Translations under genes and position numbers: made by a program
Part shown: positions 1 to 58,989 of the stretch, piece by piece
Layout of the letters: the number at the start of each line of letters is the position of its first letter
Position numbering within the stretch: position 1 is the stretch's first letter
NCBI GenBank assembly: GCA_021801345.1
Contig: JAJYYA010000063.1
Coordinates: 1 to 58,989, forward strand
Reading direction: 5' to 3'
Length of the DNA: 58,989 nt
From: Nitrospirota bacterium
GTDB lineage: Bacteria > Nitrospirota > Leptospirillia > Leptospirillales > Leptospirillaceae
The notes under the pieces: generated by a model
Seen by the model: the letters and a program-made list of their open reading frames with translations, nothing else
Database searches by the model: none
Told to the model about the DNA's origin: nothing

Positions 1-143
1 TAGTTCGAAAAGGAATCGTTGCCCGCAAGGCCCCAGATCATGGAGCCAAGAAGCAACAAAAAAAGACCGATAACACCGGCCAATATAAAAAATATCGGCC
101 GGGCATCGGTCCACATCTTCTTGATTTCCGAGACAAGGCGCAT
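1..143 (-). CDS. Small membrane protein, 3' end outside window (partial)
   Basis: The reading frame opens with ATG at 143 and runs off the left edge without a stop. The visible product of about 47 residues has a charged N-terminus (MRLVSEIKKMWTDARP) followed by one long hydrophobic helix (about residues 17-38, ending LLLLGSMIWGLAG). No Shine-Dalgarno is obvious. It starts 40 bp after the stop of the small gene at 183-314, so the two are probably co-transcribed. I do not recognise the family; respiratory-complex accessory subunits often look like this, but nothing here proves it. Confidence 0.5.
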   Translation of the reverse strand, partial: MRLVSEIKKMWTDARPIFFILAGVIGLFLLLLGSMIWGLAGNDSFSN

Positions 144-182
144 CAGATGGTCACGACCGAAACGGATGCCACGGAAAAGAGA

Positions 183-314
183 CTACTTGGCGTCGGGGTT
201 GGAGTAGATCGAGGAGATCGCCATGAACCAACCTGCGACGATGGCAAACCCGAGAGCGATCGGAATCACGTACTCGAGCGCCGTCCAGTTTCCAACGGTT
301 TGGATAGGAGCCAT
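183..314 (-). CDS. 43-residue single-helix membrane protein
   Basis: ATG at 314 is preceded by GGAGG seven bases upstream (322-326), which fixes the start; the longer frame to 377 lacks such a site. The product is 43 residues: a short polar N-terminus (MAPIQTVGNWTALEY), one hydrophobic helix (about residues 16-34, VIPIALGFAIVAGWFMAISS) and a polar tail ending in NPDAK. It precedes the partial membrane protein at 1-143 in what looks like one transcript. Size and topology resemble small oxidase-associated subunits of the CcoQ type, but that is analogy only. A sigma70-like promoter lies 66 bp upstream. Confidence 0.6.
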   Translation of the reverse strand: MAPIQTVGNWTALEYVIPIALGFAIVAGWFMAISSIYSNPDAK

Positions 315-379
315 TCTGGAACCTCCAGTCAGGATAATGTAAGAGTTCGGGCGGCAAAAGTGGCAACGCCGTTTCATAA

Positions 380-408
380 AGAATACTCCACGACACAGAA
401 ATTCGCAA
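380..408 (-). promoter_or_regulatory. Predicted sigma70-type promoter
   Basis: On the minus strand TTGCGA (403-408) and TATTCT (380-385) are separated by 17 bp. They lie upstream of the small membrane gene starting at 314, inside an AT-rich gap. Prediction from consensus match only. Confidence 0.4.
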
Positions 409-493
409 CCTCTTCGGACTGAAGCAGAAAAAAAATTATTTTCTCTTTCTATACAGAGTAGTTAAATAATTCCTCCGAATCAGAGAAACCCCT

Positions 494-1078
494 CTACCGC
501 CCGTAGCGGCCGACGAGGCGTCCCTTGGCAAGGGTCGCAAAGTGGATAAAGTAGCCGATCTGCGCGGGCGAGGCTCCCGGTCCCACTGAAAGCTTCGATG
601 TCTTGAGCGCATAGACGGTCACGATGTAGTGGTGGGGGCGGTCCCCCTTGGGAGGACACGGACCTCCGTATCCGGGAGCCCCGAAGTCGGTGACTCCCTG
701 GAGGGCTCCGGCAGGAAGCCCCTTCCCGTCCTTCGTCCCGACACCCTCCGGTAGACTGTGGACCTTCGGAGGAATGTTGTAGACGACCCAATGCCACCAG
801 CCCGACCCGGTCGGAGCATCGGGGTCATAGACCGTCACTGCCACCGAGCGAGTCCCTTTGGGGAGGCGCCCCCACCGGATCTCTGGGGAGACGTTCCCCC
901 CCGAACAGCCAAATCCCGAAAAGACATGGCGGTTCGTGATCCTTCCCCCGTTTTTGAAGTCGGGGCTCGCGACCTTGATGGTTGCAGCGTAGGCCCTTGC
1001 CCCCGGAACAACCCCGAAAGACAGAAGCGCCAGCCCGGCAAAGAGTCCTGCCGTCGTCCGTTTCAATGATCCGCTCAT
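494..1078 (-). CDS. Exported YbhB/YbcL-family (PEBP, Raf-kinase-inhibitor-like) protein
   Basis: The 194-residue product starts with a Sec signal peptide (about residues 1-31, ending GARAYA) and then a phosphatidylethanolamine-binding-protein fold: FKNGGRI, the SPEIRW segment, VTVYDPDAPTGSGWWHWVVYN with the conserved DPDAP and HW, and GYGGPCPPKGDRPHHY, which matches the family GPCPP and PHRY signatures. Bacterial YbhB proteins are about 160-180 residues, so length fits a mature domain plus leader. The biochemical role of bacterial members is poorly known; ligand binding in the periplasm is inferred. The ATG at 1078 lacks a clear Shine-Dalgarno. It is monocistronic, with gaps on both sides. 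Confidence 0.88.
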   Translation of the reverse strand: MSGSLKRTTAGLFAGLALLSFGVVPGARAYAATIKVASPDFKNGGRITNRHVFSGFGCSGGNVSPEIRWGRLPKGTRSVAVTVYDPDAPTGSGWWHWVVYNIPPKVHSLPEGVGTKDGKGLPAGALQGVTDFGAPGYGGPCPPKGDRPHHYIVTVYALKTSKLSVGPGASPAQIGYFIHFATLAKGRLVGRYGR

Positions 1079-1347
1079 ATTTTTTGTCGCGCGATTTCAA
1101 GCCTCGGCGTTTACGCCGGAAGATGGAATGCGCTTCTCCTTTCTCTTTAAATGTGGAGCGGGACTTCTCCCCGCCAACAATTGCGGCCTGTCCCCCCGGA
1201 ACATGGCACGCACTCCCGGGGCGACTCCCCCGTCAATTTTCCGATTCGATCATGTCCGGATCGTTTTTTGGTTTCTCCAACAAATGCACGGAGGGCGATC
1301 CTCCAGTGGCAAAACGATCAGGGAGCGATCCCCCACCCTGGCCAATG
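1079..1347. other. Intergenic gap between ubiA end and PEBP gene
   Basis: I see no convincing gene here. One short perfect inverted repeat, CGGCGT-tt-ACGCCG, sits at 1105-1118, directly upstream of the PEBP start. It lacks a T-tract on either strand, so it is not a clear terminator. Confidence 0.5.
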
Positions 1348-2214
1348 TCAGACCAGTGTCGGCGTCGACATCCAGAACCCGGCCATGAGAAGGGCCCCCA
1401 GGGTCACATGGGAGCGAAAGAGCGCCATCGGTTCGCCATCACCCAACCCCCTCCTCATCTTCATTGCCTGAAGGGCCACCGTTCCGAAAAAGAGGAGAAT
1501 CGTCCAGAGAAGCCACCCTGAACGAGGCAGGGTCCGTCCGGCCTCCCAGAGAAAGAGTCCGGACAGAACGGAAAAGAACAGAAAGACAGCCCAGAGATTG
1601 TCGCCAAAGGTCACCGCCCCGGACCGGACTCCCGCCTTGCGGTCGTCGGGGAGGTCCGCCACGGCGTAGATCAGGTCGTAGGCGGTCGCCCAAAAGAGCC
1701 CGGCTGCGGCCACAAGAAGGCCTTTGGTCTGGAGGCCTCCCGTCAGCTGAACCCAGGCCATCAGGGGGGCAGTCGCCCCGAAAGGGATCCCCATGAAAAG
1801 CTGGGGAAGGGGAAAGAAGCGCTTCATCAGAGGGTAGATAACCGCAGTACCGTACCCTGCGACCGCTACAAGAATCGCCCTTTCCGAGAAGAAGGGAAGA
1901 AGAGAGGCGGAGAGAGCCGTCATAAAAAGAAAGACCCCCACGGCCCATCGGACGGAAAGCCGGCCGTCGGCCAAAGGGCGGCCTCGGGTCCTTGCGACCT
2001 TCCGGTCGATCTCCCGGTCAAAAAGATCATTTACCACGCAGCCCGCGGACCGGGTCAGGAAGGCTCCAAGAAAAAAAAGCGCCATCCATCCCCAGGCGGT
2101 CTCTCCCGGCCGGGCGAGGAGGATTGCCCATCCTGACGGAAGAAAGAGGAGAAGCGTCCCCACCGGACGGTCGAAGCGGATCAAATCCAGGGTATCGCGG
2201 AACCTTCCTCTCAC
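1348..2214 (-). CDS. ubiA: 4-hydroxybenzoate polyprenyltransferase (UbiA)
   Basis: A 288-residue polytopic membrane prenyltransferase. UbiA enzymes join a polyprenyl chain to 4-hydroxybenzoate, the membrane step of ubiquinone-type quinone synthesis. The N-terminal IRFDRPVGTLLLFLPSGWA matches the RxDRPxGxxLLxxP entry of UbiA. The first Asp-rich Mg/diphosphate motif is NDLFDREID with DRKVARTRGRPLADG after it; the second is YAVADLPDDRKAG. Seven to nine hydrophobic helices are visible and length is normal (about 290). The ATG at 2214 overlaps the TGA of the ubiC-like gene by 4 bp, so translation is probably coupled. It is the last gene of the operon starting at 5048. Confidence 0.93.
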   Translation of the reverse strand: MRGRFRDTLDLIRFDRPVGTLLLFLPSGWAILLARPGETAWGWMALFFLGAFLTRSAGCVVNDLFDREIDRKVARTRGRPLADGRLSVRWAVGVFLFMTALSASLLPFFSERAILVAVAGYGTAVIYPLMKRFFPLPQLFMGIPFGATAPLMAWVQLTGGLQTKGLLVAAAGLFWATAYDLIYAVADLPDDRKAGVRSGAVTFGDNLWAVFLFFSVLSGLFLWEAGRTLPRSGWLLWTILLFFGTVALQAMKMRRGLGDGEPMALFRSHVTLGALLMAGFWMSTPTLV

Positions 2215-2717
2215 CGGGGGGATCCTCCTGCCAGAGCCAGCAGAGGCTGAAGAAAGAACTCCTCGATCAGAAGCGAAGCGCCCGAGGCGGCGGTCATCCG
2301 ATAGGAACGGGTCCAGAAAGCCCCTTCCTTCTCGGCCGCATCGGGGTCGAAGGGAGCCGGAGAGGCATAGATGGCGTAGTCCTCTTTCTGAAGGGGACCG
2401 AAGCGGGCCTCCATCGACTGACCGATGGCCAGGTCGCCTTTCATGAGGGAGACCATCCAGCGGTCATCGGGGGAAGGGGGCATGGCGAGGACCCGGGTCC
2501 TCGCAAAGACAAGCCTCCCCACCGAGGGAACCCGGAGGTAGACCTTCCTGAGACCCTGGACGCTCTCGGGAAGGGAGACCGGTTCGACCGACACCGCCTC
2601 TCCCGTCAGAAACGACAGCGAGCGCGTGAGCGTGCCATCCTGGCCGAGAAGCACCCGAAATGGACCCGGGAGAGCGCGGAAGCCTTCCGGGAGAGGGCCG
2701 GGAAGAATCCCGTCCAT
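2211..2717 (-). CDS. ubiC: Chorismate--pyruvate lyase (UbiC-like)
   Basis: A 168-residue protein. The ATG at 2717 overlaps the stop of the radical SAM gene (TGATG) and is the natural coupled start; a longer frame to 2900 only runs inside the upstream gene. UbiC removes pyruvate from chorismate to give 4-hydroxybenzoate, the substrate of the UbiA encoded next door. Visible family features are FRVLLGQDGTLTRSLSFLTG near the N-terminus, the conserved REVxL-like KVYLRVPS, LVFARTRVLAMP, LAIGQ before the middle and RSYRMTAASGASLLIEEFFL at the C-terminus (family R-x-S/Y-x-x-x-x-x-G-x-PLLLTE-x-FLP). Sequence is diverged, so the call leans on both motifs and context. Confidence 0.78.
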   Translation of the reverse strand: MDGILPGPLPEGFRALPGPFRVLLGQDGTLTRSLSFLTGEAVSVEPVSLPESVQGLRKVYLRVPSVGRLVFARTRVLAMPPSPDDRWMVSLMKGDLAIGQSMEARFGPLQKEDYAIYASPAPFDPDAAEKEGAFWTRSYRMTAASGASLLIEEFFLQPLLALAGGSPR

Positions 2718-4294
2718 CAGGAGGCTCCGACCACCAGGGAGTCCTTTGCAGAGAGTGACCGCTCGCCCAGGGACTTCTTGATCTCCCGCATCACCACCCG
2801 ACCCATGGCCATCGGTTCGATGTCCCAAGCCAAGAGGCAGGCTTTGGCGATCAGCTCGCCCAAGGGACCCGGATTGTAGAGGAGCTTCCGGATCGTCCAA
2901 GGGTTGAGGGAGATGGGATCATAGTCCGGAGCAAGCCACCCTTCCCGCATGAGGCGCTTCTCGAAGCTCGTGTGGGGCTGGACCGCCAGGAAGAAGACCA
3001 TGGGATAGACATTTTCCGGACCGAATATCCGGCAGATCTCCTCGTAGCTTTCGACCGCCTCTGCCAGGGTTTCCGGGGTCTCTCCCGGGGCGTTCAAAGA
3101 GTAGTTGAGAATGATCTTTCCCTGGTAGCCGGCATTTTTCAGGTTCCGGCACCCCTCCATGAGCCCCTCGAGCCGGAAGCCCATCCGAAGAGAGTCGAGG
3201 ATCTCCTGGGACCCCGATGTGATGGCGACCTCGAGGTCGCCCATGCCCGATTCCACCATGAGTGAGGCCATCTCAGGCGAGATGAGACTTGTCCGGATAT
3301 ATCCGGACCAAGTCACCCCAAGGTCAGCCTCCTTCATCGCCCTAAGGAGCGCAAGACATTCGGGTACGGCCTTGACCCCGGGGATGAACTGGGCATCGGC
3401 AAACCAGAAGTTCCGGATACCCCAGCGGTCCCGATACTGGCGGATCTCTCCGATCACATCCTCGGGGTCGCGGTAGTAGACCCGCTTCCCCTCGATGTAG
3501 GTATAAAGACAGAAGGAGCAGCCATACGGACATCCACGCTTCGTCTGGATCCCCACGGTCTTGCCGTGATAGAGGGAGTGACCCGGAAAGACGGACTCGA
3601 GGTGGGCCAGGTCAAAGGGAGCCCGTCGGATCTCGACCGCCCCGGCCTTCTTGCCGAGGACGATCTCCCCTCCGCGGAGCATGATCGTGCGCTCGTCGTC
3701 GAGGGGCAGACCCCGGATAAGCTTGACCATCGCCTCCTCCCCTTCGCCCACGACTCCGATCACCCCTTCGGGAAGAAGTCGGATGATCTGTTCGGCAAAG
3801 ACGGAGAAGGCACCTCCCCCCACCATCACACAGGCGCCCGGCGCCCGGCGCATCCCTTCCCGGATGAAGCGAAGCTTCTTATGGAACTCCGAGCGGTACT
3901 TCCAGACCATGCGCAGGCCGTCCCACGCCGCGTAAGCGCGGGTCAGGAGGTTCGGAGAATAGTAAAATTCGAAGGCCCGACGAAGGGAGTTGTCTCCTTC
4001 GTGGGGAGCGAAGATCTGGACGTCGCGCCACGAATAGGCCAAAAGATCCGGGGAGAAGCGGGAGATTGTCTTCGCGAGTTCAGAAAGCTGCTCCGCCTCG
4101 GCAAATCGCGTGAGGTCAAGAACCTCGAGAGCGACCTCGGGATGCTCCCGGTGGATCCAGTTGACAAGGTAGCCGATCCCGACGGGAAAAATCTGTCGGA
4201 CGGGAAGCCACACAAAAAGGATCCTCTTGTACCTGAGGGGACGGGAAGAGTCCGACCCGTTCTCTTCGACGACCGAAAGGGGAATTGACTCCAT
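2717..4294 (-). CDS. B12-binding-domain radical SAM protein in quinone operon
   Basis: A 525-residue protein. Residues about 25-200 form a cobalamin-binding Rossmann-like domain (VGIGYLVNWIHRE, LLAYSWRDVQIF, ACVMVGGGAFSVFAEQ, VGEGEEAM). The radical SAM core follows: RGCPYGCSFCLYTY carries CxxxCxxC for the 4Fe-4S cluster, then WFADAQFIP, GDLEVAITSGSQEILDSLRMG and IILNYSLNAPGETPETL. The region is typical of B12-dependent methylases and the BchE-like ring-modifying enzymes, but no substrate can be read from sequence. It sits between the UbiE-like methyltransferase (2 bp upstream) and the UbiC-like lyase (1-bp overlap), so a role in quinone head-group modification is the natural inference. Confidence 0.85.
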   Translation of the reverse strand: MESIPLSVVEENGSDSSRPLRYKRILFVWLPVRQIFPVGIGYLVNWIHREHPEVALEVLDLTRFAEAEQLSELAKTISRFSPDLLAYSWRDVQIFAPHEGDNSLRRAFEFYYSPNLLTRAYAAWDGLRMVWKYRSEFHKKLRFIREGMRRAPGACVMVGGGAFSVFAEQIIRLLPEGVIGVVGEGEEAMVKLIRGLPLDDERTIMLRGGEIVLGKKAGAVEIRRAPFDLAHLESVFPGHSLYHGKTVGIQTKRGCPYGCSFCLYTYIEGKRVYYRDPEDVIGEIRQYRDRWGIRNFWFADAQFIPGVKAVPECLALLRAMKEADLGVTWSGYIRTSLISPEMASLMVESGMGDLEVAITSGSQEILDSLRMGFRLEGLMEGCRNLKNAGYQGKIILNYSLNAPGETPETLAEAVESYEEICRIFGPENVYPMVFFLAVQPHTSFEKRLMREGWLAPDYDPISLNPWTIRKLLYNPGPLGELIAKACLLAWDIEPMAMGRVVMREIKKSLGERSLSAKDSLVVGAS

Positions 4295-4295
4295 A

Positions 4296-5048
4296 TTATT
4301 TCTCTCCCGTATGGATCGCGACGATCCCTCCCGAGAGGTTGCGATAGCCTACGCGGGAAAATCCGGCCTTTTCGATCGTCTTCCGGAAGCTCTCCTGGTC
4401 GGGGAACTTCGCGATCGAGGCGGGGAGGTATTCGTAGATTCCGGTATTGTCCTTCGATATCCATCGACCGATCTTGGGCAGGATGAAAAAGGAGTAGAAA
4501 CGGTAGAGCCCGTCCCAAAGGGCGTTGACGGGATGAGAAAACTCGAGGCAGGCAAAACGCCCCCCCGGCTTCAAAATGCGGTGGATCTCCGCAAGTGCGG
4601 TATCGAGGTTCGTCACATTCCGGAGTCCGAACCCCACAGTCAGCCGATCGACCGAGCCATCGGGAAGGGGAATCCGTTCCGCGTTGGCCTGGATCATGAC
4701 GGGACGGGCGCGGCTTTCGCGCTCCTTGAGCCCGTCGATCAGGCGGCTCCGAGCCTTGGCAAGCCCCACGCGAAGCATCGCAAGGTTAAGGTCGACCGTC
4801 ATGACAAGCCCCGTTCCGGCAGCCTTTTCCGCGGCCAGAAGGGAAAGATCGGCCGTCCCTCCACAGAGATCAACGACCACATGGCCAGGCACGATATCGA
4901 GAAGATTGATGGTCAGCCGCTTCCAGCGATGGTGCTGGCCCAGGGAAAGGACGGAGTTGTTCAGGTCGTAGGCTGCCGCCGCCGACGTGAACATGCTCTG
5001 GACGACCTCCTGCTTCTGTTCCTTCGCCGGGAGGGTGTACTCAGACAT
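4296..5048 (-). CDS. ubiE: UbiE/MenG-family quinone C-methyltransferase
   Basis: A 250-residue SAM-dependent methyltransferase that C-methylates a prenylated quinol ring (demethylmenaquinol or a ubiquinol precursor). Visible features are the N-terminal VQSMFTSAAAAYDLNNSVLS (family FxxVAxxYDxMN), HHRWKR, the SAM-binding VVDLCGGTADLSLLA, the acidic TVDLN, ANAERIPLPDGSVDRLTVGFGLRN (family AxALPFxDxxFDxVTxxFGLRN), LKPGGRFACLEFS and the C-terminal GGIVAIHTG. Length is normal. It is the first gene of the quinone operon, with a promoter at 5129-5156. UbiE and MenG cannot be separated by sequence alone; the ubiC/ubiA neighbours favour the 4-hydroxybenzoate branch. Confidence 0.92.
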   Translation of the reverse strand: MSEYTLPAKEQKQEVVQSMFTSAAAAYDLNNSVLSLGQHHRWKRLTINLLDIVPGHVVVDLCGGTADLSLLAAEKAAGTGLVMTVDLNLAMLRVGLAKARSRLIDGLKERESRARPVMIQANAERIPLPDGSVDRLTVGFGLRNVTNLDTALAEIHRILKPGGRFACLEFSHPVNALWDGLYRFYSFFILPKIGRWISKDNTGIYEYLPASIAKFPDQESFRKTIEKAGFSRVGYRNLSGGIVAIHTGEK

Positions 5049-5128
5049 GGGTGTCCTTTCGATCGTTTGACGTGGAGAGATCGTCCTGCCGGACGGCGGA
5101 CCCCAAGGCCCGCGTTTTCTTTTTTTCC

Positions 5129-5156
5129 ATTATACCTCAAGAGAGTGCGGGATCAA
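5129..5156 (-). promoter_or_regulatory. Promoter of the quinone operon
   Basis: On the minus strand TTGATC (5151-5156), a 16-bp spacer and a perfect TATAAT (5129-5134) lie about 80 bp upstream of the ubiE-like start at 5048. This is the only good promoter seen ahead of ubiE-radical SAM-ubiC-ubiA. Confidence 0.6.
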
Positions 5157-5691
5157 TCGCGAAAAACCCGTCCACCCTTTTCAATGAGGGTTTGTTGGGG
5201 CCGAATGGACAATCGATCCGGAAAAACCCCTCCTATCACGGGAGATTTTCGAAGCGAATTTTTCCTGTAGCGAGAAGAAGGCGCAATAAGAAGACGCTCA
5301 GGGGCACATTGAGATACGAAGTCCCGAAGGGGGAGAGCGCGAAGAGGGGCGCTTGGTGCACGGACGGGTCCTGTTCTTGTGGGACCGGGCCGCGAATTGG
5401 ACAAAAAGCGCTCGGCCGTGAGTTGCTGATCTTAGAAATAAGGGAGGCCCATTCTTTATCCGGGGATCTTCCGGACAGCCGCCAGGAAGAGTTGGCATAG
5501 AGAGACAGCGAGAATTGGAAATTTTAGATGGGCCAAGAGCGATGCTCGCCGGAACTTCCGGGGGGTCGACTCTTGCCCTTGTCGGACACTCTCCCCGGAT
5601 GTCGGCTGATTTTGCCCCTAAAAAATTCAGGCGAAGAGCAGTCATCCACTCGCATGTTCTCTATTTTGCCTTACATCGAGAAGATATCGAC
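5157..5691. other. Gene-poor stretch between quinone operon and hicB
   Basis: Several overlapping short frames exist on both strands, but none has a ribosome binding site together with a recognisable sequence, and I regard them as chance. A GGTCC/GGACC inverted repeat occurs near 5365-5385. Otherwise I see nothing to annotate. Confidence 0.45.
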
Positions 5692-6123
5692 TCAAGCGAC
5701 AGAGAGATCCAGAGTACGTCCGAGAGCCTTAAAAATTTTCTCGAGAGACACCACGGTCGGATTGGTTCCCGATCGTTCCCACTTTTGCACCTGTTGGAAC
5801 GTTACCCCCACCCTTCGCGCCAGATCGGCTTGGGTCATTCCCGCCCCGATTCGCGCTTTCCGGATCAGGATCGGGCATGAAACATGCAGGTCCGGCTCTA
5901 CCCAGTAGATCCCTTCCTGTGCTTCTTCCGGTCGCAAAGGATCCGGAATTTCCATTCCATGATCGAGCATCGCCCCCAATACTCCTGTCAGAGCTTCCCG
6001 TGCATTCTTCAGGGCTTCACCCAAAGTGTCCCCGTCCGTGATGACGCCGGTCAGAGGCTCGAGTCCCTGAACTGAATAATAATCCTCTTCTTTCAGAATC
6101 CGAACAGGATAGGTCACTTTCAT
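5692..6123 (-). CDS. hicB: HicB-type antitoxin with C-terminal HTH
   Basis: A 143-residue antitoxin. Residues about 1-70 are the HicB partial RNase-H-like domain (YPVRILKEEDYYSVQGLEPL, GVITDGDTLGEALKNAREAL, the pattern of HicB proteins). Residues about 85-143 form a Cro/CI-type helix-turn-helix (RIGAGMTQADLARRVGVTFQQVQKWERSG), expected to bind the promoter of the operon. The ATG at 6123 overlaps the stop of hicA by 3 bases (ATGA), the usual hicAB arrangement. The antitoxin looks intact while its toxin partner is frameshifted, so it may persist as a repressor only. Confidence 0.9.
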   Translation of the reverse strand: MKVTYPVRILKEEDYYSVQGLEPLTGVITDGDTLGEALKNAREALTGVLGAMLDHGMEIPDPLRPEEAQEGIYWVEPDLHVSCPILIRKARIGAGMTQADLARRVGVTFQQVQKWERSGTNPTVVSLEKIFKALGRTLDLSVA

Positions 6124-6318
6124 GTTTTGTCTCCGTGAATATTGGCATCCTTTAAAATTTTGCGAGCCGTTCCAAACTTGATCTCCTTACCTTTGTGGAC
6201 CGGGACCGAAAGTGTTTTTGCTTGACCCAGTTTCACAAAGATATGATGAGATCCTTGGATTCTGTCCAGTACCCAACCGTTTTTCTCAAGAACTATTGAT
6301 CAAATCCCGGCTCTTCAT
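6120..6318 (-). pseudogene. hicA: HicA-family toxin, disrupted by a 1-bp frameshift
   Basis: ATG at 6318 begins MKSRDLIN, the typical HicA N-terminus, but the frame stops after two more codons (TGA at about 6287-6289). The +1 frame continues with VLEKNGWVLDRIQGSHHIF, then KTLSVPVHKGKEIKFGTARKILKDANI to a TGA at 6120-6122 that overlaps the hicB start. The pieces join exactly if one base near 6293-6297 is removed, giving a 65-residue protein with the HicA double-stranded-RNA-binding fold and the active-site His in GSHH. Length is 199 nt, one over a multiple of three. It is either a true inactivation or a sequencing error. Confidence 0.85.
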
Positions 6319-6325
6319 GGCCTTT

Positions 6326-6354
6326 ATAATACAACCTGAGGGTTGAAAATGCAA
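6326..6354 (-). promoter_or_regulatory. hicAB promoter with palindromic operator in the spacer
   Basis: On the minus strand TTGCAT (6349-6354) and TATTAT (6326-6331) are 17 bp apart. The spacer holds the inverted repeat CAACC-ctga/tcag-GGTTG at 6332-6345, well placed for a HicB dimer to block RNA polymerase. The -10 box ends only 7 bases before the hicA ATG at 6318, so the transcript would be leaderless or nearly so. Confidence 0.6.
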
Positions 6355-6557
6355 AGGATCTTTGCAAGCACCGTTGAGGCCTTGAACACCATCCATCCGA
6401 TTGAAAAAAAACGGAGAAAAATGCCGGAATCACCAACCACACTCACCTTCTTCCTCGCGTCTTGAGGTCTCGATAGAAGAAGGCCTTCAAAGGGTCAACG
6501 AATGCTCTCCGATCCTCCCTTCTTGGAAGGCGGAGCGTCCTGTGTCACAATGATTTT

Positions 6558-8084
6558 ATGAGCCTCGAAAAAATCGCCCTCATCGACATCGGATCGAACT
6601 CCATGCGCCTCGAGATCGTCGCCATCCGCGGCGAGGACTTCTGGACGGTCGCACGCTATAAAAGTTCTGCCCGCATTGCCGCCGGCATGTACCCCTCCCT
6701 CGAGATCGCTCCCGATGCCCTCGATCGGGCCGTACGAAGCATGGAGGACTTTGCGAAGCGAATCGCCTTTCATAGAACGGACCTGATCCGCTGCGTAGCG
6801 ACATCTGCTGTCAGGGACGCCAAAAATCGCGAGCTCGTTCTGGAACGGCTTTCGAAGAGTCTTGGACACCCGATAGAAGTCCTCGAAGGGGAGCGGGAGG
6901 GGTGGTACAGCTTTCAGGGGGTCAAAAACGGGTTCGACATCCCCGACGGCCTCATCTTCGACATCGGAGGAGGGTCGGCCGAGATCATCGATGTGGAAGA
7001 CAACCGTGCCAAAAGAATCCTGACACTTCCGCTTGGAGCGGTGCGCCTCTCGGAGACCTTTTTCTCAAACCGCTCCCGGCCGACCCCGGCCGAGTGGAAA
7101 AAGCTCGAGAGGTATACTTCGGATGTTCTGGAAAACTCAGGACTCTTCGACCGGTCCTATCCGGGACTGATCGGAGTCGGGGGAACCGCCCGCGGACTCG
7201 CCAGGATATCCCAAAAGCTCCGGGGCTATCCCTTTCATCCCGACATTCATCATTATGAAATCCTTGCCAGGGAGATTTTCCGGCTTGTCAAAAAGATCGG
7301 GCGCCACCTCTCCGTCGAGCAGGCGCGGATTCTGGGAGTGGCCCCCGACCGGGCGGACATCCTGCCCTCGGGGCTTGCGGTCATTGCGGCCATCGCCCGA
7401 CTTTCCAAGGCCCCTTCCCTGACATTTTCCCACTATGGACTCCGTCAGGGACTCTTCATGGAGCACTTTCGCCTCCAGCAGGGCCCCCAAGAGGAGGCCG
7501 TCTTCCGCGAGACTCTTCACCGCCTCTCCCGCCGATACAGTCGCCCACGGGATCTCCGCCCATTTCGGGAAACCTATGCGGCCCTGGTGGGAGGCCTCCT
7601 GCCGCCCACGGTCGGAGCGAGGAGAACCCAGATTCTTTCCGATATTATTGGCACTTTCGACCACCTTGCCGTCTCTTTTGCTCCAGCACCAAACCAGCGG
7701 GCGATCTGGGACCTTCTCCTCCACGGGGAACTCCCCGGACTTTCCCAGAGAGATCGACTCCTGTCGGGCCTTGTCCTGTCCCAGGGAGAGGAGCGCAACC
7801 GGTTCAAGAAAAAGCCCCATCCCTACCTGCGCCATATCGGAAAAGAAGACCAGAAGCTCTTGGGAATTCTTACCTCAGCACTTATTCTCGCCAGAAGGGC
7901 TCTTCTTCTCTATGCCGGAGAGTCTCCGACGATTTCCATGCGGTCGTCAATCATACGCATTTCCCCCCCAAAAACAGACGAGAGCTCTCCTGAACTCATT
8001 CTCGAAAAGACGGAAAGTCTCGACATGTCGACCGGAGCTCCCGTCTCCGTCCAGTGGTTTTCCCTTCCGATCCCTGCCCGCTGA
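6558..8084 (+). CDS. ppx: Ppx/GppA-family phosphatase
   Basis: A 508-residue exopolyphosphatase / guanosine pentaphosphate phosphohydrolase. The ASKHA phosphate-binding motifs are clear: IALIDIGSNSMRLEIV at the N-terminus, ATSAVRDAKN (family TxAxRxAxN), EGEREGWYSFQG, DIGGGSAEI and IGVGGTARGL. Residues about 1-310 form the Ppx/GppA core; residues about 320-508 are helical and probably correspond to the HD-like C-terminal domain of full-length Ppx enzymes. The enzyme degrades polyphosphate or pppGpp in the cytoplasm; the two activities cannot be told apart here. No good ribosome binding site precedes the ATG. It ends 11 bp from the convergent chemoreceptor gene. Confidence 0.9.
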   Translation: MSLEKIALIDIGSNSMRLEIVAIRGEDFWTVARYKSSARIAAGMYPSLEIAPDALDRAVRSMEDFAKRIAFHRTDLIRCVATSAVRDAKNRELVLERLSKSLGHPIEVLEGEREGWYSFQGVKNGFDIPDGLIFDIGGGSAEIIDVEDNRAKRILTLPLGAVRLSETFFSNRSRPTPAEWKKLERYTSDVLENSGLFDRSYPGLIGVGGTARGLARISQKLRGYPFHPDIHHYEILAREIFRLVKKIGRHLSVEQARILGVAPDRADILPSGLAVIAAIARLSKAPSLTFSHYGLRQGLFMEHFRLQQGPQEEAVFRETLHRLSRRYSRPRDLRPFRETYAALVGGLLPPTVGARRTQILSDIIGTFDHLAVSFAPAPNQRAIWDLLLHGELPGLSQRDRLLSGLVLSQGEERNRFKKKPHPYLRHIGKEDQKLLGILTSALILARRALLLYAGESPTISMRSSIIRISPPKTDESSPELILEKTESLDMSTGAPVSVQWFSLPIPAR

Positions 8085-8095
8085 TTTTTTCTTCT

Positions 8096-9961
8096 TTACT
8101 TGAGAAGGCTTTCGTAGTTTCTGAGCGTCTCCCCCACAAGAGCGTCCATCTTTCCGACGGCCCCCGACGAGAGGGTCATCTGCGAACGGATTTCTTCCGA
8201 GAGCGTCGTCAGGCGTTCAAGCGAGTTCTCGATGGTCGAAAAGGCCAGCTTGGTCTCCTCCGTCCGCTCCTTGGTGGAGAGAACGGCCTTGCCGAGTTCG
8301 GAGAGCAATGTGCTGTTTCTCCGTGTCTCTTCCACCGTGGACTCGATAATCGATCCAATGTCCCCCACGGACCGGGCCGTCATGTCGGCAAGCTTTCTCA
8401 CCTCGTCGGCCACCACCGCGAAGCCACGCCCCTGCTCTCCGGCCCGTGCGGCCTCAATAGCCGCATTAAGAGCCAGCAGATTGATCTGCTCGGCAATCTT
8501 GCTGATGGCCTCCGTGATCTGCTGGATTTCGGAAGACTTCGCGTTCATGGAGTCGGTTACGGAACGGAGCGTCGTCATGAGACCTGTCTGACTGTCGACC
8601 GTCCTGGAAAGGTTGGAGACGATATCCCCCCCTCTGTGGACCTCGGCGTTGATCCCTGAAAATTCCCGAGAGATGGTATCGAGCCGCTGGGCGACCTGGG
8701 CAACCGACCCCGAGATTTGAGCCATCGACTGGGTCAGGTTCTGTCCGGAAGACTCGGCCGACTTGATCCCTGAATTCAAATTCTCCTCGCGAGTCACATC
8801 CGAAAAGACCGTCACGTAGGCCTGCGGCTGGGACTCCTCGTCGGTAAGGGCGAAGCTCTGGGAAAAGATGAAGCGGTTCCCGATCGTCAGGACGGCATTC
8901 TTTCGGGTCGTCTCCGGTCCGATGGCGGCGATATCCCGTCGGATCAGGTCCGGATCCCGGTGAAAAGAATGGATCGACATCCCCCGAAGATCCGCAGAAA
9001 GAGTTCTCCCTGTCAACTTTTCAAGCTCAGGCCGGATCGTCCGATAGAGGGTCTGCATGGTATCGTTGGCATAAAGGATCGTATTGCCCTCATGCCCCCT
9101 CCCCATGTCAGCCTCGGCGATGGCCACTCCCAGCCCGGGAAGCCGGTTCAGCGTGGTAAAGACCATTTTAAGAACAGAACGGATCGTGGTGCTCACCGCC
9201 TGAATCTCGAGATAGGGACTCTCAATATGGGAGTCCGAGAGACGAAAGTGTTGAGCCTCCCTCGCCTGCTCGGCCAGCTGGTGAAGCGGGTCGAGCAGAC
9301 CACGCTGAACATTGTGCGCCAGCTTGACGGTCATGAGAGACGAAAGGATCGCAAGAACGAGAATGAAAAGGCTGTTCCCGATGACGATGTTCCGGATTGT
9401 CGCCTCCTCCGTCGCATACTTTGTTTCCTCTCGATCGACCGCCTTCTTGGCCACGTTCCTGTCGAGGATCTGGATCAGGTTCTGGACGCTGGCAAATCCC
9501 TGCTTCTCGACCGGCCGGGAAGTTGTATGAAAAAGAAGGGTTGAAAGCGCCCGCATCTGGATGAGATTGACCTTTACCTCCGCCTTTTCTTTGGGGGTGA
9601 TCCCATCGAGGGTGCCGATCTGTTTTGTCAGACTGGCGTTCGTCTCGACAAAGTCGCGATAGAGGGTCGGATCGCTCTTTAAAAAGAAGGCTCCGGCATC
9701 GGACTGAAGTCTGATCAGAGCGTTCCGGACCTTCCCGACCTCGGCCAGCTCCCGGGAGGCGGCCGAAAGACGTCCGAGGCTTTTCACCACGAGAAAGAGT
9801 CCAACAATGGTCGTGATAGCGACAAGGATCGAGATGGCGACATTCATCCGGGTCCGAAACTTCTTCCCCTCCACCTGAACATCCTCATCCCTCTTGTCCG
9901 CCAGCCTGCGGGCGGCCGAATGCCTGTCTTCCACTCTCCGGTTGTTGTCAAAATTTTCCAT
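8096..9961 (-). CDS. Methyl-accepting chemotaxis protein
   Basis: A 621-residue transmembrane chemoreceptor. A first membrane helix lies at about 39-60 ([18 protein letters not shown]) and a second at about 190-210 ([21 protein letters not shown]); the periplasmic part between them is all-helical, like four-helix-bundle sensors. A cytoplasmic PAS-like segment follows (about 260-385, with [13 protein letters not shown] and [13 protein letters not shown]). The C-terminal signalling hairpin has the invariant tip [19 protein letters not shown] then [17 protein letters not shown]. It signals to CheA/CheW, encoded elsewhere. Ligand unknown. It lacks a C-terminal CheR-docking pentapeptide. A strong promoter lies at 10093-10122, giving a leader of about 125 nt. 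Confidence 0.96.
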
Positions 9962-10092
9962 ACTTTATTTGGAGCCCCTCCGAAAGAGAAGGCCCCTCTC
10001 CTTTCTAGTCGTATAAAAAATGACAAGGCTTCTACGTAAGACATTATTTGCCATAAGAATCCTGAAACTAACCATGTTCGGAATTATTGACA

Positions 10093-10122
10093 ATAATATT
10101 ACATTTTCGTTTTCAATGTCAA
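10093..10122 (-). promoter_or_regulatory. Promoter of the chemoreceptor gene
   Basis: On the minus strand a perfect TTGACA (10117-10122) and TATTAT (10093-10098) are separated by 18 bp. The A/T-only stretch immediately upstream (10125-10250) could act as an UP element. Confidence 0.6.
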
Positions 10123-10288
10123 TTCGAATTTTTGAGAATTATAATAATAATAATTTATAAATGATTTATTCATAAAAATTCATGAAAACAATTAAAAAAT
10201 TATAAAAATAATCTAAAAAAAGAAGAAAAATCGAGTCATATTCTCCTGACTTTTTCGAGTTTTACTGTAGGCGGCAGAAATGGCGAGG

Positions 10289-10314
10289 GCCTAGACATAC
10301 GGGTCTACAGAGGC
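10289..10314. repeat. Inverted repeat capable of forming a hairpin
   Basis: TAGAC and GTCTA flank a six-base loop, with GGCC on both outer sides separated by a small bulge (caga). A second inverted repeat, CCCGTC/GACGGG with an 11-base loop, follows near 10362-10384. Neither is followed by a convincing T-tract, so function is open. Confidence 0.4.
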
Positions 10315-10390
10315 CATCCCCCGACATTCCCGAGGGAAGAGCGGATCTTTGAAAGTGCTGTCCCGTCGTTTTCGGCAGGACGGGTCCTAA

Positions 10391-10419
10391 TTGACTTTCT
10401 CTTCGGGCGTTGCTAGCTT
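10391..10419 (+). promoter_or_regulatory. Promoter of the tandem thymidylate-kinase-like genes
   Basis: TTGACT (10391-10396), a 17-bp spacer and TAGCTT (10414-10419) precede the GTG start at 10541 by about 120 bp. The leader contains a 7-bp complementary pair, AACTCTC and GAGAGTT, enclosing about 45 nt. Confidence 0.45.
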
Positions 10420-10540
10420 AGTTAAAAGATTTGCGAAAAAACGGGAACTCTCGGACCTCCGGTAACGGAATCCCCAGGGACGGACCCGTTTCGGAGAGTT
10501 TCCGGACAACACCCCTGATGCCTGATGAAAGCGAAACCGC

Positions 10541-11221
10541 GTGGAACGGACGACGCAATACCCCGGCCTCCTGATCGCCATTGAAGGCACTGACGGCTCG
10601 GGAAAAACAACACAGGCCGAACTTCTCAAGCACTACTACCTGTCCCGCGGAATTGCTGTGGTTGTTTCCGCCTGCAATACCGTGGAGCTCATCCGGGGAG
10701 CGATCTCCGACCTCAAGCAACAGAACTATCTTGACCCGGTCACCTTCAGCTTTCTCTATGCCGCCGACTTCGTCGACCGTTTCGAGCATCAGATCATTCC
10801 CGCCCTCGAATCCGGACAACTCGTCATCGCCGAGCAATACGTCTATACGGTCTTCAGCCGGGCGATCCTTCGGGGCATCGCCCCGGAATGGATCGCAAAC
10901 ATCTTTGACTTCGCCCTCGTTCCGGCCAAGACCTTCTATCTTGACCTCCCCGTGGAAAGCCTCCTCGAGCGCCTCCACTGGAAGACCCGCCAAGAGAGAT
11001 TCTTCGACTACTACGAGTCCGGCATGGACATGAACCTCTCGGGCCGAAAAAAGGACTCCTTCGTCATCTACCAAAGACGGCTAATCGAGATGTACCGGGA
11101 GCTTTCGCGCACGCACGGTATGGAGACCGTCGACGCCAATGCCCCCATCCATCGCCAGCAGGCCCTCCTCAGATCGCGAATCGACGCCCTTCTCACGGCC
11201 CATCGGAAGGGCCAAAGATGA
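10541..11221 (+). CDS. Thymidylate-kinase-like P-loop protein, copy 1 (degenerate catalytic motif)
   Basis: A 226-residue protein of the dTMP kinase fold. GTG at 10541 is the first start after an in-frame TGA at 10526-10528. The P-loop is IEGTDGSGKTTQAELL. The middle resembles Tmk (LLYAADFVDRFEHQIIPALESG), but the segment where dTMP kinases have DRY/DRF reads IAEQYVYTVFSR, replacing the catalytic Asp-Arg with Glu-Gln. The C-terminal part ERFFDYYESGMDMNL is shared with copy 2. It overlaps copy 2 by 4 bp. The P-loop suggests nucleotide binding; loss of DR makes ordinary dTMP kinase activity doubtful, so it could be a regulatory partner of copy 2 or have another substrate. Confidence 0.75.
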   Translation: MERTTQYPGLLIAIEGTDGSGKTTQAELLKHYYLSRGIAVVVSACNTVELIRGAISDLKQQNYLDPVTFSFLYAADFVDRFEHQIIPALESGQLVIAEQYVYTVFSRAILRGIAPEWIANIFDFALVPAKTFYLDLPVESLLERLHWKTRQERFFDYYESGMDMNLSGRKKDSFVIYQRRLIEMYRELSRTHGMETVDANAPIHRQQALLRSRIDALLTAHRKGQR

Positions 11222-11880
11222 TACACACCCCTCCCCACTCCTACCCGGGAAGACTCATCGTCGTCGAGGGGATCGACGGCTCGGGCAAGTCGACCCAGAT
11301 GGATCTTCTCTCCGATTACCTTCAGTCCAAGGGTTTTGGGGTCCTGAAGAGCTCATGGAACTCGAGTCCCGACATCTCCCCCGTCATCCGGAAGGCCAAG
11401 AAGAAGCAGATCCTGACTCCATATGCCTTCAGCCTCCTCCATGCGGCCGACTTCAGCTTCCGCTACACCTACGAGATCCTTCCGGCCATGGAGGCCGGGA
11501 TGGTGGTCCTGTCCGACCGCTACATCTATACCGCCATCGCCCGAGACTGTGCCCGTGGCCTTCCCCGGCCCTGGCTTCTCTCGAACTTCAACTTTGCGAT
11601 CGTTCCGGACCTGACATTCTTCTTCCGGGTCGACCCGGAAACCTCCTACCAGAGGATCACCCGGACCCGGTCGATCAAGTTCTACGAAGCCGGTCTCGAC
11701 ATGGAACTTTCCTCCGATCCCCGAGAGTCCTACATCCTGTTCCAGTCGCGGGTTCTGGCCGGGTACGAAAGCCTCCGGGAGACCCACGGCTTCCACGTCG
11801 TAGACGCCACCCTCTCTCTCGAGAAGACGCAGACCCGGATGCGGCGGCTTCTGGCCCCCATCATTCGCTCGCTCAACTGA
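11218..11880 (+). CDS. tmk: Thymidylate-kinase-like P-loop protein, copy 2
   Basis: A 220-residue protein. P-loop VVEGIDGSGKSTQMDLL, the LLHAADFSFRYTYEILPAMEAG helix and the DR motif in VLSDRYIYTAIARD match dTMP kinases (dTMP to dTDP using ATP). The LID region lacks the usual REPGGT-type first loop: after the P-loop it has WNSSPDISPVIRKAKKK instead, and copy 1 is similar, so the pair form their own subgroup. The 4-bp overlap (ATGA) with copy 1 implies coupled translation. It is followed by an 64-bp gap to the convergent lipoprotein gene. Whether it is the housekeeping dTMP kinase cannot be told without the rest of the genome. Confidence 0.75.
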   Translation: MIHTPPHSYPGRLIVVEGIDGSGKSTQMDLLSDYLQSKGFGVLKSSWNSSPDISPVIRKAKKKQILTPYAFSLLHAADFSFRYTYEILPAMEAGMVVLSDRYIYTAIARDCARGLPRPWLLSNFNFAIVPDLTFFFRVDPETSYQRITRTRSIKFYEAGLDMELSSDPRESYILFQSRVLAGYESLRETHGFHVVDATLSLEKTQTRMRRLLAPIIRSLN

Positions 11881-11944
11881 ATCGATTTTCCGGGATTCCA
11901 CTTTACCGGGCGTTGCGTCGCAGGACGGGCAATGTGCACAAAAC

Positions 11945-12472
11945 TTAGGGCGACCGGAGACATCCCCGCGTGTGAACCCTGACGAGAAGACCTTTTTGAG
12001 AGACACTTTTCCCGTCTGAGCTATAGATCCGGAAGGCATATCCGGTACAGGGGAGGAGCCCCATGATCCGGGTATGAGTGTGAGGGACATCCTCAATCAG
12101 GCGATTGCCGTCATAGACGAGATAGTCGGAGGCGTTGTCGACCCTCCGCCACTGGAGATAGATTCCGTCACCTTCGGTGAGGGGGACGACATGAGAAAAG
12201 CTCGGAGGATCTAGATGGGCCCCGAAGGAGGAGCCTTTTCGGGAGCTCGGCTCCGGACCGGTCGCTGAAGAGAACGTTTCGCTGGAGGAAGACTGGGGGG
12301 GGGCTCCCGAAGAGCTCCCCGACTTGGCGCTTCCGGAGGAGAACAGCCCCCCGAGAAGACCGTGGGGATTATTGAAGACGGAGGGGTCGCAGGCAGAAAG
12401 ACCAAAAAGCAACAAGAGGAATGTCACGGGAAAGGCTCCGAAAACCCTCAAGAACAAGCTCTTTCCCTCCAC
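11945..12472 (-). CDS. Predicted lipoprotein with fibronectin-III-like domain
   Basis: GTG at 12472 is chosen because AAGGAG lies six bases upstream; the 175-residue product then has a normal lipoprotein leader (VFGAFPVTFLLLLFGLSAC) with lipobox LSAC and acylated Cys at about residue 28. A Ser/Gly/Pro-rich low-complexity linker spans about 35-85. The C-terminal 90 residues (GDGIYLQWRRVDNASDYLVY, then LLPCTGYAFRIYSSDGKSVS) have the alternating strand pattern of a fibronectin type III repeat. Probably surface or periplasmic, with an unknown partner. It is convergent with the thymidylate-kinase-like genes and divergent from rpiB. Confidence 0.7.
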   Translation of the reverse strand: MEGKSLFLRVFGAFPVTFLLLLFGLSACDPSVFNNPHGLLGGLFSSGSAKSGSSSGAPPQSSSSETFSSATGPEPSSRKGSSFGAHLDPPSFSHVVPLTEGDGIYLQWRRVDNASDYLVYDGNRLIEDVPHTHTRIMGLLPCTGYAFRIYSSDGKSVSQKGLLVRVHTRGCLRSP

Positions 12473-12561
12473 GATCGACTCCTTCTCCCTGCAACAATTT
12501 GACGCGCCTCCCCGTCTTTCCCCCTTTGTGTCCACGTGGTGCATCCGGCGAGGTTCAATGG

Positions 12562-12567
12562 TATAAT
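12562..12567 (+). promoter_or_regulatory. -10 element of the rpiB operon promoter
   Basis: A perfect TATAAT preceded by TGG lies about 80 bp before the rpiB ATG. The -35 region is weak (GTGCAT near 12539-12544), so this may be an extended -10 promoter. Confidence 0.45.
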
Positions 12568-12647
12568 TCTATGTGAGTTCCCCTGATTTGTCATCACACA
12601 CGGTCTCTGCGTGGAAAACACCCCAATAATGCCTCCCGGAGGCCTGA

Positions 12648-13094
12648 ATGAAGCTCTATTTCGGATCGGACCATGCGGGCCGCGAACTCAAGGACGCACT
12701 TCTCTCCCATGCCGCCAAGAAGGGGATTTCCGCTCTCGACTTAGGCACCGATGCCGACCTTTCCGTGGACTATCCCGACTATGCCAAGTCGGTGGGCGAG
12801 TCCGTTCTTGCCGAGCCCGGATCTCTCGGCGTCCTCGTCTGCGGAACCGGAATCGGCATGAGCATCGCCGCAAACAAGATTCACGGGATCCGGGCCGCAC
12901 TTCTCTATAACGAGGAAACCGCGCGCCTTGCCCGGCAACACAACAACGCCAACATTGTCGTCTTCGGAGGCCGCGAGGTCACCGAAGACAATGCCGTCTC
13001 GTGGCTCGACGCCTTTCTCTCCGCCACCTTCGAGGGGGGGCGCCACGCACGCCGGATTGAGAAAATAGCGGAGCTGGACAGAATCACCCGCTAA
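12648..13094 (+). CDS. rpiB: Ribose-5-phosphate isomerase B
   Basis: A 148-residue RpiB/LacAB-family isomerase interconverting ribose-5-phosphate and ribulose-5-phosphate in the non-oxidative pentose phosphate pathway. Signature segments are [13 protein letters not shown] at the N-terminus, the [11 protein letters not shown] segment, [17 protein letters not shown] with the active-site Cys, [21 protein letters not shown] and the ARRIEKI helix near the end. Length is standard. It opens a plus-strand cluster with glyA, nrdR and priA. Rpe, which acts on the same ketose, is encoded at 48594-49283. Confidence 0.96.
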
Positions 13095-13164
13095 ACGTTC
13101 ATGGAACGGCCTTAAAAGGCTAAAAACACACGGCCCCGCCCCAACCCGAGAGGAAATCTGCCCC

Positions 13165-14433
13165 ATGCGCTGGCTCGAACAGAAGGACCCCGAAACCTAT
13201 CAGGCGATCATGCAGGAAGTCGAACGGGAACAGGACCGACTGATCCTGATCGCCTCAGAAAACTATGTCAGCCCCTCCATTCTCGAGGCGGTGGGTTCGG
13301 TCATGACAAACAAGTACGCCGAAGGATACCCAGGGCGCCGTTACTACTCGGGATGCGAAGCGGTCGACAAGGTCGAGGAGCTTGCCATTTCCCGCGCCAA
13401 GTCTCTCTTCGGGGCCGAGCACGTGAATGTTCAGCCCCACTCGGGATCCCAGGCGAACATGGCGGTCTACCTCGCCGCCATCCGCCCGGGGGATACCATC
13501 CTCGGCATGAATCTCTCTCACGGGGGACATCTGACCCACGGAGCCCCGGTCTCCTTTTCGGGCCACTACTACAAGGCGGTCTCCTATGGGGTGGACCCGA
13601 AGACCGGACTGATCGATCTCGACCAGGTGAGGACGCTTGCCCGAGAGCACCGTCCACGGATCATTATTGCCGGGGCCAGCTCCTATCCCCGGACGATCGA
13701 CTTTGAGGCGTTTCGCAAGGTCGCCGACGAGGTCGGCGCCGTCTTCCTCGTCGACATGGCCCACATCTCGGGTCTCGTTGCGGCCGGCCTTCACCCCTCG
13801 CCCTTCCCCGTGGCCGACTTCGTGACGACCTCGACCCACAAGACCCTCCGCGGCCCCCGTGGCGGAATGGCCTTTTCCCGGGAGCCCCTGGCAAAGGCTC
13901 TCGACAAGGCTGTCTTCCCGATGATGCAGGGAGGCCCTCTCATGCATGTGGTCGCAGGCAAGGCCGTCATGCTTCGAGAGGCCATGGACCCGTCCTTCCG
14001 CGACTACATGACCCGGGTCGTCGAAAACTGCCGCGTGCTGGCCAACACCCTGACAGAGGGCGGGTACACCCTTCTTACCGGAGGGACGGACAACCACCTT
14101 CTTCTGATGGACCTTAGAACACAGGGACTCACTGGGCGCGATGCGGAGCAGTTTCTTTCTCAGGCCGGAATCTTCGTCAACAAGAACGGCGTTCCCTTCG
14201 ACGACAAACCCCCCACCGTCACAAGCGGCATCCGCATCGGAACGCCGGCCGCGACAACCCGCGGGCTAGGCCCCGAGGAGATGCGCCACATAGGCCTGTG
14301 GATCCGGGAGATCCTCGACAGCCGGGGCAAGGCGGAGGTCACCCGGAAAGTGGCCGACCAGGTCCGGGAGCTTCTTGGACGCTTTCCCATCTACGGGGAG
14401 ATCCGGAGGAGTGGCTCCGTCTCTGACCGATGA
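13165..14433 (+). CDS. glyA: Serine hydroxymethyltransferase
   Basis: A 422-residue PLP enzyme converting serine plus tetrahydrofolate to glycine plus methylene-tetrahydrofolate. The N-terminal [83 protein letters not shown] and the PLP-lysine segment [15 protein letters not shown] are all intact. Length is typical (about 415-425). It sits 70 bp after rpiB and overlaps nrdR by 4 bp. Its product links to folate (folB, fmt elsewhere in the window) and thymidylate synthesis. Confidence 0.97.
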
Positions 14434-14900
14434 ACTGCCCCTTCTGCCGCGTCCCCGACTCCAAGGTCGTCGACTCACGCCTGACCTCCGACGGCCGCGG
14501 GATACGGCGCCGTCGGGAATGCGTGGTCTGCCATGCACGCTTTACGACCTATGAATGGGTCCAGGAGTCGGCCCCGGTCGTCGTCAAGAAGGACGGGAGG
14601 CGGGAGCCCTACGACAGAAAGAAGCTCTTCGAAGGGCTTCGCCGCGCCTTCCAGAAACGTCCCATCTCCACCGACGCCATCTCGGGCATTGTTGATACGA
14701 TCGAGAGGACCCTTTCGGAGCTTCCCTCTCAGGAGATCGCCTCCCGCCGGATAGGGGAACTCGTGATGGAGCATCTCTCCCGGGTCGACCATGTGGCTTA
14801 TGTCCGCTTTGCCTCCGTCTACAAAAGCTTCCGCGATCCTGAAGAATTTTCCCAGGAAATCCTCCGGCTTAAAAGTGGATCCGACACCCGCCCCCTTTGA
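14430..14900 (+). CDS. nrdR: Transcriptional repressor NrdR
   Basis: A 156-residue regulator of ribonucleotide reductase genes. The N-terminal zinc ribbon has MNCPFC then [30 protein letters not shown] (CxxC...CxxC). The ATP-cone follows from about residue 50 ([30 protein letters not shown]) to about 140 and ends with [14 protein letters not shown]. It binds NrdR boxes as an ATP/dATP-dependent oligomer. Gene order glyA-nrdR is common in bacteria. The start overlaps the glyA stop (ATGA). Confidence 0.96.
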
Positions 14901-14913
14901 GGGCCAGGGACTC

Positions 14914-16881
14914 TTGACCGTCCTTCCCTTCGATGCAATTTTCGACACCCCTTTGCTCACCTACCGACATCCCGATCGCCTCGGAGAGATCTTTCCGGGA
15001 ACCCGCGTGGCGGTTCCCCTGGGCAGGCGGACCGTCGCAGGCGTCGTCTGGTCGAGCTCCGCCCCCCCATTTGAAGGCTCTCTCCGGGAGATTCACGAGC
15101 GCCTCGATCCCGCTCCTGTCTTCCCGTCGAGCCTTCATCCTCTCGTCACCTTCGCCTCCTGGTACTACAAGCTCCCCCCAGGGCTTCTGACGCGATTTGC
15201 CCTCCCCCCCACGCTCAGTCTTCCCAAGCCTCTTTCTCCCCGATTCTGGAAGGAGTACGACGCCCCCCCTCCGGAGATCCGGGAGGATGAAGCCGATCTT
15301 CCGCCCCTTTCCTCGGCCCAGGCTGCCGCTTTTTCCGCCTGGAACGAGGGTCGGCGGGAAAGCTTCGCCCCCTTTCTTCTCCAGGGGGTGACCGGCTCCG
15401 GGAAGACACGCCTCTACCAGGAGATGGTCCGCTCTATTCTTTCGGAGGGAGGATCCGTTCTTGTCCTGACTCCCGAGATTGGGCTCGTCCCGCCCCTCCT
15501 CGCTGCCATGCTCCGGATTTCTCCGCGGGCAGAGGGAGTTCACAGCGGGCAGACGCCGGCCTATCGCGCCCGGACTTTCGCCCGCATTCTTTCGGGGAAG
15601 GTTCCGGTCGTTGTCGGACCCCGGTCCGCCCTCTTCTCCCCCCTCCCAAACCTTGGCCTGATCATTGTCGACGAAGAGCACGACCCCTCATACCAAGCCC
15701 ACGAAGGCCTCTCCTTCAACGCCCGAAACATCGCCCTCCGGCGGGCCCAGGATCTAAAAATCCCGATCGTCCTGGGCTCGGCCACCCCCCTCTCCGATAC
15801 CCTCTTTTACGTCTCCTCCGGACGCTACCGCGCCCTTCGCCTCCCTGAGCGGATCGGCGGACTCTCCCTTCCCCCCATCTCTCTTGTTCCGGCTTCGGCA
15901 GGGGACGATCCCCTGCCGGGCCCGGTCGCGGAAAGGATCGACGAAGCTCTCTCCCTCGGAGGGCAGGCGGTCGTCCTGCTCAATCGGAGAGGCTACGTTC
16001 CCACCTTGCTTTGCCGTTCCTGCCACACGGTCCTCTCCTGCCCCTCCTGTGCGGTCAAGCTCGTCTTCCACAAGGTTCCCGACCGAAGGATGATCTGCCA
16101 TGCCTGCACCTCCTCCTTCGCCGTTCCCGCTCTCTGCCCCTCCTGTCTGAGCCGGGATCTCGAGCTTCGGGGAACGGCTACGCAAAAGCTCGAAGAGCTT
16201 CTCGGGCACCGATTTCCGAAGGCCGCCATCGTCCGGCTCGACGCAGACCGGGCGGGATCTTCGGAGGAGAGTCTTCAGGAATTTCGGGAAGGGGAGGGAG
16301 ACATCCTCGTGGGAACGCAAGTTGTGGCGAAGGGGCACGATCTTCCCCGAGTGACGTACGGGGTCGTTCTCGAAACAGACGGAATGCTGGCCTTTCCGGA
16401 CTACCGCGCTTCGGAGCGGGCCTTCGGCCTTATTCTCCAGCTCGCGGGACGCGTCGGACGCCATCGGGAGGGGGGGCATGTCGACATCGTGACGAGAGAT
16501 CCCGGCAACCCGATCCTCGTGTGGGCAAAAAGCTACGACCAAAAGTCCTTTTACTCCCACATTCTCGAAGAAAGAAAGCTTTTGGGATATCCCCCGTTTG
16601 CGCGCCTCGCCTCCGTGATTCTCTCGTCAGCGAGCGAAGAGCCGATCCGGGAGGCTCTTGCCGAAAAGGAGCCTTTCGGGAGATTCCCTCAGGGGGACGG
16701 GATCTATGGACCCGTCCCGGGGCTTCCGCCAAAACTCAAGAACCGGTACCGGGCCCAGATCGTCATAAAAGCCCCGTCCATCCGGACGGTCCATGAGAGA
16801 CTCGAGCGAATACGAAGTTACTACAAGGCCAGGGGGAAGATCCTTGTCGAATGGCAGATCGATCCCTTCGATCTCGCCTGA
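14914..16881 (+). CDS. priA: Primosomal helicase PriA
   Basis: PriA restarts stalled replication forks by unwinding and loading the replisome. TTG at 14914 gives MTVLPFDAIFDTPLLTY, matching the conserved PriA N-terminal 3'-DNA-binding domain, with GAGGG ten bases upstream; GTG at 14875 inside nrdR is an alternative. The product is 655 residues. Helicase motifs are LLQGVTGSGKTRLYQEM (Walker A), VDEEHDPSYQ (DEEH) and VLGSATPLSDTL. The Cys-rich zinc insertion is intact (CRSCHTVLSCPSC, CHACTSSFAVPALCPSC). Motifs V-VI appear at LVGTQVVAKGHDLP and LQLAGRVGRHREGG. It closes the rpiB-glyA-nrdR-priA cluster. Confidence 0.95.
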   Translation: MTVLPFDAIFDTPLLTYRHPDRLGEIFPGTRVAVPLGRRTVAGVVWSSSAPPFEGSLREIHERLDPAPVFPSSLHPLVTFASWYYKLPPGLLTRFALPPTLSLPKPLSPRFWKEYDAPPPEIREDEADLPPLSSAQAAAFSAWNEGRRESFAPFLLQGVTGSGKTRLYQEMVRSILSEGGSVLVLTPEIGLVPPLLAAMLRISPRAEGVHSGQTPAYRARTFARILSGKVPVVVGPRSALFSPLPNLGLIIVDEEHDPSYQAHEGLSFNARNIALRRAQDLKIPIVLGSATPLSDTLFYVSSGRYRALRLPERIGGLSLPPISLVPASAGDDPLPGPVAERIDEALSLGGQAVVLLNRRGYVPTLLCRSCHTVLSCPSCAVKLVFHKVPDRRMICHACTSSFAVPALCPSCLSRDLELRGTATQKLEELLGHRFPKAAIVRLDADRAGSSEESLQEFREGEGDILVGTQVVAKGHDLPRVTYGVVLETDGMLAFPDYRASERAFGLILQLAGRVGRHREGGHVDIVTRDPGNPILVWAKSYDQKSFYSHILEERKLLGYPPFARLASVILSSASEEPIREALAEKEPFGRFPQGDGIYGPVPGLPPKLKNRYRAQIVIKAPSIRTVHERLERIRSYYKARGKILVEWQIDPFDLA

Positions 16882-17043
16882 AGATCGGCCCAAAGCCTCT
16901 GATCGCAAATACGCGACACAGCATGGTCTCAAAAACCAGACGACCTTCAAGAAGACGCGAGGAGGTCGGATTGAGATTCCTCCCCTCACTCTCGCTTCTC
17001 TCGCCGCGAAAGCAGAAAGGAAGGGGTTCCAGGCCCGGAAGCG

Positions 17044-17322
17044 TCATCCCGATTTTGGCATCGCGGCAATGGCCGCGCGCAGCCTGGCATTAGGCGCAGG
17101 TAAATTCTCCAGCAGATCCAGCACCAGCAGGCTGTCTCTTTCCGACAGCCGAATCCGCTCCGCTTCCTCGATGACAGCTTTGGCTTCGCGCATGGCGATC
17201 TGAAAGATGAAATCCGTCAGGGTTGTGTTCCGCAACGCGGCGGCCCGGATGAGGATCGCCTTTTGCTCAGGCCGGACGAGAAGCTGGATCCGCTTATTGT
17301 CCTCAACGGCGACTCTTGGCAT
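17044..17322 (-). CDS. DUF1778 (TacA-type) antitoxin, apparently orphan
   Basis: A 92-residue ribbon-helix-helix antitoxin. Residues 1-30 (RIQLLVRPEQKAILIRAAAL) and TTLTDFIFQIAMREAKAVIEEAERIRLSERD match DUF1778 antitoxins, which pair with GNAT acetyltransferase toxins (TacT) that modify aminoacyl-tRNA. The start has AAAGGAG seven bases upstream. In intact loci the toxin follows directly; here the 160 bp downstream hold no GNAT-like frame, only priA in the opposite orientation. The partner therefore seems lost. The C-terminus (LLENLPAPNARLRAAIAAM) is typical for the family. Confidence 0.88.
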   Translation of the reverse strand: MPRVAVEDNKRIQLLVRPEQKAILIRAAALRNTTLTDFIFQIAMREAKAVIEEAERIRLSERDSLLVLDLLENLPAPNARLRAAIAAMPKSG

Positions 17323-17464
17323 GGTCGTCTCCTTTCATCTGGGTTAAATTGAAAGAACGCATGATTCTTGGCCTTCTCTCAATTTGTACTATTTGAAGGA
17401 GGTCATGAAAAGGGAAGCATTCGTGTCGAGTAGTCGGAGGTGTCGCCAACCCCAAGCCCTCGAA

Positions 17465-17497
17465 GAGCCGCTCGGGCGGGTTTCCCGCAAGCGGCTC
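17465..17497. repeat. Nested inverted repeat (8-bp outer stem)
   Basis: GAGCCGCT (17465-17472) pairs with AGCGGCTC (17490-17497); inside, GCGGG (17476-17480) can pair with CCCGC (17484-17488). No T-tract follows on either strand. It lies 20 bp beyond the stop of the broken XRE gene. Confidence 0.5.
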
Positions 17498-17516
17498 AAG
17501 CCTTTCTGAAGCCCGG

Positions 17517-17866
17517 TTAAGCTGACGGGGGGATTCCCTCGATGGTGAGATTGACCGGCTTGCCGATGCGGCTGAGCATTTCCACCAGCGTGTCGATGGT
17601 GAACTCGGCCATCTTCTTGTTCACCACGTCGGACACGCGCGGACGCGAAACCATCAGGATCTCGGCCGCCTCGGCTTGCTTCAGGTGATGCTCGGCGATC
17701 CAGATGGTCGCTCGTCCATCAATTTCTGCTTCAGCAACTGGGTGTCGTTGATCTGCTTGCGGAAGGCTGCCTGCAAGCCCCTGGCCTCAGCGGGCGCGAA
17801 GCCGACCTCCAGGACGAGGTTCGCTCCGGGCTTCGTCACATGGCGGACTTCGGTGTCGATCTTCAT
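17517..17866 (-). pseudogene. Frameshifted XRE-family antitoxin / HTH regulator
   Basis: The first half, from ATG at 17866, reads MKIDTEVRHVTKPGANLVLE and continues through AEARGLQAAFRKQIND to QKLMDER, then leaves frame. The second half, in another frame from about 17707 to TAA at 17517, reads IWIAEHHLKQAEAAEILMVS and RPRVSDVVNKKMAEFTIDTL and ends PVNLTIEG, a clear helix-turn-helix of the XRE antitoxin group that accompanies HigB/RelE-like toxins. One base appears missing near 17704-17708. No toxin gene is visible upstream; the 19-bp inverted repeat begins 8 bp before the start codon. Confidence 0.82.
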
Positions 17867-17874
17867 CCTCAGGC

Positions 17875-17914
17875 GCGCATTCCTCCCCGGCATTGATGCC
17901 GGGGAGGAATGCGC
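17875..17914. repeat. Perfect 19-bp inverted repeat with 2-nt centre
   Basis: GCGCATTCCTCCCCGGCAT (17875-17893), TG, then its exact reverse complement (17896-17914). Such near-loopless hairpins occur at IS200/IS605-family ends and in REP-like elements. No transposase gene is present, so this would be a solo end or remnant. Confidence 0.65.
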
Positions 17915-18189
17915 TCTCCTTTCGTTTTTGGGTTGAAAGCGAATACCCGTATCCGTCTCCTCTTTGAAGACATCGACATGTTTTGCGAGAAACGCCCTGG
18001 ACCACTCCGGAGCGGGTCCGGATGTTGAAACTCCCGGGAGGCCCGAACGGCCGCCCGTCCGACGCAGGTTCCGGCGTTCTCGCCCGTTTAAGGGTGATTT
18101 TCCGCCGATCCAAAGAAACCTTCCGGTCGAACTCCCGGTCGAACTTGAAGTTATGCTTTGTGTCCGGGGCGCCCATACCCCGTTCTTCC

Positions 18190-19452
18190 CTAAGACGGAG
18201 GGATCCCCTCGCGGGAGGCGCTGGCCGGCCCCTCCTCCTTTTTTCGGGGAAGGGAGTACTCGGGAGGAATGGCCCCTTCTCCCGGTCTTCTGCGGGAGGG
18301 AGAGTGTCCTTCGAGATAGCCGTCGACCATTCCCGAAAGAGAGAGGGGCGCCGACCTGAGGTATCCCGAAACCCGACCGTCCTTCAGGACAGGAACCCCC
18401 TCGGGAGAGCGGCCCAGAACTTCAAGAATCCGGCTCGCCCCGTCCTCCCATCTGACGACAGGACCGAAAGCAAGATCCTCGAGGTCATGAACCCGGACCC
18501 CTTCCCACTGGGAAAAGGACCGGCTTCGCGCGCGCTCCCAGGTGATCTCACCTCGATATTCTCCTGCCCTCCCCACCACAGGAAAACGCTCGCCCCGCCC
18601 CTCCCCGAAGCCCCGAAGGATCACCTCCTGCATCCACATCTCGTCGCGTACGAGGAAGGGAACCGGCTCCATCCAGCCGGAGAGCCCCCCATCCTCAAGG
18701 ATCCGCGCCACCCGGTTCCTCCGGCGAAAGTCCAGAAGGACAGTGAGCAAAAGGGATCCCATAATCAGGCACCCAAAACCCGAAACCGGCATCCCGCGGC
18801 CGAGAAGCATGAGGCCAAAAAGGGAGACGGCAAAGGCTCCTGCCCAGCCCAGCCGTTCGGGAAGACTTCCCTCTCCAGGGCGGTCGAGGCCGTTGGCCCG
18901 GCAGAAGATCTGCGCCACGACAATGCCCATGTCGAAGGGAAATCCCGGAAAGAGATTGACAAACGCAAGAAAGGCGTTCAGAACGGCAAAGAGATGGAGA
19001 AAATAGGCAATCTGGGGAAAGAAAGCGGTCCAGGTCCCCCCCCCGGCTCCAAGCGCGGAGAGGGAAATCTGCCAGAGAAGAATGCTGGCGGCGGGACCCG
19101 CCAGCCGCACAGTAACGGAGGCGGGAACCGGAGGCCCGAAGTCCACCCGGTGCTCTGGGAAGGCCCCCCAGAAGGAGAGCGTCCGGCCCTCATAGGCAAC
19201 TCCCAAAAAACGCGCTGCCAGTCGGTGCCCCATCTCGTGAAAGAGGACGGAAAGAAGTCCGAGAGACACTGCGGTGAGCCCCAGCATGAGCGAGGCGAAG
19301 CCCCCCCGAGCCCCCCCCGAAAATCCCCCGGCCCAAAAGAGAAAAAGTCCAAAAAAGGCCCAGCTCCTGTCGAGGCGGACCTTGCCTTCTTCGCCCGAGA
19401 GGCCTGCTTTCTTATTGCCCGCCCGCCGCATGTGCCGGGTGAGGCTCATCAC
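18190..19452 (-). CDS. Site-2-protease-like (M50) membrane metalloprotease with CBS-like tail
   Basis: A 420-residue protein. Hydrophobic helices start at about residue 30; the zinc motif HEMGH lies in GLLSVLFHEMGHRLAARFLGV and the third ligand region reads NLFPGFPFDMG, close to the NxxPxxPxDGG of S2P enzymes though the final GG is not kept. Four to six membrane segments are visible. From about residue 255 the protein becomes soluble, with two repeats resembling degenerate CBS modules (VRVHDLEDLAFGPV and GVPVLKDGRVSGYLR). Family members cut membrane-anchored anti-sigma factors or similar proteins. Its ATG overlaps the stop of the FAD reductase by 4 bp, placing it at the end of the cytochrome c maturation operon. 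Substrate unknown. Confidence 0.82.
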   Translation of the reverse strand: MMSLTRHMRRAGNKKAGLSGEEGKVRLDRSWAFFGLFLFWAGGFSGGARGGFASLMLGLTAVSLGLLSVLFHEMGHRLAARFLGVAYEGRTLSFWGAFPEHRVDFGPPVPASVTVRLAGPAASILLWQISLSALGAGGGTWTAFFPQIAYFLHLFAVLNAFLAFVNLFPGFPFDMGIVVAQIFCRANGLDRPGEGSLPERLGWAGAFAVSLFGLMLLGRGMPVSGFGCLIMGSLLLTVLLDFRRRNRVARILEDGGLSGWMEPVPFLVRDEMWMQEVILRGFGEGRGERFPVVGRAGEYRGEITWERARSRSFSQWEGVRVHDLEDLAFGPVVRWEDGASRILEVLGRSPEGVPVLKDGRVSGYLRSAPLSLSGMVDGYLEGHSPSRRRPGEGAIPPEYSLPRKKEEGPASASREGIPPS

Positions 19453-20696
19453 AGGGCTGGGCCGGATAGAGGGGTTCGGCCGGGAAGAAGAAGGGACAGG
19501 GTTCTGAGGATCATCGCCTTGGAAAAGGAACGATAGTCGTGCTTGCCGGTCAAAATTGAGGCATAGAGGACGAGAAGGCCCGGATGACGACGGGTGATGC
19601 GGAAAAAGAGCGCGGGAAAGCGGTAGAGAACCTGGGCAAGCCGGGCCCCCTGGGAAAAATCCGGCCAGAGGGATTTCGTGACATAGGAGGCATAGTCCCG
19701 GGACGCCTGGGCAATCGCCTCCTGACCGCCAAGGTCGGACCGGGAAAGAGCTCTCGTCAGGGCCTCGGCCGCCCGTGTCGCCGACAGTATGGCATAGTAG
19801 ATTCCCTCCCCCAGAAAGGGATCAACGATTCCTCCTGCGTCCCCCAGAAGAAAAAGGCCGGAAACCCGCCCATGGCGCACGGACCGGAAGTTTGGAAGAG
19901 GCCACGTCAGGACCCCTCCGGCATCAATATCGGCCTTTCGGCTTTCGAGATAGCGAGCAAACTCCCCCCTCGGGTCGACAAGGGGTTTTAAAAATCCCGC
20001 GACACCGAGACCCCAGGCAGAGTCTTTCTTCGGAAAGGACCAGGCGTAGCCCCCGGTAACGAGACCCAGGTCGATCGCGACGTGGCGCGCATCGATGGGA
20101 TGGCGAAGCTCTCCGAACCCCTCGGCCGAAGTAAAGGGGCGGAGGGAGGGCCTCTCCCGGATACGCCGGAAAGCGTCCGGATCCAGATCCCGGAGAACCC
20201 GACTCGTGGCACCGTCGGCGGCGAAAATCGCCCGGGTGCGAATTTTTTTGTCCCCCGCCATAACGACAAACCCCTCCCCCTCGCGACGGGCGCTGACCTC
20301 CCCCACCCCGGTCATGACCTGAGCTCCCGAGCCAACAGCCGCCTTGAGGAGAGCCCAATCGAACTGATCCCGGCGCACCTGATAGGCGATCGGGCGTCCA
20401 AAGTCCTGAATTTGGGAGACTCCGCCGCGATAGGTAAGCGAGATGCCCGAAGTCACTTGATGGGGGATCTCCTCGAAAAGATATGGAGGAAGAAGGGGGA
20501 GGGTCCGGGCCGAGACCCCTCCCCCGCAGGGCTTGTTTCGGGGAAAGGAGGCCCGGTCGATTCCCAGAGAGGAGATCCCCGCATCGGTAAGAAGACGAAG
20601 GGCGGTACTTCCGGCAGGCCCCAGACCCACGACGAGCGCGTCGACTGCGATCTCGGAGGAGCCACCTCTGGCCTCTTCGGAAGGCAGCAAGGTCAC
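19449..20696 (-). CDS. FAD-dependent oxidoreductase, geranylgeranyl reductase family
   Basis: A 415-residue flavoprotein. GTG at 20696 overlaps the ccdA stop (GTGA); longer frames only run inside ccdA. The N-terminal dinucleotide-binding motif is DALVVGLGPAGSTALRLL, followed by SLGIDRASFPRNKPCGGGVS, the PxKPCGG signature of the family. FAADGATSRVLR and GLFLLGDAGGIVDPFLGEGI (GD motif) complete FAD binding. Members reduce prenyl double bonds or hydroxylate aromatic rings. The operon (ccdA, TlpA, CcsB, ResB) concerns cytochrome c maturation, so a role with quinones or isoprenoid lipids is inference; together with the quinone operon at 2211-5048 a quinone-modifying role is worth considering. Confidence 0.85.
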   Translation of the reverse strand: MTLLPSEEARGGSSEIAVDALVVGLGPAGSTALRLLTDAGISSLGIDRASFPRNKPCGGGVSARTLPLLPPYLFEEIPHQVTSGISLTYRGGVSQIQDFGRPIAYQVRRDQFDWALLKAAVGSGAQVMTGVGEVSARREGEGFVVMAGDKKIRTRAIFAADGATSRVLRDLDPDAFRRIRERPSLRPFTSAEGFGELRHPIDARHVAIDLGLVTGGYAWSFPKKDSAWGLGVAGFLKPLVDPRGEFARYLESRKADIDAGGVLTWPLPNFRSVRHGRVSGLFLLGDAGGIVDPFLGEGIYYAILSATRAAEALTRALSRSDLGGQEAIAQASRDYASYVTKSLWPDFSQGARLAQVLYRFPALFFRITRRHPGLLVLYASILTGKHDYRSFSKAMILRTLSLLLPGRTPLSGPAL

Positions 20697-21442
20697 AGGT
20701 TGGGTGTCCAGCCGATATGGTGCTGGGTCAGGAAGGCGGAGATGATCGTAAAGGCGTTCGAAAAGATAAGAACCCCCATGACCACCAGGAAGGCCCCAGA
20801 GAGACGGGTCACAAGAGGCATGTAACGGCGAATGGACCGCATGCTCCCCAGGAAGAGATTGAAGAGAACCGAAGCGAGAATAAAGGGAATCGCCAGACCG
20901 AGGGAGTAGAATCCGAGGAGCGTCACCCCCTTCATGACCGTTCCCTGAGTTCCGGCATAGAAGAGGATCGCCCCCAGGATCGGCCCTACGCAAGGGGTCC
21001 ATCCCGCCGCAAAGCCGATCCCCACCAGAAACGACCCGGGAAGAGTCGCTTTCTTCCCGAGCAAGGGAAGATGCATCTCCCGGCTCAAAAAGGGAATTTT
21101 TAGCCAACCCGCGATCAGGAGTCCAAAAAGGATGATCAGGATTGCCCCGACCTTCCGGATCACCTCCTGATAGGTCAAAAGAAGCTCTCCCAGAAAGGAG
21201 GCCGAGGCCCCGAAACCGATGAAAAGCGTTGAAAATCCCAGGCTGAAGACCAGAGCATGGCGCAGGGACTCCCGAAGAATGACCCCCCGGGAAAGACTTT
21301 GGGAGCGGCCCGTCAACTCCTCAAAAGAAAGGCCCGTTATGTAGGAGACGTAGGAAGGAACGATAGGAAGGACACACGGAGAAACAAAAGAGACGAGTCC
21401 TGCCAGAAAGGCCAGGGTCCAGGAGATCGGCTGGTGTGACAT
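20693..21442 (-). CDS. ccdA: CcdA, thiol-disulfide electron carrier for cytochrome c maturation
   Basis: A 249-residue, six-helix membrane protein that passes electrons from cytoplasmic thioredoxin to periplasmic thioredoxin-like proteins. The two redox cysteines sit in SFVSPCVLPIVPSYVSYITG (helix 1) and GFAAGWTPCVGPILGAIL (helix 4), both in the CcdA context PCxxP / TPCxGP. It overlaps the TlpA-like gene upstream by 1 base (TAATG) and the FAD reductase downstream by 3 bases. Electron acceptors are likely the TlpA/ResA proteins at 21442-22690. Confidence 0.95.
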   Translation of the reverse strand: MSHQPISWTLAFLAGLVSFVSPCVLPIVPSYVSYITGLSFEELTGRSQSLSRGVILRESLRHALVFSLGFSTLFIGFGASASFLGELLLTYQEVIRKVGAILIILFGLLIAGWLKIPFLSREMHLPLLGKKATLPGSFLVGIGFAAGWTPCVGPILGAILFYAGTQGTVMKGVTLLGFYSLGLAIPFILASVLFNLFLGSMRSIRRYMPLVTRLSGAFLVVMGVLIFSNAFTIISAFLTQHHIGWTPNL

Positions 21443-22095
21443 TAGAGGCCTGCCTTTTTTTCGAGGAAACTCTTGAGATAGCGGACCACCCGCGGATCGG
21501 TCCAGTCGACCCGTCCCTCGACGCGGCTTACGACCTTACCCCGGGAATCGACGAGAAAGCTCTCCGGAAGTCCGTGAACTTTTAGTCCCGCCGAAAACCG
21601 CATGGCGGGATCAAGACGCAAGGGAAATTTCTTCCCGTACCGGGTTCGGATCCCCGAGAGCACCGTCCGGTCCGCAGCCCCTTCCACGATTCCGACCACA
21701 TCGACCTGCCCTCCCGTCCGTCGGGAAAGCTCCACCAAGGAGGGGATCTCCCGAAGACAGGGGGTGCACCACGTCGCAAGAAGATTCACGAGAAGAAGGG
21801 GATGGCCCACGAGACTTCCGACTGGCACGGACCTCCCGGACAGGTCGAAAAGGGAGGCCGCAGGTATCGTCGGAGGGCGGGAGAGCGATCCGGCCCAGGC
21901 AGACGGAAAAGACAGAAGAGAGAAAAGTTCCGGTTTTCGCCACTGGGACTTTGCCCCAAGCCCGACCTCTCCTCCGCTTTGCGCCCCTAGCTCCCCTCCC
22001 GCCCAGACACAAAGGGCGAAAAGACAGGATCCCAGAAGAATGACCGGAAGCACAATCGAGCCGCCCGTCCGTCCCGGGAGGGAAGCTTGCCCCAT
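21442..22095 (-). CDS. TlpA/ResA-family thiol-disulfide oxidoreductase, copy 2
   Basis: ATG at 22095 has GGAGGAG five bases upstream and begins one base after the previous stop; the 217-residue product has an N-terminal anchor (VLPVILLGSCLFALCVW) and a periplasmic thioredoxin fold from about residue 80. The active site is NLLATWCTPCLREIPSL (WCTPC), the cis-Pro region LPESFLVDSRG, and the C-terminal helix RYLKSFLEKKAGL. It probably keeps apocytochrome c cysteines reduced, fed by CcdA. Having two such genes in tandem suggests division of labour between apocytochrome and another target. Confidence 0.88.
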   Translation of the reverse strand: MGQASLPGRTGGSIVLPVILLGSCLFALCVWAGGELGAQSGGEVGLGAKSQWRKPELFSLLSFPSAWAGSLSRPPTIPAASLFDLSGRSVPVGSLVGHPLLLVNLLATWCTPCLREIPSLVELSRRTGGQVDVVGIVEGAADRTVLSGIRTRYGKKFPLRLDPAMRFSAGLKVHGLPESFLVDSRGKVVSRVEGRVDWTDPRVVRYLKSFLEKKAGL

Positions 22096-22096
22096 C

Positions 22097-22690
22097 TCAC
22101 TCCTCCGAAGCGGCCCTCTGGGCGGCGAGATAGGCCGCGGGGGTTTTGGGACCGTGGTCGAGGAGATCATGGACGACACGCAGGCTGTCCTTCATCCGCC
22201 AGTCCCGGGGACCGATCACATGCTCCGCCACCACTCCCTTTTGATCGATGACGAAGGTTTCCGGAACGCCGGTGATCTTGTAGAGGTGGTCAAGCTTGCC
22301 AAGGGGGTCGAGGGGAACCGAAAAATCGATGCCGTACTTAGCGAGAAAGGGTTTGATCTTCCCCTGATAGAAGACGTTGTTCTCGTTGACCGCAAGAAGA
22401 ACGAACCGGTCTCCGGCCACGGTCCGGAACCCCTTGCTCATCTCCTCCATGGAGGGCATCTCCTGCCGGCAGGGCTTGCACCATGTGGCCCAGAAATTGA
22501 GCATGACCACGCGGCCCCGGTAGGCAGAAAGGTTGACGCTCTTTCCGTCGACGGTCACGAGACTGAAGTCGGGAGCCTGCATGCCGACAGAGACGGGGGT
22601 GACATTTGCCGTCTTGACGACGTAGGCGATCGCAAGAAACACGAGCCCTACGGCGACAAGATAGGGCCATTTTTCCTTTATCTTATCCAT
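22097..22690 (-). CDS. resA: TlpA/ResA-family thiol-disulfide oxidoreductase, copy 1
   Basis: ATG at 22690 follows AAGGGAAA and gives a 197-residue protein: KEKWPYLVAVGLVFLAIAYV is the membrane anchor, then GMQAPDFSLVTVDGKSVNLS, the active site MLNFWATWCKPCRQEMPSM (WCKPC), and ITGVPETFVIDQKGVV with the cis-proline. This is the ResA pattern (reduction of the heme-binding CxxCH cysteines of apocytochrome c). It lies between ccsB and the second TlpA-like gene. ResA in Gram-positive bacteria occurs in the same resABC order; copy 1 is the better ResA match. Confidence 0.9.
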   Translation of the reverse strand: MDKIKEKWPYLVAVGLVFLAIAYVVKTANVTPVSVGMQAPDFSLVTVDGKSVNLSAYRGRVVMLNFWATWCKPCRQEMPSMEEMSKGFRTVAGDRFVLLAVNENNVFYQGKIKPFLAKYGIDFSVPLDPLGKLDHLYKITGVPETFVIDQKGVVAEHVIGPRDWRMKDSLRVVHDLLDHGPKTPAAYLAAQRAASEE

Positions 22691-22704
22691 TTTCCCTTTC
22701 AGGC

Positions 22705-23556
22705 TCAGGCCGCGTAGGCGTGAAGACCGGGAATGATAAAGCTCACCCCCCAGTAAAGGAAGATCACCGCCACGAAACCGAGGATAGAGAAGTAGGCACT
22801 CGGCGCCCCACGGAGCCCCCGGGTCATACGGGCATGAAGATATGCGGCATAGACGAACCAGGTAATCAGCGACCAGGTCTCCTTGGGATCCCAGGACCAA
22901 TAGCCTCCCCACGCCTCATAGGCCCACATGGCCCCGAAGATAACGCCCAGGGTGAGGAGAGGAAAGCCCACCAGAACAGATTTGTAGGTGAGATCGTCGA
23001 GATCTTCCGCCGACGGGAACTCCTGAAGGATCCACCCCACCGAGCCCTTCTTTTCTGCGCGCCGCTTGGCCAGATAGATCCCGGCGAGCGCCGCAGAGAT
23101 TCCGAAGGCGGCATAGGAGAGGAACATCGTGAAGACATGAACTTTGAGCCAGTAGGAATTCAAGGCCGGATTTAAGGGCTCGACCATCTGATAGCGGTAG
23201 GGAAGCATCCGGGCCGCCCCCACGGCAAACATGACGATGGTCAGGACAAAGGCCCCGGCTACGCGGACCTTGTACTTGAACTCCATCACCATGTATCCGA
23301 GAACCGAGGCCCAGGAGAAAAGGAAGAGGGTTTCATAGAGGTTCGACCAGGGGGCATGATGGTCGGCGAGACCTCGCCCCACAAGGGCCGCCGTATTGAC
23401 GATCCAGCCCGAAAAGGTCACCGTGGAGGCAATCGCCCCGACCTCCTTGCAGTGTGAGATAAGAAAAAGAAAATAAATCACTGTAGCGGCAAGATAAAGA
23501 ACAATCACAGTATTGTAAAGAATAAAGGAGGAACCGACTGAGTTGATCAGGGACAT
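22705..23556 (-). CDS. ccsB: System II cytochrome c heme ligation protein CcsB/ResC
   Basis: A 283-residue membrane protein with about eight helices. The tryptophan-rich heme-handling motif is WGGYWSWDPKETWSLITW, diagnostic of the CcsA/ResC/CcmC family, and conserved histidines are present in DHHAPWSNLYETLFLFSW, KVHVFTMFLSYAAF and YAAYLHARM. With ResB it exports heme and attaches it to apocytochrome c. The start has AAGGAG at the right distance. It ends 14 bp before resA and begins 115 bp after the resB stop. Confidence 0.95.
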   Translation of the reverse strand: MSLINSVGSSFILYNTVIVLYLAATVIYFLFLISHCKEVGAIASTVTFSGWIVNTAALVGRGLADHHAPWSNLYETLFLFSWASVLGYMVMEFKYKVRVAGAFVLTIVMFAVGAARMLPYRYQMVEPLNPALNSYWLKVHVFTMFLSYAAFGISAALAGIYLAKRRAEKKGSVGWILQEFPSAEDLDDLTYKSVLVGFPLLTLGVIFGAMWAYEAWGGYWSWDPKETWSLITWFVYAAYLHARMTRGLRGAPSAYFSILGFVAVIFLYWGVSFIIPGLHAYAA

Positions 23557-23671
23557 CGCCTATCTCCTTGCAAAATGAGCCATATACCGCTCCCGCCGCC
23601 CGCCTGTGACCGAAAGAGAGGTCCCGGAAGGTTGCAGGAGAGTCCATTGTCGCGAAACCGTCATTTCCGGA

Positions 23672-25243
23672 TTAGACTCCGGGGGAGAGGGACGGCGCCC
23701 CCATCTCCCTCTCCGGACGGGGCGTCGCCTCGTCGGAAGGGGCAAGATCCGAGCGGATCTCGGAGACAAGGGATTCGAACTCGCGTCCAAAACCGATCTT
23801 GTCCTTGTGGCCAAAGCCTCCGGCTAAGAGCTGGACCCCTTCTCCCCGAACACGGATACGCATCCAGATCTTCCGGTGGAAGATGAAGGACGAGAGGAAG
23901 AGTCCGCCGACGAGAAGAAAGGAGCCGGTCCAGACAATCGGAACACCCGGATCCTTGGCAAGCTCCAAGCCGGTGTAGAAGGGGGCATGGTATCCCCCGA
24001 AAATAAAGAATTCCGGCACTTTTTTCAAGACCTGGACCTGGGGAAACTTATAAAAATACCAGGGACTTCCCAAAAGTTTTCCATCCTGGGAGACCTCGAT
24101 CTGGACCGCAGGATTCTTGGGTTTCTCCGACTGGGTGAAGACCGATCCGGTCTTGGGATCAAAGGCAAAGTCCGAAACGTACCGCACCATTTTCAGCGTA
24201 TAGGGGGTTCCCGGAACGGCCAGGGGAGTATCCCACGCAAGGGAAAATCGCCCGATAAACTTCTTTTTCACCTTGTCGACGACCAGAATGTCGGCCTTTT
24301 CCAGCCTGTCTGGCGCCTCTCCGAAGCTCGCCTGGTAAAATCTGAGCCCCTGGAAGCTGAGCGGATGGTTGACGGCCACGACCTTGTGCTTCAGGATCTT
24401 GCCGTCCTTCAGGATGTCCACATCGCTGAAGTAGGCCTTCACCATCCCGTTCTTGTAATGGGTGATCCAGAACTTGTTCACCCTCAGGTCCCATCCCCCC
24501 TGAGGAATGAAGGTGGTGGTGTGGACATAGAAGGTTCCGAACAGCCGGAAGCCCGTCAGGCTGCCCAAAAGCCCTCCCGCCAGAATCACAATCACCGACA
24601 GGTGGGCGACATGCGAGCCGATGCGACCGAGGACACCCTTGTGGGCGTAGAGGGCAATATCCTTTCCGTCCGGCGCCATCTCGACCTTGTACCGGCGGCT
24701 TTCAAGACGCGTCTTCACGGCCTCCGGAAGATCGGAGACGGCCACCCGGGGTCGGGAAACAGAGATCTCGGAGTATTCCCGCTGTCTTTTCAGAAAATCG
24801 GGACTGACCGAGATTCTTTCCCGGAACAGCGACCGGATGGTGACGGGAAAGCGACGGTAGACACAGGTCAGGGCGTTGACGCAAAGGAGGGCCAGAAAGC
24901 TCGTGTAATACCAGCTGTGGTAGATGTTGTCGACCTTGAGTCCGACGATCCATGGCCCCCACTTTGGACCATAGGTGGTGACATAGTAGGAAGCATCCCG
25001 GCCCTGCTCGATGAAGGTCCCGAAAATCGTCAGGACCGCGAGGGTCATGAAGAGGACGATCGCAAGGATAAGGGAGGAGAGAAACCTGATGAGGATGTGG
25101 TCGCGAACAGGGCGGGAGGCTGCCGGAGGCATGGCGCCACTGGACGGACGAGACGAATCCGATCCGCCTGCACCTTCATCGACTCCCGAGGAGCCCTCCC
25201 ACTCGAGCGCCTGCTGCTCTTCGGGATCTAATCGTTCAGTCAT
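23672..25243 (-). CDS. resB: System II cytochrome c biogenesis protein ResB
   Basis: A 523-residue ResB/Ccs1 protein. ATG at 25243 is preferred over the ATG two codons upstream because AAGG then has six-base spacing. After a 45-residue acidic, disordered N-terminus come helices at about 50-75 (LILAIVLFMTLAVLTIFGTFI), 110-128 and 175-200 (IGSHVAHLSVIVILAGGLLGS), then a large periplasmic domain with HPLSFQGLRFYQASFG, a ResB signature, and a final helix at about 450-475 before a polar tail. It forms the heme-ligation complex with CcsB. First gene of a seven-gene operon. Confidence 0.94.
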   Translation of the reverse strand: MTERLDPEEQQALEWEGSSGVDEGAGGSDSSRPSSGAMPPAASRPVRDHILIRFLSSLILAIVLFMTLAVLTIFGTFIEQGRDASYYVTTYGPKWGPWIVGLKVDNIYHSWYYTSFLALLCVNALTCVYRRFPVTIRSLFRERISVSPDFLKRQREYSEISVSRPRVAVSDLPEAVKTRLESRRYKVEMAPDGKDIALYAHKGVLGRIGSHVAHLSVIVILAGGLLGSLTGFRLFGTFYVHTTTFIPQGGWDLRVNKFWITHYKNGMVKAYFSDVDILKDGKILKHKVVAVNHPLSFQGLRFYQASFGEAPDRLEKADILVVDKVKKKFIGRFSLAWDTPLAVPGTPYTLKMVRYVSDFAFDPKTGSVFTQSEKPKNPAVQIEVSQDGKLLGSPWYFYKFPQVQVLKKVPEFFIFGGYHAPFYTGLELAKDPGVPIVWTGSFLLVGGLFLSSFIFHRKIWMRIRVRGEGVQLLAGGFGHKDKIGFGREFESLVSEIRSDLAPSDEATPRPEREMGAPSLSPGV

Positions 25244-25294
25244 TATCATCCTTGCCGTAAGTCAGAATGGCCGCACGTTGCCTTTTCCCATGAG

Positions 25295-25361
25295 GAAAAA
25301 AGGACAGGCCACTATCCATGAATTTTTTGGAAGCTTTTTGGTTCTTCAAGAATACCTGTCC
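25295..25361 (-). terminator. Terminator after the mla operon
   Basis: On the minus strand GGACAGG (25355-25361) can pair with CCTGTCC (25302-25308), which is followed at once by a run of T (25295-25301). The loop is long (about 46 nt) and holds smaller pairings, so folding is plausible rather than certain. It lies about 40 bp beyond the mlaD stop. Confidence 0.5.
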
Positions 25362-25398
25362 GGAACTCCCTGCGTCAAACTCCGGCCGATATTCCATC

Positions 25399-26928
25399 CT
25401 AGGGCAAATGCCCCGCGATGAGATACTTGAGCGTCTCGTCGCTTAAGATAAGCCCGCCGCCCACCATGGGAGAGGCGACGGAGGCGTTGAAGGCGTTGTA
25501 GTAGCCCGCATTGAGCCAGAGATGGCCAAAAAGCGTATATGTGAGAAAGAGCCGCGAGTAGGGGTTGGGGGTCATCGGATCGTAGGTGCCGATATTGTAT
25601 ACGGTGAAGGTCAGAAACAAATTCTTCAGGATCTGGTAGTCGGCCCCGAACCCGAAGCTGTTCTGAATCAGTCCGACCCGGACATCGAAGTCTCCGAACT
25701 TCTCTCCGAACTCCGCGCTGAGCTTGATTCCCTGGGTGGTTCCCGTCACCTGGGTGGGGCCTGCAACGTAATTTCCGTTGATCTGAGTGTAAGAGGTGCT
25801 CTGGGTATAGTAGGGATTTGTGGTGCTCACAACCTGAATCCGGTAGAACTTGTCGGAACGGGGATAGAGATCGAGAGTGAAAAACCCTTCCGAGGTTCCC
25901 GCCTTCGTCATATAGAGCCCCCGCATCCAGACGTCAAGCCGCATGCGGTCGGCCTTGTTGGTCACCCCCGAAAGCTTCTTCAGGGTTTTGGACAGGTTGT
26001 CGTAGACATCGGGGTTGTTGACGAGTCGGCCAATGGTTCCCTGGCCGTCGTCGATCTTCTTGAGAATACTGTTGAGGTGGGCAAGGGAGCTATTGGCGCT
26101 GTCGTAAGCGTCATTTTTGTTGACGAGAGAGCCGATCGTCCCGACTCCGTCGTCGATCTTTGTCGCGATCGAGTCGACCCGATTGAGGATATCGGGCGAC
26201 TTCTTTTTGAGGGAGACGGAAAAATCCCGAAGGTTTTTTGTCAGCTCGTCGAGATGCCTGAGGGTCTTTTTGATCTCCTCCTTGCCTTCCGGCGTCCCGA
26301 GAGAGACCTTGAGAGAGTGGGAAACGGCGCTGATGTCATCGGCTATCTTATTGAGCTTCTTGATGAGCCGGTTGACGCTGACCGTCGTTCCCGGAGCGGA
26401 GAGAGTCCCCCCTGACCTTACCTCTTTCCCCGGAGGAGCGGCAGGGATCACCGGGGACGGAGAAGGGGGCTGCGAAGGGAGGGAGTCGGCCAGCGCGGCC
26501 GGTGGCGCGATCTCTCCGAACAGCCTCTTCAGAAGACCGGGCCGGTCAGGGTCCCGGGAGGGATCAAGGTAGGGGTGCACTCTCGAAGGCCCTTCCTCGA
26601 TCTCGACATACATCTTCCCGAGAAACCCGTTGGAAAAAATGACGGCACGAGCGTCGGCAGGGATCACGACCTTCTTGTCGACAAGCATCCTGACCCGGGC
26701 CCGGCCCGAGCTCCCGAGTACGATCGTATCGACCTCCCCCACCTTGACGCCGGCCACCTCGACATCCGTCCCCTTTTCGAGGCCGTCGACCGAACCGAAC
26801 TCAGCATAAAAGGCGTAGGAGTGTTCGGGATTCATCCTGTGGTGAGAAAGGCGCAGCGAGAGGAAGACGAGCGTGCCCACGGCCATGAGCACAAAGACCC
26901 CCAACCTCGTTTCTGCGGAGAGCTTCAC
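25399..26928 (-). CDS. mlaD: MlaD/Mce-family lipid-transport protein fused to a beta-rich C-terminal domain
   Basis: GTG at 26928 with AAGGAG seven bases upstream gives 509 residues. Residues about 7-28 are a membrane anchor (LGVFVLMAVGTLVFLSL); about 35-115 form the MCE domain (SVDGLEKGTDVEVAGVKVGEV). A Pro/Ser linker follows, then about 140 helical residues with repeated GTIGxLVNxxDxYD units. The last about 175 residues are amphipathic strands (RLDVWMRGLYMTKAG, FGFGADYQILKNLFLTFTVY, VGGGLILSDETLKYLIAGHL), like an outer-membrane barrel. Ordinary MlaD is about 150-180 residues. It works with the MlaF/MlaE pair just upstream and may bridge the periplasm. Confidence 0.85.
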   Translation of the reverse strand: MKLSAETRLGVFVLMAVGTLVFLSLRLSHHRMNPEHSYAFYAEFGSVDGLEKGTDVEVAGVKVGEVDTIVLGSSGRARVRMLVDKKVVIPADARAVIFSNGFLGKMYVEIEEGPSRVHPYLDPSRDPDRPGLLKRLFGEIAPPAALADSLPSQPPSPSPVIPAAPPGKEVRSGGTLSAPGTTVSVNRLIKKLNKIADDISAVSHSLKVSLGTPEGKEEIKKTLRHLDELTKNLRDFSVSLKKKSPDILNRVDSIATKIDDGVGTIGSLVNKNDAYDSANSSLAHLNSILKKIDDGQGTIGRLVNNPDVYDNLSKTLKKLSGVTNKADRMRLDVWMRGLYMTKAGTSEGFFTLDLYPRSDKFYRIQVVSTTNPYYTQSTSYTQINGNYVAGPTQVTGTTQGIKLSAEFGEKFGDFDVRVGLIQNSFGFGADYQILKNLFLTFTVYNIGTYDPMTPNPYSRLFLTYTLFGHLWLNAGYYNAFNASVASPMVGGGLILSDETLKYLIAGHLP

Positions 26929-26983
26929 GGACAGACTCCTTCGATGGACATTTAAAAAAGGCCCCCGCGCCAAAACGGGGCCT

Positions 26984-27772
26984 TCACGATACCCTCGTCT
27001 CGTCGGAAAGAACCGGAATCGGCCCCCGGGTCTCTCCATGGACAAACTGGCTTAAAAGGGGGTCGGAAGTCGTTCGGACCTCCTCCGGGGTTCCGGAAAA
27101 TCGGATCTCTCCCCGGTACAGAAAAAGGATTCTGTCGGAAATCCGGAAAGCGCTGTTCATGTCGTGTGTGATGACGAGGCTTGTCACGCCAAGATCCTTC
27201 TTCATCTTCATAATCAGTTCGTCGATCGAGGCGGCCAGAACGGGGTCGAGTCCGGTCGTCGGCTCATCGTAGAGGAGAATGCCTGGAGCCAGAGCGATCG
27301 CCCGGGCGATTCCCACGCGCTTCTTCATCCCCCCCGAGATCTGAGAGGGAAACTTTTCCTCCACCGACACGGGCAATCCGACCATGCGAAGCTTCTCTCT
27401 CGCCAGATCAAGGATCGTCTTTCGGGGAATCTCCCGACGATGCATAAAAAGCCCGAAGGCGACATTTTCCAGGCAGGTCATGGAGTCGAAAAGAGCCGAC
27501 TCCTGAAAGACCATCCCCATCTTTCTCCGGACCCGGGAAAGATCCTCCCCTGAAAGGGTCCCGATCTCCTCGCCGTCGATCTTGACGATTCCGCGGTCGG
27601 GAGACATGAGCCGCATGACGTGTTTCAAAAGCACCGACTTCCCCTGCCCGGACCCCCCGATAATGCAGTAGGTTTGTCCCTTTGGCACGGAGAAGGTAAT
27701 CTCCTTGAGAACCTCCTGGAGACCGAACCGCTTCGAAAGACCCTCGATAACGATACTTTCAGTCGGAACCAT
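26984..27772 (-). CDS. mlaF: MlaF-type ABC transporter ATPase
   Basis: A 262-residue ATPase starting at ATG 27772, which overlaps the mlaE stop (TGATG). Walker A is IIGGSGQGKSVLLKH, the signature is SQISGGMKKRVGIARAIAL, Walker B is GILLYDEPTTGLDPV and the switch is SLVITHDMNSAFRISD. GGMKKRVG rather than the common GGxxQRV is a hallmark of the MlaF/Ttg2A group. It powers MlaE in moving phospholipid between inner and outer membranes. An in-frame ATG at 27784 is an alternative start. Confidence 0.94.
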   Translation of the reverse strand: MVPTESIVIEGLSKRFGLQEVLKEITFSVPKGQTYCIIGGSGQGKSVLLKHVMRLMSPDRGIVKIDGEEIGTLSGEDLSRVRRKMGMVFQESALFDSMTCLENVAFGLFMHRREIPRKTILDLAREKLRMVGLPVSVEEKFPSQISGGMKKRVGIARAIALAPGILLYDEPTTGLDPVLAASIDELIMKMKKDLGVTSLVITHDMNSAFRISDRILFLYRGEIRFSGTPEEVRTTSDPLLSQFVHGETRGPIPVLSDETRVS

Positions 27773-28551
27773 CAGAAGAGCCATGCCGTCAAAAAGTAGT
27801 CCACGACAAGGATACTCATCGACCCGCTTACCACGGCAAAGGTCACGGCTCTTCCCACCCCTGCCGCCCCTCCGGAGGCAACAAATCCGGTCCGGCAGGC
27901 CCACAGAGAGAGAAGCCCGCCAAAGAAGACCGACTTCACGATCCCGGAGAGGAAGTCGTGAAGGGTCACATAGTGGCTGATTTCCTGGAAGTAGAGATGA
28001 GGGGACAGCCCCAGAAGCTTGACCGCGACGACATAGCCCCCTCCGATCCCCACCAGGTCCGCCAAGGCTGTAAGGAGCGGAAGCGCGACAAGAGAAGCAT
28101 AGAGACGCGGCGTCACCAGATAGTCGACCGGGTCGACGGCGAGGGTCTCGAGCGCATCGATCTGTTCGCTGACTCTCATGCTTCCGAGTTCGGCTGCCAT
28201 GGCTGAACCCGAGCGCCCCGTCACCATGAGACTTGTAATGACGGGTCCGAGCTCGCGCGTCATGGAAAGAGTCACGACTGCTCCCACAAGCCCCTCGGCA
28301 TTGAATTTCCGGAAACCGATCCAGGCTTGAAGGGCCAGAACCATGCCGGTAAAGAAGGCGGTGACGACCACGACCAGGGTCGAGTCGGCCCCGATGCGAA
28401 GGAGTTGCTCGAAAAAATTCCTGGCGATGAAGGACGGCCTGAAGAGACCTCTGAGGCCCGCCATTCCCATCAGAAAAAGAGAACCGGCCACCTCGGGGAT
28501 CCTGGGAAGAGATTCAGACAGGAAGGTCCGAAGCCGAGAGCGCGCCTCCAA
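27772..28551 (-). CDS. mlaE: MlaE-type ABC transporter permease
   Basis: A 259-residue permease with five to six helices. The conserved MlaE core is visible: FFTGMVLALQAWIGFRKF, MTRELGPVITSLMVTGRSGSAMAAELGSMRVSEQIDALE (split across the EQxDAL motif) and YLVTPRLYASLVALPLLT. The TTG start at 28551 is supported by AAGGAGG four bases upstream and lies 38 bp inside the 3' end of alr, so translation of the two is likely linked. Partner of MlaF and the MlaD-like fusion. Confidence 0.93.
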   Translation of the reverse strand: MEARSRLRTFLSESLPRIPEVAGSLFLMGMAGLRGLFRPSFIARNFFEQLLRIGADSTLVVVVTAFFTGMVLALQAWIGFRKFNAEGLVGAVVTLSMTRELGPVITSLMVTGRSGSAMAAELGSMRVSEQIDALETLAVDPVDYLVTPRLYASLVALPLLTALADLVGIGGGYVVAVKLLGLSPHLYFQEISHYVTLHDFLSGIVKSVFFGGLLSLWACRTGFVASGGAAGVGRAVTFAVVSGSMSILVVDYFLTAWLF

Positions 28552-29758
28552 CGTACCTCCTTTCGGACCGGTGGCCCATGAGGCAAAGGATTTCGTAGGG
28601 GATGGTCCCCGCCTCGCGTGCCAGATGATCGACGGTCATGGAGAGCGGGTCCCCCGGGTCAATGAGACAGACCCATTCTTTCGGCATTTCATCCGCCGGG
28701 ATGTCGGTCATGTCGACGGCCACCATGTCCATGCAGACCCGCCCCAGGAAGGGAAGTTTCCGACCGGCGGCCACCGCCCACCCCCGGCCAGAAAGAAGGC
28801 GGGGAAGGCCGTCGGCATAGCCCATGCCCAGGACCCCGATCCGGCTCTTCCGGGCAAGTCGTACCGTTCGTCCATAAGAGACGGAACTTCCACCGGGAAG
28901 AGTCCTGACAGACAAAAGGCGCCCCTCGACTCTGAAAACCGGCCGGACATCGGGGGATCGCACCCATCCGTTTCGGATCTCCCGGGAGGCTTCCGGGTAA
29001 TGACCGTACAGAAGAAGCCCGGGCCGAGCCCAGGCCGACAAGGGAGGGCCTGAAGAGATTAACGGAGGGTCCAGGGAAACCTTTCCAGAGAGTACGGCCC
29101 CGCTGCTTGCCATATGGATCACCGAAAGCCGGGAAAGGGCCGGGTGGTTCCTGACGGCTGTGACTCCCCTGCGGAAGATCTCCCTGCAGGCCTCCGAGTC
29201 CTCCCGATCCTCCGAAACCGGGAAATGGGTCATGAGCCCTTCGATTCTGACAGAGGACAGGGCCTCCAGTCGATCAAGAATATCCACAAGCTCTTCCGGG
29301 AGAAAGCCAAGCCTTCCCATGCCGGAATCGATCTTCAGATGAAGGGGAAGACACGCTCCGCCGGTTGAGGAATCTTCGAGGAGTCGGATCTGGTCCGCGT
29401 GATGAAGAACGGGAGTGAGACTGAGGCGTCGGCAGAGAGAGACCTCCCCCGGAGAGAATCCGCCGAGCAGGACGATCTGGCCATCATAGCCCGATTCGCG
29501 AAGAAGGCAGGCCTCGTCGGCCCCCATGACGGCAACGCGGGGAATTCCCGCAAGGGAAATTGCCCTGGACACTGGAATCATCCCGTGCCCGTAGGCGTTT
29601 GATTTGATGACCGGAAGAAGATCCTCTCCGGGAGAGAGAGACGATTTCACCTCCCGAATATTGCCGAGAAGACCTCCCAGATCGACAGTCACGCGGCTCC
29701 GGGCCGCAGGGGAATCTCCGGACCGAAGGTCGTCGGCAAGGGGAGCAGAGGGTGTCAT
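28514..29758 (-). CDS. alr: Alanine racemase
   Basis: A 414-residue PLP enzyme making D-alanine for peptidoglycan. The PLP lysine is in LLPVIKSNAYGHGMIPV (family KANAYGHG), and the catalytic tyrosine of the second half is in IGVLGMGYADGLPRLLSG. Also visible are KIDSGMGRLGFLPEE, the LMTHFP segment, RPGLLLYGHYPE and GRVCMDMVAVDMTD. Length is somewhat longer than the usual 360-390 because of a polar N-terminal extension of about 20 residues. Its 3' end overlaps mlaE by 38 bp. Confidence 0.94.
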   Translation of the reverse strand: MTPSAPLADDLRSGDSPAARSRVTVDLGGLLGNIREVKSSLSPGEDLLPVIKSNAYGHGMIPVSRAISLAGIPRVAVMGADEACLLRESGYDGQIVLLGGFSPGEVSLCRRLSLTPVLHHADQIRLLEDSSTGGACLPLHLKIDSGMGRLGFLPEELVDILDRLEALSSVRIEGLMTHFPVSEDREDSEACREIFRRGVTAVRNHPALSRLSVIHMASSGAVLSGKVSLDPPLISSGPPLSAWARPGLLLYGHYPEASREIRNGWVRSPDVRPVFRVEGRLLSVRTLPGGSSVSYGRTVRLARKSRIGVLGMGYADGLPRLLSGRGWAVAAGRKLPFLGRVCMDMVAVDMTDIPADEMPKEWVCLIDPGDPLSMTVDHLAREAGTIPYEILCLMGHRSERRYVGGALSASDLPV

Positions 29759-29780
29759 GGGCAGCCCCGAGCGTCAGGAC

Positions 29781-30335
29781 TCAGGTCGTCAGGATCTCCT
29801 GCTCCTTTTTCTTGGCATGCTCGTCAACCTTTGAGGAGGCGCTGTCGACAAGCTTCTGTACATCCTCCTGAAGACGCTTGATACGGTCTTCGGGAAGGTG
29901 TCCATCCTTGCCCTTCTTCTTGAGGTCCTCATTGGCATCGCGCCGGAGGTTCCGGAGAGAGACCTTGGCCTCTTCCGCCATCTTTTTGAGAAGCTTCACC
30001 AAGTCCTTCCGGCGATCTTCCGTCATCGGCGGAACGACCATGCGAACGCATTTTCCGTCATTTTGGGGCGTCAGGCCCAGGTTTGCCGCCATGATCGCCT
30101 TCTCGATATCGGAGATGAGCTTCGTCTCCCAAGGGGTGATCGTAATCATGCGATTGTCGACGATATTGAGAGCGGCCACCTTGTCGAGGGAGACCTGATT
30201 TCCGTAGTAGTCGAGACGGATATGTTCGACCAGGGTCAGAGACGGGCGTCCCGTCCGGAGCGTGCTGATCTCCTTCCGGAAATGCTCGACTGCTTGATCC
30301 ATCTTGACGCCATAGATCTTGACCTCAGAATCCAC
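29781..30335 (-). CDS. frr: Ribosome recycling factor
   Basis: A 184-residue RRF that splits post-termination ribosomes together with EF-G. GTG at 30335, with GGAGG upstream, gives the standard length and N-terminus (KMDQAVEHFRKEISTLRTGRPS). Hallmarks are DYYGNQVSLDKVA, ITPWETKLISDIEKAI, NDGKCVRMVVPPMTEDRRKDLVKLLKKMAEEAKVSLRNLRRD (family NxG...R...PPLTxERRxxLVK) and the C-terminal LVDSASSKVDEHAKKKEQEIL. Gene order rpsB-tsf-pyrH-frr is widely conserved. Confidence 0.97.
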   Translation of the reverse strand: MDSEVKIYGVKMDQAVEHFRKEISTLRTGRPSLTLVEHIRLDYYGNQVSLDKVAALNIVDNRMITITPWETKLISDIEKAIMAANLGLTPQNDGKCVRMVVPPMTEDRRKDLVKLLKKMAEEAKVSLRNLRRDANEDLKKKGKDGHLPEDRIKRLQEDVQKLVDSASSKVDEHAKKKEQEILTT

Positions 30336-30377
30336 TCCCCACCTCCCCGTTCCCAGGCCCGACACTGGGTCTTTGTT

Positions 30378-31690
<1,313 letters not shown>

Positions 31691-31724
31691 CTCTTGCAGA
31701 TCCTCCGTTTATCCTTGCGTTCCG

Positions 31725-31770
31725 CGTGCGCCGTCCCCCCGCCGCCCGGGCATCTGGCCCGAAGCGCACG
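31725..31770 (-). promoter_or_regulatory. Nested hairpin in the rpsB-tsf spacer (possible attenuator)
   Basis: CGTGCGC (31725-31731) pairs with GCGCACG (31764-31770), enclosing a second stem CGGGC/GCCCG (31747-31751 and 31757-31761). It lies between the rpsB stop and the tsf start. A T-run occurs before the hairpin in transcript order, not after it, so it is not a standard terminator; a processing or pausing site is possible. Confidence 0.4.
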
Positions 31771-31798
31771 GAGGTCGCGTCAAAAAAGGGCGTATCAC

Positions 31799-32569
31799 CT
31801 ATTCGGCCTTTTCGTCTCCCGCCTTGAAGGCTTCCTCAAGACCCGCGTTGATGACCGCTGGTTCCGGAGACTTCTGGGCCGTCCGGCGAGAAAGACCGCC
31901 TTCGATCACGGCGTCGGCGATTCCTTCGGCCATCAGACGGATCGAACGGATGGCATCATCGTTGGCCGGAATGGGAAAGTCGATCAGGTCCGGGTCGCAG
32001 TTGGTGTCGACCATCGCAACAACGGGAATCCCCAGGCGGTTGGCCTCGTGGATCGCGATATGTTCCTTCTTGGGGTCGACGACGAAGATGGCTCCGGGAA
32101 GCTGGCCCATCCCCCGAATTCCGGAGAGGGTCCCGCGAAGTTTCGATTCTTCCTTTTCAAGCTGGGCGATCTCCTTCTTGGGAAGACGGGCCCACTGCTC
32201 TCCTTCCTTCATCGCCTCGATCTTCTTGAGGCGGTCGACCGACTTGCGGATGGTCTGATGGTTCGTGAGCATCCCTCCAAGCCAGCGCTGAGTAATATGG
32301 AACATCCCGCAACGCTCGGCCTCCTCGACGATAATCGACTGGGCCTGCTTCTTGGTCGCAATGAAGAGGACGGTCTTTCCTTCGCCGACAATCTTCTTGA
32401 TGAAGGCGGTCGCCTGACGGTAGCGGCGGGTGGTCTGCTGGAGATCGATGATATAAATTCCATTGCGCTCGCCATAAATAAAACGCTTCATCTTGGGATT
32501 CCAGCGTTTTGTCTGGTGTCCGAAGTGGACTCCGGCGTCGAGAAGTTCCTTGATTGTCACTGTTGCCAT
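31799..32569 (-). CDS. rpsB: 30S ribosomal protein S2
   Basis: A 256-residue S2. Signature segments are [119 protein letters not shown] (two family blocks) near the middle. It has an acidic C-terminal tail. First gene of the rpsB-tsf-pyrH-frr cluster, with a structured leader at 32613-32650 that could serve autoregulation by S2. Confidence 0.97.
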
Positions 32570-32612
32570 GAGATTTCCCTTTCTCTGGGTTTTTCCCTGC
32601 GAACCTGTCCCG

Positions 32613-32650
32613 CCATAGAGTCTCGAAATCTGCGACTCTCGCCTCTATGG
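32613..32650 (-). promoter_or_regulatory. Hairpin in the rpsB leader
   Basis: CCATAGAG (32613-32620) pairs perfectly with CTCTATGG (32643-32650); an alternative inner stem GAGTC/GACTC (32618-32622 and 32633-32637) competes with it. It lies 44-81 bases upstream of the rpsB ATG, where S2-binding leader elements occur in other bacteria. The known S2 leader consensus was not checked. Confidence 0.4.
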
Positions 32651-32781
32651 ACCCGTGGGACTCCGGATCTCTCCGCGGCCCGCTTTTGGAATAATTGTCA
32701 AAAGTGTGTGTCGACCCTGCCGTCACTTATCACACTGAGATCCTTGACTTCCTCCGGACTCGAAGGGAGACGGGATCGTCC

Positions 32782-32802
32782 GGGCGGTGTCGCTGACCGC
32801 CC
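32782..32802. repeat. Perfect 7-bp hairpin between argJ and rpsB
   Basis: GGGCGGT (32782-32788), a seven-base loop and ACCGCCC (32796-32802). It lies about 50 bp beyond the argJ stop. The T-rich stretch lies before rather than after the stem on the minus strand, so it is at best a weak argJ terminator. Confidence 0.4.
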
Positions 32803-32849
32803 ATAAAAGCATTTATTTTTACCACAAACAAAAATAATCTTCAACCAGA

Positions 32850-34067
32850 TCAGGTTCTTCCCTTGTATCCGGCATTGATCTTCACATAGTCGACGGAGAG
32901 ATCAGTGGTCCAATACTCTGCCTCCATCGGCCCGATTCCCAGCATGACACGGAGGGTGATCTCCTTTTTTTTCATCACTTCGAGGGCTTTTTCCTCCTGA
33001 AGCGCCCCGAGCCCGACTCCGCGATGCACGAGCGCGACCTCACCCATGAAGATGTCGATCCGCTCCTCGTAGACCCGGACTCCGGAGTTCCCTATCGCCA
33101 CCATGATCCTCCCCCAGTTGACGTCCTCTCCGAAGAAGGCCGTCTTGACGAGTAGCGACCGGGAAATCGACTGGGCAACTTTTCGGGCGTCGTTCTTTGT
33201 CCGGGCCCCGCCCACAATGATGCGGATCACCTTCGTGACACCTTCTCCATCGCGGACGAGCTGGTCGCGGAGAGACTCGCAGACGGAGAGCACCAGGGAA
33301 AAAAGCTCCCGAAAGCTTTCGCGATTCTTCGCCACAGGGAGATTGCCGGCCTGGCCGTTGGCCAATATAATCGCCGTATCGTTGGTGCTCGTATCGCCAT
33401 CGACCGTAAGGGCGTTGAAGGTCCTGTCCGAGGCCTGGGAGAGGATCATGCGCAGGGCCTCTTTCTCCACCGCTGCGTCGGTTGTGAGAAAGACCAGCAG
33501 TGTCGCCATCTGGGGATGGATCATCCCCACACCCTTGGCGATCCCTCCGACCCTGACCGTCCGCCCCTCCACCAATCCTTCGGCCTGCGCCGACTTCGAC
33601 TTCGTATCGGTGGTCATGATTCCCCTGGCGCAGTCTTCATAGCCTTCGCGGGTCGCCGTGGCCACAAGACGCGGAAGGGCCGCGACGATTTTCTCCATAT
33701 CGAGGGGGCGGCCGATGACTCCCGTCGACGCCAGGAGGATCTTTTTCGTGTCGCACCCCAGATGCAGGGAGAGCTTTTCCGAGATGGACAGAGCGTCGCG
33801 CTCCCCCTGCTCCCCGTTGCAGGCATTGGCGTTTCCGCTATTGACGACGATCGCGCGAAGTCCCTTTCCCCGCACCCTCCTCTGGCTCAGGCGAACCGCC
33901 GGAGCCTTCACCTGGTTTGTCGTGAAGACCCCGGCCGCCACACAGTCGGCATCCGAGACGATCAGGGCCATGTCCGGATTTCCGTTTTTTTTGACTCCGG
34001 AATAGAGACCTGTGGCTCGAAAACCTGTCGGATAGGTGATTCCGCCCTCAGTTTTATTTTTCGACAT
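32850..34067 (-). CDS. argJ: Bifunctional ornithine acetyltransferase / N-acetylglutamate synthase
   Basis: A 405-residue ArgJ. The enzyme moves the acetyl group from N-acetylornithine to glutamate in cyclic arginine synthesis and matures by self-cleavage. The nucleophile threonine lies in GMIHPQMATLLVFLTTDAAV (family MATMLxFxxTDA). Other marks are AIVVNSGNANACNGEQG, LLASTGVIGRPLDM, VDGDTSTNDT and the C-terminal YWTTDLSVDYVKINAGYKGRT. Whether the acetyl-CoA activity exists cannot be judged. argC lies just upstream with one small gene between. Confidence 0.96.
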   Translation of the reverse strand: MSKNKTEGGITYPTGFRATGLYSGVKKNGNPDMALIVSDADCVAAGVFTTNQVKAPAVRLSQRRVRGKGLRAIVVNSGNANACNGEQGERDALSISEKLSLHLGCDTKKILLASTGVIGRPLDMEKIVAALPRLVATATREGYEDCARGIMTTDTKSKSAQAEGLVEGRTVRVGGIAKGVGMIHPQMATLLVFLTTDAAVEKEALRMILSQASDRTFNALTVDGDTSTNDTAIILANGQAGNLPVAKNRESFRELFSLVLSVCESLRDQLVRDGEGVTKVIRIIVGGARTKNDARKVAQSISRSLLVKTAFFGEDVNWGRIMVAIGNSGVRVYEERIDIFMGEVALVHRGVGLGALQEEKALEVMKKKEITLRVMLGIGPMEAEYWTTDLSVDYVKINAGYKGRT

Positions 34068-34080
34068 TCTCTCTCTTTCA

Positions 34081-34101
34081 AAAAAGCCCGGACTGGGCGC
34101 T
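34081..34101 (-). terminator. Weak terminator-like hairpin before argJ
   Basis: On the minus strand GCCC and GGGC flank a five-base loop and are followed by six T (34081-34086). The stem is only four to five pairs and sits 14 bases before the argJ start, so it may attenuate rather than end transcription. Confidence 0.35.
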
Positions 34102-34152
34102 ACAATGTTGGCAACTCACGGGCCCACATGCTCTCCGAGCAAAGCCATCGGC

Positions 34153-34593
34153 TCAGGAATGGCGACAGGGTCCGACATAGGTGCCCTTGAGCCGGGTCTC
34201 CATCCTCATCGGCATCGGCCCCGTGAAGGTAGTGACACTCTTTCCGTGAAAAGAGGTCTTTTCGTACGTGTACTCGCCCTTTGTCTTTTCATTTCCGCAC
34301 CGAATCTCCGTATACAGCGTATTTCCGGCCAGGTGCTTTGAGAACGTACACTTATTGGACATCTTCGGATTCTTCCCCGGAACGAGATGTTGGCTCGTCA
34401 GACATTCAAGGACCGACGAACGTCGCCCCGGCATCGAAGGCATTCCCGGACTTTTGGAAACCATTGTCATAACCGCCTCGATCCTCCACTCTCCTGTTTT
34501 GAAAGGAGGAGAGGTTTGGGCGTGCGCACGGGCCAGCGTTCCCGAAAGAAGTACCAGAACCGATAACACCAGAAGACTTGTCCAGTTTCTCAC
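34153..34593 (-). CDS. Exported DUF3617 protein
   Basis: A 146-residue protein with a Sec signal peptide (about residues 1-25, LLVLSVLVLLSGTLARAHAQ). The mature part starts PPFKTGEWRIEAVMTM, the GxWxxxxxM opening of DUF3617 proteins, and contains paired cysteines (VLECLTSQ, NKCTFSK, EIRCGNEK, GPCRHS), likely two disulfides in the periplasm. The function of the family is unknown. It is inserted between argC and argJ, 14 bp after argC, with the same orientation, which looks like chance clustering. Confidence 0.8.
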   Translation of the reverse strand: MRNWTSLLVLSVLVLLSGTLARAHAQTSPPFKTGEWRIEAVMTMVSKSPGMPSMPGRRSSVLECLTSQHLVPGKNPKMSNKCTFSKHLAGNTLYTEIRCGNEKTKGEYTYEKTSFHGKSVTTFTGPMPMRMETRLKGTYVGPCRHS

Positions 34594-34607
34594 GACACCT
34601 CCTTTTT

Positions 34608-35633
34608 CTAGGGAAAAAGTGCCGGAGAGGTCAGTCCTTCGCTCTCCGCAAATCCGAACCGCCGGTTCATCGCCTGGATTCCCTGTCCTCCGGCGCCACG
34701 AACAAGGTTGTCGATTGCCGTCACAACGACGAGTCGCCGACCCCGTGCCCGAACATAAATCAACACCTCGTTTGTCCCCCGAACATGGAGGGGATTCGGA
34801 GGCTGTTCGACCCGCCTGACAAACGGGCTCCCCTCGTAGCAGCGATCGACGACCGACGCCATCTCCTCTTGGACTCCCGGCTCCCTGAGCGTCATGTAAA
34901 GCGTCGAGAGAATCCCCCGGCTCATAGGGACAAGATGGGGAACGAAGGCGATCTCCCCCCCGGAAAAGGGGCGGAGGAGCTGCTCCATCTCCGGAATATG
35001 ACGGTGCTCGAGGATCTTGTAGGCCGCCACTCCTTCAGCGATTTCGGGAAAGTGCGTCTCAAGCGTTAGCCCTCGTCCGGCTCCGCTGATTCCGGACTTT
35101 CCGTCAACCACAGCCGATCCTTCGACAACGAGACCCTCCTTGAAAAAGGGAAGCAGACCCATGAGTGCCCCAGTGGGAAAACATCCTGGACAGGCCACGA
35201 CCGGTGCCTCTCCGAGGCGCTTCCCCGCCCACTCAGGAAGAGCGTAGATCGCCTCCCGAAGGCCCTCGGGATCGCCGTGTTCGATGCCGTACACTTTTTT
35301 ATAGAGCTCGGGTGTCGCAAGCCTGTAGTCGGGTCCAAGATCGATGACCGGCGTCCCTCGCCCCCTGTAATATCTCGCGAGATCGAAGGACCCGCCCGCA
35401 GGAAGGGCAAAAAAAACGACATCCACATCGTCCCAGTGGGGAGAGTCGGAGACCCTCTCAAGGACGAGCGGGCTTCTCAGGTGAGGAAAGACGGAGGAGA
35501 TCGTGTTCCCCGCCTTAGACTCCCCGGCGATACGGACGACCTTAGCCCTGCCGTGGTTCGAGAAAAGACGCAGAAGCTCCCCTCCGGCATACCCGGAAGC
35601 GCCAACGATCCCGACCCTCACAGTATTGAGCAT
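34608..35633 (-). CDS. argC: N-acetyl-gamma-glutamyl-phosphate reductase
   Basis: A 341-residue NADPH-dependent reductase, third step of arginine synthesis. ATG at 35633 gives VRVGIVGASGYAGGELLRLF, the Rossmann start of ArgC. The catalytic cysteine is in VACPGCFPTGALMGLLP (family NPGCYPT with Ala-Cys variation before it), and HRHIPEMEQ, PHLVPMSRGIL and VLIYVRARGRRLVVVTAIDNLVRGAGGQ (two blocks) match. The upstream longer frame crosses the rpsI terminator and is not coding. No strong Shine-Dalgarno is seen. argJ lies two genes on. Confidence 0.95.
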   Translation of the reverse strand: MLNTVRVGIVGASGYAGGELLRLFSNHGRAKVVRIAGESKAGNTISSVFPHLRSPLVLERVSDSPHWDDVDVVFFALPAGGSFDLARYYRGRGTPVIDLGPDYRLATPELYKKVYGIEHGDPEGLREAIYALPEWAGKRLGEAPVVACPGCFPTGALMGLLPFFKEGLVVEGSAVVDGKSGISGAGRGLTLETHFPEIAEGVAAYKILEHRHIPEMEQLLRPFSGGEIAFVPHLVPMSRGILSTLYMTLREPGVQEEMASVVDRCYEGSPFVRRVEQPPNPLHVRGTNEVLIYVRARGRRLVVVTAIDNLVRGAGGQGIQAMNRRFGFAESEGLTSPALFP

Positions 35634-35713
35634 ATTTTTATCCAAGTCGTCATGGGCAGGATTCACCCTGCATTTGGAAGTCTCTTTTCCGGGCAGACTC
35701 TTCGGAAATTGAC

Positions 35714-35741
35714 CAAAAAAAGGGGAGACAAGCGTCTCCCC
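35714..35741 (-). terminator. Rho-independent terminator after rpsI
   Basis: On the minus strand GGGGAGAC, the loop GCTT and GTCTCCCC form a perfect 8-bp stem (35722-35741), followed by a seven-T run (35715-35721). It lies about 30 bp beyond the rpsI stop and about 80 bp before the argC start. Confidence 0.95.
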
Positions 35742-35769
35742 CCTTCTGGCACAGGAATAACTCGCCCAC

Positions 35770-36189
35770 TCAGCGCTTGGAGAACTGGAAACGCTTCCTA
35801 GCGCCTTTTTGTCCAAACTTTTTGCGTTCCTTGACACGGGCATCGCGGGTCAGGAAGCCTTCCTTCTTGAGAGACTCCCGAAACTCCGGATTGATCTCGA
35901 GAAGAGCCCGGGAAATCCCGTGGCGAATCGCCTCGGCCTGGCCGGTCAGACCTCCGCCGGTCACCTTCGCAAAGATATCGAGCTTGCCGGTCATATTGGT
36001 AATCTCGATCGGAGCCTTCACCTGCGTCGCCCACAGGGTCCGAGGGAAATACTCCTCAAGGGGGCGGTCATTGACCTGGATCTGTCCTGTTCCGCTCTGG
36101 ACGCGAACGCGGGCAATCGCAGTTTTTCTCTTTCCGGTTGCGGCCCCGCGGCCCTCCTCGTTATGCTCTCTGTTATGCTCTTTCTCCAT
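35770..36189 (-). CDS. rpsI: 30S ribosomal protein S9
   Basis: A 139-residue S9. ATG at 36189 overlaps the rplM stop and gives [63 protein letters not shown] and the basic C-terminus [15 protein letters not shown] that reaches the P site. A charged N-terminal extension of about 17 residues ([12 protein letters not shown]) precedes the conserved part. Terminated by the hairpin at 35714-35741. Confidence 0.96.
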
Positions 36190-36638
36190 CAGCGACCTCC
36201 TGCAATGGCATAAACTTCCGGATTCTGGGCCTGATGGGGATGGGCATCCGCGGCATAGACCTTGAGGCGGCTCATAAACTGGTTGGCCAGCTTGTTTTTG
36301 GGCAGCATTCCCTTGACGGCATGGATGATCAGATGTTCGGGCTTTCTTTCCCGGACTTCCTTGGCCGTTGCCGACTTGAATCCTCCCGGATAGCCGCTGT
36401 GGCGATAATACATCTTCTGGGACCACTTCTTGCCGGTAAGGGCCACCTTGGCGGCATTCACCACGATGACATAGTCACCCGCATCCTGATGGGATGTGTA
36501 AAAAATCTTGTTCTTCCCCCGAAGGAGAAGGGCCACTGCGACAGAGAGGCGACCAACCGTCTGACCAGCAGCGTCCACGACGTACCATTTCTTTCCGGAA
36601 AGCTCTTCCGGCGTTGCGATTCTCGTCATCTTTTCCAT
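36189..36638 (-). CDS. rplM: 50S ribosomal protein L13
   Basis: A 149-residue L13, an early assembly protein of the large subunit. [66 protein letters not shown] and [34 protein letters not shown] (in blocks) match the family. Standard rplM-rpsI pair, with a 1-bp overlap. It lies 37 bp after the radical SAM gene stop and may share its transcript or have its own promoter. Confidence 0.97.
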
Positions 36639-36675
36639 AGAAACAACATCTCCTCAAAGTTTCAGGAGTCCACTC

Positions 36676-38559
36676 CTAGTGGGCGATCTGGACCAGCGCG
36701 TGCTTGGTGTCCTCAGTGGCCGCTGGCTGCGGCAATCTGAGCTTCGCGACTGTCTCCTTGTACGCCCTGTGAACCCTGTCTAGATCCTGGGTAAAAAAAG
36801 CCCCCAACTGTGCCAGCGAGGAATAAAGCGAGCCGTCCTGCTTGTCTAGGACAAGGGAGACGGCGGTAGGGGCAGAGTTTTTGTGCACTGCCAACCATTT
36901 CCGCACGGCCTCGATCTTCTGAAAGAACTCTTCTTCCCCCTGTCGCGCTCGCTCCATCGCCGGCAAAACAATACAGTCCACCTTCCCGAGGATCTTGGAG
37001 AGAGCCGTCATATCGTCCGACCCCTCGGCCACCGTCTCGGAGAAAGGGACCACCGAACTGCCAAGCCTTGCAAAAAAGTCCACAAGGCTCGAACCTAGCT
37101 CCGAGTCGAATACGAATCTCGGAACACCCACACGGTTGGTGCGTGGTTTCTTGGCGAGGGAGGCACCGCTCTCCTCGGCCTTTTCAAAGACCGTCGACCG
37201 GAGTTCATCAAGGAAACCCTGATTTTCCCGGCGCCAGTTCTTCAAAAGATTTTTCGCTCCGAACTGGATCAACGTCGAGTAGTAATCCCTGCGCATCGCA
37301 CTTCTTCCAATGTTTCCCCAGGAGTAAAAGTCCTCCATGGCGGCGATCGCTGCGTCGTTCAGTTCGAAGGCGGTCATGTTCTTTGGACGGTAGACGGCAT
37401 GGTGACCGTCGTAGAGACTCCAGTCCTTGTAGAGAAGCTCTCGGTTGCCCGTTGCGTAAAAGAGGTCAAAGTCCGGCGACCCCGGGAGCGGGGTGAGAAT
37501 CATGAGCTGGATCGACTGGAGCTCCCATTCCTTGGCGAGCCGGGCCGTCTCGTAGATCGTCTCCTTGTCGTCGGTATCGGCACCGACGACAAACATCCCG
37601 TGAATCCTGATCCCATGCTTCTTGAAGGCCTCCACCGACCGAACGATCTTCTCGTAGGTCTGGCGCTTGTTGAAGAGGTCGAGTGTCTGGGGATTGATCG
37701 ACTCGAAACCGATAAAAACGTTGAAGCAGTTACTTTCCTTCATGAGGTCAAGAAGCTCTGGATCGAAGGCGGTCTCGGTCCGGATCTGGGCTCCCCACTC
37801 GGGGGTCAGACCCTCCTCGATCATGCGCTTGAGAAGATCCTTGGTCCGCTTCCTGTTGGCCGTAAAAAGATCGTCGGCAAAGAAGACGTACTTGGGGTTA
37901 TTGACCCGGATCTCATCGATGACCCGCTCGATGGAGTGCATGCGAAACCCATGGCCGTACATCCCCGGAACCGAACAGAATGTGCAGGTAAACGGACATC
38001 CCCGGGAGGTTGCGATTGAAATAAGCCCTCTTTTCTGGGTATTCCATCCCTCGACAAGGCTGTAGTCGGGAATCGGGTTCGAGTCGAGATCCTCCTTCAG
38101 GGGGCGGTCGGGATTGTGCATCTTGCGACCGTTTTTCCAGTAGGAGAGGCCCAGGATTTTCTCGAAGGGACGGCTTCCTTCCATTGCCTCGATCAGCTCA
38201 AACAGAGTCTCTTCGCCTTCTCCGCGAACAACATAGTCGGAGAACTCCAGCGCTTCGTCCGCCATAAAGGAGACATGGGTTCCCCCTATGACGACCGGAA
38301 TACCGGCATCGCGAACCGTCTGAGCAAGCCTGTAGGACTGCGGAGCGGTCGATGTCAGCGTGGAAATTCCCACGATATCGGCAGACAGAACTTCCTTCAT
38401 GTCGACAGGAGCCACGTCTTCTATATAGACCTTCACTTCCCAACCACGGTCGCGAAGCATCGTTCCAAGAAGGATGACCCCAAGCCTTGGAATCGTGAAC
38501 GCACTATACACATGCAGGTGAGTCGATTTCGGCTCCACAAGCACGAATTTTTTAGCCAT
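36676..38559 (-). CDS. B12-binding-domain radical SAM protein with C-terminal extension
   Basis: A 627-residue protein. Residues about 1-130 are a cobalamin-binding domain (IPRLGVILLGTMLRDRGWEV, ADIVGISTLTSTAPQSYRLA, VVIGGTHVSFMADEAL, VRGEGEETL). The radical SAM core (about 180-420) has ATSRGCPFTCTFCSVPGMYG with CxxxCxxC, FFADDLFTAN, GFESINPQTLDLF and GMFVVGADTDD. Its overall look is that of HpnJ/BchE-like B12 radical enzymes. Residues about 470-620 are an extra, alternating alpha/beta domain of unknown role. A 2[4Fe-4S] ferredoxin gene lies 61 bp upstream and is an obvious candidate electron donor. Substrate unknown; hopanoid or other lipid modification is a guess. Confidence 0.85.
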   Translation of the reverse strand: MAKKFVLVEPKSTHLHVYSAFTIPRLGVILLGTMLRDRGWEVKVYIEDVAPVDMKEVLSADIVGISTLTSTAPQSYRLAQTVRDAGIPVVIGGTHVSFMADEALEFSDYVVRGEGEETLFELIEAMEGSRPFEKILGLSYWKNGRKMHNPDRPLKEDLDSNPIPDYSLVEGWNTQKRGLISIATSRGCPFTCTFCSVPGMYGHGFRMHSIERVIDEIRVNNPKYVFFADDLFTANRKRTKDLLKRMIEEGLTPEWGAQIRTETAFDPELLDLMKESNCFNVFIGFESINPQTLDLFNKRQTYEKIVRSVEAFKKHGIRIHGMFVVGADTDDKETIYETARLAKEWELQSIQLMILTPLPGSPDFDLFYATGNRELLYKDWSLYDGHHAVYRPKNMTAFELNDAAIAAMEDFYSWGNIGRSAMRRDYYSTLIQFGAKNLLKNWRRENQGFLDELRSTVFEKAEESGASLAKKPRTNRVGVPRFVFDSELGSSLVDFFARLGSSVVPFSETVAEGSDDMTALSKILGKVDCIVLPAMERARQGEEEFFQKIEAVRKWLAVHKNSAPTAVSLVLDKQDGSLYSSLAQLGAFFTQDLDRVHRAYKETVAKLRLPQPAATEDTKHALVQIAH

Positions 38560-38620
38560 TTCCTACTCCCTTCAGGGGAAAATCCTTCCCGGAGCCAGAA
38601 AACCCCGGGAAGGCACCCCG

Positions 38621-38875
38621 CTATCCGTTCGGATGTATTCTGGCTTTCTTTGCAAGAAGCTGTTCTTCGGTCTCGACACAGTTCGGGTCGGGAATACAAC
38701 ACTCGTCGATGGGGCAGACGGCGGCACACTGCGGTTCGTCATGGAACCCGATGCACTCGGTACAGAGATCCGGATCGATGACATAGATCGGGTCTCCCTC
38801 GCTGATGGCATCGTTCGGACACTCAGGAAGACAGGCCCCGCAGGAAATACAGTTGTCGGCAATCAGAATGGACAT
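38621..38875 (-). CDS. 2[4Fe-4S] ferredoxin (YfhL-like)
   Basis: An 84-residue low-potential ferredoxin with eight cluster cysteines: CISCGACLPECP and CTECIGFHDEPQCAAVCPID. The CxxCx8CxxxC spacing in the second motif and the C-terminal extension with CCIPDPNC are typical of the YfhL/Alvin-type group. AAGGAGG lies six to seven bases before the ATG. It is followed by the B12 radical SAM gene, suggesting it reduces that enzyme's cluster. A promoter at 39037-39064 and a palindrome at 38950-38962 precede it. Confidence 0.93.
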   Translation of the reverse strand: MSILIADNCISCGACLPECPNDAISEGDPIYVIDPDLCTECIGFHDEPQCAAVCPIDECCIPDPNCVETEEQLLAKKARIHPNG

Positions 38876-38949
38876 TCAGGCCTCCTTGACCTTTCCTTTC
38901 AATACACTCCGCCCCTGTCGTTAAAAGGCGAAGTCTTAACCGCCTCGAA

Positions 38950-38962
38950 GTTTACAGTAAAC
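38950..38962. promoter_or_regulatory. Palindrome GTTTACAGTAAAC in the ferredoxin leader
   Basis: A perfect 6-bp palindromic half-site pair around one base, 75-87 bp upstream of the ferredoxin ATG and downstream of its predicted promoter. It has the form of an operator for a dimeric repressor; the regulator is unknown. Confidence 0.35.
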
Positions 38963-39036
38963 ACCAGCGGCGAATGATCGTTGTCTCGTAGCTCTTTCAG
39001 AACGAAAAGAGGCATACACTCACACAGGTTATCAAT

Positions 39037-39064
39037 TTTATAGGCATATGGGGGAGAAAATCAA
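39037..39064 (-). promoter_or_regulatory. Promoter of ferredoxin-radical SAM genes
   Basis: On the minus strand TTGATT (39059-39064), 16 bp, TATAAA (39037-39042), about 160 bp upstream of the ferredoxin start. Confidence 0.5.
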
Positions 39065-39141
39065 CCTGTTTCAATTCAAGACTACCCGAAAAAGACTTCG
39101 TTATCGCACGGGAAAGAACCCCTCGCCCCGTCCGGCCCTTG

Positions 39142-39981
39142 TCAGATCAGAATTCCCAGGTTCAGAAAGAGGAATCTGGCAAAGGCCTCTCCGAACAGAA
39201 TCATTAAAAGCGCCACATACAGAAGTCCGGTGGCCGCCTGTGTCGAGTGCATTCGGACCGTCTTGTAGGAGAGGATCGAGATGACAAGGCCTCCGATGAC
39301 CCCAATCAGAAGACGTCCCCAGAGATAGAGCCCCTGAAAGGATTCGAGAAGAAGTCCTTCGGCAAATCCTGGCCGGGAGGTCCAGTCCCGGACGGTCATA
39401 AAGACCGAAAGCAGGGCCGTTGCGCTCGCCGCGAAGAGAAGAACCCGCACGAGAAACTCCAGCGGTTCGATCGGAAGCGTCGGGTTTGTCAGATAGAAAT
39501 GTCCCCAGTTCATCGCCAGAAGAACGGAGCCGAGGAGGAAGGACGAGATGAAAAGGCTTGTCAAAAGAAGAATCCCGGAGGGAGATATCTCGAGGGAGTG
39601 GTTCAGAAATAGCCCGGCCCCTCCCACTGCCCCCAAAAGGAGGATGCCGGAGAGATTTAAAACCGGCCTCGACAGACGCCGGGAGCGCTCCCAAGGCACA
39701 AAGTTCACAAGGATATTGTAAAGAACGAGGCCGGCCGTCCCCCCCAACAGCAAAAAAACCGTACTCGCCTCTACGGGATTTCGAGAGCCCCCCGTGAATG
39801 CCAGTCCGGAGGGGCCGAGAGCAAAAAGGGCGCCTCCGGCTGCAAGAAGGAAGAGCAGGCCATGAAGCCGGTAGAAGGAGCGGTTCACGGAGGGGTACCT
39901 GTAGAGGAATGTCATGAAAAACGCTCCTCCGGCGGTCGTCTGAAGAAGAAGGAGTCCGAAGACATTGGGATGAAAAGACAT
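39142..39981 (-). CDS. Polytopic membrane protein of unknown family
   Basis: A 279-residue protein with about eight hydrophobic helices and short loops. Distinct features are LLLLQTTAGGAFFMTFLYRYP at the N-terminus, FVPWERSRRLSRPVLNL, MNWGHFYLTNPTLPIEPLEFL in the middle with a polar WGHFYLTNP signature within the membrane region, and SYKTVRMHSTQAATGLLYVALL near the end. Buried His, Glu and Arg residues could bind cofactors or quinone. I do not recognise the family; a membrane anchor of the NrfD/DmsC kind is a loose comparison only. Last gene of the cluster after folB, 33 bp downstream. Confidence 0.65.
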   Translation of the reverse strand: MSFHPNVFGLLLLQTTAGGAFFMTFLYRYPSVNRSFYRLHGLLFLLAAGGALFALGPSGLAFTGGSRNPVEASTVFLLLGGTAGLVLYNILVNFVPWERSRRLSRPVLNLSGILLLGAVGGAGLFLNHSLEISPSGILLLTSLFISSFLLGSVLLAMNWGHFYLTNPTLPIEPLEFLVRVLLFAASATALLSVFMTVRDWTSRPGFAEGLLLESFQGLYLWGRLLIGVIGGLVISILSYKTVRMHSTQAATGLLYVALLMILFGEAFARFLFLNLGILI

Positions 39982-40014
39982 CGAACAAGATCCTGTCGGT
40001 TAGAGGGATGAGTC

Positions 40015-40392
40015 CTATTTCCGGGACCAGGAGTCGCGCGTGTCGGAGGCCGTCACGCCGACCCGCCCTACGGGAAACGAAAGGGGAGCGGGATCCTTCC
40101 AGAGGGTGATCCTGACGGCCTCAATTCCCGGAAACGCCTCCATGAGCCTGTCCACGAGGTGGTCCGCCAAGCGTTCAAGGAGAGAAAACTCCGTCGGCTC
40201 GGCACAGGAGCGCAGCTCGTCTAAAAGCCTTTCGTAGTCGACCGTAGCCGACAGGGCATCGCTGTGTCGGGGGCCATTGGACAGACGGCACTCTCCGGAA
40301 AGGAGCAGCTTTTGAGGGGAGGCTCTTTCCGAGGGCTTCGTCCCGATCTTTACAAAAAGGGGAAGCGCCTCGAAAAACAGACTTTTTTCCAT
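40015..40392 (-). CDS. folB: Dihydroneopterin aldolase (FolB-like)
   Basis: A 125-residue FolB-fold protein; the family converts dihydroneopterin to 6-hydroxymethyl-dihydropterin in folate synthesis. Visible are the N-terminal strand LFFEALPLFVKIGTKPSERASPQKL (family LxIxCxIGVxxxERxxPQ), SDALSATVDYERLLDELR (family DDLxxTVDYxxL), EFSLLERLADHLVDRLME with the substrate-binding Glu in LLE, and EAVRITLWKDPAPL (family VxVxKPxAP). Slightly diverged but complete. Its start overlaps the stop of the lipoprotein gene by one base. Confidence 0.82.
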   Translation of the reverse strand: MEKSLFFEALPLFVKIGTKPSERASPQKLLLSGECRLSNGPRHSDALSATVDYERLLDELRSCAEPTEFSLLERLADHLVDRLMEAFPGIEAVRITLWKDPAPLSFPVGRVGVTASDTRDSWSRK

Positions 40393-40886
40393 CAGGGCGA
40401 TCCGACTGTCGACGGGAGCTTTTTGTCGATGACGATTTTGACCGGAGTGCCTCCGACCGTTCCCGCCACGGGTGCCGATCCGCTGAATTCGCCACTTGCC
40501 ACGAGTGAGCTTCCGGACTCGAGAGAGAGGCGGGCGACCAGTCGAACTCTCCCCTGGAGGGTGATTCCGGTAAGCCGGACATCCTTCTGGGAGATTTCGA
40601 AGGGAACCGGGAATGTCGGGTGAATGAAAAGAACGCGGGCCACGGGAAGCCAGTCAGGAGAGGTCGGGCCCTTCATCAGCGCGACCACGGACAGGGAGCC
40701 GTGGGTCATCCAGAGCGGCACATGCGAGCCGAGGTCGACCGTCCCCACGACCTTTCCCGGAGCCGGGGGAGGAGCGGTTGCCCCTTTTTCTTCCGTGCAT
40801 CCGGCAACCCCGGCAACCAGGATCCCTGCCGCCAAAAGAACCGCCTGGAGGGAAGGCCTTCTCAACGATGTCAGAGAGATTGCCAT
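40392..40886 (-). CDS. Lipoprotein with a CcmI-C-terminal-like domain
   Basis: A 164-residue protein. The leader AVLLAAGILVAGVAGC has lipobox VAGC with the lipidated Cys at about residue 30. The mature domain (VVGTVDLGSHVP, LSVVALMKGPTSPDWLPVARVLF, TFPVPFEISQKDVRLTG, GRVRLVARLSLESGS, PVKIVIDKKLP) follows the pattern of the C-terminal periplasmic domain of CcmI/CcmH-type cytochrome c biogenesis proteins, which hold apocytochrome. System I Ccm genes are absent from this window, where System II is present. Role inferred as periplasmic chaperone-like; 21 bp after the ribonuclease gene. Confidence 0.6.
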   Translation of the reverse strand: MAISLTSLRRPSLQAVLLAAGILVAGVAGCTEEKGATAPPPAPGKVVGTVDLGSHVPLWMTHGSLSVVALMKGPTSPDWLPVARVLFIHPTFPVPFEISQKDVRLTGITLQGRVRLVARLSLESGSSLVASGEFSGSAPVAGTVGGTPVKIVIDKKLPSTVGSP

Positions 40887-40907
40887 TAAAGGACTCCTTT
40901 TCTTCGC

Positions 40908-42473
40908 CTACGGCGAGACGATGACAAATTCCTCAATATGATAGAGCGGATCGCTCTTTACGATGACCTTTTTCCGGATAATCTGCTGGACCGCATCGAG
41001 AAAAATCTTCTCCGCCGCCAGCTCCGCCTCGACATCGGGGTGGACATAGAGGATCACGCGACGATCCTTCCCGCCCCGCCCCGAAGGCAGCTTTCTCAGG
41101 TCCTCGAAGATTTCGTAGATGATGGTCCGGACCGATTTGACATACCCCTTTCCATCGCAATAGGAGCAAGTGTCTCCCAAGAGGTGGACCAGATCTTCCC
41201 GAACACGCTTCCGGGACATCTCGACGAGACCGAGATCGGAGATCTTCAGGGCGTTGGTCCGGGCCTTGTCCCGGGAGAGGAGCTCCTGAAGAGCCTGAAA
41301 AACTCGTTCGCGGTTCTTCTCCTTTTCCATGTCGATAAGATCGAGAATGACGATCCCGCCGATGTTCCGGAGACGGAGCTGATGGGCAATTTCGTCCACC
41401 GCCTCGAGATTGGTCTTGAGGATTGTCTCCTCGGGGTCCTTCTCCCCCACGAAACGTCCCGTATTGACGTCGACGACGGTGAGCGCCTCGGCACGGTCAA
41501 TGACAAGATAGCCCCCCGACTTGAGCCAGACCTTCTTTTCGAGTGCCCGCGCCACCTGGGCATCGACATTGTACTCTCCGAACAGGGGGGTTTTCCGTCC
41601 CCAGAGCTCAATCTTCGAAGCATAGGCGGGAAGATAGGTCTTCACGAACTCGAGAACCCGCTGGTACTCTTTCTGGTTGTCGATGACCAGTCTGTCGACA
41701 TCGTTTGTCAGATAGTCCCGAATGGTCCGAAAAACCACATCGAGATCGACTCTCACAAGCGCCGGAGCCTTGGCCTGCTCCTTCTTCGCCTTGATATCCT
41801 CCCAGAGAAGATCGAGGAAGACCATGTCCATCCGGGCCTCGTCCTCGGTCATCCCTTCTGCCACCGTCCGGATGATATACCCCCCCTTGTGGGAGCGAAG
41901 CGAGCCGACGATGTCCTTGAGTCGGTGCCTCTCCCCTTCGTTGGTAATCCGGCGGGAGACTCCTATGTGGTTCACCTGAGGCATATACACGAGGTATCTT
42001 CCGGGAAGACTGATGTATGTTGTAGCCCGCGGTCCCTTGGTGCTGATCGGGTCCTTGGTCGTCTGGAGAAGAACCTCCTGACCGTCGGAGAGGATCTCCT
42101 CGATCGGCCGTCGACCCGGGCGCTTGGGGGGGGGCGAGGGGGCGGCCGGGGAGGGCTCACCCTCCGAAGCGGCCATTCCCGGATCCTCTTCCGGGGCTCC
42201 TGGGGGAGAGTCCTCCCGAAGGGCATCGGGAATCACTTCCGACCCCTCCACAAAAATGTCATCGACATAGAGGAAGGCGGCCTTTTCAAGCCCGATGTCC
42301 ACAAAGGCGGCCTGCATTCCAGGAAGGACCTTGCTCACCTTGCCCTTGTAAATATTGCCCACGATCCCCTGGGATTGCTTCCTGTCGAAAAAGTATTCGA
42401 CAAGACGGCCCCCTTCGATGATGGCGACCTTGGTCTCCTCCTCTGTTACGTGAATCAAAATCTCGGAACCCAT
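40908..42473 (-). CDS. rng: Ribonuclease G/E family endoribonuclease
   Basis: A 521-residue enzyme of rRNA/mRNA processing. ATG at 42473 with GGAGGAG upstream gives MGSEILIHVTEEETKVAIIE. The S1 domain includes GNIYKGKVSKVLPGMQAAFVDIG and is interrupted by a Pro/Glu-rich insertion of about 60 residues (about 90-150). The catalytic aspartates are in LTVVDVNTGRFVG and IVILDLIDM. The zinc link is CSYCDGKGYV. The length is near RNase G (about 490), with no long RNase E-type C-terminal scaffold. It follows the mre/rod genes, the same neighbourhood as rng in many bacteria. Confidence 0.94.
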   Translation of the reverse strand: MGSEILIHVTEEETKVAIIEGGRLVEYFFDRKQSQGIVGNIYKGKVSKVLPGMQAAFVDIGLEKAAFLYVDDIFVEGSEVIPDALREDSPPGAPEEDPGMAASEGEPSPAAPSPPPKRPGRRPIEEILSDGQEVLLQTTKDPISTKGPRATTYISLPGRYLVYMPQVNHIGVSRRITNEGERHRLKDIVGSLRSHKGGYIIRTVAEGMTEDEARMDMVFLDLLWEDIKAKKEQAKAPALVRVDLDVVFRTIRDYLTNDVDRLVIDNQKEYQRVLEFVKTYLPAYASKIELWGRKTPLFGEYNVDAQVARALEKKVWLKSGGYLVIDRAEALTVVDVNTGRFVGEKDPEETILKTNLEAVDEIAHQLRLRNIGGIVILDLIDMEKEKNRERVFQALQELLSRDKARTNALKISDLGLVEMSRKRVREDLVHLLGDTCSYCDGKGYVKSVRTIIYEIFEDLRKLPSGRGGKDRRVILYVHPDVEAELAAEKIFLDAVQQIIRKKVIVKSDPLYHIEEFVIVSP

Positions 42474-42662
42474 CTTCCTCTCCTCCCTTTTCAGAAAAAA
42501 CAAAAAATCATCGAAAAAATGTCTTTCGTCGCTTCCTTCACAGAGCTCCACGGGGAATAGCCCAAAGAGGCTGTAGAAGAACCGGTCGACAAAGACAGTC
42601 TCCCGGACAATCGACACACAGAGAGTCGAAGCTTATCTCCAGAGGGGGCGGCAAATGCCGCT

Positions 42663-43754
42663 TTACCTCTTCGAGTAGAAACGTACGTTCAGCAAAAGTG
42701 CGAGAGAGCCCAGAGAGATGATCATGGCCGATCCCCCATAACTCATGAGAGGCATGGGGACACCGACCACAGGCAGGACCCCGAGAACCATCAGCGCATT
42801 GATCAAAAAACTGAAAAGCAAAAATCCCATCACCCCGGACGCCAGATAAAACCCGACCGGATCTCGGCACTCGAGGGCCGTGCGCGAGGCAAACCAGACG
42901 AGATAGGCAATAAGCCCCAAAAACAGGAGCCCACCCGCAAACCCCCACTCCTCGGTAAAAACGGCGAAGACAAAATCGGTATGGGCCCCCGGAAGAAACT
43001 GATAGCGCACCTGGGTCGCACCGGAGAGTCCCTGGCCAAACCAGCCCCCGGAACCGACGGCCACAATAGACTGGATCGTATGATACCCCAGCCCCGACGG
43101 GTCGGAGGACGGGTCGATAAAAGCCCGGATCCGGTCCTTCTGAAACTCGTGGAGATGGGTCCAGACCACTTCCCACACAACGGGGAAGAAGGCCAGCCCT
43201 CCGAGAACGAAGATGGTTACAACCCGGGAAGGAATCCCCTTGAGCAAGACGTAGACGGAGAAAATGATCGAGAGCTCCACCGCCGTTCCTAGGTCCGGCT
43301 GGCGGGCAATCAAAACGGCAGGAAGGACCGTCGCAAACGCGCCACCTAGAAAGAGCGAGGGAGTCATCGGAAGATCCTTCCCATCGCGAAGAAAATAGGC
43401 TGTGAGGAAGAGAATCAGCGCCAGGATCATGAATTCGGACGGCTGGATCTGAAACCATCCGACACCGATCCATCGTTTGGCCCCATGGCTCTGATGCCCC
43501 GCCAGGACAACGACTAGGAGAAGAGCGAGGACCACGGCGTAGATCACTCGTCCATTTTTGACAAGGATCGTGTAGGGAACCATGAGGATTCCCACTGCCA
43601 CGGAAAGCCCTACGGCCACCCACATTCCCTGCTTCATCGCAAGGTAGGGAACGACCGAAAAAAGAGTCAAAAGGTCGATCCCGATAACGGCACCCAGGAC
43701 CCCGATAAAAACGGGGTGAACCTTCAGAATATAGGCCCCGATCTGGGGGATCAT
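42663..43754 (-). CDS. rodA: Rod-shape peptidoglycan glycosyltransferase RodA
   Basis: A 363-residue SEDS-family polymerase with about ten helices that elongates glycan strands with PBP2. Visible are GHQSHGAKRWIGVGWFQIQPSEFMILALI (family GAxRWI...QPSE), ARQPDLGTAVEL with the catalytic Asp, GYHTIQSIVAVGSGGWFGQGLSGATQ and PVVGVPMPLMSYGGSAM (family GIPLPxxSYGGS). Overlaps mrdA by 4 bp. Confidence 0.95.
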   Translation of the reverse strand: MIPQIGAYILKVHPVFIGVLGAVIGIDLLTLFSVVPYLAMKQGMWVAVGLSVAVGILMVPYTILVKNGRVIYAVVLALLLVVVLAGHQSHGAKRWIGVGWFQIQPSEFMILALILFLTAYFLRDGKDLPMTPSLFLGGAFATVLPAVLIARQPDLGTAVELSIIFSVYVLLKGIPSRVVTIFVLGGLAFFPVVWEVVWTHLHEFQKDRIRAFIDPSSDPSGLGYHTIQSIVAVGSGGWFGQGLSGATQVRYQFLPGAHTDFVFAVFTEEWGFAGGLLFLGLIAYLVWFASRTALECRDPVGFYLASGVMGFLLFSFLINALMVLGVLPVVGVPMPLMSYGGSAMIISLGSLALLLNVRFYSKR

Positions 43755-45592
43755 AGCGAGCTCCCGGAAGTTGCGACCGGGGGGGAGGTCGTCCGAGGTG
43801 AAGAGGGCGTCGCATGAATCACGTAGTACATCCGGAAGATCTCACGGGCCACAGGACCCGCCACATCGCCTCCATCCCCCCCATTTTCGATCAGAACCGA
43901 CACGACAATCGAGGGAGCCTCAAAGGGACCAAAACCCACAAACCAGGAGTCAGCCCTGGGCCGTTTGATCAGCTTGTTCGCCCCCCGGTTGCTCACAACC
44001 TGCGCAGTCCCGGTTTTCCCGGCGACAGCAAAAAAGGAGAGGTTCACCGGATGGCCCGTCCCGTGTGGGGCAGCCACAACATCCCTGAGGTCGGCCTTCA
44101 CAATGGGAAAGTCCTGAACGGGAAGAGATGTAGACACAAGCATTTTGGAACTTTCGTCAAGCCTGAGGTGAGGCGTCGCGATCTTCCCGTCCATCGCCAC
44201 AACCCCCATCAGCCTTGCCATCTCAAGCGGAGTCACCGTCAGAAAACCCTGCCCGATCGCCATGGGGGGAGTCTCTCCAGGATACCAGGGCGCATGAAGA
44301 TATTTTTTCTTCCAGGCCCGGTCGGGAACAGTTCCCGAGAGCTCTGCAGGAAGATCGATGCCCGTCTTCGATCCCAGGCCAAAGAGTCTCGAGACCCGCG
44401 CGATCGCGTCTGGCCCCACCTTCATTCCCAGAGTATAAAAGAAGATGTCGCAGGACTGCTCGATGGCTTTATGAAGATGGATCGTCCCGTGGCCCCCCTT
44501 TTTCCAGTCGTGAAAAATGACGGAACCGACACGAAAGGTCCCTCCGCACCGAAAGGATTTTTCCGGATCGAGCTTGTGCTCCATGAGTCCAGCCATTGTC
44601 GTGACGATTTTGAAGACCGAACCCGGAGGATAAAGTCCCTGGATCGCCCTGTCGGTCAGGGGATGCTCCGGGGCACGCACGAGGGCATTCCAGCGGGCGG
44701 TACTCATCGCCTGGGAGAGCTCTCCCGGACTATAGGCAGGATGGCTTGCCAGAGCCAGAATCTCTCCGTTTCTCGGATCCAGGGCCACGACGGCCCCCCT
44801 CCGGGCTCCAAGCATACGCTCGGCAACAGACTGAAGGCGCACATCGATGGTGAGACGAAGGGATTGGCCTTCTCCCGGAGGCTTGTTTTTGAGATTCTTG
44901 ATCATGGTTCCGTGAGAATTGACGAGTTGGCGGCGCAGTCCGGGGGTCCCCTGGAGAAGGGCGTCGTACTCCTTCTCAATTCCGGACTTCCCGACTCCCG
45001 TCCCGGGTGGAAGATGGCGGTACAGGGAGCTCTTCAAATCGTCGGTCGTAAAAGAGCCGACATAGCCCAAGAGATGGGCGGCAAGATTATTCTCGGGATA
45101 GATCCGCTTGGGCATGACTTGTATGAAGAAACCGGGAAGGCGGTAGAGATCCATGTTGACTCGGCCGACCTGAGCCATCGATAGCCCGGTGGCAAGCGGC
45201 AGGGGCACATGGGGAGGGAGAACAAAGCCAAGATTGCGAAAGGAGCGACGAAGACGGTCGACCGGAATACCGAGGTCTGTTGCCACCCAGGAGATCTCCC
45301 GAGGATCCCGGACCTCCCCCCGAACCTCAAAAAGCGCAAAATTCGGGCCATTGTGGACAAGGACGACTCCGTTTCGGTCGGTTATCTCTCCTCGAAGAGG
45401 AGGGATCGGCGTCGACTTCACAATATTTTCCCGGGCCAGGGCGAGGTAATGCCCGTGCTTGATCACCTGAATGACATAGAGCCGGATGATCACCACCGAA
45501 AGGCCGACCCAAAACAGAAAGAGCAATCCGCGAAGACGCGCCCTGGGGGTGCCCAGCAAACTTTTCTTAAGAGAGCGGGAGTCCAATGCCAT
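43751..45592 (-). CDS. mrdA: Penicillin-binding protein 2 (peptidoglycan transpeptidase)
   Basis: A 613-residue class B PBP, cross-linking partner of RodA. It has an N-terminal anchor (LLFLFWVGLSVVIIRLYVIQV), a pedestal with PLRGEITDRNGVVLVHNGP, and the transpeptidase domain with the nucleophile in YPPGSVFKIVTTMAGLM (SVFK), EQSCDIFFYTLG (SCD) and AVAGKTGTAQVV (KTGT). Length is normal for PBP2. It overlaps mreD upstream by 26 bp and rodA downstream by 4 bp. Confidence 0.95.
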   Translation of the reverse strand: MALDSRSLKKSLLGTPRARLRGLLFLFWVGLSVVIIRLYVIQVIKHGHYLALARENIVKSTPIPPLRGEITDRNGVVLVHNGPNFALFEVRGEVRDPREISWVATDLGIPVDRLRRSFRNLGFVLPPHVPLPLATGLSMAQVGRVNMDLYRLPGFFIQVMPKRIYPENNLAAHLLGYVGSFTTDDLKSSLYRHLPPGTGVGKSGIEKEYDALLQGTPGLRRQLVNSHGTMIKNLKNKPPGEGQSLRLTIDVRLQSVAERMLGARRGAVVALDPRNGEILALASHPAYSPGELSQAMSTARWNALVRAPEHPLTDRAIQGLYPPGSVFKIVTTMAGLMEHKLDPEKSFRCGGTFRVGSVIFHDWKKGGHGTIHLHKAIEQSCDIFFYTLGMKVGPDAIARVSRLFGLGSKTGIDLPAELSGTVPDRAWKKKYLHAPWYPGETPPMAIGQGFLTVTPLEMARLMGVVAMDGKIATPHLRLDESSKMLVSTSLPVQDFPIVKADLRDVVAAPHGTGHPVNLSFFAVAGKTGTAQVVSNRGANKLIKRPRADSWFVGFGPFEAPSIVVSVLIENGGDGGDVAGPVAREIFRMYYVIHATPSSPRTTSPPVATSGSSL

Positions 45593-46082
45593 GATGTTTT
45601 TGTGATCGGAGCCCCCCGGATCCCCCCAAATGCCGCCCCAGAAATACGAACAGCATGCCGAGAGCCCCTGAGGTTGCGTCCATCATCAGCCAATCCTTCA
45701 ATAGGTCTACCGTGAGAGGGTTGTCCAGAAGAAGGCGAGCGAGCACTCCCATTCCCAGATCAATCCCCATGATCATCCAAAGAAATCCATAAAGCTTTCC
45801 CGCCGAAGCGCCCGCCGAGACCCGGAGGCTTCCGGCAATCAATCCTTCAACCGCGTATCGGAGAACCGCAATCACGGGAGGCCCTGAAAAGACAAGCGCC
45901 CCCAGACCTCCCGCCAGGGCTCCAAGAAAAATGCCTTCCGCTGCCCGTTTTTTCTTGAGCAGGAGATAGAGAAGAACGGGAAAGAAATTCAACTCCTGCA
46001 AAAAAGAAGGCAGCCAGCGCGAGGCCGAAATAAGACTCAGAAGACAGAGTGTCAAAACGAGAGCCCGAACGGGAAGGTTCAC
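45567..46082 (-). CDS. mreD: Rod shape-determining protein MreD
   Basis: A 171-residue membrane protein with five to six helices. GTG at 46082 overlaps the mreC stop (GTGA) and has AAGGAG upstream. MreD proteins are poorly conserved; the call rests on size, hydrophobic profile (LVLTLCLLSLISASRWLPSF, FFPVLLYLLLKKKRAAEGIFLG) and position between mreC and mrdA. It links MreC to the elongasome. Confidence 0.85.
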   Translation of the reverse strand: MNLPVRALVLTLCLLSLISASRWLPSFLQELNFFPVLLYLLLKKKRAAEGIFLGALAGGLGALVFSGPPVIAVLRYAVEGLIAGSLRVSAGASAGKLYGFLWMIMGIDLGMGVLARLLLDNPLTVDLLKDWLMMDATSGALGMLFVFLGRHLGGSGGLRSQKHHGIGLPLS

Positions 46083-46939
46083 CGACTCTCCTTCCCCAGA
46101 AGCGGACTCGCCGTCCATGAAAGCGGCGGAACCAGGACAAAAACGGCCCAAAGATCGCCCAGCCGTTCTTCGGGGCTTAGGTGAATCGTCTGAAAGATCC
46201 TGTGGCCTGAATTTCCGAGGGAGACGACAGTGCCAATCGGCTCCTCCGGAGGAAAATATCCGTCCTCGCCCGTCGTGACAACCTCGCTGCCCTTGTCCAC
46301 ATGCGTCAACGAGGGAATGTAGCGCAAGGAAAGAGGCCGCTCCCCTCCCCGTCCTCTGACAAGGCCCCTCTGACCGGAGTCAGTCAGCCGCCCCTCAAGG
46401 GCAAAAAGCGGATCCTCGACCCAAATCACCTGAGAGAAAACGTCGAAGACGCGTATAACGTACCCCACCACGCCCCGGGAGCCGATCACCCCATCCCTGA
46501 CGGCCACCCCCCGGTCCTTCCCGCAGTCGAGGAGGAGGGTCCGTGGAGAGTCCGTCGAGTTTGCAGCCATTACATGGCATGCGATCGCCTTCTGGGATAT
46601 ACGGGCCTTAAGGGCCAGCAGCGATTCAAGATCCCGTGTTCTAAGATTGAGGATCTTTTCGTGGGCAAGTTCCCGGTTGAGCTTGGCCACCTGGGTCTTG
46701 AGACGAAGGTTCTCCTGCTGAACCCCGAGAAGATCAACGTAATGGGTGAAAAATCCCGAAGTATCCCGCGACACACCCGTCATTCCGGAGAGGAAGGAGC
46801 GGATGGCAAACAGCGGCGGGTCAAGGATCCACCGCTCGAAGAGGTCGGGATAGAATCCCACGACAACGAGGGCCCCGAGGAGGACGGAAAAAACCAGCAG
46901 GAGCTTTCCGGACAGAGGTCTTTTTACAGGCTGTGTCAA
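46079..46939 (-). CDS. mreC: Cell-shape protein MreC
   Basis: A 286-residue periplasmic scaffold with one N-terminal membrane helix (KLLLVFSVLLGALVVVGFY), a coiled coil at about 65-110 (LLGVQQENLRLKTQVAKLNREL) and the beta-barrel domain with LLLDCGKDRGVAVRDGVIGSRGVVGYVI, matching the MreC GxxxGVxxGxxV... signature, and TSGEDG-like VVTTGEDGYFPPEEPIGTV. It binds PBP2. Six bases separate it from mreB. Confidence 0.94.
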   Translation of the reverse strand: MTQPVKRPLSGKLLLVFSVLLGALVVVGFYPDLFERWILDPPLFAIRSFLSGMTGVSRDTSGFFTHYVDLLGVQQENLRLKTQVAKLNRELAHEKILNLRTRDLESLLALKARISQKAIACHVMAANSTDSPRTLLLDCGKDRGVAVRDGVIGSRGVVGYVIRVFDVFSQVIWVEDPLFALEGRLTDSGQRGLVRGRGGERPLSLRYIPSLTHVDKGSEVVTTGEDGYFPPEEPIGTVVSLGNSGHRIFQTIHLSPEERLGDLWAVFVLVPPLSWTASPLLGKESR

Positions 46940-46945
46940 CTCGCC

Positions 46946-47977
46946 TCAGTCTCCGAGAGAAACCTTCCTCAGCACGTCGAGCTCTTCCAGGGTTTTCCCT
47001 GTCCCGGTCACCACCGTAATCAAAGGATCGTCGACCGTGATGATCGGAAGACGAATCTCGTCCCGGATCCGGACATCGAGGCCGCGCAGCATGGATCCCC
47101 CTCCGGTGAGGACGATCCCCCGGTCAATGATATCGGCCGAAAGCTCGGGAGGAGTGTTCTCGAGTGTTTTCTGGACGATGGCGACAATGCTGTTGATCGT
47201 ATCCGAAAGGGCTCCTCGGATCTCCTCCTCGGTGATCCTGAGCGTCTTCGGAAGACCTGTGATGAGGTCCCGCCCCTTGATAATCATGGTGTGGTCCTCC
47301 TTCTGGGGACAGGCCGAACCGATCTCCATCTTGATGCGTTCGGCCATGGAGTCCCCAATAAGGAGGTTGTGATGCTTTTTGATATAGCCGATGATGTCCT
47401 CGTCCATCCGGTCTCCGGCGACCTTGATCGACTCGCTGTAGACCGTTCCCCCGAGAGAGATGACCGCAACGTCGGTCGTTCCTCCCCCGATATCGATGAC
47501 CATATTTCCGGAGGGCTCCATGATCGGAAGTCCTGCACCGATAGCGGCCGCCAGCGGCTCCTCTATCAGGTAGACCTCCCGGGCGCCTGCCATCCTCGCC
47601 GAATCCTTGACCGCCCTCTGGGCGACAAGAGAGATGCGGGAAGGAACGCAGATCACCATACGGGGCCTGACAAAGGTCGAACGTCTGTGAACCTTGTTGA
47701 TAAAGTAGGAAAGCATCTGCTGAGCGATGTCGGGATTGTCGATAACCCCGTTCCTGACGGGGCGCACCGCCACAATATTGCCCGGAGTCCTGCCGAGCAT
47801 CTTCTTGGCCTCGCGACCGATAGCGAGGACCGTGCCCGACTTCTGATCCATGGCGACGATCGAAGGCTCATTGATGACGATCCCCTGCTCGCGGACGTAG
47901 ACAAGGGTATTGGCCGTTCCAAGATCGATCGCCAGATCCTGTGAAAGAAAGCCGAAAAGATTCGCGATGAGACCCAA
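46946..47977 (-). CDS. mreB: Actin-like cell-shape protein MreB
   Basis: A 343-residue bacterial actin forming membrane filaments that orient the elongasome. IDLGTANTLVYVREQGIVINEPS, RPVRNGVIDNPDIAQQML, VPSRISLVAQRAVKDSARMAGAREVYLIEEPLAAAIGAGLP (in blocks), MVIDIGGGTTDVAVISLGG, and IVLTGGGSMLRGLDVRI are all intact nucleotide-binding motifs. The N-terminal amphipathic segment LIANLFGFLSQ likely binds membrane. First of the mre/rod genes after the RDD gene. Confidence 0.97.
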   Translation of the reverse strand: MGLIANLFGFLSQDLAIDLGTANTLVYVREQGIVINEPSIVAMDQKSGTVLAIGREAKKMLGRTPGNIVAVRPVRNGVIDNPDIAQQMLSYFINKVHRRSTFVRPRMVICVPSRISLVAQRAVKDSARMAGAREVYLIEEPLAAAIGAGLPIMEPSGNMVIDIGGGTTDVAVISLGGTVYSESIKVAGDRMDEDIIGYIKKHHNLLIGDSMAERIKMEIGSACPQKEDHTMIIKGRDLITGLPKTLRITEEEIRGALSDTINSIVAIVQKTLENTPPELSADIIDRGIVLTGGGSMLRGLDVRIRDEIRLPIITVDDPLITVVTGTGKTLEELDVLRKVSLGD

Positions 47978-47988
47978 TTCCTTTTCCT

Positions 47989-48537
47989 TTACTCTTGGGG
48001 AACCCGTGATTCCGTTGATCCGGAAGTCGCGCTTCCGACTCCCGACCCGCCTCCGGAGCCGAGGCTCCTGTCCGCAATTTTTTTCACTGCCGTTCCCGCC
48101 AAATCGTCACCCAGCCGCCTGTCGGATCTCATTCCGACCAAAAGGAGCCCTTCAATGGAGACGACCGCCAGTGCAAGGATCCACCCCACCCAGGGAATCT
48201 GTCCCAGCATGTAGGCAAACCCAAGCGGGGAATTCCGAAGGGTCGACTCGTAGAGGCTGCAGGGCTCCCCCCCATGTCCCAGAACACGAAGCCCCGCCAG
48301 CCTCTTTCCCAGACTGCGACCTCCGGGAAGACCGTCGGCCATCAGAAGGTATGCCGTCGCCGCCAGCCACGCAAGATAGGAACTCCCGAGGAGAAAGCCC
48401 GCATGCTCTAGGGAAAGCGCCACGAGATAGTCGACGAACTTTGCAAGGAATCTGTCAAACAAGGCGGAAAAGCGGTCAGACGTCTCCCGTATGTCCACTT
48501 CCGAGCCTCCAGATCCCCCAGAATACGCATTGCTCAA
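47989..48537 (-). CDS. RDD-family membrane protein
   Basis: A 182-residue protein with three to four helices. The RDD signature is spread over FDRFLAKFVDYLVALSL (R...D), GGRSLGKRLAGLRVLG (family GxTxGKxxxGLRVV) and MRSDRRLGDDLAGTAV (family DRKxxHDxxAGT). Ser/Gly-rich tails flank the domain. RDD proteins are proposed transporters or membrane accessory factors; the role is uncertain. It stands 11 bp upstream of mreB and probably heads the operon. Confidence 0.85.
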   Translation of the reverse strand: MSNAYSGGSGGSEVDIRETSDRFSALFDRFLAKFVDYLVALSLEHAGFLLGSSYLAWLAATAYLLMADGLPGGRSLGKRLAGLRVLGHGGEPCSLYESTLRNSPLGFAYMLGQIPWVGWILALAVVSIEGLLLVGMRSDRRLGDDLAGTAVKKIADRSLGSGGGSGVGSATSGSTESRVPQE

Positions 48538-48553
48538 AGGTTGCGATTAAGAC

Positions 48554-48582
48554 AACTTACCCTTCATGAACGAAAATTGCAA
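48554..48582 (-). promoter_or_regulatory. Predicted promoter of the RDD-mre-rod operon
   Basis: On the minus strand TTGCAA (48577-48582), 17 bp, TAAGTT (48554-48559), ending 16 bp before the RDD-gene ATG. Prediction only. Confidence 0.4.
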
Positions 48583-48593
48583 CTTCAATCGCT

Positions 48594-49283
48594 TTAACCG
48601 GCGGGAGAAAAGACCGCTTGGATTTCCCCGAAGACTGCACTGCAAGGCCTCTCCCCAAAGATGGCCGACCCCATGACAAAAGTATCCGCCCCGCAGTCTG
48701 CTACCCGGGCCAGATTTCCGGCCTTGATACCCCCATCGACTTCAAGCCGGATATGACGCGCTCCCGCCTCATCGAGAAGGCTCCGCATGGCGGCGATCTT
48801 TTTCATCGAATGAGGAATAAAGGACTGCCCCCCGAAGCCGGGGTTCACCGTCATGACCAGGACAAGGTCGATCATATCGAGGACATCGACAACCGACCCG
48901 ACCGGGGTCGCCGGAGAGAGCGCCACGCCGGCCTTCATCCCTCGGGCTCCGATGGCCCCCAGGACAAAGTGAAGATGGGTCGTGGATTCGACATGAACCG
49001 TAACCCGGTTGATGCCGGCATCGGCAAGATCATCAAGATAGAGCTCGGGCCTCAAAACCATCAGATGGGCCTCCAAAGGGAGCGCCGTAATCTTTCTCAG
49101 CCCTGCCACCACAGGGGGACCGAAGGTCAAATTCGGAACGAAATGGCCATCCATCATGTCGAGGTGGAAGAGATCGGCTCCGGCTTCCGCCGCCGACGTG
49201 ACCTCTTCACCCAGACGGAGGAAGTCAGCCGACAGGATGGAGGGAGCGATCAGTAGGTCTCGTCCGTTCCTGGAAAATCCCAT
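48594..49283 (-). CDS. rpe: Ribulose-phosphate 3-epimerase
   Basis: A 229-residue TIM-barrel enzyme interconverting ribulose-5-phosphate and xylulose-5-phosphate. APSILSADFLRLGEEV, FHLDMMDGHFVPNLTFGPPVV, EAHLMVLRPE, VLVMTVNPGFGGQSFIPHS and IRLEVDGGIKAGNLARVADCGADTFVMGSAIF (two blocks) carry the metal-binding and catalytic residues. It shares the pathway with RpiB at 12648-13094. Its start overlaps the htpX stop by one base. Confidence 0.97.
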   Translation of the reverse strand: MGFSRNGRDLLIAPSILSADFLRLGEEVTSAAEAGADLFHLDMMDGHFVPNLTFGPPVVAGLRKITALPLEAHLMVLRPELYLDDLADAGINRVTVHVESTTHLHFVLGAIGARGMKAGVALSPATPVGSVVDVLDMIDLVLVMTVNPGFGGQSFIPHSMKKIAAMRSLLDEAGARHIRLEVDGGIKAGNLARVADCGADTFVMGSAIFGERPCSAVFGEIQAVFSPAG

Positions 49284-50167
49284 TAAAAGGCATGCCTGTG
49301 CTGGGAAGCAGAGGAGCCGGCCAGAGCCTCAAGCCGGCGAATGCGCTCCTCTGTCGGAGGATGAGTTGAAAAGAGTGACATGAGACCACCCGCGTGAAAG
49401 GGCTCGAGGATAAACATATGGGATGTGGCGGGGTTCGCTGCCATGGGAACCGCCTCGACACCCCGCTCGAGCTTGGCCAGTGCCCGCGACAGAAAAAGAG
49501 GATTCCCGCAGAGCCTCGCACCTCCGGCATCGGCCGAAAACTCTCTCGAGCGGGAGATCGCCATCTGTACGAGCATCCCTGCGATCGGCGCAAGAATGAC
49601 CATAAGAATGTCACTCCAGCCTCCGCCTTCACGCTCCTCCCGTTCTCTCCCCCCAAAGAGAGCCGCCCATTGGGCCATGCTTGCGAGCATGGTCACCGCC
49701 CCGGCCAGAGACGCGGCTACGGTCGAGATGAGCGTATCCCGGTTAATCACATGGGTCAACTCGTGACCAAGAACGCCCGAAAGCTCTTCCGTGGTCATAA
49801 GATCCATAATCCCCGTAGTGACAGCCACCGCAGCATGGGCCGGATCGCGTCCCGTTGCAAAAGCATTCGGGGAAGGGTCATCGATGATATAGAAGCGGGG
49901 GACAGGAATTCCTCCGCGGAGGGCCAAGCGCGACAGCATCTCCCGGATCTCCCGAATTTTCTCGTTTCCCGTCTCGGGAGCCACCTCGTGGGCACCGTAC
50001 ATGGACAGGACGATCCTGTCGGAGTACCACCACGAAAAAAAGTTCATGCCGAGCGAGAAAAGCAGGGCGATCGCCATCCCTCCATTGCCGCCGAGATGCC
50101 TTCCGATCACAAGAAGGAACCCCGTGAGAAGACCCAGAAGAATAACCGTCTTGAACGAATTGAACAT
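49283..50167 (-). CDS. htpX: HtpX-family M48 membrane protease
   Basis: About 294 residues from ATG at 50167 (FNSFKTVILLGLLTGFLLVIG, the usual HtpX start); an ATG four codons upstream directly abuts AAGGGA and is an alternative. The zinc motif is GVLGHELTHVINRDTLIS (HELTH), with the third ligand in SREFSADAGGARLCGNP (ExxxD). PRFYIIDDPSPNAFATGRDP and THPPTEERIRRLEAL are family marks. It degrades misfolded membrane proteins with its active site toward the cytoplasm. Confidence 0.95.
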   Translation of the reverse strand: MFNSFKTVILLGLLTGFLLVIGRHLGGNGGMAIALLFSLGMNFFSWWYSDRIVLSMYGAHEVAPETGNEKIREIREMLSRLALRGGIPVPRFYIIDDPSPNAFATGRDPAHAAVAVTTGIMDLMTTEELSGVLGHELTHVINRDTLISTVAASLAGAVTMLASMAQWAALFGGREREEREGGGWSDILMVILAPIAGMLVQMAISRSREFSADAGGARLCGNPLFLSRALAKLERGVEAVPMAANPATSHMFILEPFHAGGLMSLFSTHPPTEERIRRLEALAGSSASQHRHAF

Positions 50168-50600
50168 TTGTCCGCGCATTCCCTTTCTTAGGTTGTAAGC
50201 CAGGAGGGGGCCAAGAGGACCATTGTGTTTTGTTTTTTATTCATGACCCACCTACAACATTCTCCATGCGACGTGTCGATAGGCACGTGCCCGCAATGCG
50301 GGCAACTAGGGCCGAAACGGTCCGAAGTCAAAGCCTCCGGAGAGGAGAATAAGACGCGAAGGACCAAACTCCTTCGCGCATCCTCGGCGAAAGAGGAACG
50401 TTCGGTCGCGAGACCGGAAACCCCACCGGAAGCCGAGAACGCTTAGGTGAGGGAGAGTTCATCATGATCGTATGGCTCCCCCGGGAAGTCGGACCATCTC
50501 TTCTCTTCTTCCCGGAAATAATGAATGTCGACCGCTCTGTCGCAAAAACTCCCATCAGCAGGCTTCAATCCTCGTCCGTCCCGAAAGACGGGCGCTATTC
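50168..50600. other. Structured intergenic region between fmt and htpX
   Basis: A 433-bp gap with at least four perfect hairpins in 50288-50416 and no convincing complete gene. A 73-codon plus-strand frame (50225-50446) contains CPQCG and ends in an Arg/Glu-rich stretch. Together with the hairpins this resembles the 3' end of a tnpB gene overlapping its guide-RNA scaffold, but the similarity is by eye. Confidence 0.55.
50288..50416 (+). ncRNA. Candidate structured RNA or IS200/IS605 right-end remnant
   Basis: Four perfect stems follow one another: TGCCCGC-aat-GCGGGCA (50288-50304), CGCGAAGGA-ccaaac-TCCTTCGCG (50355-50378), TCCTC-ggcgaaa-GAGGA (50381-50397) and CGGTC-GCGA-GACCG (50403-50416), the last with a GNRA tetraloop. 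The loops are stable RNA types, which favours an RNA function on the plus strand. The downstream GGGAGAGTTCAT (50451-50462) looks like an IS200/IS605 right end. No transposase is present. Confidence 0.45.
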
Positions 50601-51572
50601 TTAAAACGAAGGCTCAACGACAGGCGGACTGGAAAATCTCTCCCCCGGAGAAAAATGCCGTCCGGCCATGAACTCTCTTGCCGTGAGCATACGCCCTCCT
50701 TCCCGTTGCAGGGAAAGAATCCGGTAGACGCCCTCCCCGCAAGCGATGTCGAGCCCCTCTGGAGAGAGGGAGAGAAGTGTCCCCGGAGCTCCTTCCCCTG
50801 CGTCGAGGAGAACCTCTCCCGCCCCGACCTTCACCGTTCCGATGGAGGAGGAGAAGAAGGCGCCCGGCCATGGATTCATCGCCCTCACGTGGCGGTCGAC
50901 GGAAAGGGCCTTTTGGGCAAAGGAGATTCGTCCATGCTCCTTGGCAAGAAGGGGCGCAAGAGTTCCTTCCGGTGGCTGAGGGACAGGAACAAGCTCGCCC
51001 GAGAGGTACCCCCGAAGTCCTTCCACCATAAAGGCCGGTCCCAGTTCCATCATCTTCGCAGAAAGAGAAAGGGTCGTCTCGCGGTCTCCGACCGGAATTG
51101 ACAGCCTCGAAAAGACCGGGCCCGTATCCATCCCACGATCAAGACACATGAGAGAGAGCCCGGTCATGGTGGCTCCGCTTTTGATCGCCCAGACGATGGG
51201 GGAGGCTCCCCGAAAGGCCGGAAGAAGAGAGGCATGGACATTTACGCATCCCCGGGACGGGTAGTCCAAAACCTCGCCGGGCAATATTTTACCATAAGCC
51301 ACGACAACGATCAGCTCGGGAGACCAACGGTCAAGAAATTCCCGGCCAGAAGCCTCCCGTAGCGAGGCAGGGGAGACCGTGCTGATTCCGTGATCCATCG
51401 CCCAGCGTTTGACCGCCACGGGAACCACCGTCTGCCCCCGGCCCTTTGGACGGTCCGGCTGGGTCACCACCCCGCGAAGATCGAATCCGGACGAGACAAG
51501 AGCCTCAAGGAACGGAACGGAAAACTCGGGGCTTCCCATGAAAACCGTTCGAACCTTTTCAAAGCCGTTCAC
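50601..51572 (-). CDS. fmt: Methionyl-tRNA formyltransferase
   Basis: A 323-residue enzyme that formylates initiator Met-tRNA using formyl-tetrahydrofolate. GTG at 51572 overlaps the def stop (GTGA) and has GGAGAG upstream. RTVFMGSPEFSVPFLEAL, VVTQPDRPKGRGQ, VVAYGKILPGEVLDYPSRGCVNVHASLLPAFRGASPI (blocks; HxSLLP is the catalytic motif) and DRGMDTGPVFSR are present. The paired def-fmt order is common. The C-terminal OB-fold domain (FSSSIGTVKVGAGEVLLD) is complete. Confidence 0.96.
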   Translation of the reverse strand: MNGFEKVRTVFMGSPEFSVPFLEALVSSGFDLRGVVTQPDRPKGRGQTVVPVAVKRWAMDHGISTVSPASLREASGREFLDRWSPELIVVVAYGKILPGEVLDYPSRGCVNVHASLLPAFRGASPIVWAIKSGATMTGLSLMCLDRGMDTGPVFSRLSIPVGDRETTLSLSAKMMELGPAFMVEGLRGYLSGELVPVPQPPEGTLAPLLAKEHGRISFAQKALSVDRHVRAMNPWPGAFFSSSIGTVKVGAGEVLLDAGEGAPGTLLSLSPEGLDIACGEGVYRILSLQREGGRMLTAREFMAGRHFSPGERFSSPPVVEPSF

Positions 51573-52096
51573 CGCCTCTCCCTCCGCCCTTTTTCCCATC
51601 GCCGTCTTCGCAGGTACGAAAGAAGGGAGGAGAGAGCTCCCTGGCGGTCGGGAAGGAGACGACCGTCGAGATGGTCGGTTTCGTGCTCCACCATCCGGGC
51701 GAAGAGCCCCCCTCCCTCGAGGACAACTTTATTTCCGTCAAGATCGTAGCCGCTCACAACCACCCTCTCGGGGCGACGAATCGCAAGATCAAGACCCGGA
51801 AAGGAAAGACACCCTTCTATAACGGGAATGGCCCCGCTTCGGCTCTCGACCTTCGGATTGACAAGAAGACCCCGGGTTGGAGGCCCGCCCTTTTCCCTTG
51901 GCCGCTTCAGGTCAAAGACAAAAAGACGCATCGAGAGGCCGATCTGAGGGGCCGCCATGGCAACACCCTTTTGTGTGGCCAAGGTGTCCCAAAGATCCCT
52001 GACGGCGGCACGAACCTCCGGAGAGACCGGATCGACCGTCTGCGACGGCATTCGGAGGAGAGGGTCGAGATGGGAAACGAGGGGACGGATCGCCAA
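51569..52096 (-). CDS. def: Peptide deformylase
   Basis: A 175-residue metalloenzyme that removes the N-terminal formyl group. TTG at 52096 with AAGGA eight bases upstream gives AIRPLVSHLDPLLRMPSQTV, the normal Def N-terminus, and avoids overlap with the gene upstream; a longer frame to 52180 exists. The three metal motifs are GVAMAAPQIGLSMRL, EGCLSFPG (Cys ligand) and MVEHETDHLDG (HExxH variant HETDH). Coupled to fmt by overlap. Confidence 0.94.
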   Translation of the reverse strand: MAIRPLVSHLDPLLRMPSQTVDPVSPEVRAAVRDLWDTLATQKGVAMAAPQIGLSMRLFVFDLKRPREKGGPPTRGLLVNPKVESRSGAIPVIEGCLSFPGLDLAIRRPERVVVSGYDLDGNKVVLEGGGLFARMVEHETDHLDGRLLPDRQGALSSLLSYLRRRRWEKGRRERR

Positions 52097-52112
52097 AAGG
52101 ACTTTCCTTAAC

Positions 52113-52598
52113 TTAGCGCCCAGCCTTTTCGGAAGGACAGTCGAACGGAGCTCCTCCAGAAAGGGTGACGGGGACGACAAATGGATCGGTCAATACGATG
52201 TGGTCAGCTCGGGCCGTTTGGTAGCCCAACTGATGGCTCCCGGAGGAGAGATTCCCGATACAAAGAGAGAGAAGGGCGCCGGGAACGATCCGGCGCCCAA
52301 GGAGACGGTTTCCGTCAATCGACAGAAAAAGATAGACCCCCGAAGGATTTTTTGGCATCCGGAAGACGAGCGTGACGGTCGAGCCACGGGAGACGACGGA
52401 GAGCAGACGGGGGTCAGACGGGCGACTCGAGAGCGGAGCCGGAACAGCCAGAGCGGGCCCGTTCAACAACAGGAAAAAGAAACATGAAAGAACTGCCAGT
52501 AGCCCTCTTTTGAGAGGTCCTCCTGCACAATTGACATGTGTGACGTCTACAGAGCCCGATCTTGCGGGTGAAGAGTCGAAATAGAGGAATTTCAGCAC
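52113..52598 (-). CDS. Small exported protein of unknown function
   Basis: A 161-residue protein from GTG at 52598, with AGAGGA five bases upstream. A hydrophobic leader occurs unusually late (about residues 33-50, LLAVLSCFFFLLLNGPALAV), preceded by about 30 polar residues. The rest has strand-like segments (GSTVTLVFRMPKNPSGVYLFL, LLGRRIVPGALLSLCIG, ADHIVLTDPFVVPVTLSGG). I do not recognise it. The start codon lies at the outer edge of the duplicated rpn 3' region, so its upstream control may have been replaced. Confidence 0.5.
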   Translation of the reverse strand: MLKFLYFDSSPARSGSVDVTHVNCAGGPLKRGLLAVLSCFFFLLLNGPALAVPAPLSSRPSDPRLLSVVSRGSTVTLVFRMPKNPSGVYLFLSIDGNRLLGRRIVPGALLSLCIGNLSSGSHQLGYQTARADHIVLTDPFVVPVTLSGGAPFDCPSEKAGR

Positions 52599-52891
52599 AA
52601 AAGTCCTCTCATTTTACCCGCCATCCGAACAAATCTCTTCCTTCCCCCAAACCCTCTCAGCCAATTCTCTCCCTGATTTCCCGAACGCGGGAGGGATCGA
52701 CGCCCACGACGGCCGCGATCTGATCCTCTGTCAGAAGACCCTGCCGCAAAAGATTCCCGACAACGATATTCTTTTCTTTCTCAATCCCCTGCTCGATTCC
52801 CTTCTCGATCCCCTTTTCGATTCCCTCTTCAATCCATTCGTCGACAATATTGGCCGCCATTCCTTCCTCCTGCACGATGGGGTCCAGAAGT
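52596..52891. repeat. Tandem duplication of the rpn 3' end, copy A
   Basis: About 296 bp that repeat 52898-53169 with scattered mismatches. The right end, ending GGGGTCCAGAAGT, recurs 278 bp away, while the left end, starting CACAAAAGT, recurs 302 bp away; the 24-bp difference is the extra GIEK-type repeat units in this copy. Confidence 0.85.
52657..52875 (-). pseudogene. Duplicated 3' fragment of the Rpn-family gene
   Basis: A 72-codon frame opening at GTG 52875 repeats the C-terminus of the gene at 52959-53855: GMAANIVDEWIEEGIEKGIE, then extra GIEKGIEQ units, then NIVVGNLLRQGLLTEDQIAAV and VRERIREI-like VREIRERIG. It contains the predicted helix and the C-terminal Gly-rich DQIAAVVGVD motif but not the nuclease domain. 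No promoter or good ribosome binding site is seen. It is probably a dead by-product of the duplication, though a free C-terminal peptide could in theory be made. Confidence 0.75.
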
Positions 52892-52897
52892 CCTCAA

Positions 52898-53169
52898 CAC
52901 AAAAGTTCTCTCGTTTTTCCCGCCATCCGAACAAACCTCTTCTGTCCCCAAAACCCTCTCAGCCATTTCTCTCCCTGATTTCCCGAACGCGGGACAGGTC
53001 GACGCCCACGACGGCCGCGATCTGATCCTCTGTCAGAAGACCCTGCCTCAGAAGATTTCCGACCACGATATTCTTTTCTTTCTCGATTCCCTTCTCGATC
53101 CCCTCCTCAATCCATTCGTCGACAATATTGGCCGCCATTCCTTCCTCCTGCACGATGGGGTCCAGAAGT
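52898..53169. repeat. Tandem duplication of the rpn 3' end, copy B
   Basis: About 272 bp, the copy that forms the intact 3' end of the Rpn-family gene. It differs from copy A by point changes and by two fewer four-residue GIEK units. Confidence 0.85.
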
Positions 53170-53855
53170 GTCTTGAGCTCTTCCGGACGATTTATTCCGC
53201 GATATCCTGCAATATAGGCAAGTTCTGGCTTGATTATAGCATACGTCGCCTTTCTTGCCCGAACCTCCCGGAAAAGGACCCTGAGAAAGAGCTTCGGGTC
53301 CCCAAAAATATATTTGAGGGCAAGGAGAGCGAGAACGCCGTTCAAGTCCGAAATCCTTCGCCGGATCTCCTCGTCCTCGATGCGTCCCAGATCGATCATC
53401 GCGAGAGAAAAGTCCGGAGAGCCTTCCCTGAGGAAGGGCGGAGTCCCAAGAACATCCGAAATCCTCTCGGGAAGATCCCAGGGTCTCACTCCGTGATAGA
53501 AAAGCACAGGCAGGACCGGGAGGGGAGACTTTCCCTCCCGGAGACTCCGGATCCAGAGCCCCGTCGCGTAATGGGCCACCTGAAAATAGGTTCCGGCATC
53601 CGGCACGCTCTTGTGCTCAACAATGATCTGTACCCGGCACTCTACGCCGTCAAAAAGCGCCGAGAAGGCCAGATCCATGAAGGATCCCCCGAGGGCTTCC
53701 CCCATCGATTCGGTGGGAAGGAAGACGAGGGATCCCGCATCGAGTCTGTCGGCAACCTCTGGGGAAAGAAAGGCCTTGAGAACTTCTCCAAGAGGTTTTG
53801 ATATACCCAGCGTGGTCTTAAAGAATCGGTCATGAATGGCCACGTCGGTTGTCAT
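52959..53855 (-). CDS. Rpn-family recombination-promoting nuclease / putative transposase
   Basis: A 298-residue protein of the PD-(D/E)XK superfamily. The N-terminus has HDRFFKTTLGISKPLGEVLKAFL, and the nuclease core has GSFMDLAFSALFDGVECRVQIIVEHKSVPD with the D...ExK catalytic set. YFQVAHYATGLWIRSL and LPVLPVLFYHG are family marks. The C-terminus has GIEK repeats and ends in a short helix (LTEDQIAAVVGVD), typical of Rpn proteins. RpnA-like proteins promote RecA-independent recombination; the repeat-bearing tail is known to vary. Upstream lies the terminator at 53871-53895. Confidence 0.9.
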   Translation of the reverse strand: MTTDVAIHDRFFKTTLGISKPLGEVLKAFLSPEVADRLDAGSLVFLPTESMGEALGGSFMDLAFSALFDGVECRVQIIVEHKSVPDAGTYFQVAHYATGLWIRSLREGKSPLPVLPVLFYHGVRPWDLPERISDVLGTPPFLREGSPDFSLAMIDLGRIEDEEIRRRISDLNGVLALLALKYIFGDPKLFLRVLFREVRARKATYAIIKPELAYIAGYRGINRPEELKTLLDPIVQEEGMAANIVDEWIEEGIEKGIEKEKNIVVGNLLRQGLLTEDQIAAVVGVDLSRVREIRERNG

Positions 53856-53870
53856 CGAAAATCCTTATAC

Positions 53871-53895
53871 AAAAAATCGAGTGCGAAACACTCGA
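53871..53895 (-). terminator. Rho-independent terminator
   Basis: On the minus strand TCGAGTG, loop TTTCG and CACTCGA (53877-53895) form a perfect 7-bp stem followed by six T (53871-53876). It lies about 105 bp after the stop of the coiled-coil gene and just before the rpn gene. Confidence 0.88.
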
Positions 53896-53999
53896 CCCTG
53901 TCAAAATTGTAAAGAAAATCGGCCCTATCTTCCAGACTCTGGCGGCCAAGACGACATTCCGATTTCCAAGGAGGATCCGGCGCATCCGTCTCCCACACC

Positions 54000-54320
54000 T
54001 CAGGCCCCTCTCGTCCGGTGGCGGCCGAGAACCGTCCAAAGCTCGTCCACGAGAAAGAGAAGATCCAGGTTGAGTCCTCCGACGGCGTTGGCCCACCGGG
54101 CCTCCCGAATGTGAAGAATCTGGAAGTCCTCCTTGAAGCGGGCGATCCCGGCGGAGAGCCTTCCGGACTCCTCCCGGAGAATGTCTCTCTCGGCCAGAAC
54201 CCTGTCCCATTCGCCTTTTGTCTCCTGAAGCCGGTCGACGACAAGGGCGGTCTTCTCAAGAAGATCCCGATACTCCCTGACTGCATTGACGACACGGTTG
54301 ATCTCCCGGGGATCGAGCAA
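54000..54320 (-). CDS. Small coiled-coil protein of unknown function
   Basis: TTG at 54320 has AAGGAG seven bases upstream. The 106-residue product is almost entirely helical (REYRDLLEKTALVVDRLQETK, ERDILREESGRLSAGIARFK, LNLDLLFLVDELWTVLGRHR) with heptad-like spacing, so probably a coiled-coil partner or adaptor. No membrane helix or signal peptide. It has its own terminator at 53871-53895 and an AT-rich upstream region with a TATAAT at 54458-54463. I do not recognise the family; size and character resemble export chaperones such as FlgN, but no flagellar genes are nearby. Confidence 0.55.
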   Translation of the reverse strand: MLDPREINRVVNAVREYRDLLEKTALVVDRLQETKGEWDRVLAERDILREESGRLSAGIARFKEDFQILHIREARWANAVGGLNLDLLFLVDELWTVLGRHRTRGA

Positions 54321-54583
54321 GGACCTTCTCCTTCCTTTGGCTCCCCGGATTCTCCCGGAGGGCCTTCCACCAAGCTCTCCCCGTTGCGGAGAGCATTGAC
54401 TTCCTCACGTTCCCATCGTAGCATGTCCCTTCATTTTAAAAAAATACATACAAAAATATTATAAAAAAAGAGATTTTTAGAAATGAAAATTTTCTATTAT
54501 TAAAAAACAAAAAAAGGGATCAGACTCACCCCCGGGCGAAAATAGTGTAAAGGAAAGAAAACGAGATCGGAGAAAATCTCTCC
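54321..54583. other. AT-rich intergenic region with predicted promoter elements
   Basis: Positions 54430-54515 are strongly A/T-rich against a GC-rich background. On the minus strand TATAAT lies at 54458-54463 with a weak -35 near 54482-54487, pointing toward the coiled-coil gene. No gene seen. Confidence 0.4.
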
Positions 54584-55250
54584 TCAGCCCTCTTCTCCCA
54601 TGATCGTCCTCAGCCAGGAGGCGATCTCCCCGATCTCGGGGAGGCAGACGGAATGGCCCATGCTGTATTCGACGAAGCGGCGCTCTCCGGCTCCGCCCAG
54701 TGCCACGATCCGCTCGAAGCTCTCCTTTCCGAGGCGAAGAGGAACGACCGGATCGAAGCTCCCATGGATCATGAGGAGTGGGGACGGGCTGTCTTTTAAG
54801 ACAACTTCAGAGGCAAGGGGCAGATAGGTCGAAAGAGCCAGCACGCCGCCGAGAGAAAGCCCCCGGAAGAAGACGGACAGAAGGGCGATCACCCCTCCCT
54901 GGGAAAAGCCCGCCAAAATGACCCTTTCGCCGGGGATCCCACGCGCGATTTCGCGGTCGACTAGACGCCTCACCTGCTCCACCGAACGCCGCATCCCGAC
55001 GATATCGGGATGGCGGGAGAGATCAGGCTGGGCGACGTCGTACCAGGCCCTCATCGGGGCTCCCCCATTGACACTGACCCGCATGACCGGGGCATGGGGA
55101 AAGACAAACCGTATCGGCGCCTCCGGAAGATCCATCTCCCGAACGATCCCCTCGAAGTCGTGGCCATCGGCCCCAAGACCGTGAAGCCAGATCACGGCGA
55201 ATGAGGGATCGGGGCCCGTTTCAAGCTCCACCGCGTCAAGCATTTGGTCG

Positions 55251-55261
<11 letters not shown>
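54584..55261 (-). CDS. Carboxylesterase / phospholipase of the alpha/beta-hydrolase fold
   Basis: A 225-residue EstB/acyl-protein-thioesterase-type hydrolase. ATG at 55261 gives the standard length; the longer frame is an artefact in the gene upstream. Visible are [20 protein letters not shown] (oxyanion HGxG), [26 protein letters not shown], the nucleophile elbow [15 protein letters not shown] (GFSQG), then the Asp in [13 protein letters not shown] and the His in [13 protein letters not shown]. Substrate unknown. It overlaps the DUF255 gene by 11 bp. Confidence 0.93.
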
Positions 55262-57272
<2,011 letters not shown>

Positions 57273-57407
57273 GAGAGGGCTCTCCCGGGTGCTCGGGGGA
57301 GGAATCCGGGGCCCCATGGCCCCGAATTCCCCCCGGAAGATCATTCTAACCGGGAGATCGAGAGCTCGTCCAACAAAAAAACAAGGATCCCGCCTCTCTC
57401 ACCCCGC

Positions 57408-58988
57408 CTAATCTTCTCCCCCCATGACGGCGCAGTCCCCCCCGGCATGCTTGGCCCGGTAGAGGGCCCGGTCGGCCCGGTCGAAGATCTCCCGGGGATC
57501 TTCAAGAGCCCCCCTTCCGAAAAGGACGACTCCCAGACTGGCGGGACAGAAGTGACTGTAGACCCCTTCCCTCCCGTCCTTGAGCAAAGCAGTCCCCTCG
57601 TAAGGGCTCGAAAGGGAGAGCCGAAGCTTCTCGGCAGCCTCAGACGCCTCGCAGGCGGCCTCCTCTTCTCCGATGCTCAGTCCCGAGAGCACGACCGCGA
57701 ACTCGTCTCCGCCCAGGCGTGCCACGGTGTCGCTCTGGCGGACCGACTCCTTCATCCGGCGAGCCGCCTCCCGAAGAACCGAGTCGCCGGCCTGATGGCC
57801 CCGAAGATCGTTGAGCGCCTTGAAGCGGTCGAGGTCGACGAGGATCAGTGCTCCCCGGTTCCCCCCTGAGGAAGCCTCGTGGCGAGCCCGGGCGAAGCGC
57901 TCCGCAAACAGTCTCCGGTTGGCGAGTCCCGTGAGGGGGTCGTGTCCGGCCGCCTCCTCCAGAGCCTTCCTCTCCTCGAGAAGGGAGGAGACGGGGGCGA
58001 AGAGGGCGGTAAGGTGGCTCGTCTTCCCCTTCTCGTCCTTCACGGGAGAGAGGGAGATCCAGAGGGTCTCGGTCTCTCCTCCCGCGACCCGGACCGGGAT
58101 CGTCCCCGAAAAATGGCCGGTTTCTCCCGCCACCTTCCAGGCCCGGGCGAGGGTCTCGGGATCGAAGAGGGGTGGGTCGATCCGGAAAAGGGAGCGCCCG
58201 CCGAGCGCCTCCCTCCGGAGTCTGAGCCTTCGGCAGAAGGAGGGGTTCGCGTCCACGATCCTCCCGTCGGGCAGGGCGAGGAGGATCCCGTCCCTCACGC
58301 TCTCGAAGAGCTGGCCCATCAGACAGAGCGAGGACTCGGCGGCCTCTCGGCGGGCGACCTCCTCCATGAGCCGGAGGGCCTGTCCGACGACCGCGTCGTA
58401 CATCGACAGGAGCGTCCGGTTGAAGGTGGCGGCAATATCGAGCTTCTTATCGGCCAAGGCCAGCGCCTCCCCCGGGGAGAGCCCCTCCTCGACTCCACGA
58501 AGGACAAACGCCATCCGCCGGTCGCTCTCGAGGATGTGGCGGGCGAGCCAATGGGTCAGAAAGAGCACGACATCCCGCACCTCCCCGGGGCCGCAGGTCC
58601 GTCCGAGCTCCGCCACCTTCCGGGAAAATTCCCGGTGCTCCTCCTCGTGAAGCGCGAGGAGGCTCTCGAGGACGCCCCCCCGCGGAAGCGCCTCCCAAAG
58701 CCGCTCCTCCGTCCCGAAGTGATGGGCGGCGTAGACCCTGAGCTCGCCTAAAACCTCGGCGAGGGAAGGAGATCCGGGAAGTCCCGCCGAAAGGGCGGGG
58801 AGCCGGTTGACAAGTTCGACGAGCCCCCGGTGCTGTCGGTCGATCTCGGCGTAGCCCGTCTCGAAGTTCTCATTCCAGAAGAAGATCTTCGGAAGAATGT
58901 CCTGTCCTGCCCTGTCCTGTCCTGTCCTGTCCTGTCCATCCGTCTCTTTCCATCGCCCGACCTGCGAGCCCGTGGAGCGTGGCGTCAC
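57408..58988 (-). CDS. Hemerythrin-PAS-GGDEF diguanylate cyclase with repeat tract at the 5' end
   Basis: About 526 residues from GTG at 58988, one base from the window edge, so the true start is open. A hemerythrin domain (about 38-170) has the iron ligands in EIDRQHRGL, YAAHHFGTEERLW, LHEEEHREF and HWLARHILESDRR. A PAS-like domain (about 225-340) follows (VRDGILLALPDGRIVDANPSF). The GGDEF domain has GHDPLTGLANRRLF, LVDLDRFKALND and VARLGGDEFAVVL, so c-di-GMP synthesis is expected, presumably sensing oxygen or redox state through the di-iron site. The N-terminal GQDRTGQDR stretch comes from the pentanucleotide repeat at 58901-58937. Confidence 0.9.
   Translation of the reverse strand: MTPRSTGSQVGRWKETDGQDRTGQDRAGQDILPKIFFWNENFETGYAEIDRQHRGLVELVNRLPALSAGLPGSPSLAEVLGELRVYAAHHFGTEERLWEALPRGGVLESLLALHEEEHREFSRKVAELGRTCGPGEVRDVVLFLTHWLARHILESDRRMAFVLRGVEEGLSPGEALALADKKLDIAATFNRTLLSMYDAVVGQALRLMEEVARREAAESSLCLMGQLFESVRDGILLALPDGRIVDANPSFCRRLRLRREALGGRSLFRIDPPLFDPETLARAWKVAGETGHFSGTIPVRVAGGETETLWISLSPVKDEKGKTSHLTALFAPVSSLLEERKALEEAAGHDPLTGLANRRLFAERFARARHEASSGGNRGALILVDLDRFKALNDLRGHQAGDSVLREAARRMKESVRQSDTVARLGGDEFAVVLSGLSIGEEEAACEASEAAEKLRLSLSSPYEGTALLKDGREGVYSHFCPASLGVVLFGRGALEDPREIFDRADRALYRAKHAGGDCAVMGGED
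58901..58937. repeat. Pentanucleotide repeat (CCTGT)n inside the GGDEF gene
   Basis: Seven consecutive five-base units plus two bases; six are CCTGT and one (58906-58910) is CCTGC. Being five bases long, each gain or loss of a unit shifts the reading frame. Confidence 0.95.
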
Positions 58989-58989
58989 C

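Follow-up and report, generated by a model that had tools for sequence, protein, structure and literature searches.

A B12-binding radical SAM protein encoded with quinone genes in Nitrospirota: a candidate ring methylase of methyl-plastoquinone synthesis

What does a B12-binding radical SAM protein do in the middle of a quinone operon? The question is raised by a contig of a Nitrospirota bacterium (JAJYYA010000063.1; the 58,989 nucleotides analysed are hereafter called the window), in which a protein of this type, here termed rSAM, is encoded among genes of quinone synthesis. A sequence-only reading had proposed that four tightly coupled genes form a methyl-plastoquinone (mPQ) operon, with the radical enzyme as an undescribed step. 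The four genes are as follows.

4296..5048, minus strand: mpqE, UbiE/COQ5-type quinol C-methyltransferase (NCBIfam NF052510, PF01209)
2717..4294, minus strand: B12-binding radical SAM protein (rSAM), Slr0320-like (NF045585, PF04055, B12-binding)
2211..2717, minus strand: UbiC-like chorismate lyase, 168 aa (PF01947; TGATG junction; AF1396/DUF98)
1348..2214, minus strand: UbiA, 4-hydroxybenzoate polyprenyltransferase (PF01040, TIGR01474)

Transcription on the minus strand runs from mpqE through rSAM and ubiC to ubiA. The junction sequences bear out the coupling of 1–4 bp: mpqE and rSAM are separated by a 1-bp gap (TAA-T-ATG), rSAM and ubiC overlap by 1 nt (TGATG) and ubiC and ubiA overlap by 4 nt (GTGA). 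The range of 2211–5048 originally given for the four genes is too short, as ubiA lies outside it and reaches 1348. A 229-aa UbiC frame with a TTG start was rejected as over-extended in favour of the ATG at 2717, which is coupled to the rSAM stop and gives 168 aa. A chance arrangement of open reading frames was also rejected, because the four-gene order repeats in genomes of the window's own family and of family f8, and the mpqE–rSAM pair repeats in many families. The top NCBIfam match of the UbiE-like product is MpqE (NF052510), which favours the proposed mPQ operon; its 318 bits lie below the cut-off of 335, which relatives in the window's own family straddle (324–343), and it scores 228 bits against PF01209. 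The Nitrospirota host that had been supposed agrees with the closest named rSAM loci among the best 80 listed, those of Nitrospirae bacterium UBA4572 and Leptospirillum sp. The UbiC-like protein is weak by sequence, exceeding the PF01947 gathering score narrowly (23.7 vs 22 bits) and reaching 27 bits against NF037993 (cut-off 175); among solved structures, AF1396 (Pfam DUF98) is its top match both in the profile search and in the comparison of predicted folds. UbiA belongs to the Pfam UbiA family (PF01040, 155 bits) and scores 221 bits against TIGR01474, under the cut-off of 275. Elsewhere on the minus strand, the window encodes a HicB-like antitoxin with a helix-turn-helix (5692–6123) and, ahead of it, a short HicA-like frame (about 6120–6290), the two (5692–6293) being probably a HicAB pair; it also encodes a second B12-type radical SAM protein of 627 aa (36676–38559), which weakly resembles HpnJ (155 bits) and BchE (154 bits), both scores being far under the cut-offs.

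The best NCBIfam match of the window rSAM is NF045585 (rSAM_slr0320), at 464 bits and over the full length (residues 23–515 on profile positions 2–504). The equivalog cut-off of 775 is missed by this protein and by every genome of the phylum, and judging by these scores we treat it as a sister group of NF045585, not as an equivalog. The CxxxCxxC cluster motif is present in 62 of 62 sequences, with C255, C259 and C262 invariant. The N-terminal B12-binding domain scores 25.7 bits against PF02310 (cut-off 32.1), and the predicted fold matches TsrM, OxsB and TokK across both domains. TsrM is the closest fold match of the AlphaFold model (pLDDT 85), further matches being MgmA (rank 5), AprD4, OxsB, CysS and TokK. 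No HemN-type family is found among the Pfam and NCBIfam matches of the window rSAM, and a B12-binding-like domain precedes its radical SAM domain; it thus appears to fall outside class C as represented by MenK and MqnK, that is, HemN/HemW-type proteins without a cobalamin domain. Nor is there an Mpq radical SAM family among its matches in NCBIfam (June 2026). BchE belongs to the same superfamily, which raises another possible activity, that of an oxygen-independent ring oxygenase taking the second ring oxygen from water; the match of rSAM to BchE is 41 bits, however, far under the Slr0320 score.

When cyanobacteria make plastoquinone (PQ) from 4-hydroxybenzoate, the enzyme responsible for ring methylation is, to our knowledge, not settled. 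Slr0320 is conserved among cyanobacteria, and its mutant shows slow reoxidation of QA- and normal oxygen evolution with the artificial quinone DCBQ (PMC8065906). In photosystem II it is the plastoquinone step that is slowed in this mutant, and a missing quinone methylation was tentatively proposed in 2021 (PMC8065906). The radical step is thus less novel than the sequence-only reading supposed, its family being already named after Slr0320 and quinone methylation already suggested, and what stands is the link to the quinone pathway. That reading had named an unrelated substrate in the best-characterised orthologue as grounds for abandoning the idea; the best-studied relative, Slr0320, instead has a plastoquinone-linked phenotype (PMC8065906). 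The same mutant can also be read as having an altered QB site (PMC8065906), and B12-dependent radical SAM enzymes also modify proteins, as does MgmA at rank 5 of the fold matches, and hopanoids. rSAM could then act on a protein or another lipid working with the quinone (a quinone-binding site, a hopanoid or a pigment) in place of the quinone itself, although Nitrospirota have no photosystem II.

In the phylum, the conserved partner of rSAM is mpqE. The two genes lie on the same strand with mpqE before rSAM, adjacent or one small ORF apart, in 47 of the 48 loci that have both on one piece, and in the 48th, that of G188, rSAM is frameshifted (L080:5605–7269, a single-contig Nitrospira in which the adjoining mpqE is intact and rSAM is split by frameshifts). 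ubiC and ubiA share an operon with this pair only in the window's own family and in f8, and a general ubiC/ubiA linkage in the phylum was rejected on this account; the UbiA score itself tracks rSAM in the phylum. The best 80 rSAM loci listed are all from Nitrospirota except one from an Actinomycetota metagenome-assembled genome, and there is no named cyanobacterial copy among them. The Actinomycetota contig (L214:158–2360) carries the mpqE–rSAM pair with a 1-bp gap (mpqE 46–51% and rSAM 40% identical); as the only copy seen outside Nitrospirota among these 80 loci, it would reflect transfer or misbinning. In the plasmid collection, rSAM found generic relatives only. Neighbours of the pair in Nitrospira include a universal-stress protein with PCP_red domains (L098:2515–4632) and a heme-type SPASM radical SAM protein, also with a PCP_red domain (L099:326–1699).

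We ran the Slr0320 model (NF045585) on 296 genomes of the phylum. Full-length matches of 426–509 bits were found in 13 families, and the remaining families gave only generic B12-type radical SAM matches of at most 95 bits; at E<=1e-60, the model was positive in one of 14 control genomes, that of Synechococcus elongatus, a PQ maker. MpqE scored at least 304 bits in 40 of 40 rSAM-positive genomes tested, whereas rSAM-negative families held only MenG/UbiE-like proteins of at most 240 bits, save for G184 and G240. The UbiA score was bimodal (220–325 bits in rSAM-positive vs 102–142 bits in rSAM-negative genomes), nearly all rSAM-positive genomes having a 4-hydroxybenzoate-type UbiA; the profile search gave no UbiA match in G124 and G264. 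A UbiH-like FAD hydroxylase (G000:C69:166286–167557 and homologues in rSAM-positive families) accompanies the mPQ genes in the phylum and is a candidate mPQ ring hydroxylase. It was found in most rSAM-positive genomes, with no match in families f8 and f9, and in none of 27 genomes lacking both rSAM and mpqE. This co-occurrence with mPQ genes, together with the adjacency to mpqE, upholds the proposed tie of rSAM to the quinone pathway. The coupling of rSAM to mpqE, ubiC and ubiA and its company with mPQ genes in the families also speak against a protein or another lipid as its target. A water-derived ring oxygen is in turn hard to reconcile with the UbiH-like hydroxylase that rSAM-positive genomes of all families but f8 and f9 already have, and with the O2-dependent PQ hydroxylase of cyanobacteria (PMC13386864). 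The mPQ papers further record mPQ in Nitrospira inopinata and N. moscoviensis (PMC12324825, PMC13386864), and menaquinone in early-branching and mPQ in later aerobic Nitrospirota (PMC13386864), a split with which the distribution of rSAM agrees. rSAM is missing in families f32, f38 and f40 (G184, G240, G304 and G305; small genomes), of which G184 and G240 keep mpqE, UbiA and the hydroxylase and have neither rSAM nor the methyltransferase c37 described below. mPQ-like synthesis may thus manage without both enzymes, and genomes of these families may make a less methylated quinone.

UbiE/MenG enzymes act at the ring position adjoining the prenyl chain. PMC12324825 describes mPQ as PQ with one more methyl, adjoining the prenyl chain. 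The extra methyl of mPQ is then at the UbiE position, and by subtraction an enzyme common to PQ and mPQ makers would fit the other two methyls.

Six genomes of the Nitrospira-type family f10, all near-complete, have mpqE with rSAM missing or broken (G050, G148, G188, G248, G262 and G290; G148 is Nitrospira japonica NJ1; PMC5767232). Five of the six carry c37, a SAM methyltransferase of 325–347 aa with a hydrophobic N-terminal stretch, which occurs in 24 of the 296 genomes, all in f10 (five rSAM losers and 19 rSAM keepers; p=0.01); G262 has lost rSAM and has no c37. NCBIfam and Pfam gave c37 no specific name, and we take it to be very similar to the MPBQ/MSBQ methyltransferase Sll0418 of Synechocystis. 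It is 78–81% identical to proteins of cyanobacterial plasmids, which makes horizontal transfer likely. In G050 and G248, c37 and a UbiH-superfamily hydroxylase fill exactly the interval from mpqE to the usual downstream neighbour of rSAM, with no metE there, and in G290 c37 again adjoins mpqE. The hydroxylase is a second copy of one found in nearly all f10 genomes. G050, G148, G188, G207, G248 and G290 carry this cassette copy (at least 90% identical); the native one is missing from G050 and G248, and G148 has it in truncated form.

The cassette copy was found in five of the six rSAM losers vs 1 of 71 others (p=1.8e-6). Among genomes at least 95% complete, with a further f10 set included, the counts were 5/6 losers vs 1/83 (p=8.6e-7), and with no completeness limit they were 5/25 rSAM-less genomes vs 1/132 (p=3.8e-4). 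On the mpqE tree, rSAM loss and the cassette each change six times, at single tips, so that shared ancestry inflates the count little and the Fisher test approximates a count of events; a tree-based pairs test agrees in direction (4:0 for the cassette), with too few events for significance. The further set, intended as replication, comprised 97 f10 genomes, 19 of them without rSAM and 70–91% complete; the cassette hydroxylase was found in none of the 80 searched, which included all 19. Some of these 19, listed beside G262, may represent real loss in a clade.

Taken together, the family, neighbourhood and loss pattern suggest that rSAM is probably a B12-dependent C-methyltransferase for the ring methyls common to PQ and mPQ, with c37 as its B12-independent stand-in. 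The replacement cassette of Nitrospira and Picosynechococcus includes a UbiH-like FAD hydroxylase, as might be expected if rSAM were an oxygenase of the BchE kind, but its constant part is the methyltransferase, and we consider that activity highly improbable. The earlier idea that rSAM could modify the ring or side chain without oxygen, taken here as a substitute for hydroxylation, likewise yields to ring C-methylation, its B12-independent replacement being a methyltransferase. That the apparent replacement is a small-molecule methyltransferase with quinone-type neighbours makes a protein or another lipid an improbable target as well.

The surroundings of c37 bear on the B12 part of this proposal. 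It lies near the B12-independent metE in G148, G217 and G290 and near class I nrdAB in G188, G207, G217 and G290. Of 78 f10 genomes, just six have metE, and four of these are rSAM losers; G290 has also lost the B12-dependent metH. Close relatives of c37 are carried by six plasmids of the collection, all cyanobacterial (L216, NZ_CP014003.1; L219, AP017960.1; L217; L218; L240; L241), and each of the six has a cobalamin riboswitch upstream, oriented the same way. This riboswitch precedes metE in two Picosynechococcus-type plasmids and a short ORF plus the methyltransferase in the other four; a transposase is inserted in the Halotia plasmid, and in that of N. edaphicum the arrangement crosses the origin of the record. 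Two of the plasmids carry metE and a UbiH-like hydroxylase, and in others the relative lies near cobW or a ribonucleotide reductase. Read from its sequence, the plasmid cluster is a portable B12-sparing island. The riboswitches near c37 in Nitrospira face neighbours such as metE and nrdAB, not c37. Most simply, c37 would spare B12 by standing in for a B12 enzyme, which beside mpqE would be rSAM. Because c37 travels with metE and nrdAB, its link to rSAM loss could also be a by-product of multi-gene B12-independence islands, with c37 in another pathway and the role of rSAM left aside; this would suit the 19 genomes that hold rSAM and c37 together and the lack of a further cassette in the follow-up f10 genomes. 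However, the hydroxylase that accompanies c37 is paralogous to the quinone-type hydroxylase of the host; G050 and G248 lack the host copy, and in G148 it is truncated. In G050 and G248, c37 and its hydroxylase stand exactly in the place of rSAM beside mpqE, without metE. We therefore regard a by-product as unlikely, though not negligible, and retain c37 as the stand-in for rSAM.

From the gene order, co-occurrence, family, predicted fold, rSAM loss with the c37 cassette and riboswitch linkage of c37 relatives in cyanobacteria, all seen directly, we infer a reaction, a ring position, a step order and an equivalence with Slr0320. UbiC would supply 4-hydroxybenzoate, which UbiA would prenylate; MpqE would methylate the ring carbon adjoining the prenyl chain, and rSAM one or both of the remaining ring carbons, giving the methyls common to mPQ and cyanobacterial PQ. 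As a class B methylase, rSAM would use methylcobalamin as methyl donor, and a 5'-deoxyadenosyl radical or the reduced cluster would, as in TsrM, drive transfer onto an sp2 carbon of the ring; with the prenyl chain at C2, the acceptor would be C5, C6 or both. This methylation would probably take place on the phenol, ahead of the second oxygen, and Slr0320 would act likewise in cyanobacterial PQ synthesis. c37 would replace rSAM without B12, as MetE replaces MetH, and in this bypass the hydroxylase would act before methylation. The separate hydroxylase of the bypass could be explained by the requirement of conventional SAM methyltransferases for an activated quinol ring, the order of steps being speculation. 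More broadly, we see about an even chance that ring methylation of the high-potential quinones PQ and mPQ is normally a B12-dependent radical reaction, which a B12-independent bypass of hydroxylase and SAM methyltransferase, linked to B12 riboswitches, can displace with the order of hydroxylation and methylation reversed.

New here are the loss of rSAM in six near-complete Nitrospira genomes and the presence in five of them of a cyanobacterial-type methyltransferase and a second quinone-type hydroxylase. The question can be tested in existing strains, since one gene family follows both quinones, a mutant phenotype is known in a cyanobacterium and a B12-independent replacement occurs naturally. 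If the proposal is true, the supply of B12 matters directly for the electron carrier used in oxygenic photosynthesis and in nitrite oxidation.

Among known systems, MenK and MqnK likewise use radical SAM chemistry to methylate the ring of a respiratory quinone, menaquinone; they are of class C and cobalamin-free, and their substrate is a naphthoquinone rather than a benzoquinone. TsrM, the tryptophan C2 methylase, methylates an aromatic carbon and resembles rSAM in the predicted fold, the CxxxCxxC motif and a cobalamin domain that is putative in rSAM. The class B methylases TsrM, TokK, CysS and MgmA are only 15–20% identical to the window rSAM, and they act on amino acids, thioesters or proteins, unlike the proposed quinone. 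The mPQ pathway of nitrifiers has reportedly been put forward as tentative. In the form described for Nitrospirota (MpqA–MpqE; Elling et al. 2025, via excerpts of PMC12324825 and PMC13386864), it has in common with the window the phylum and mpqE-, UbiA- and UbiC-type genes, and the excerpted accounts name no radical SAM member. Sll0418 is a SAM methyltransferase in PQ and tocopherol synthesis (PMC5159609), from which the presumably similar c37-type copies differ in being riboswitch-linked or horizontally acquired. Slr0320 of Synechocystis (NF045585, 'photosystem II high light acclimation radical SAM protein') differs from the window rSAM in that the latter has a non-photosynthetic host, lies inside an operon with quinone genes and reaches 464 bits where the cut-off is 775; it is nonetheless a full-length homologue with a radical SAM domain and a B12-binding domain, the latter putative in the window protein, and both proteins are found in makers of quinones of the PQ/mPQ type.
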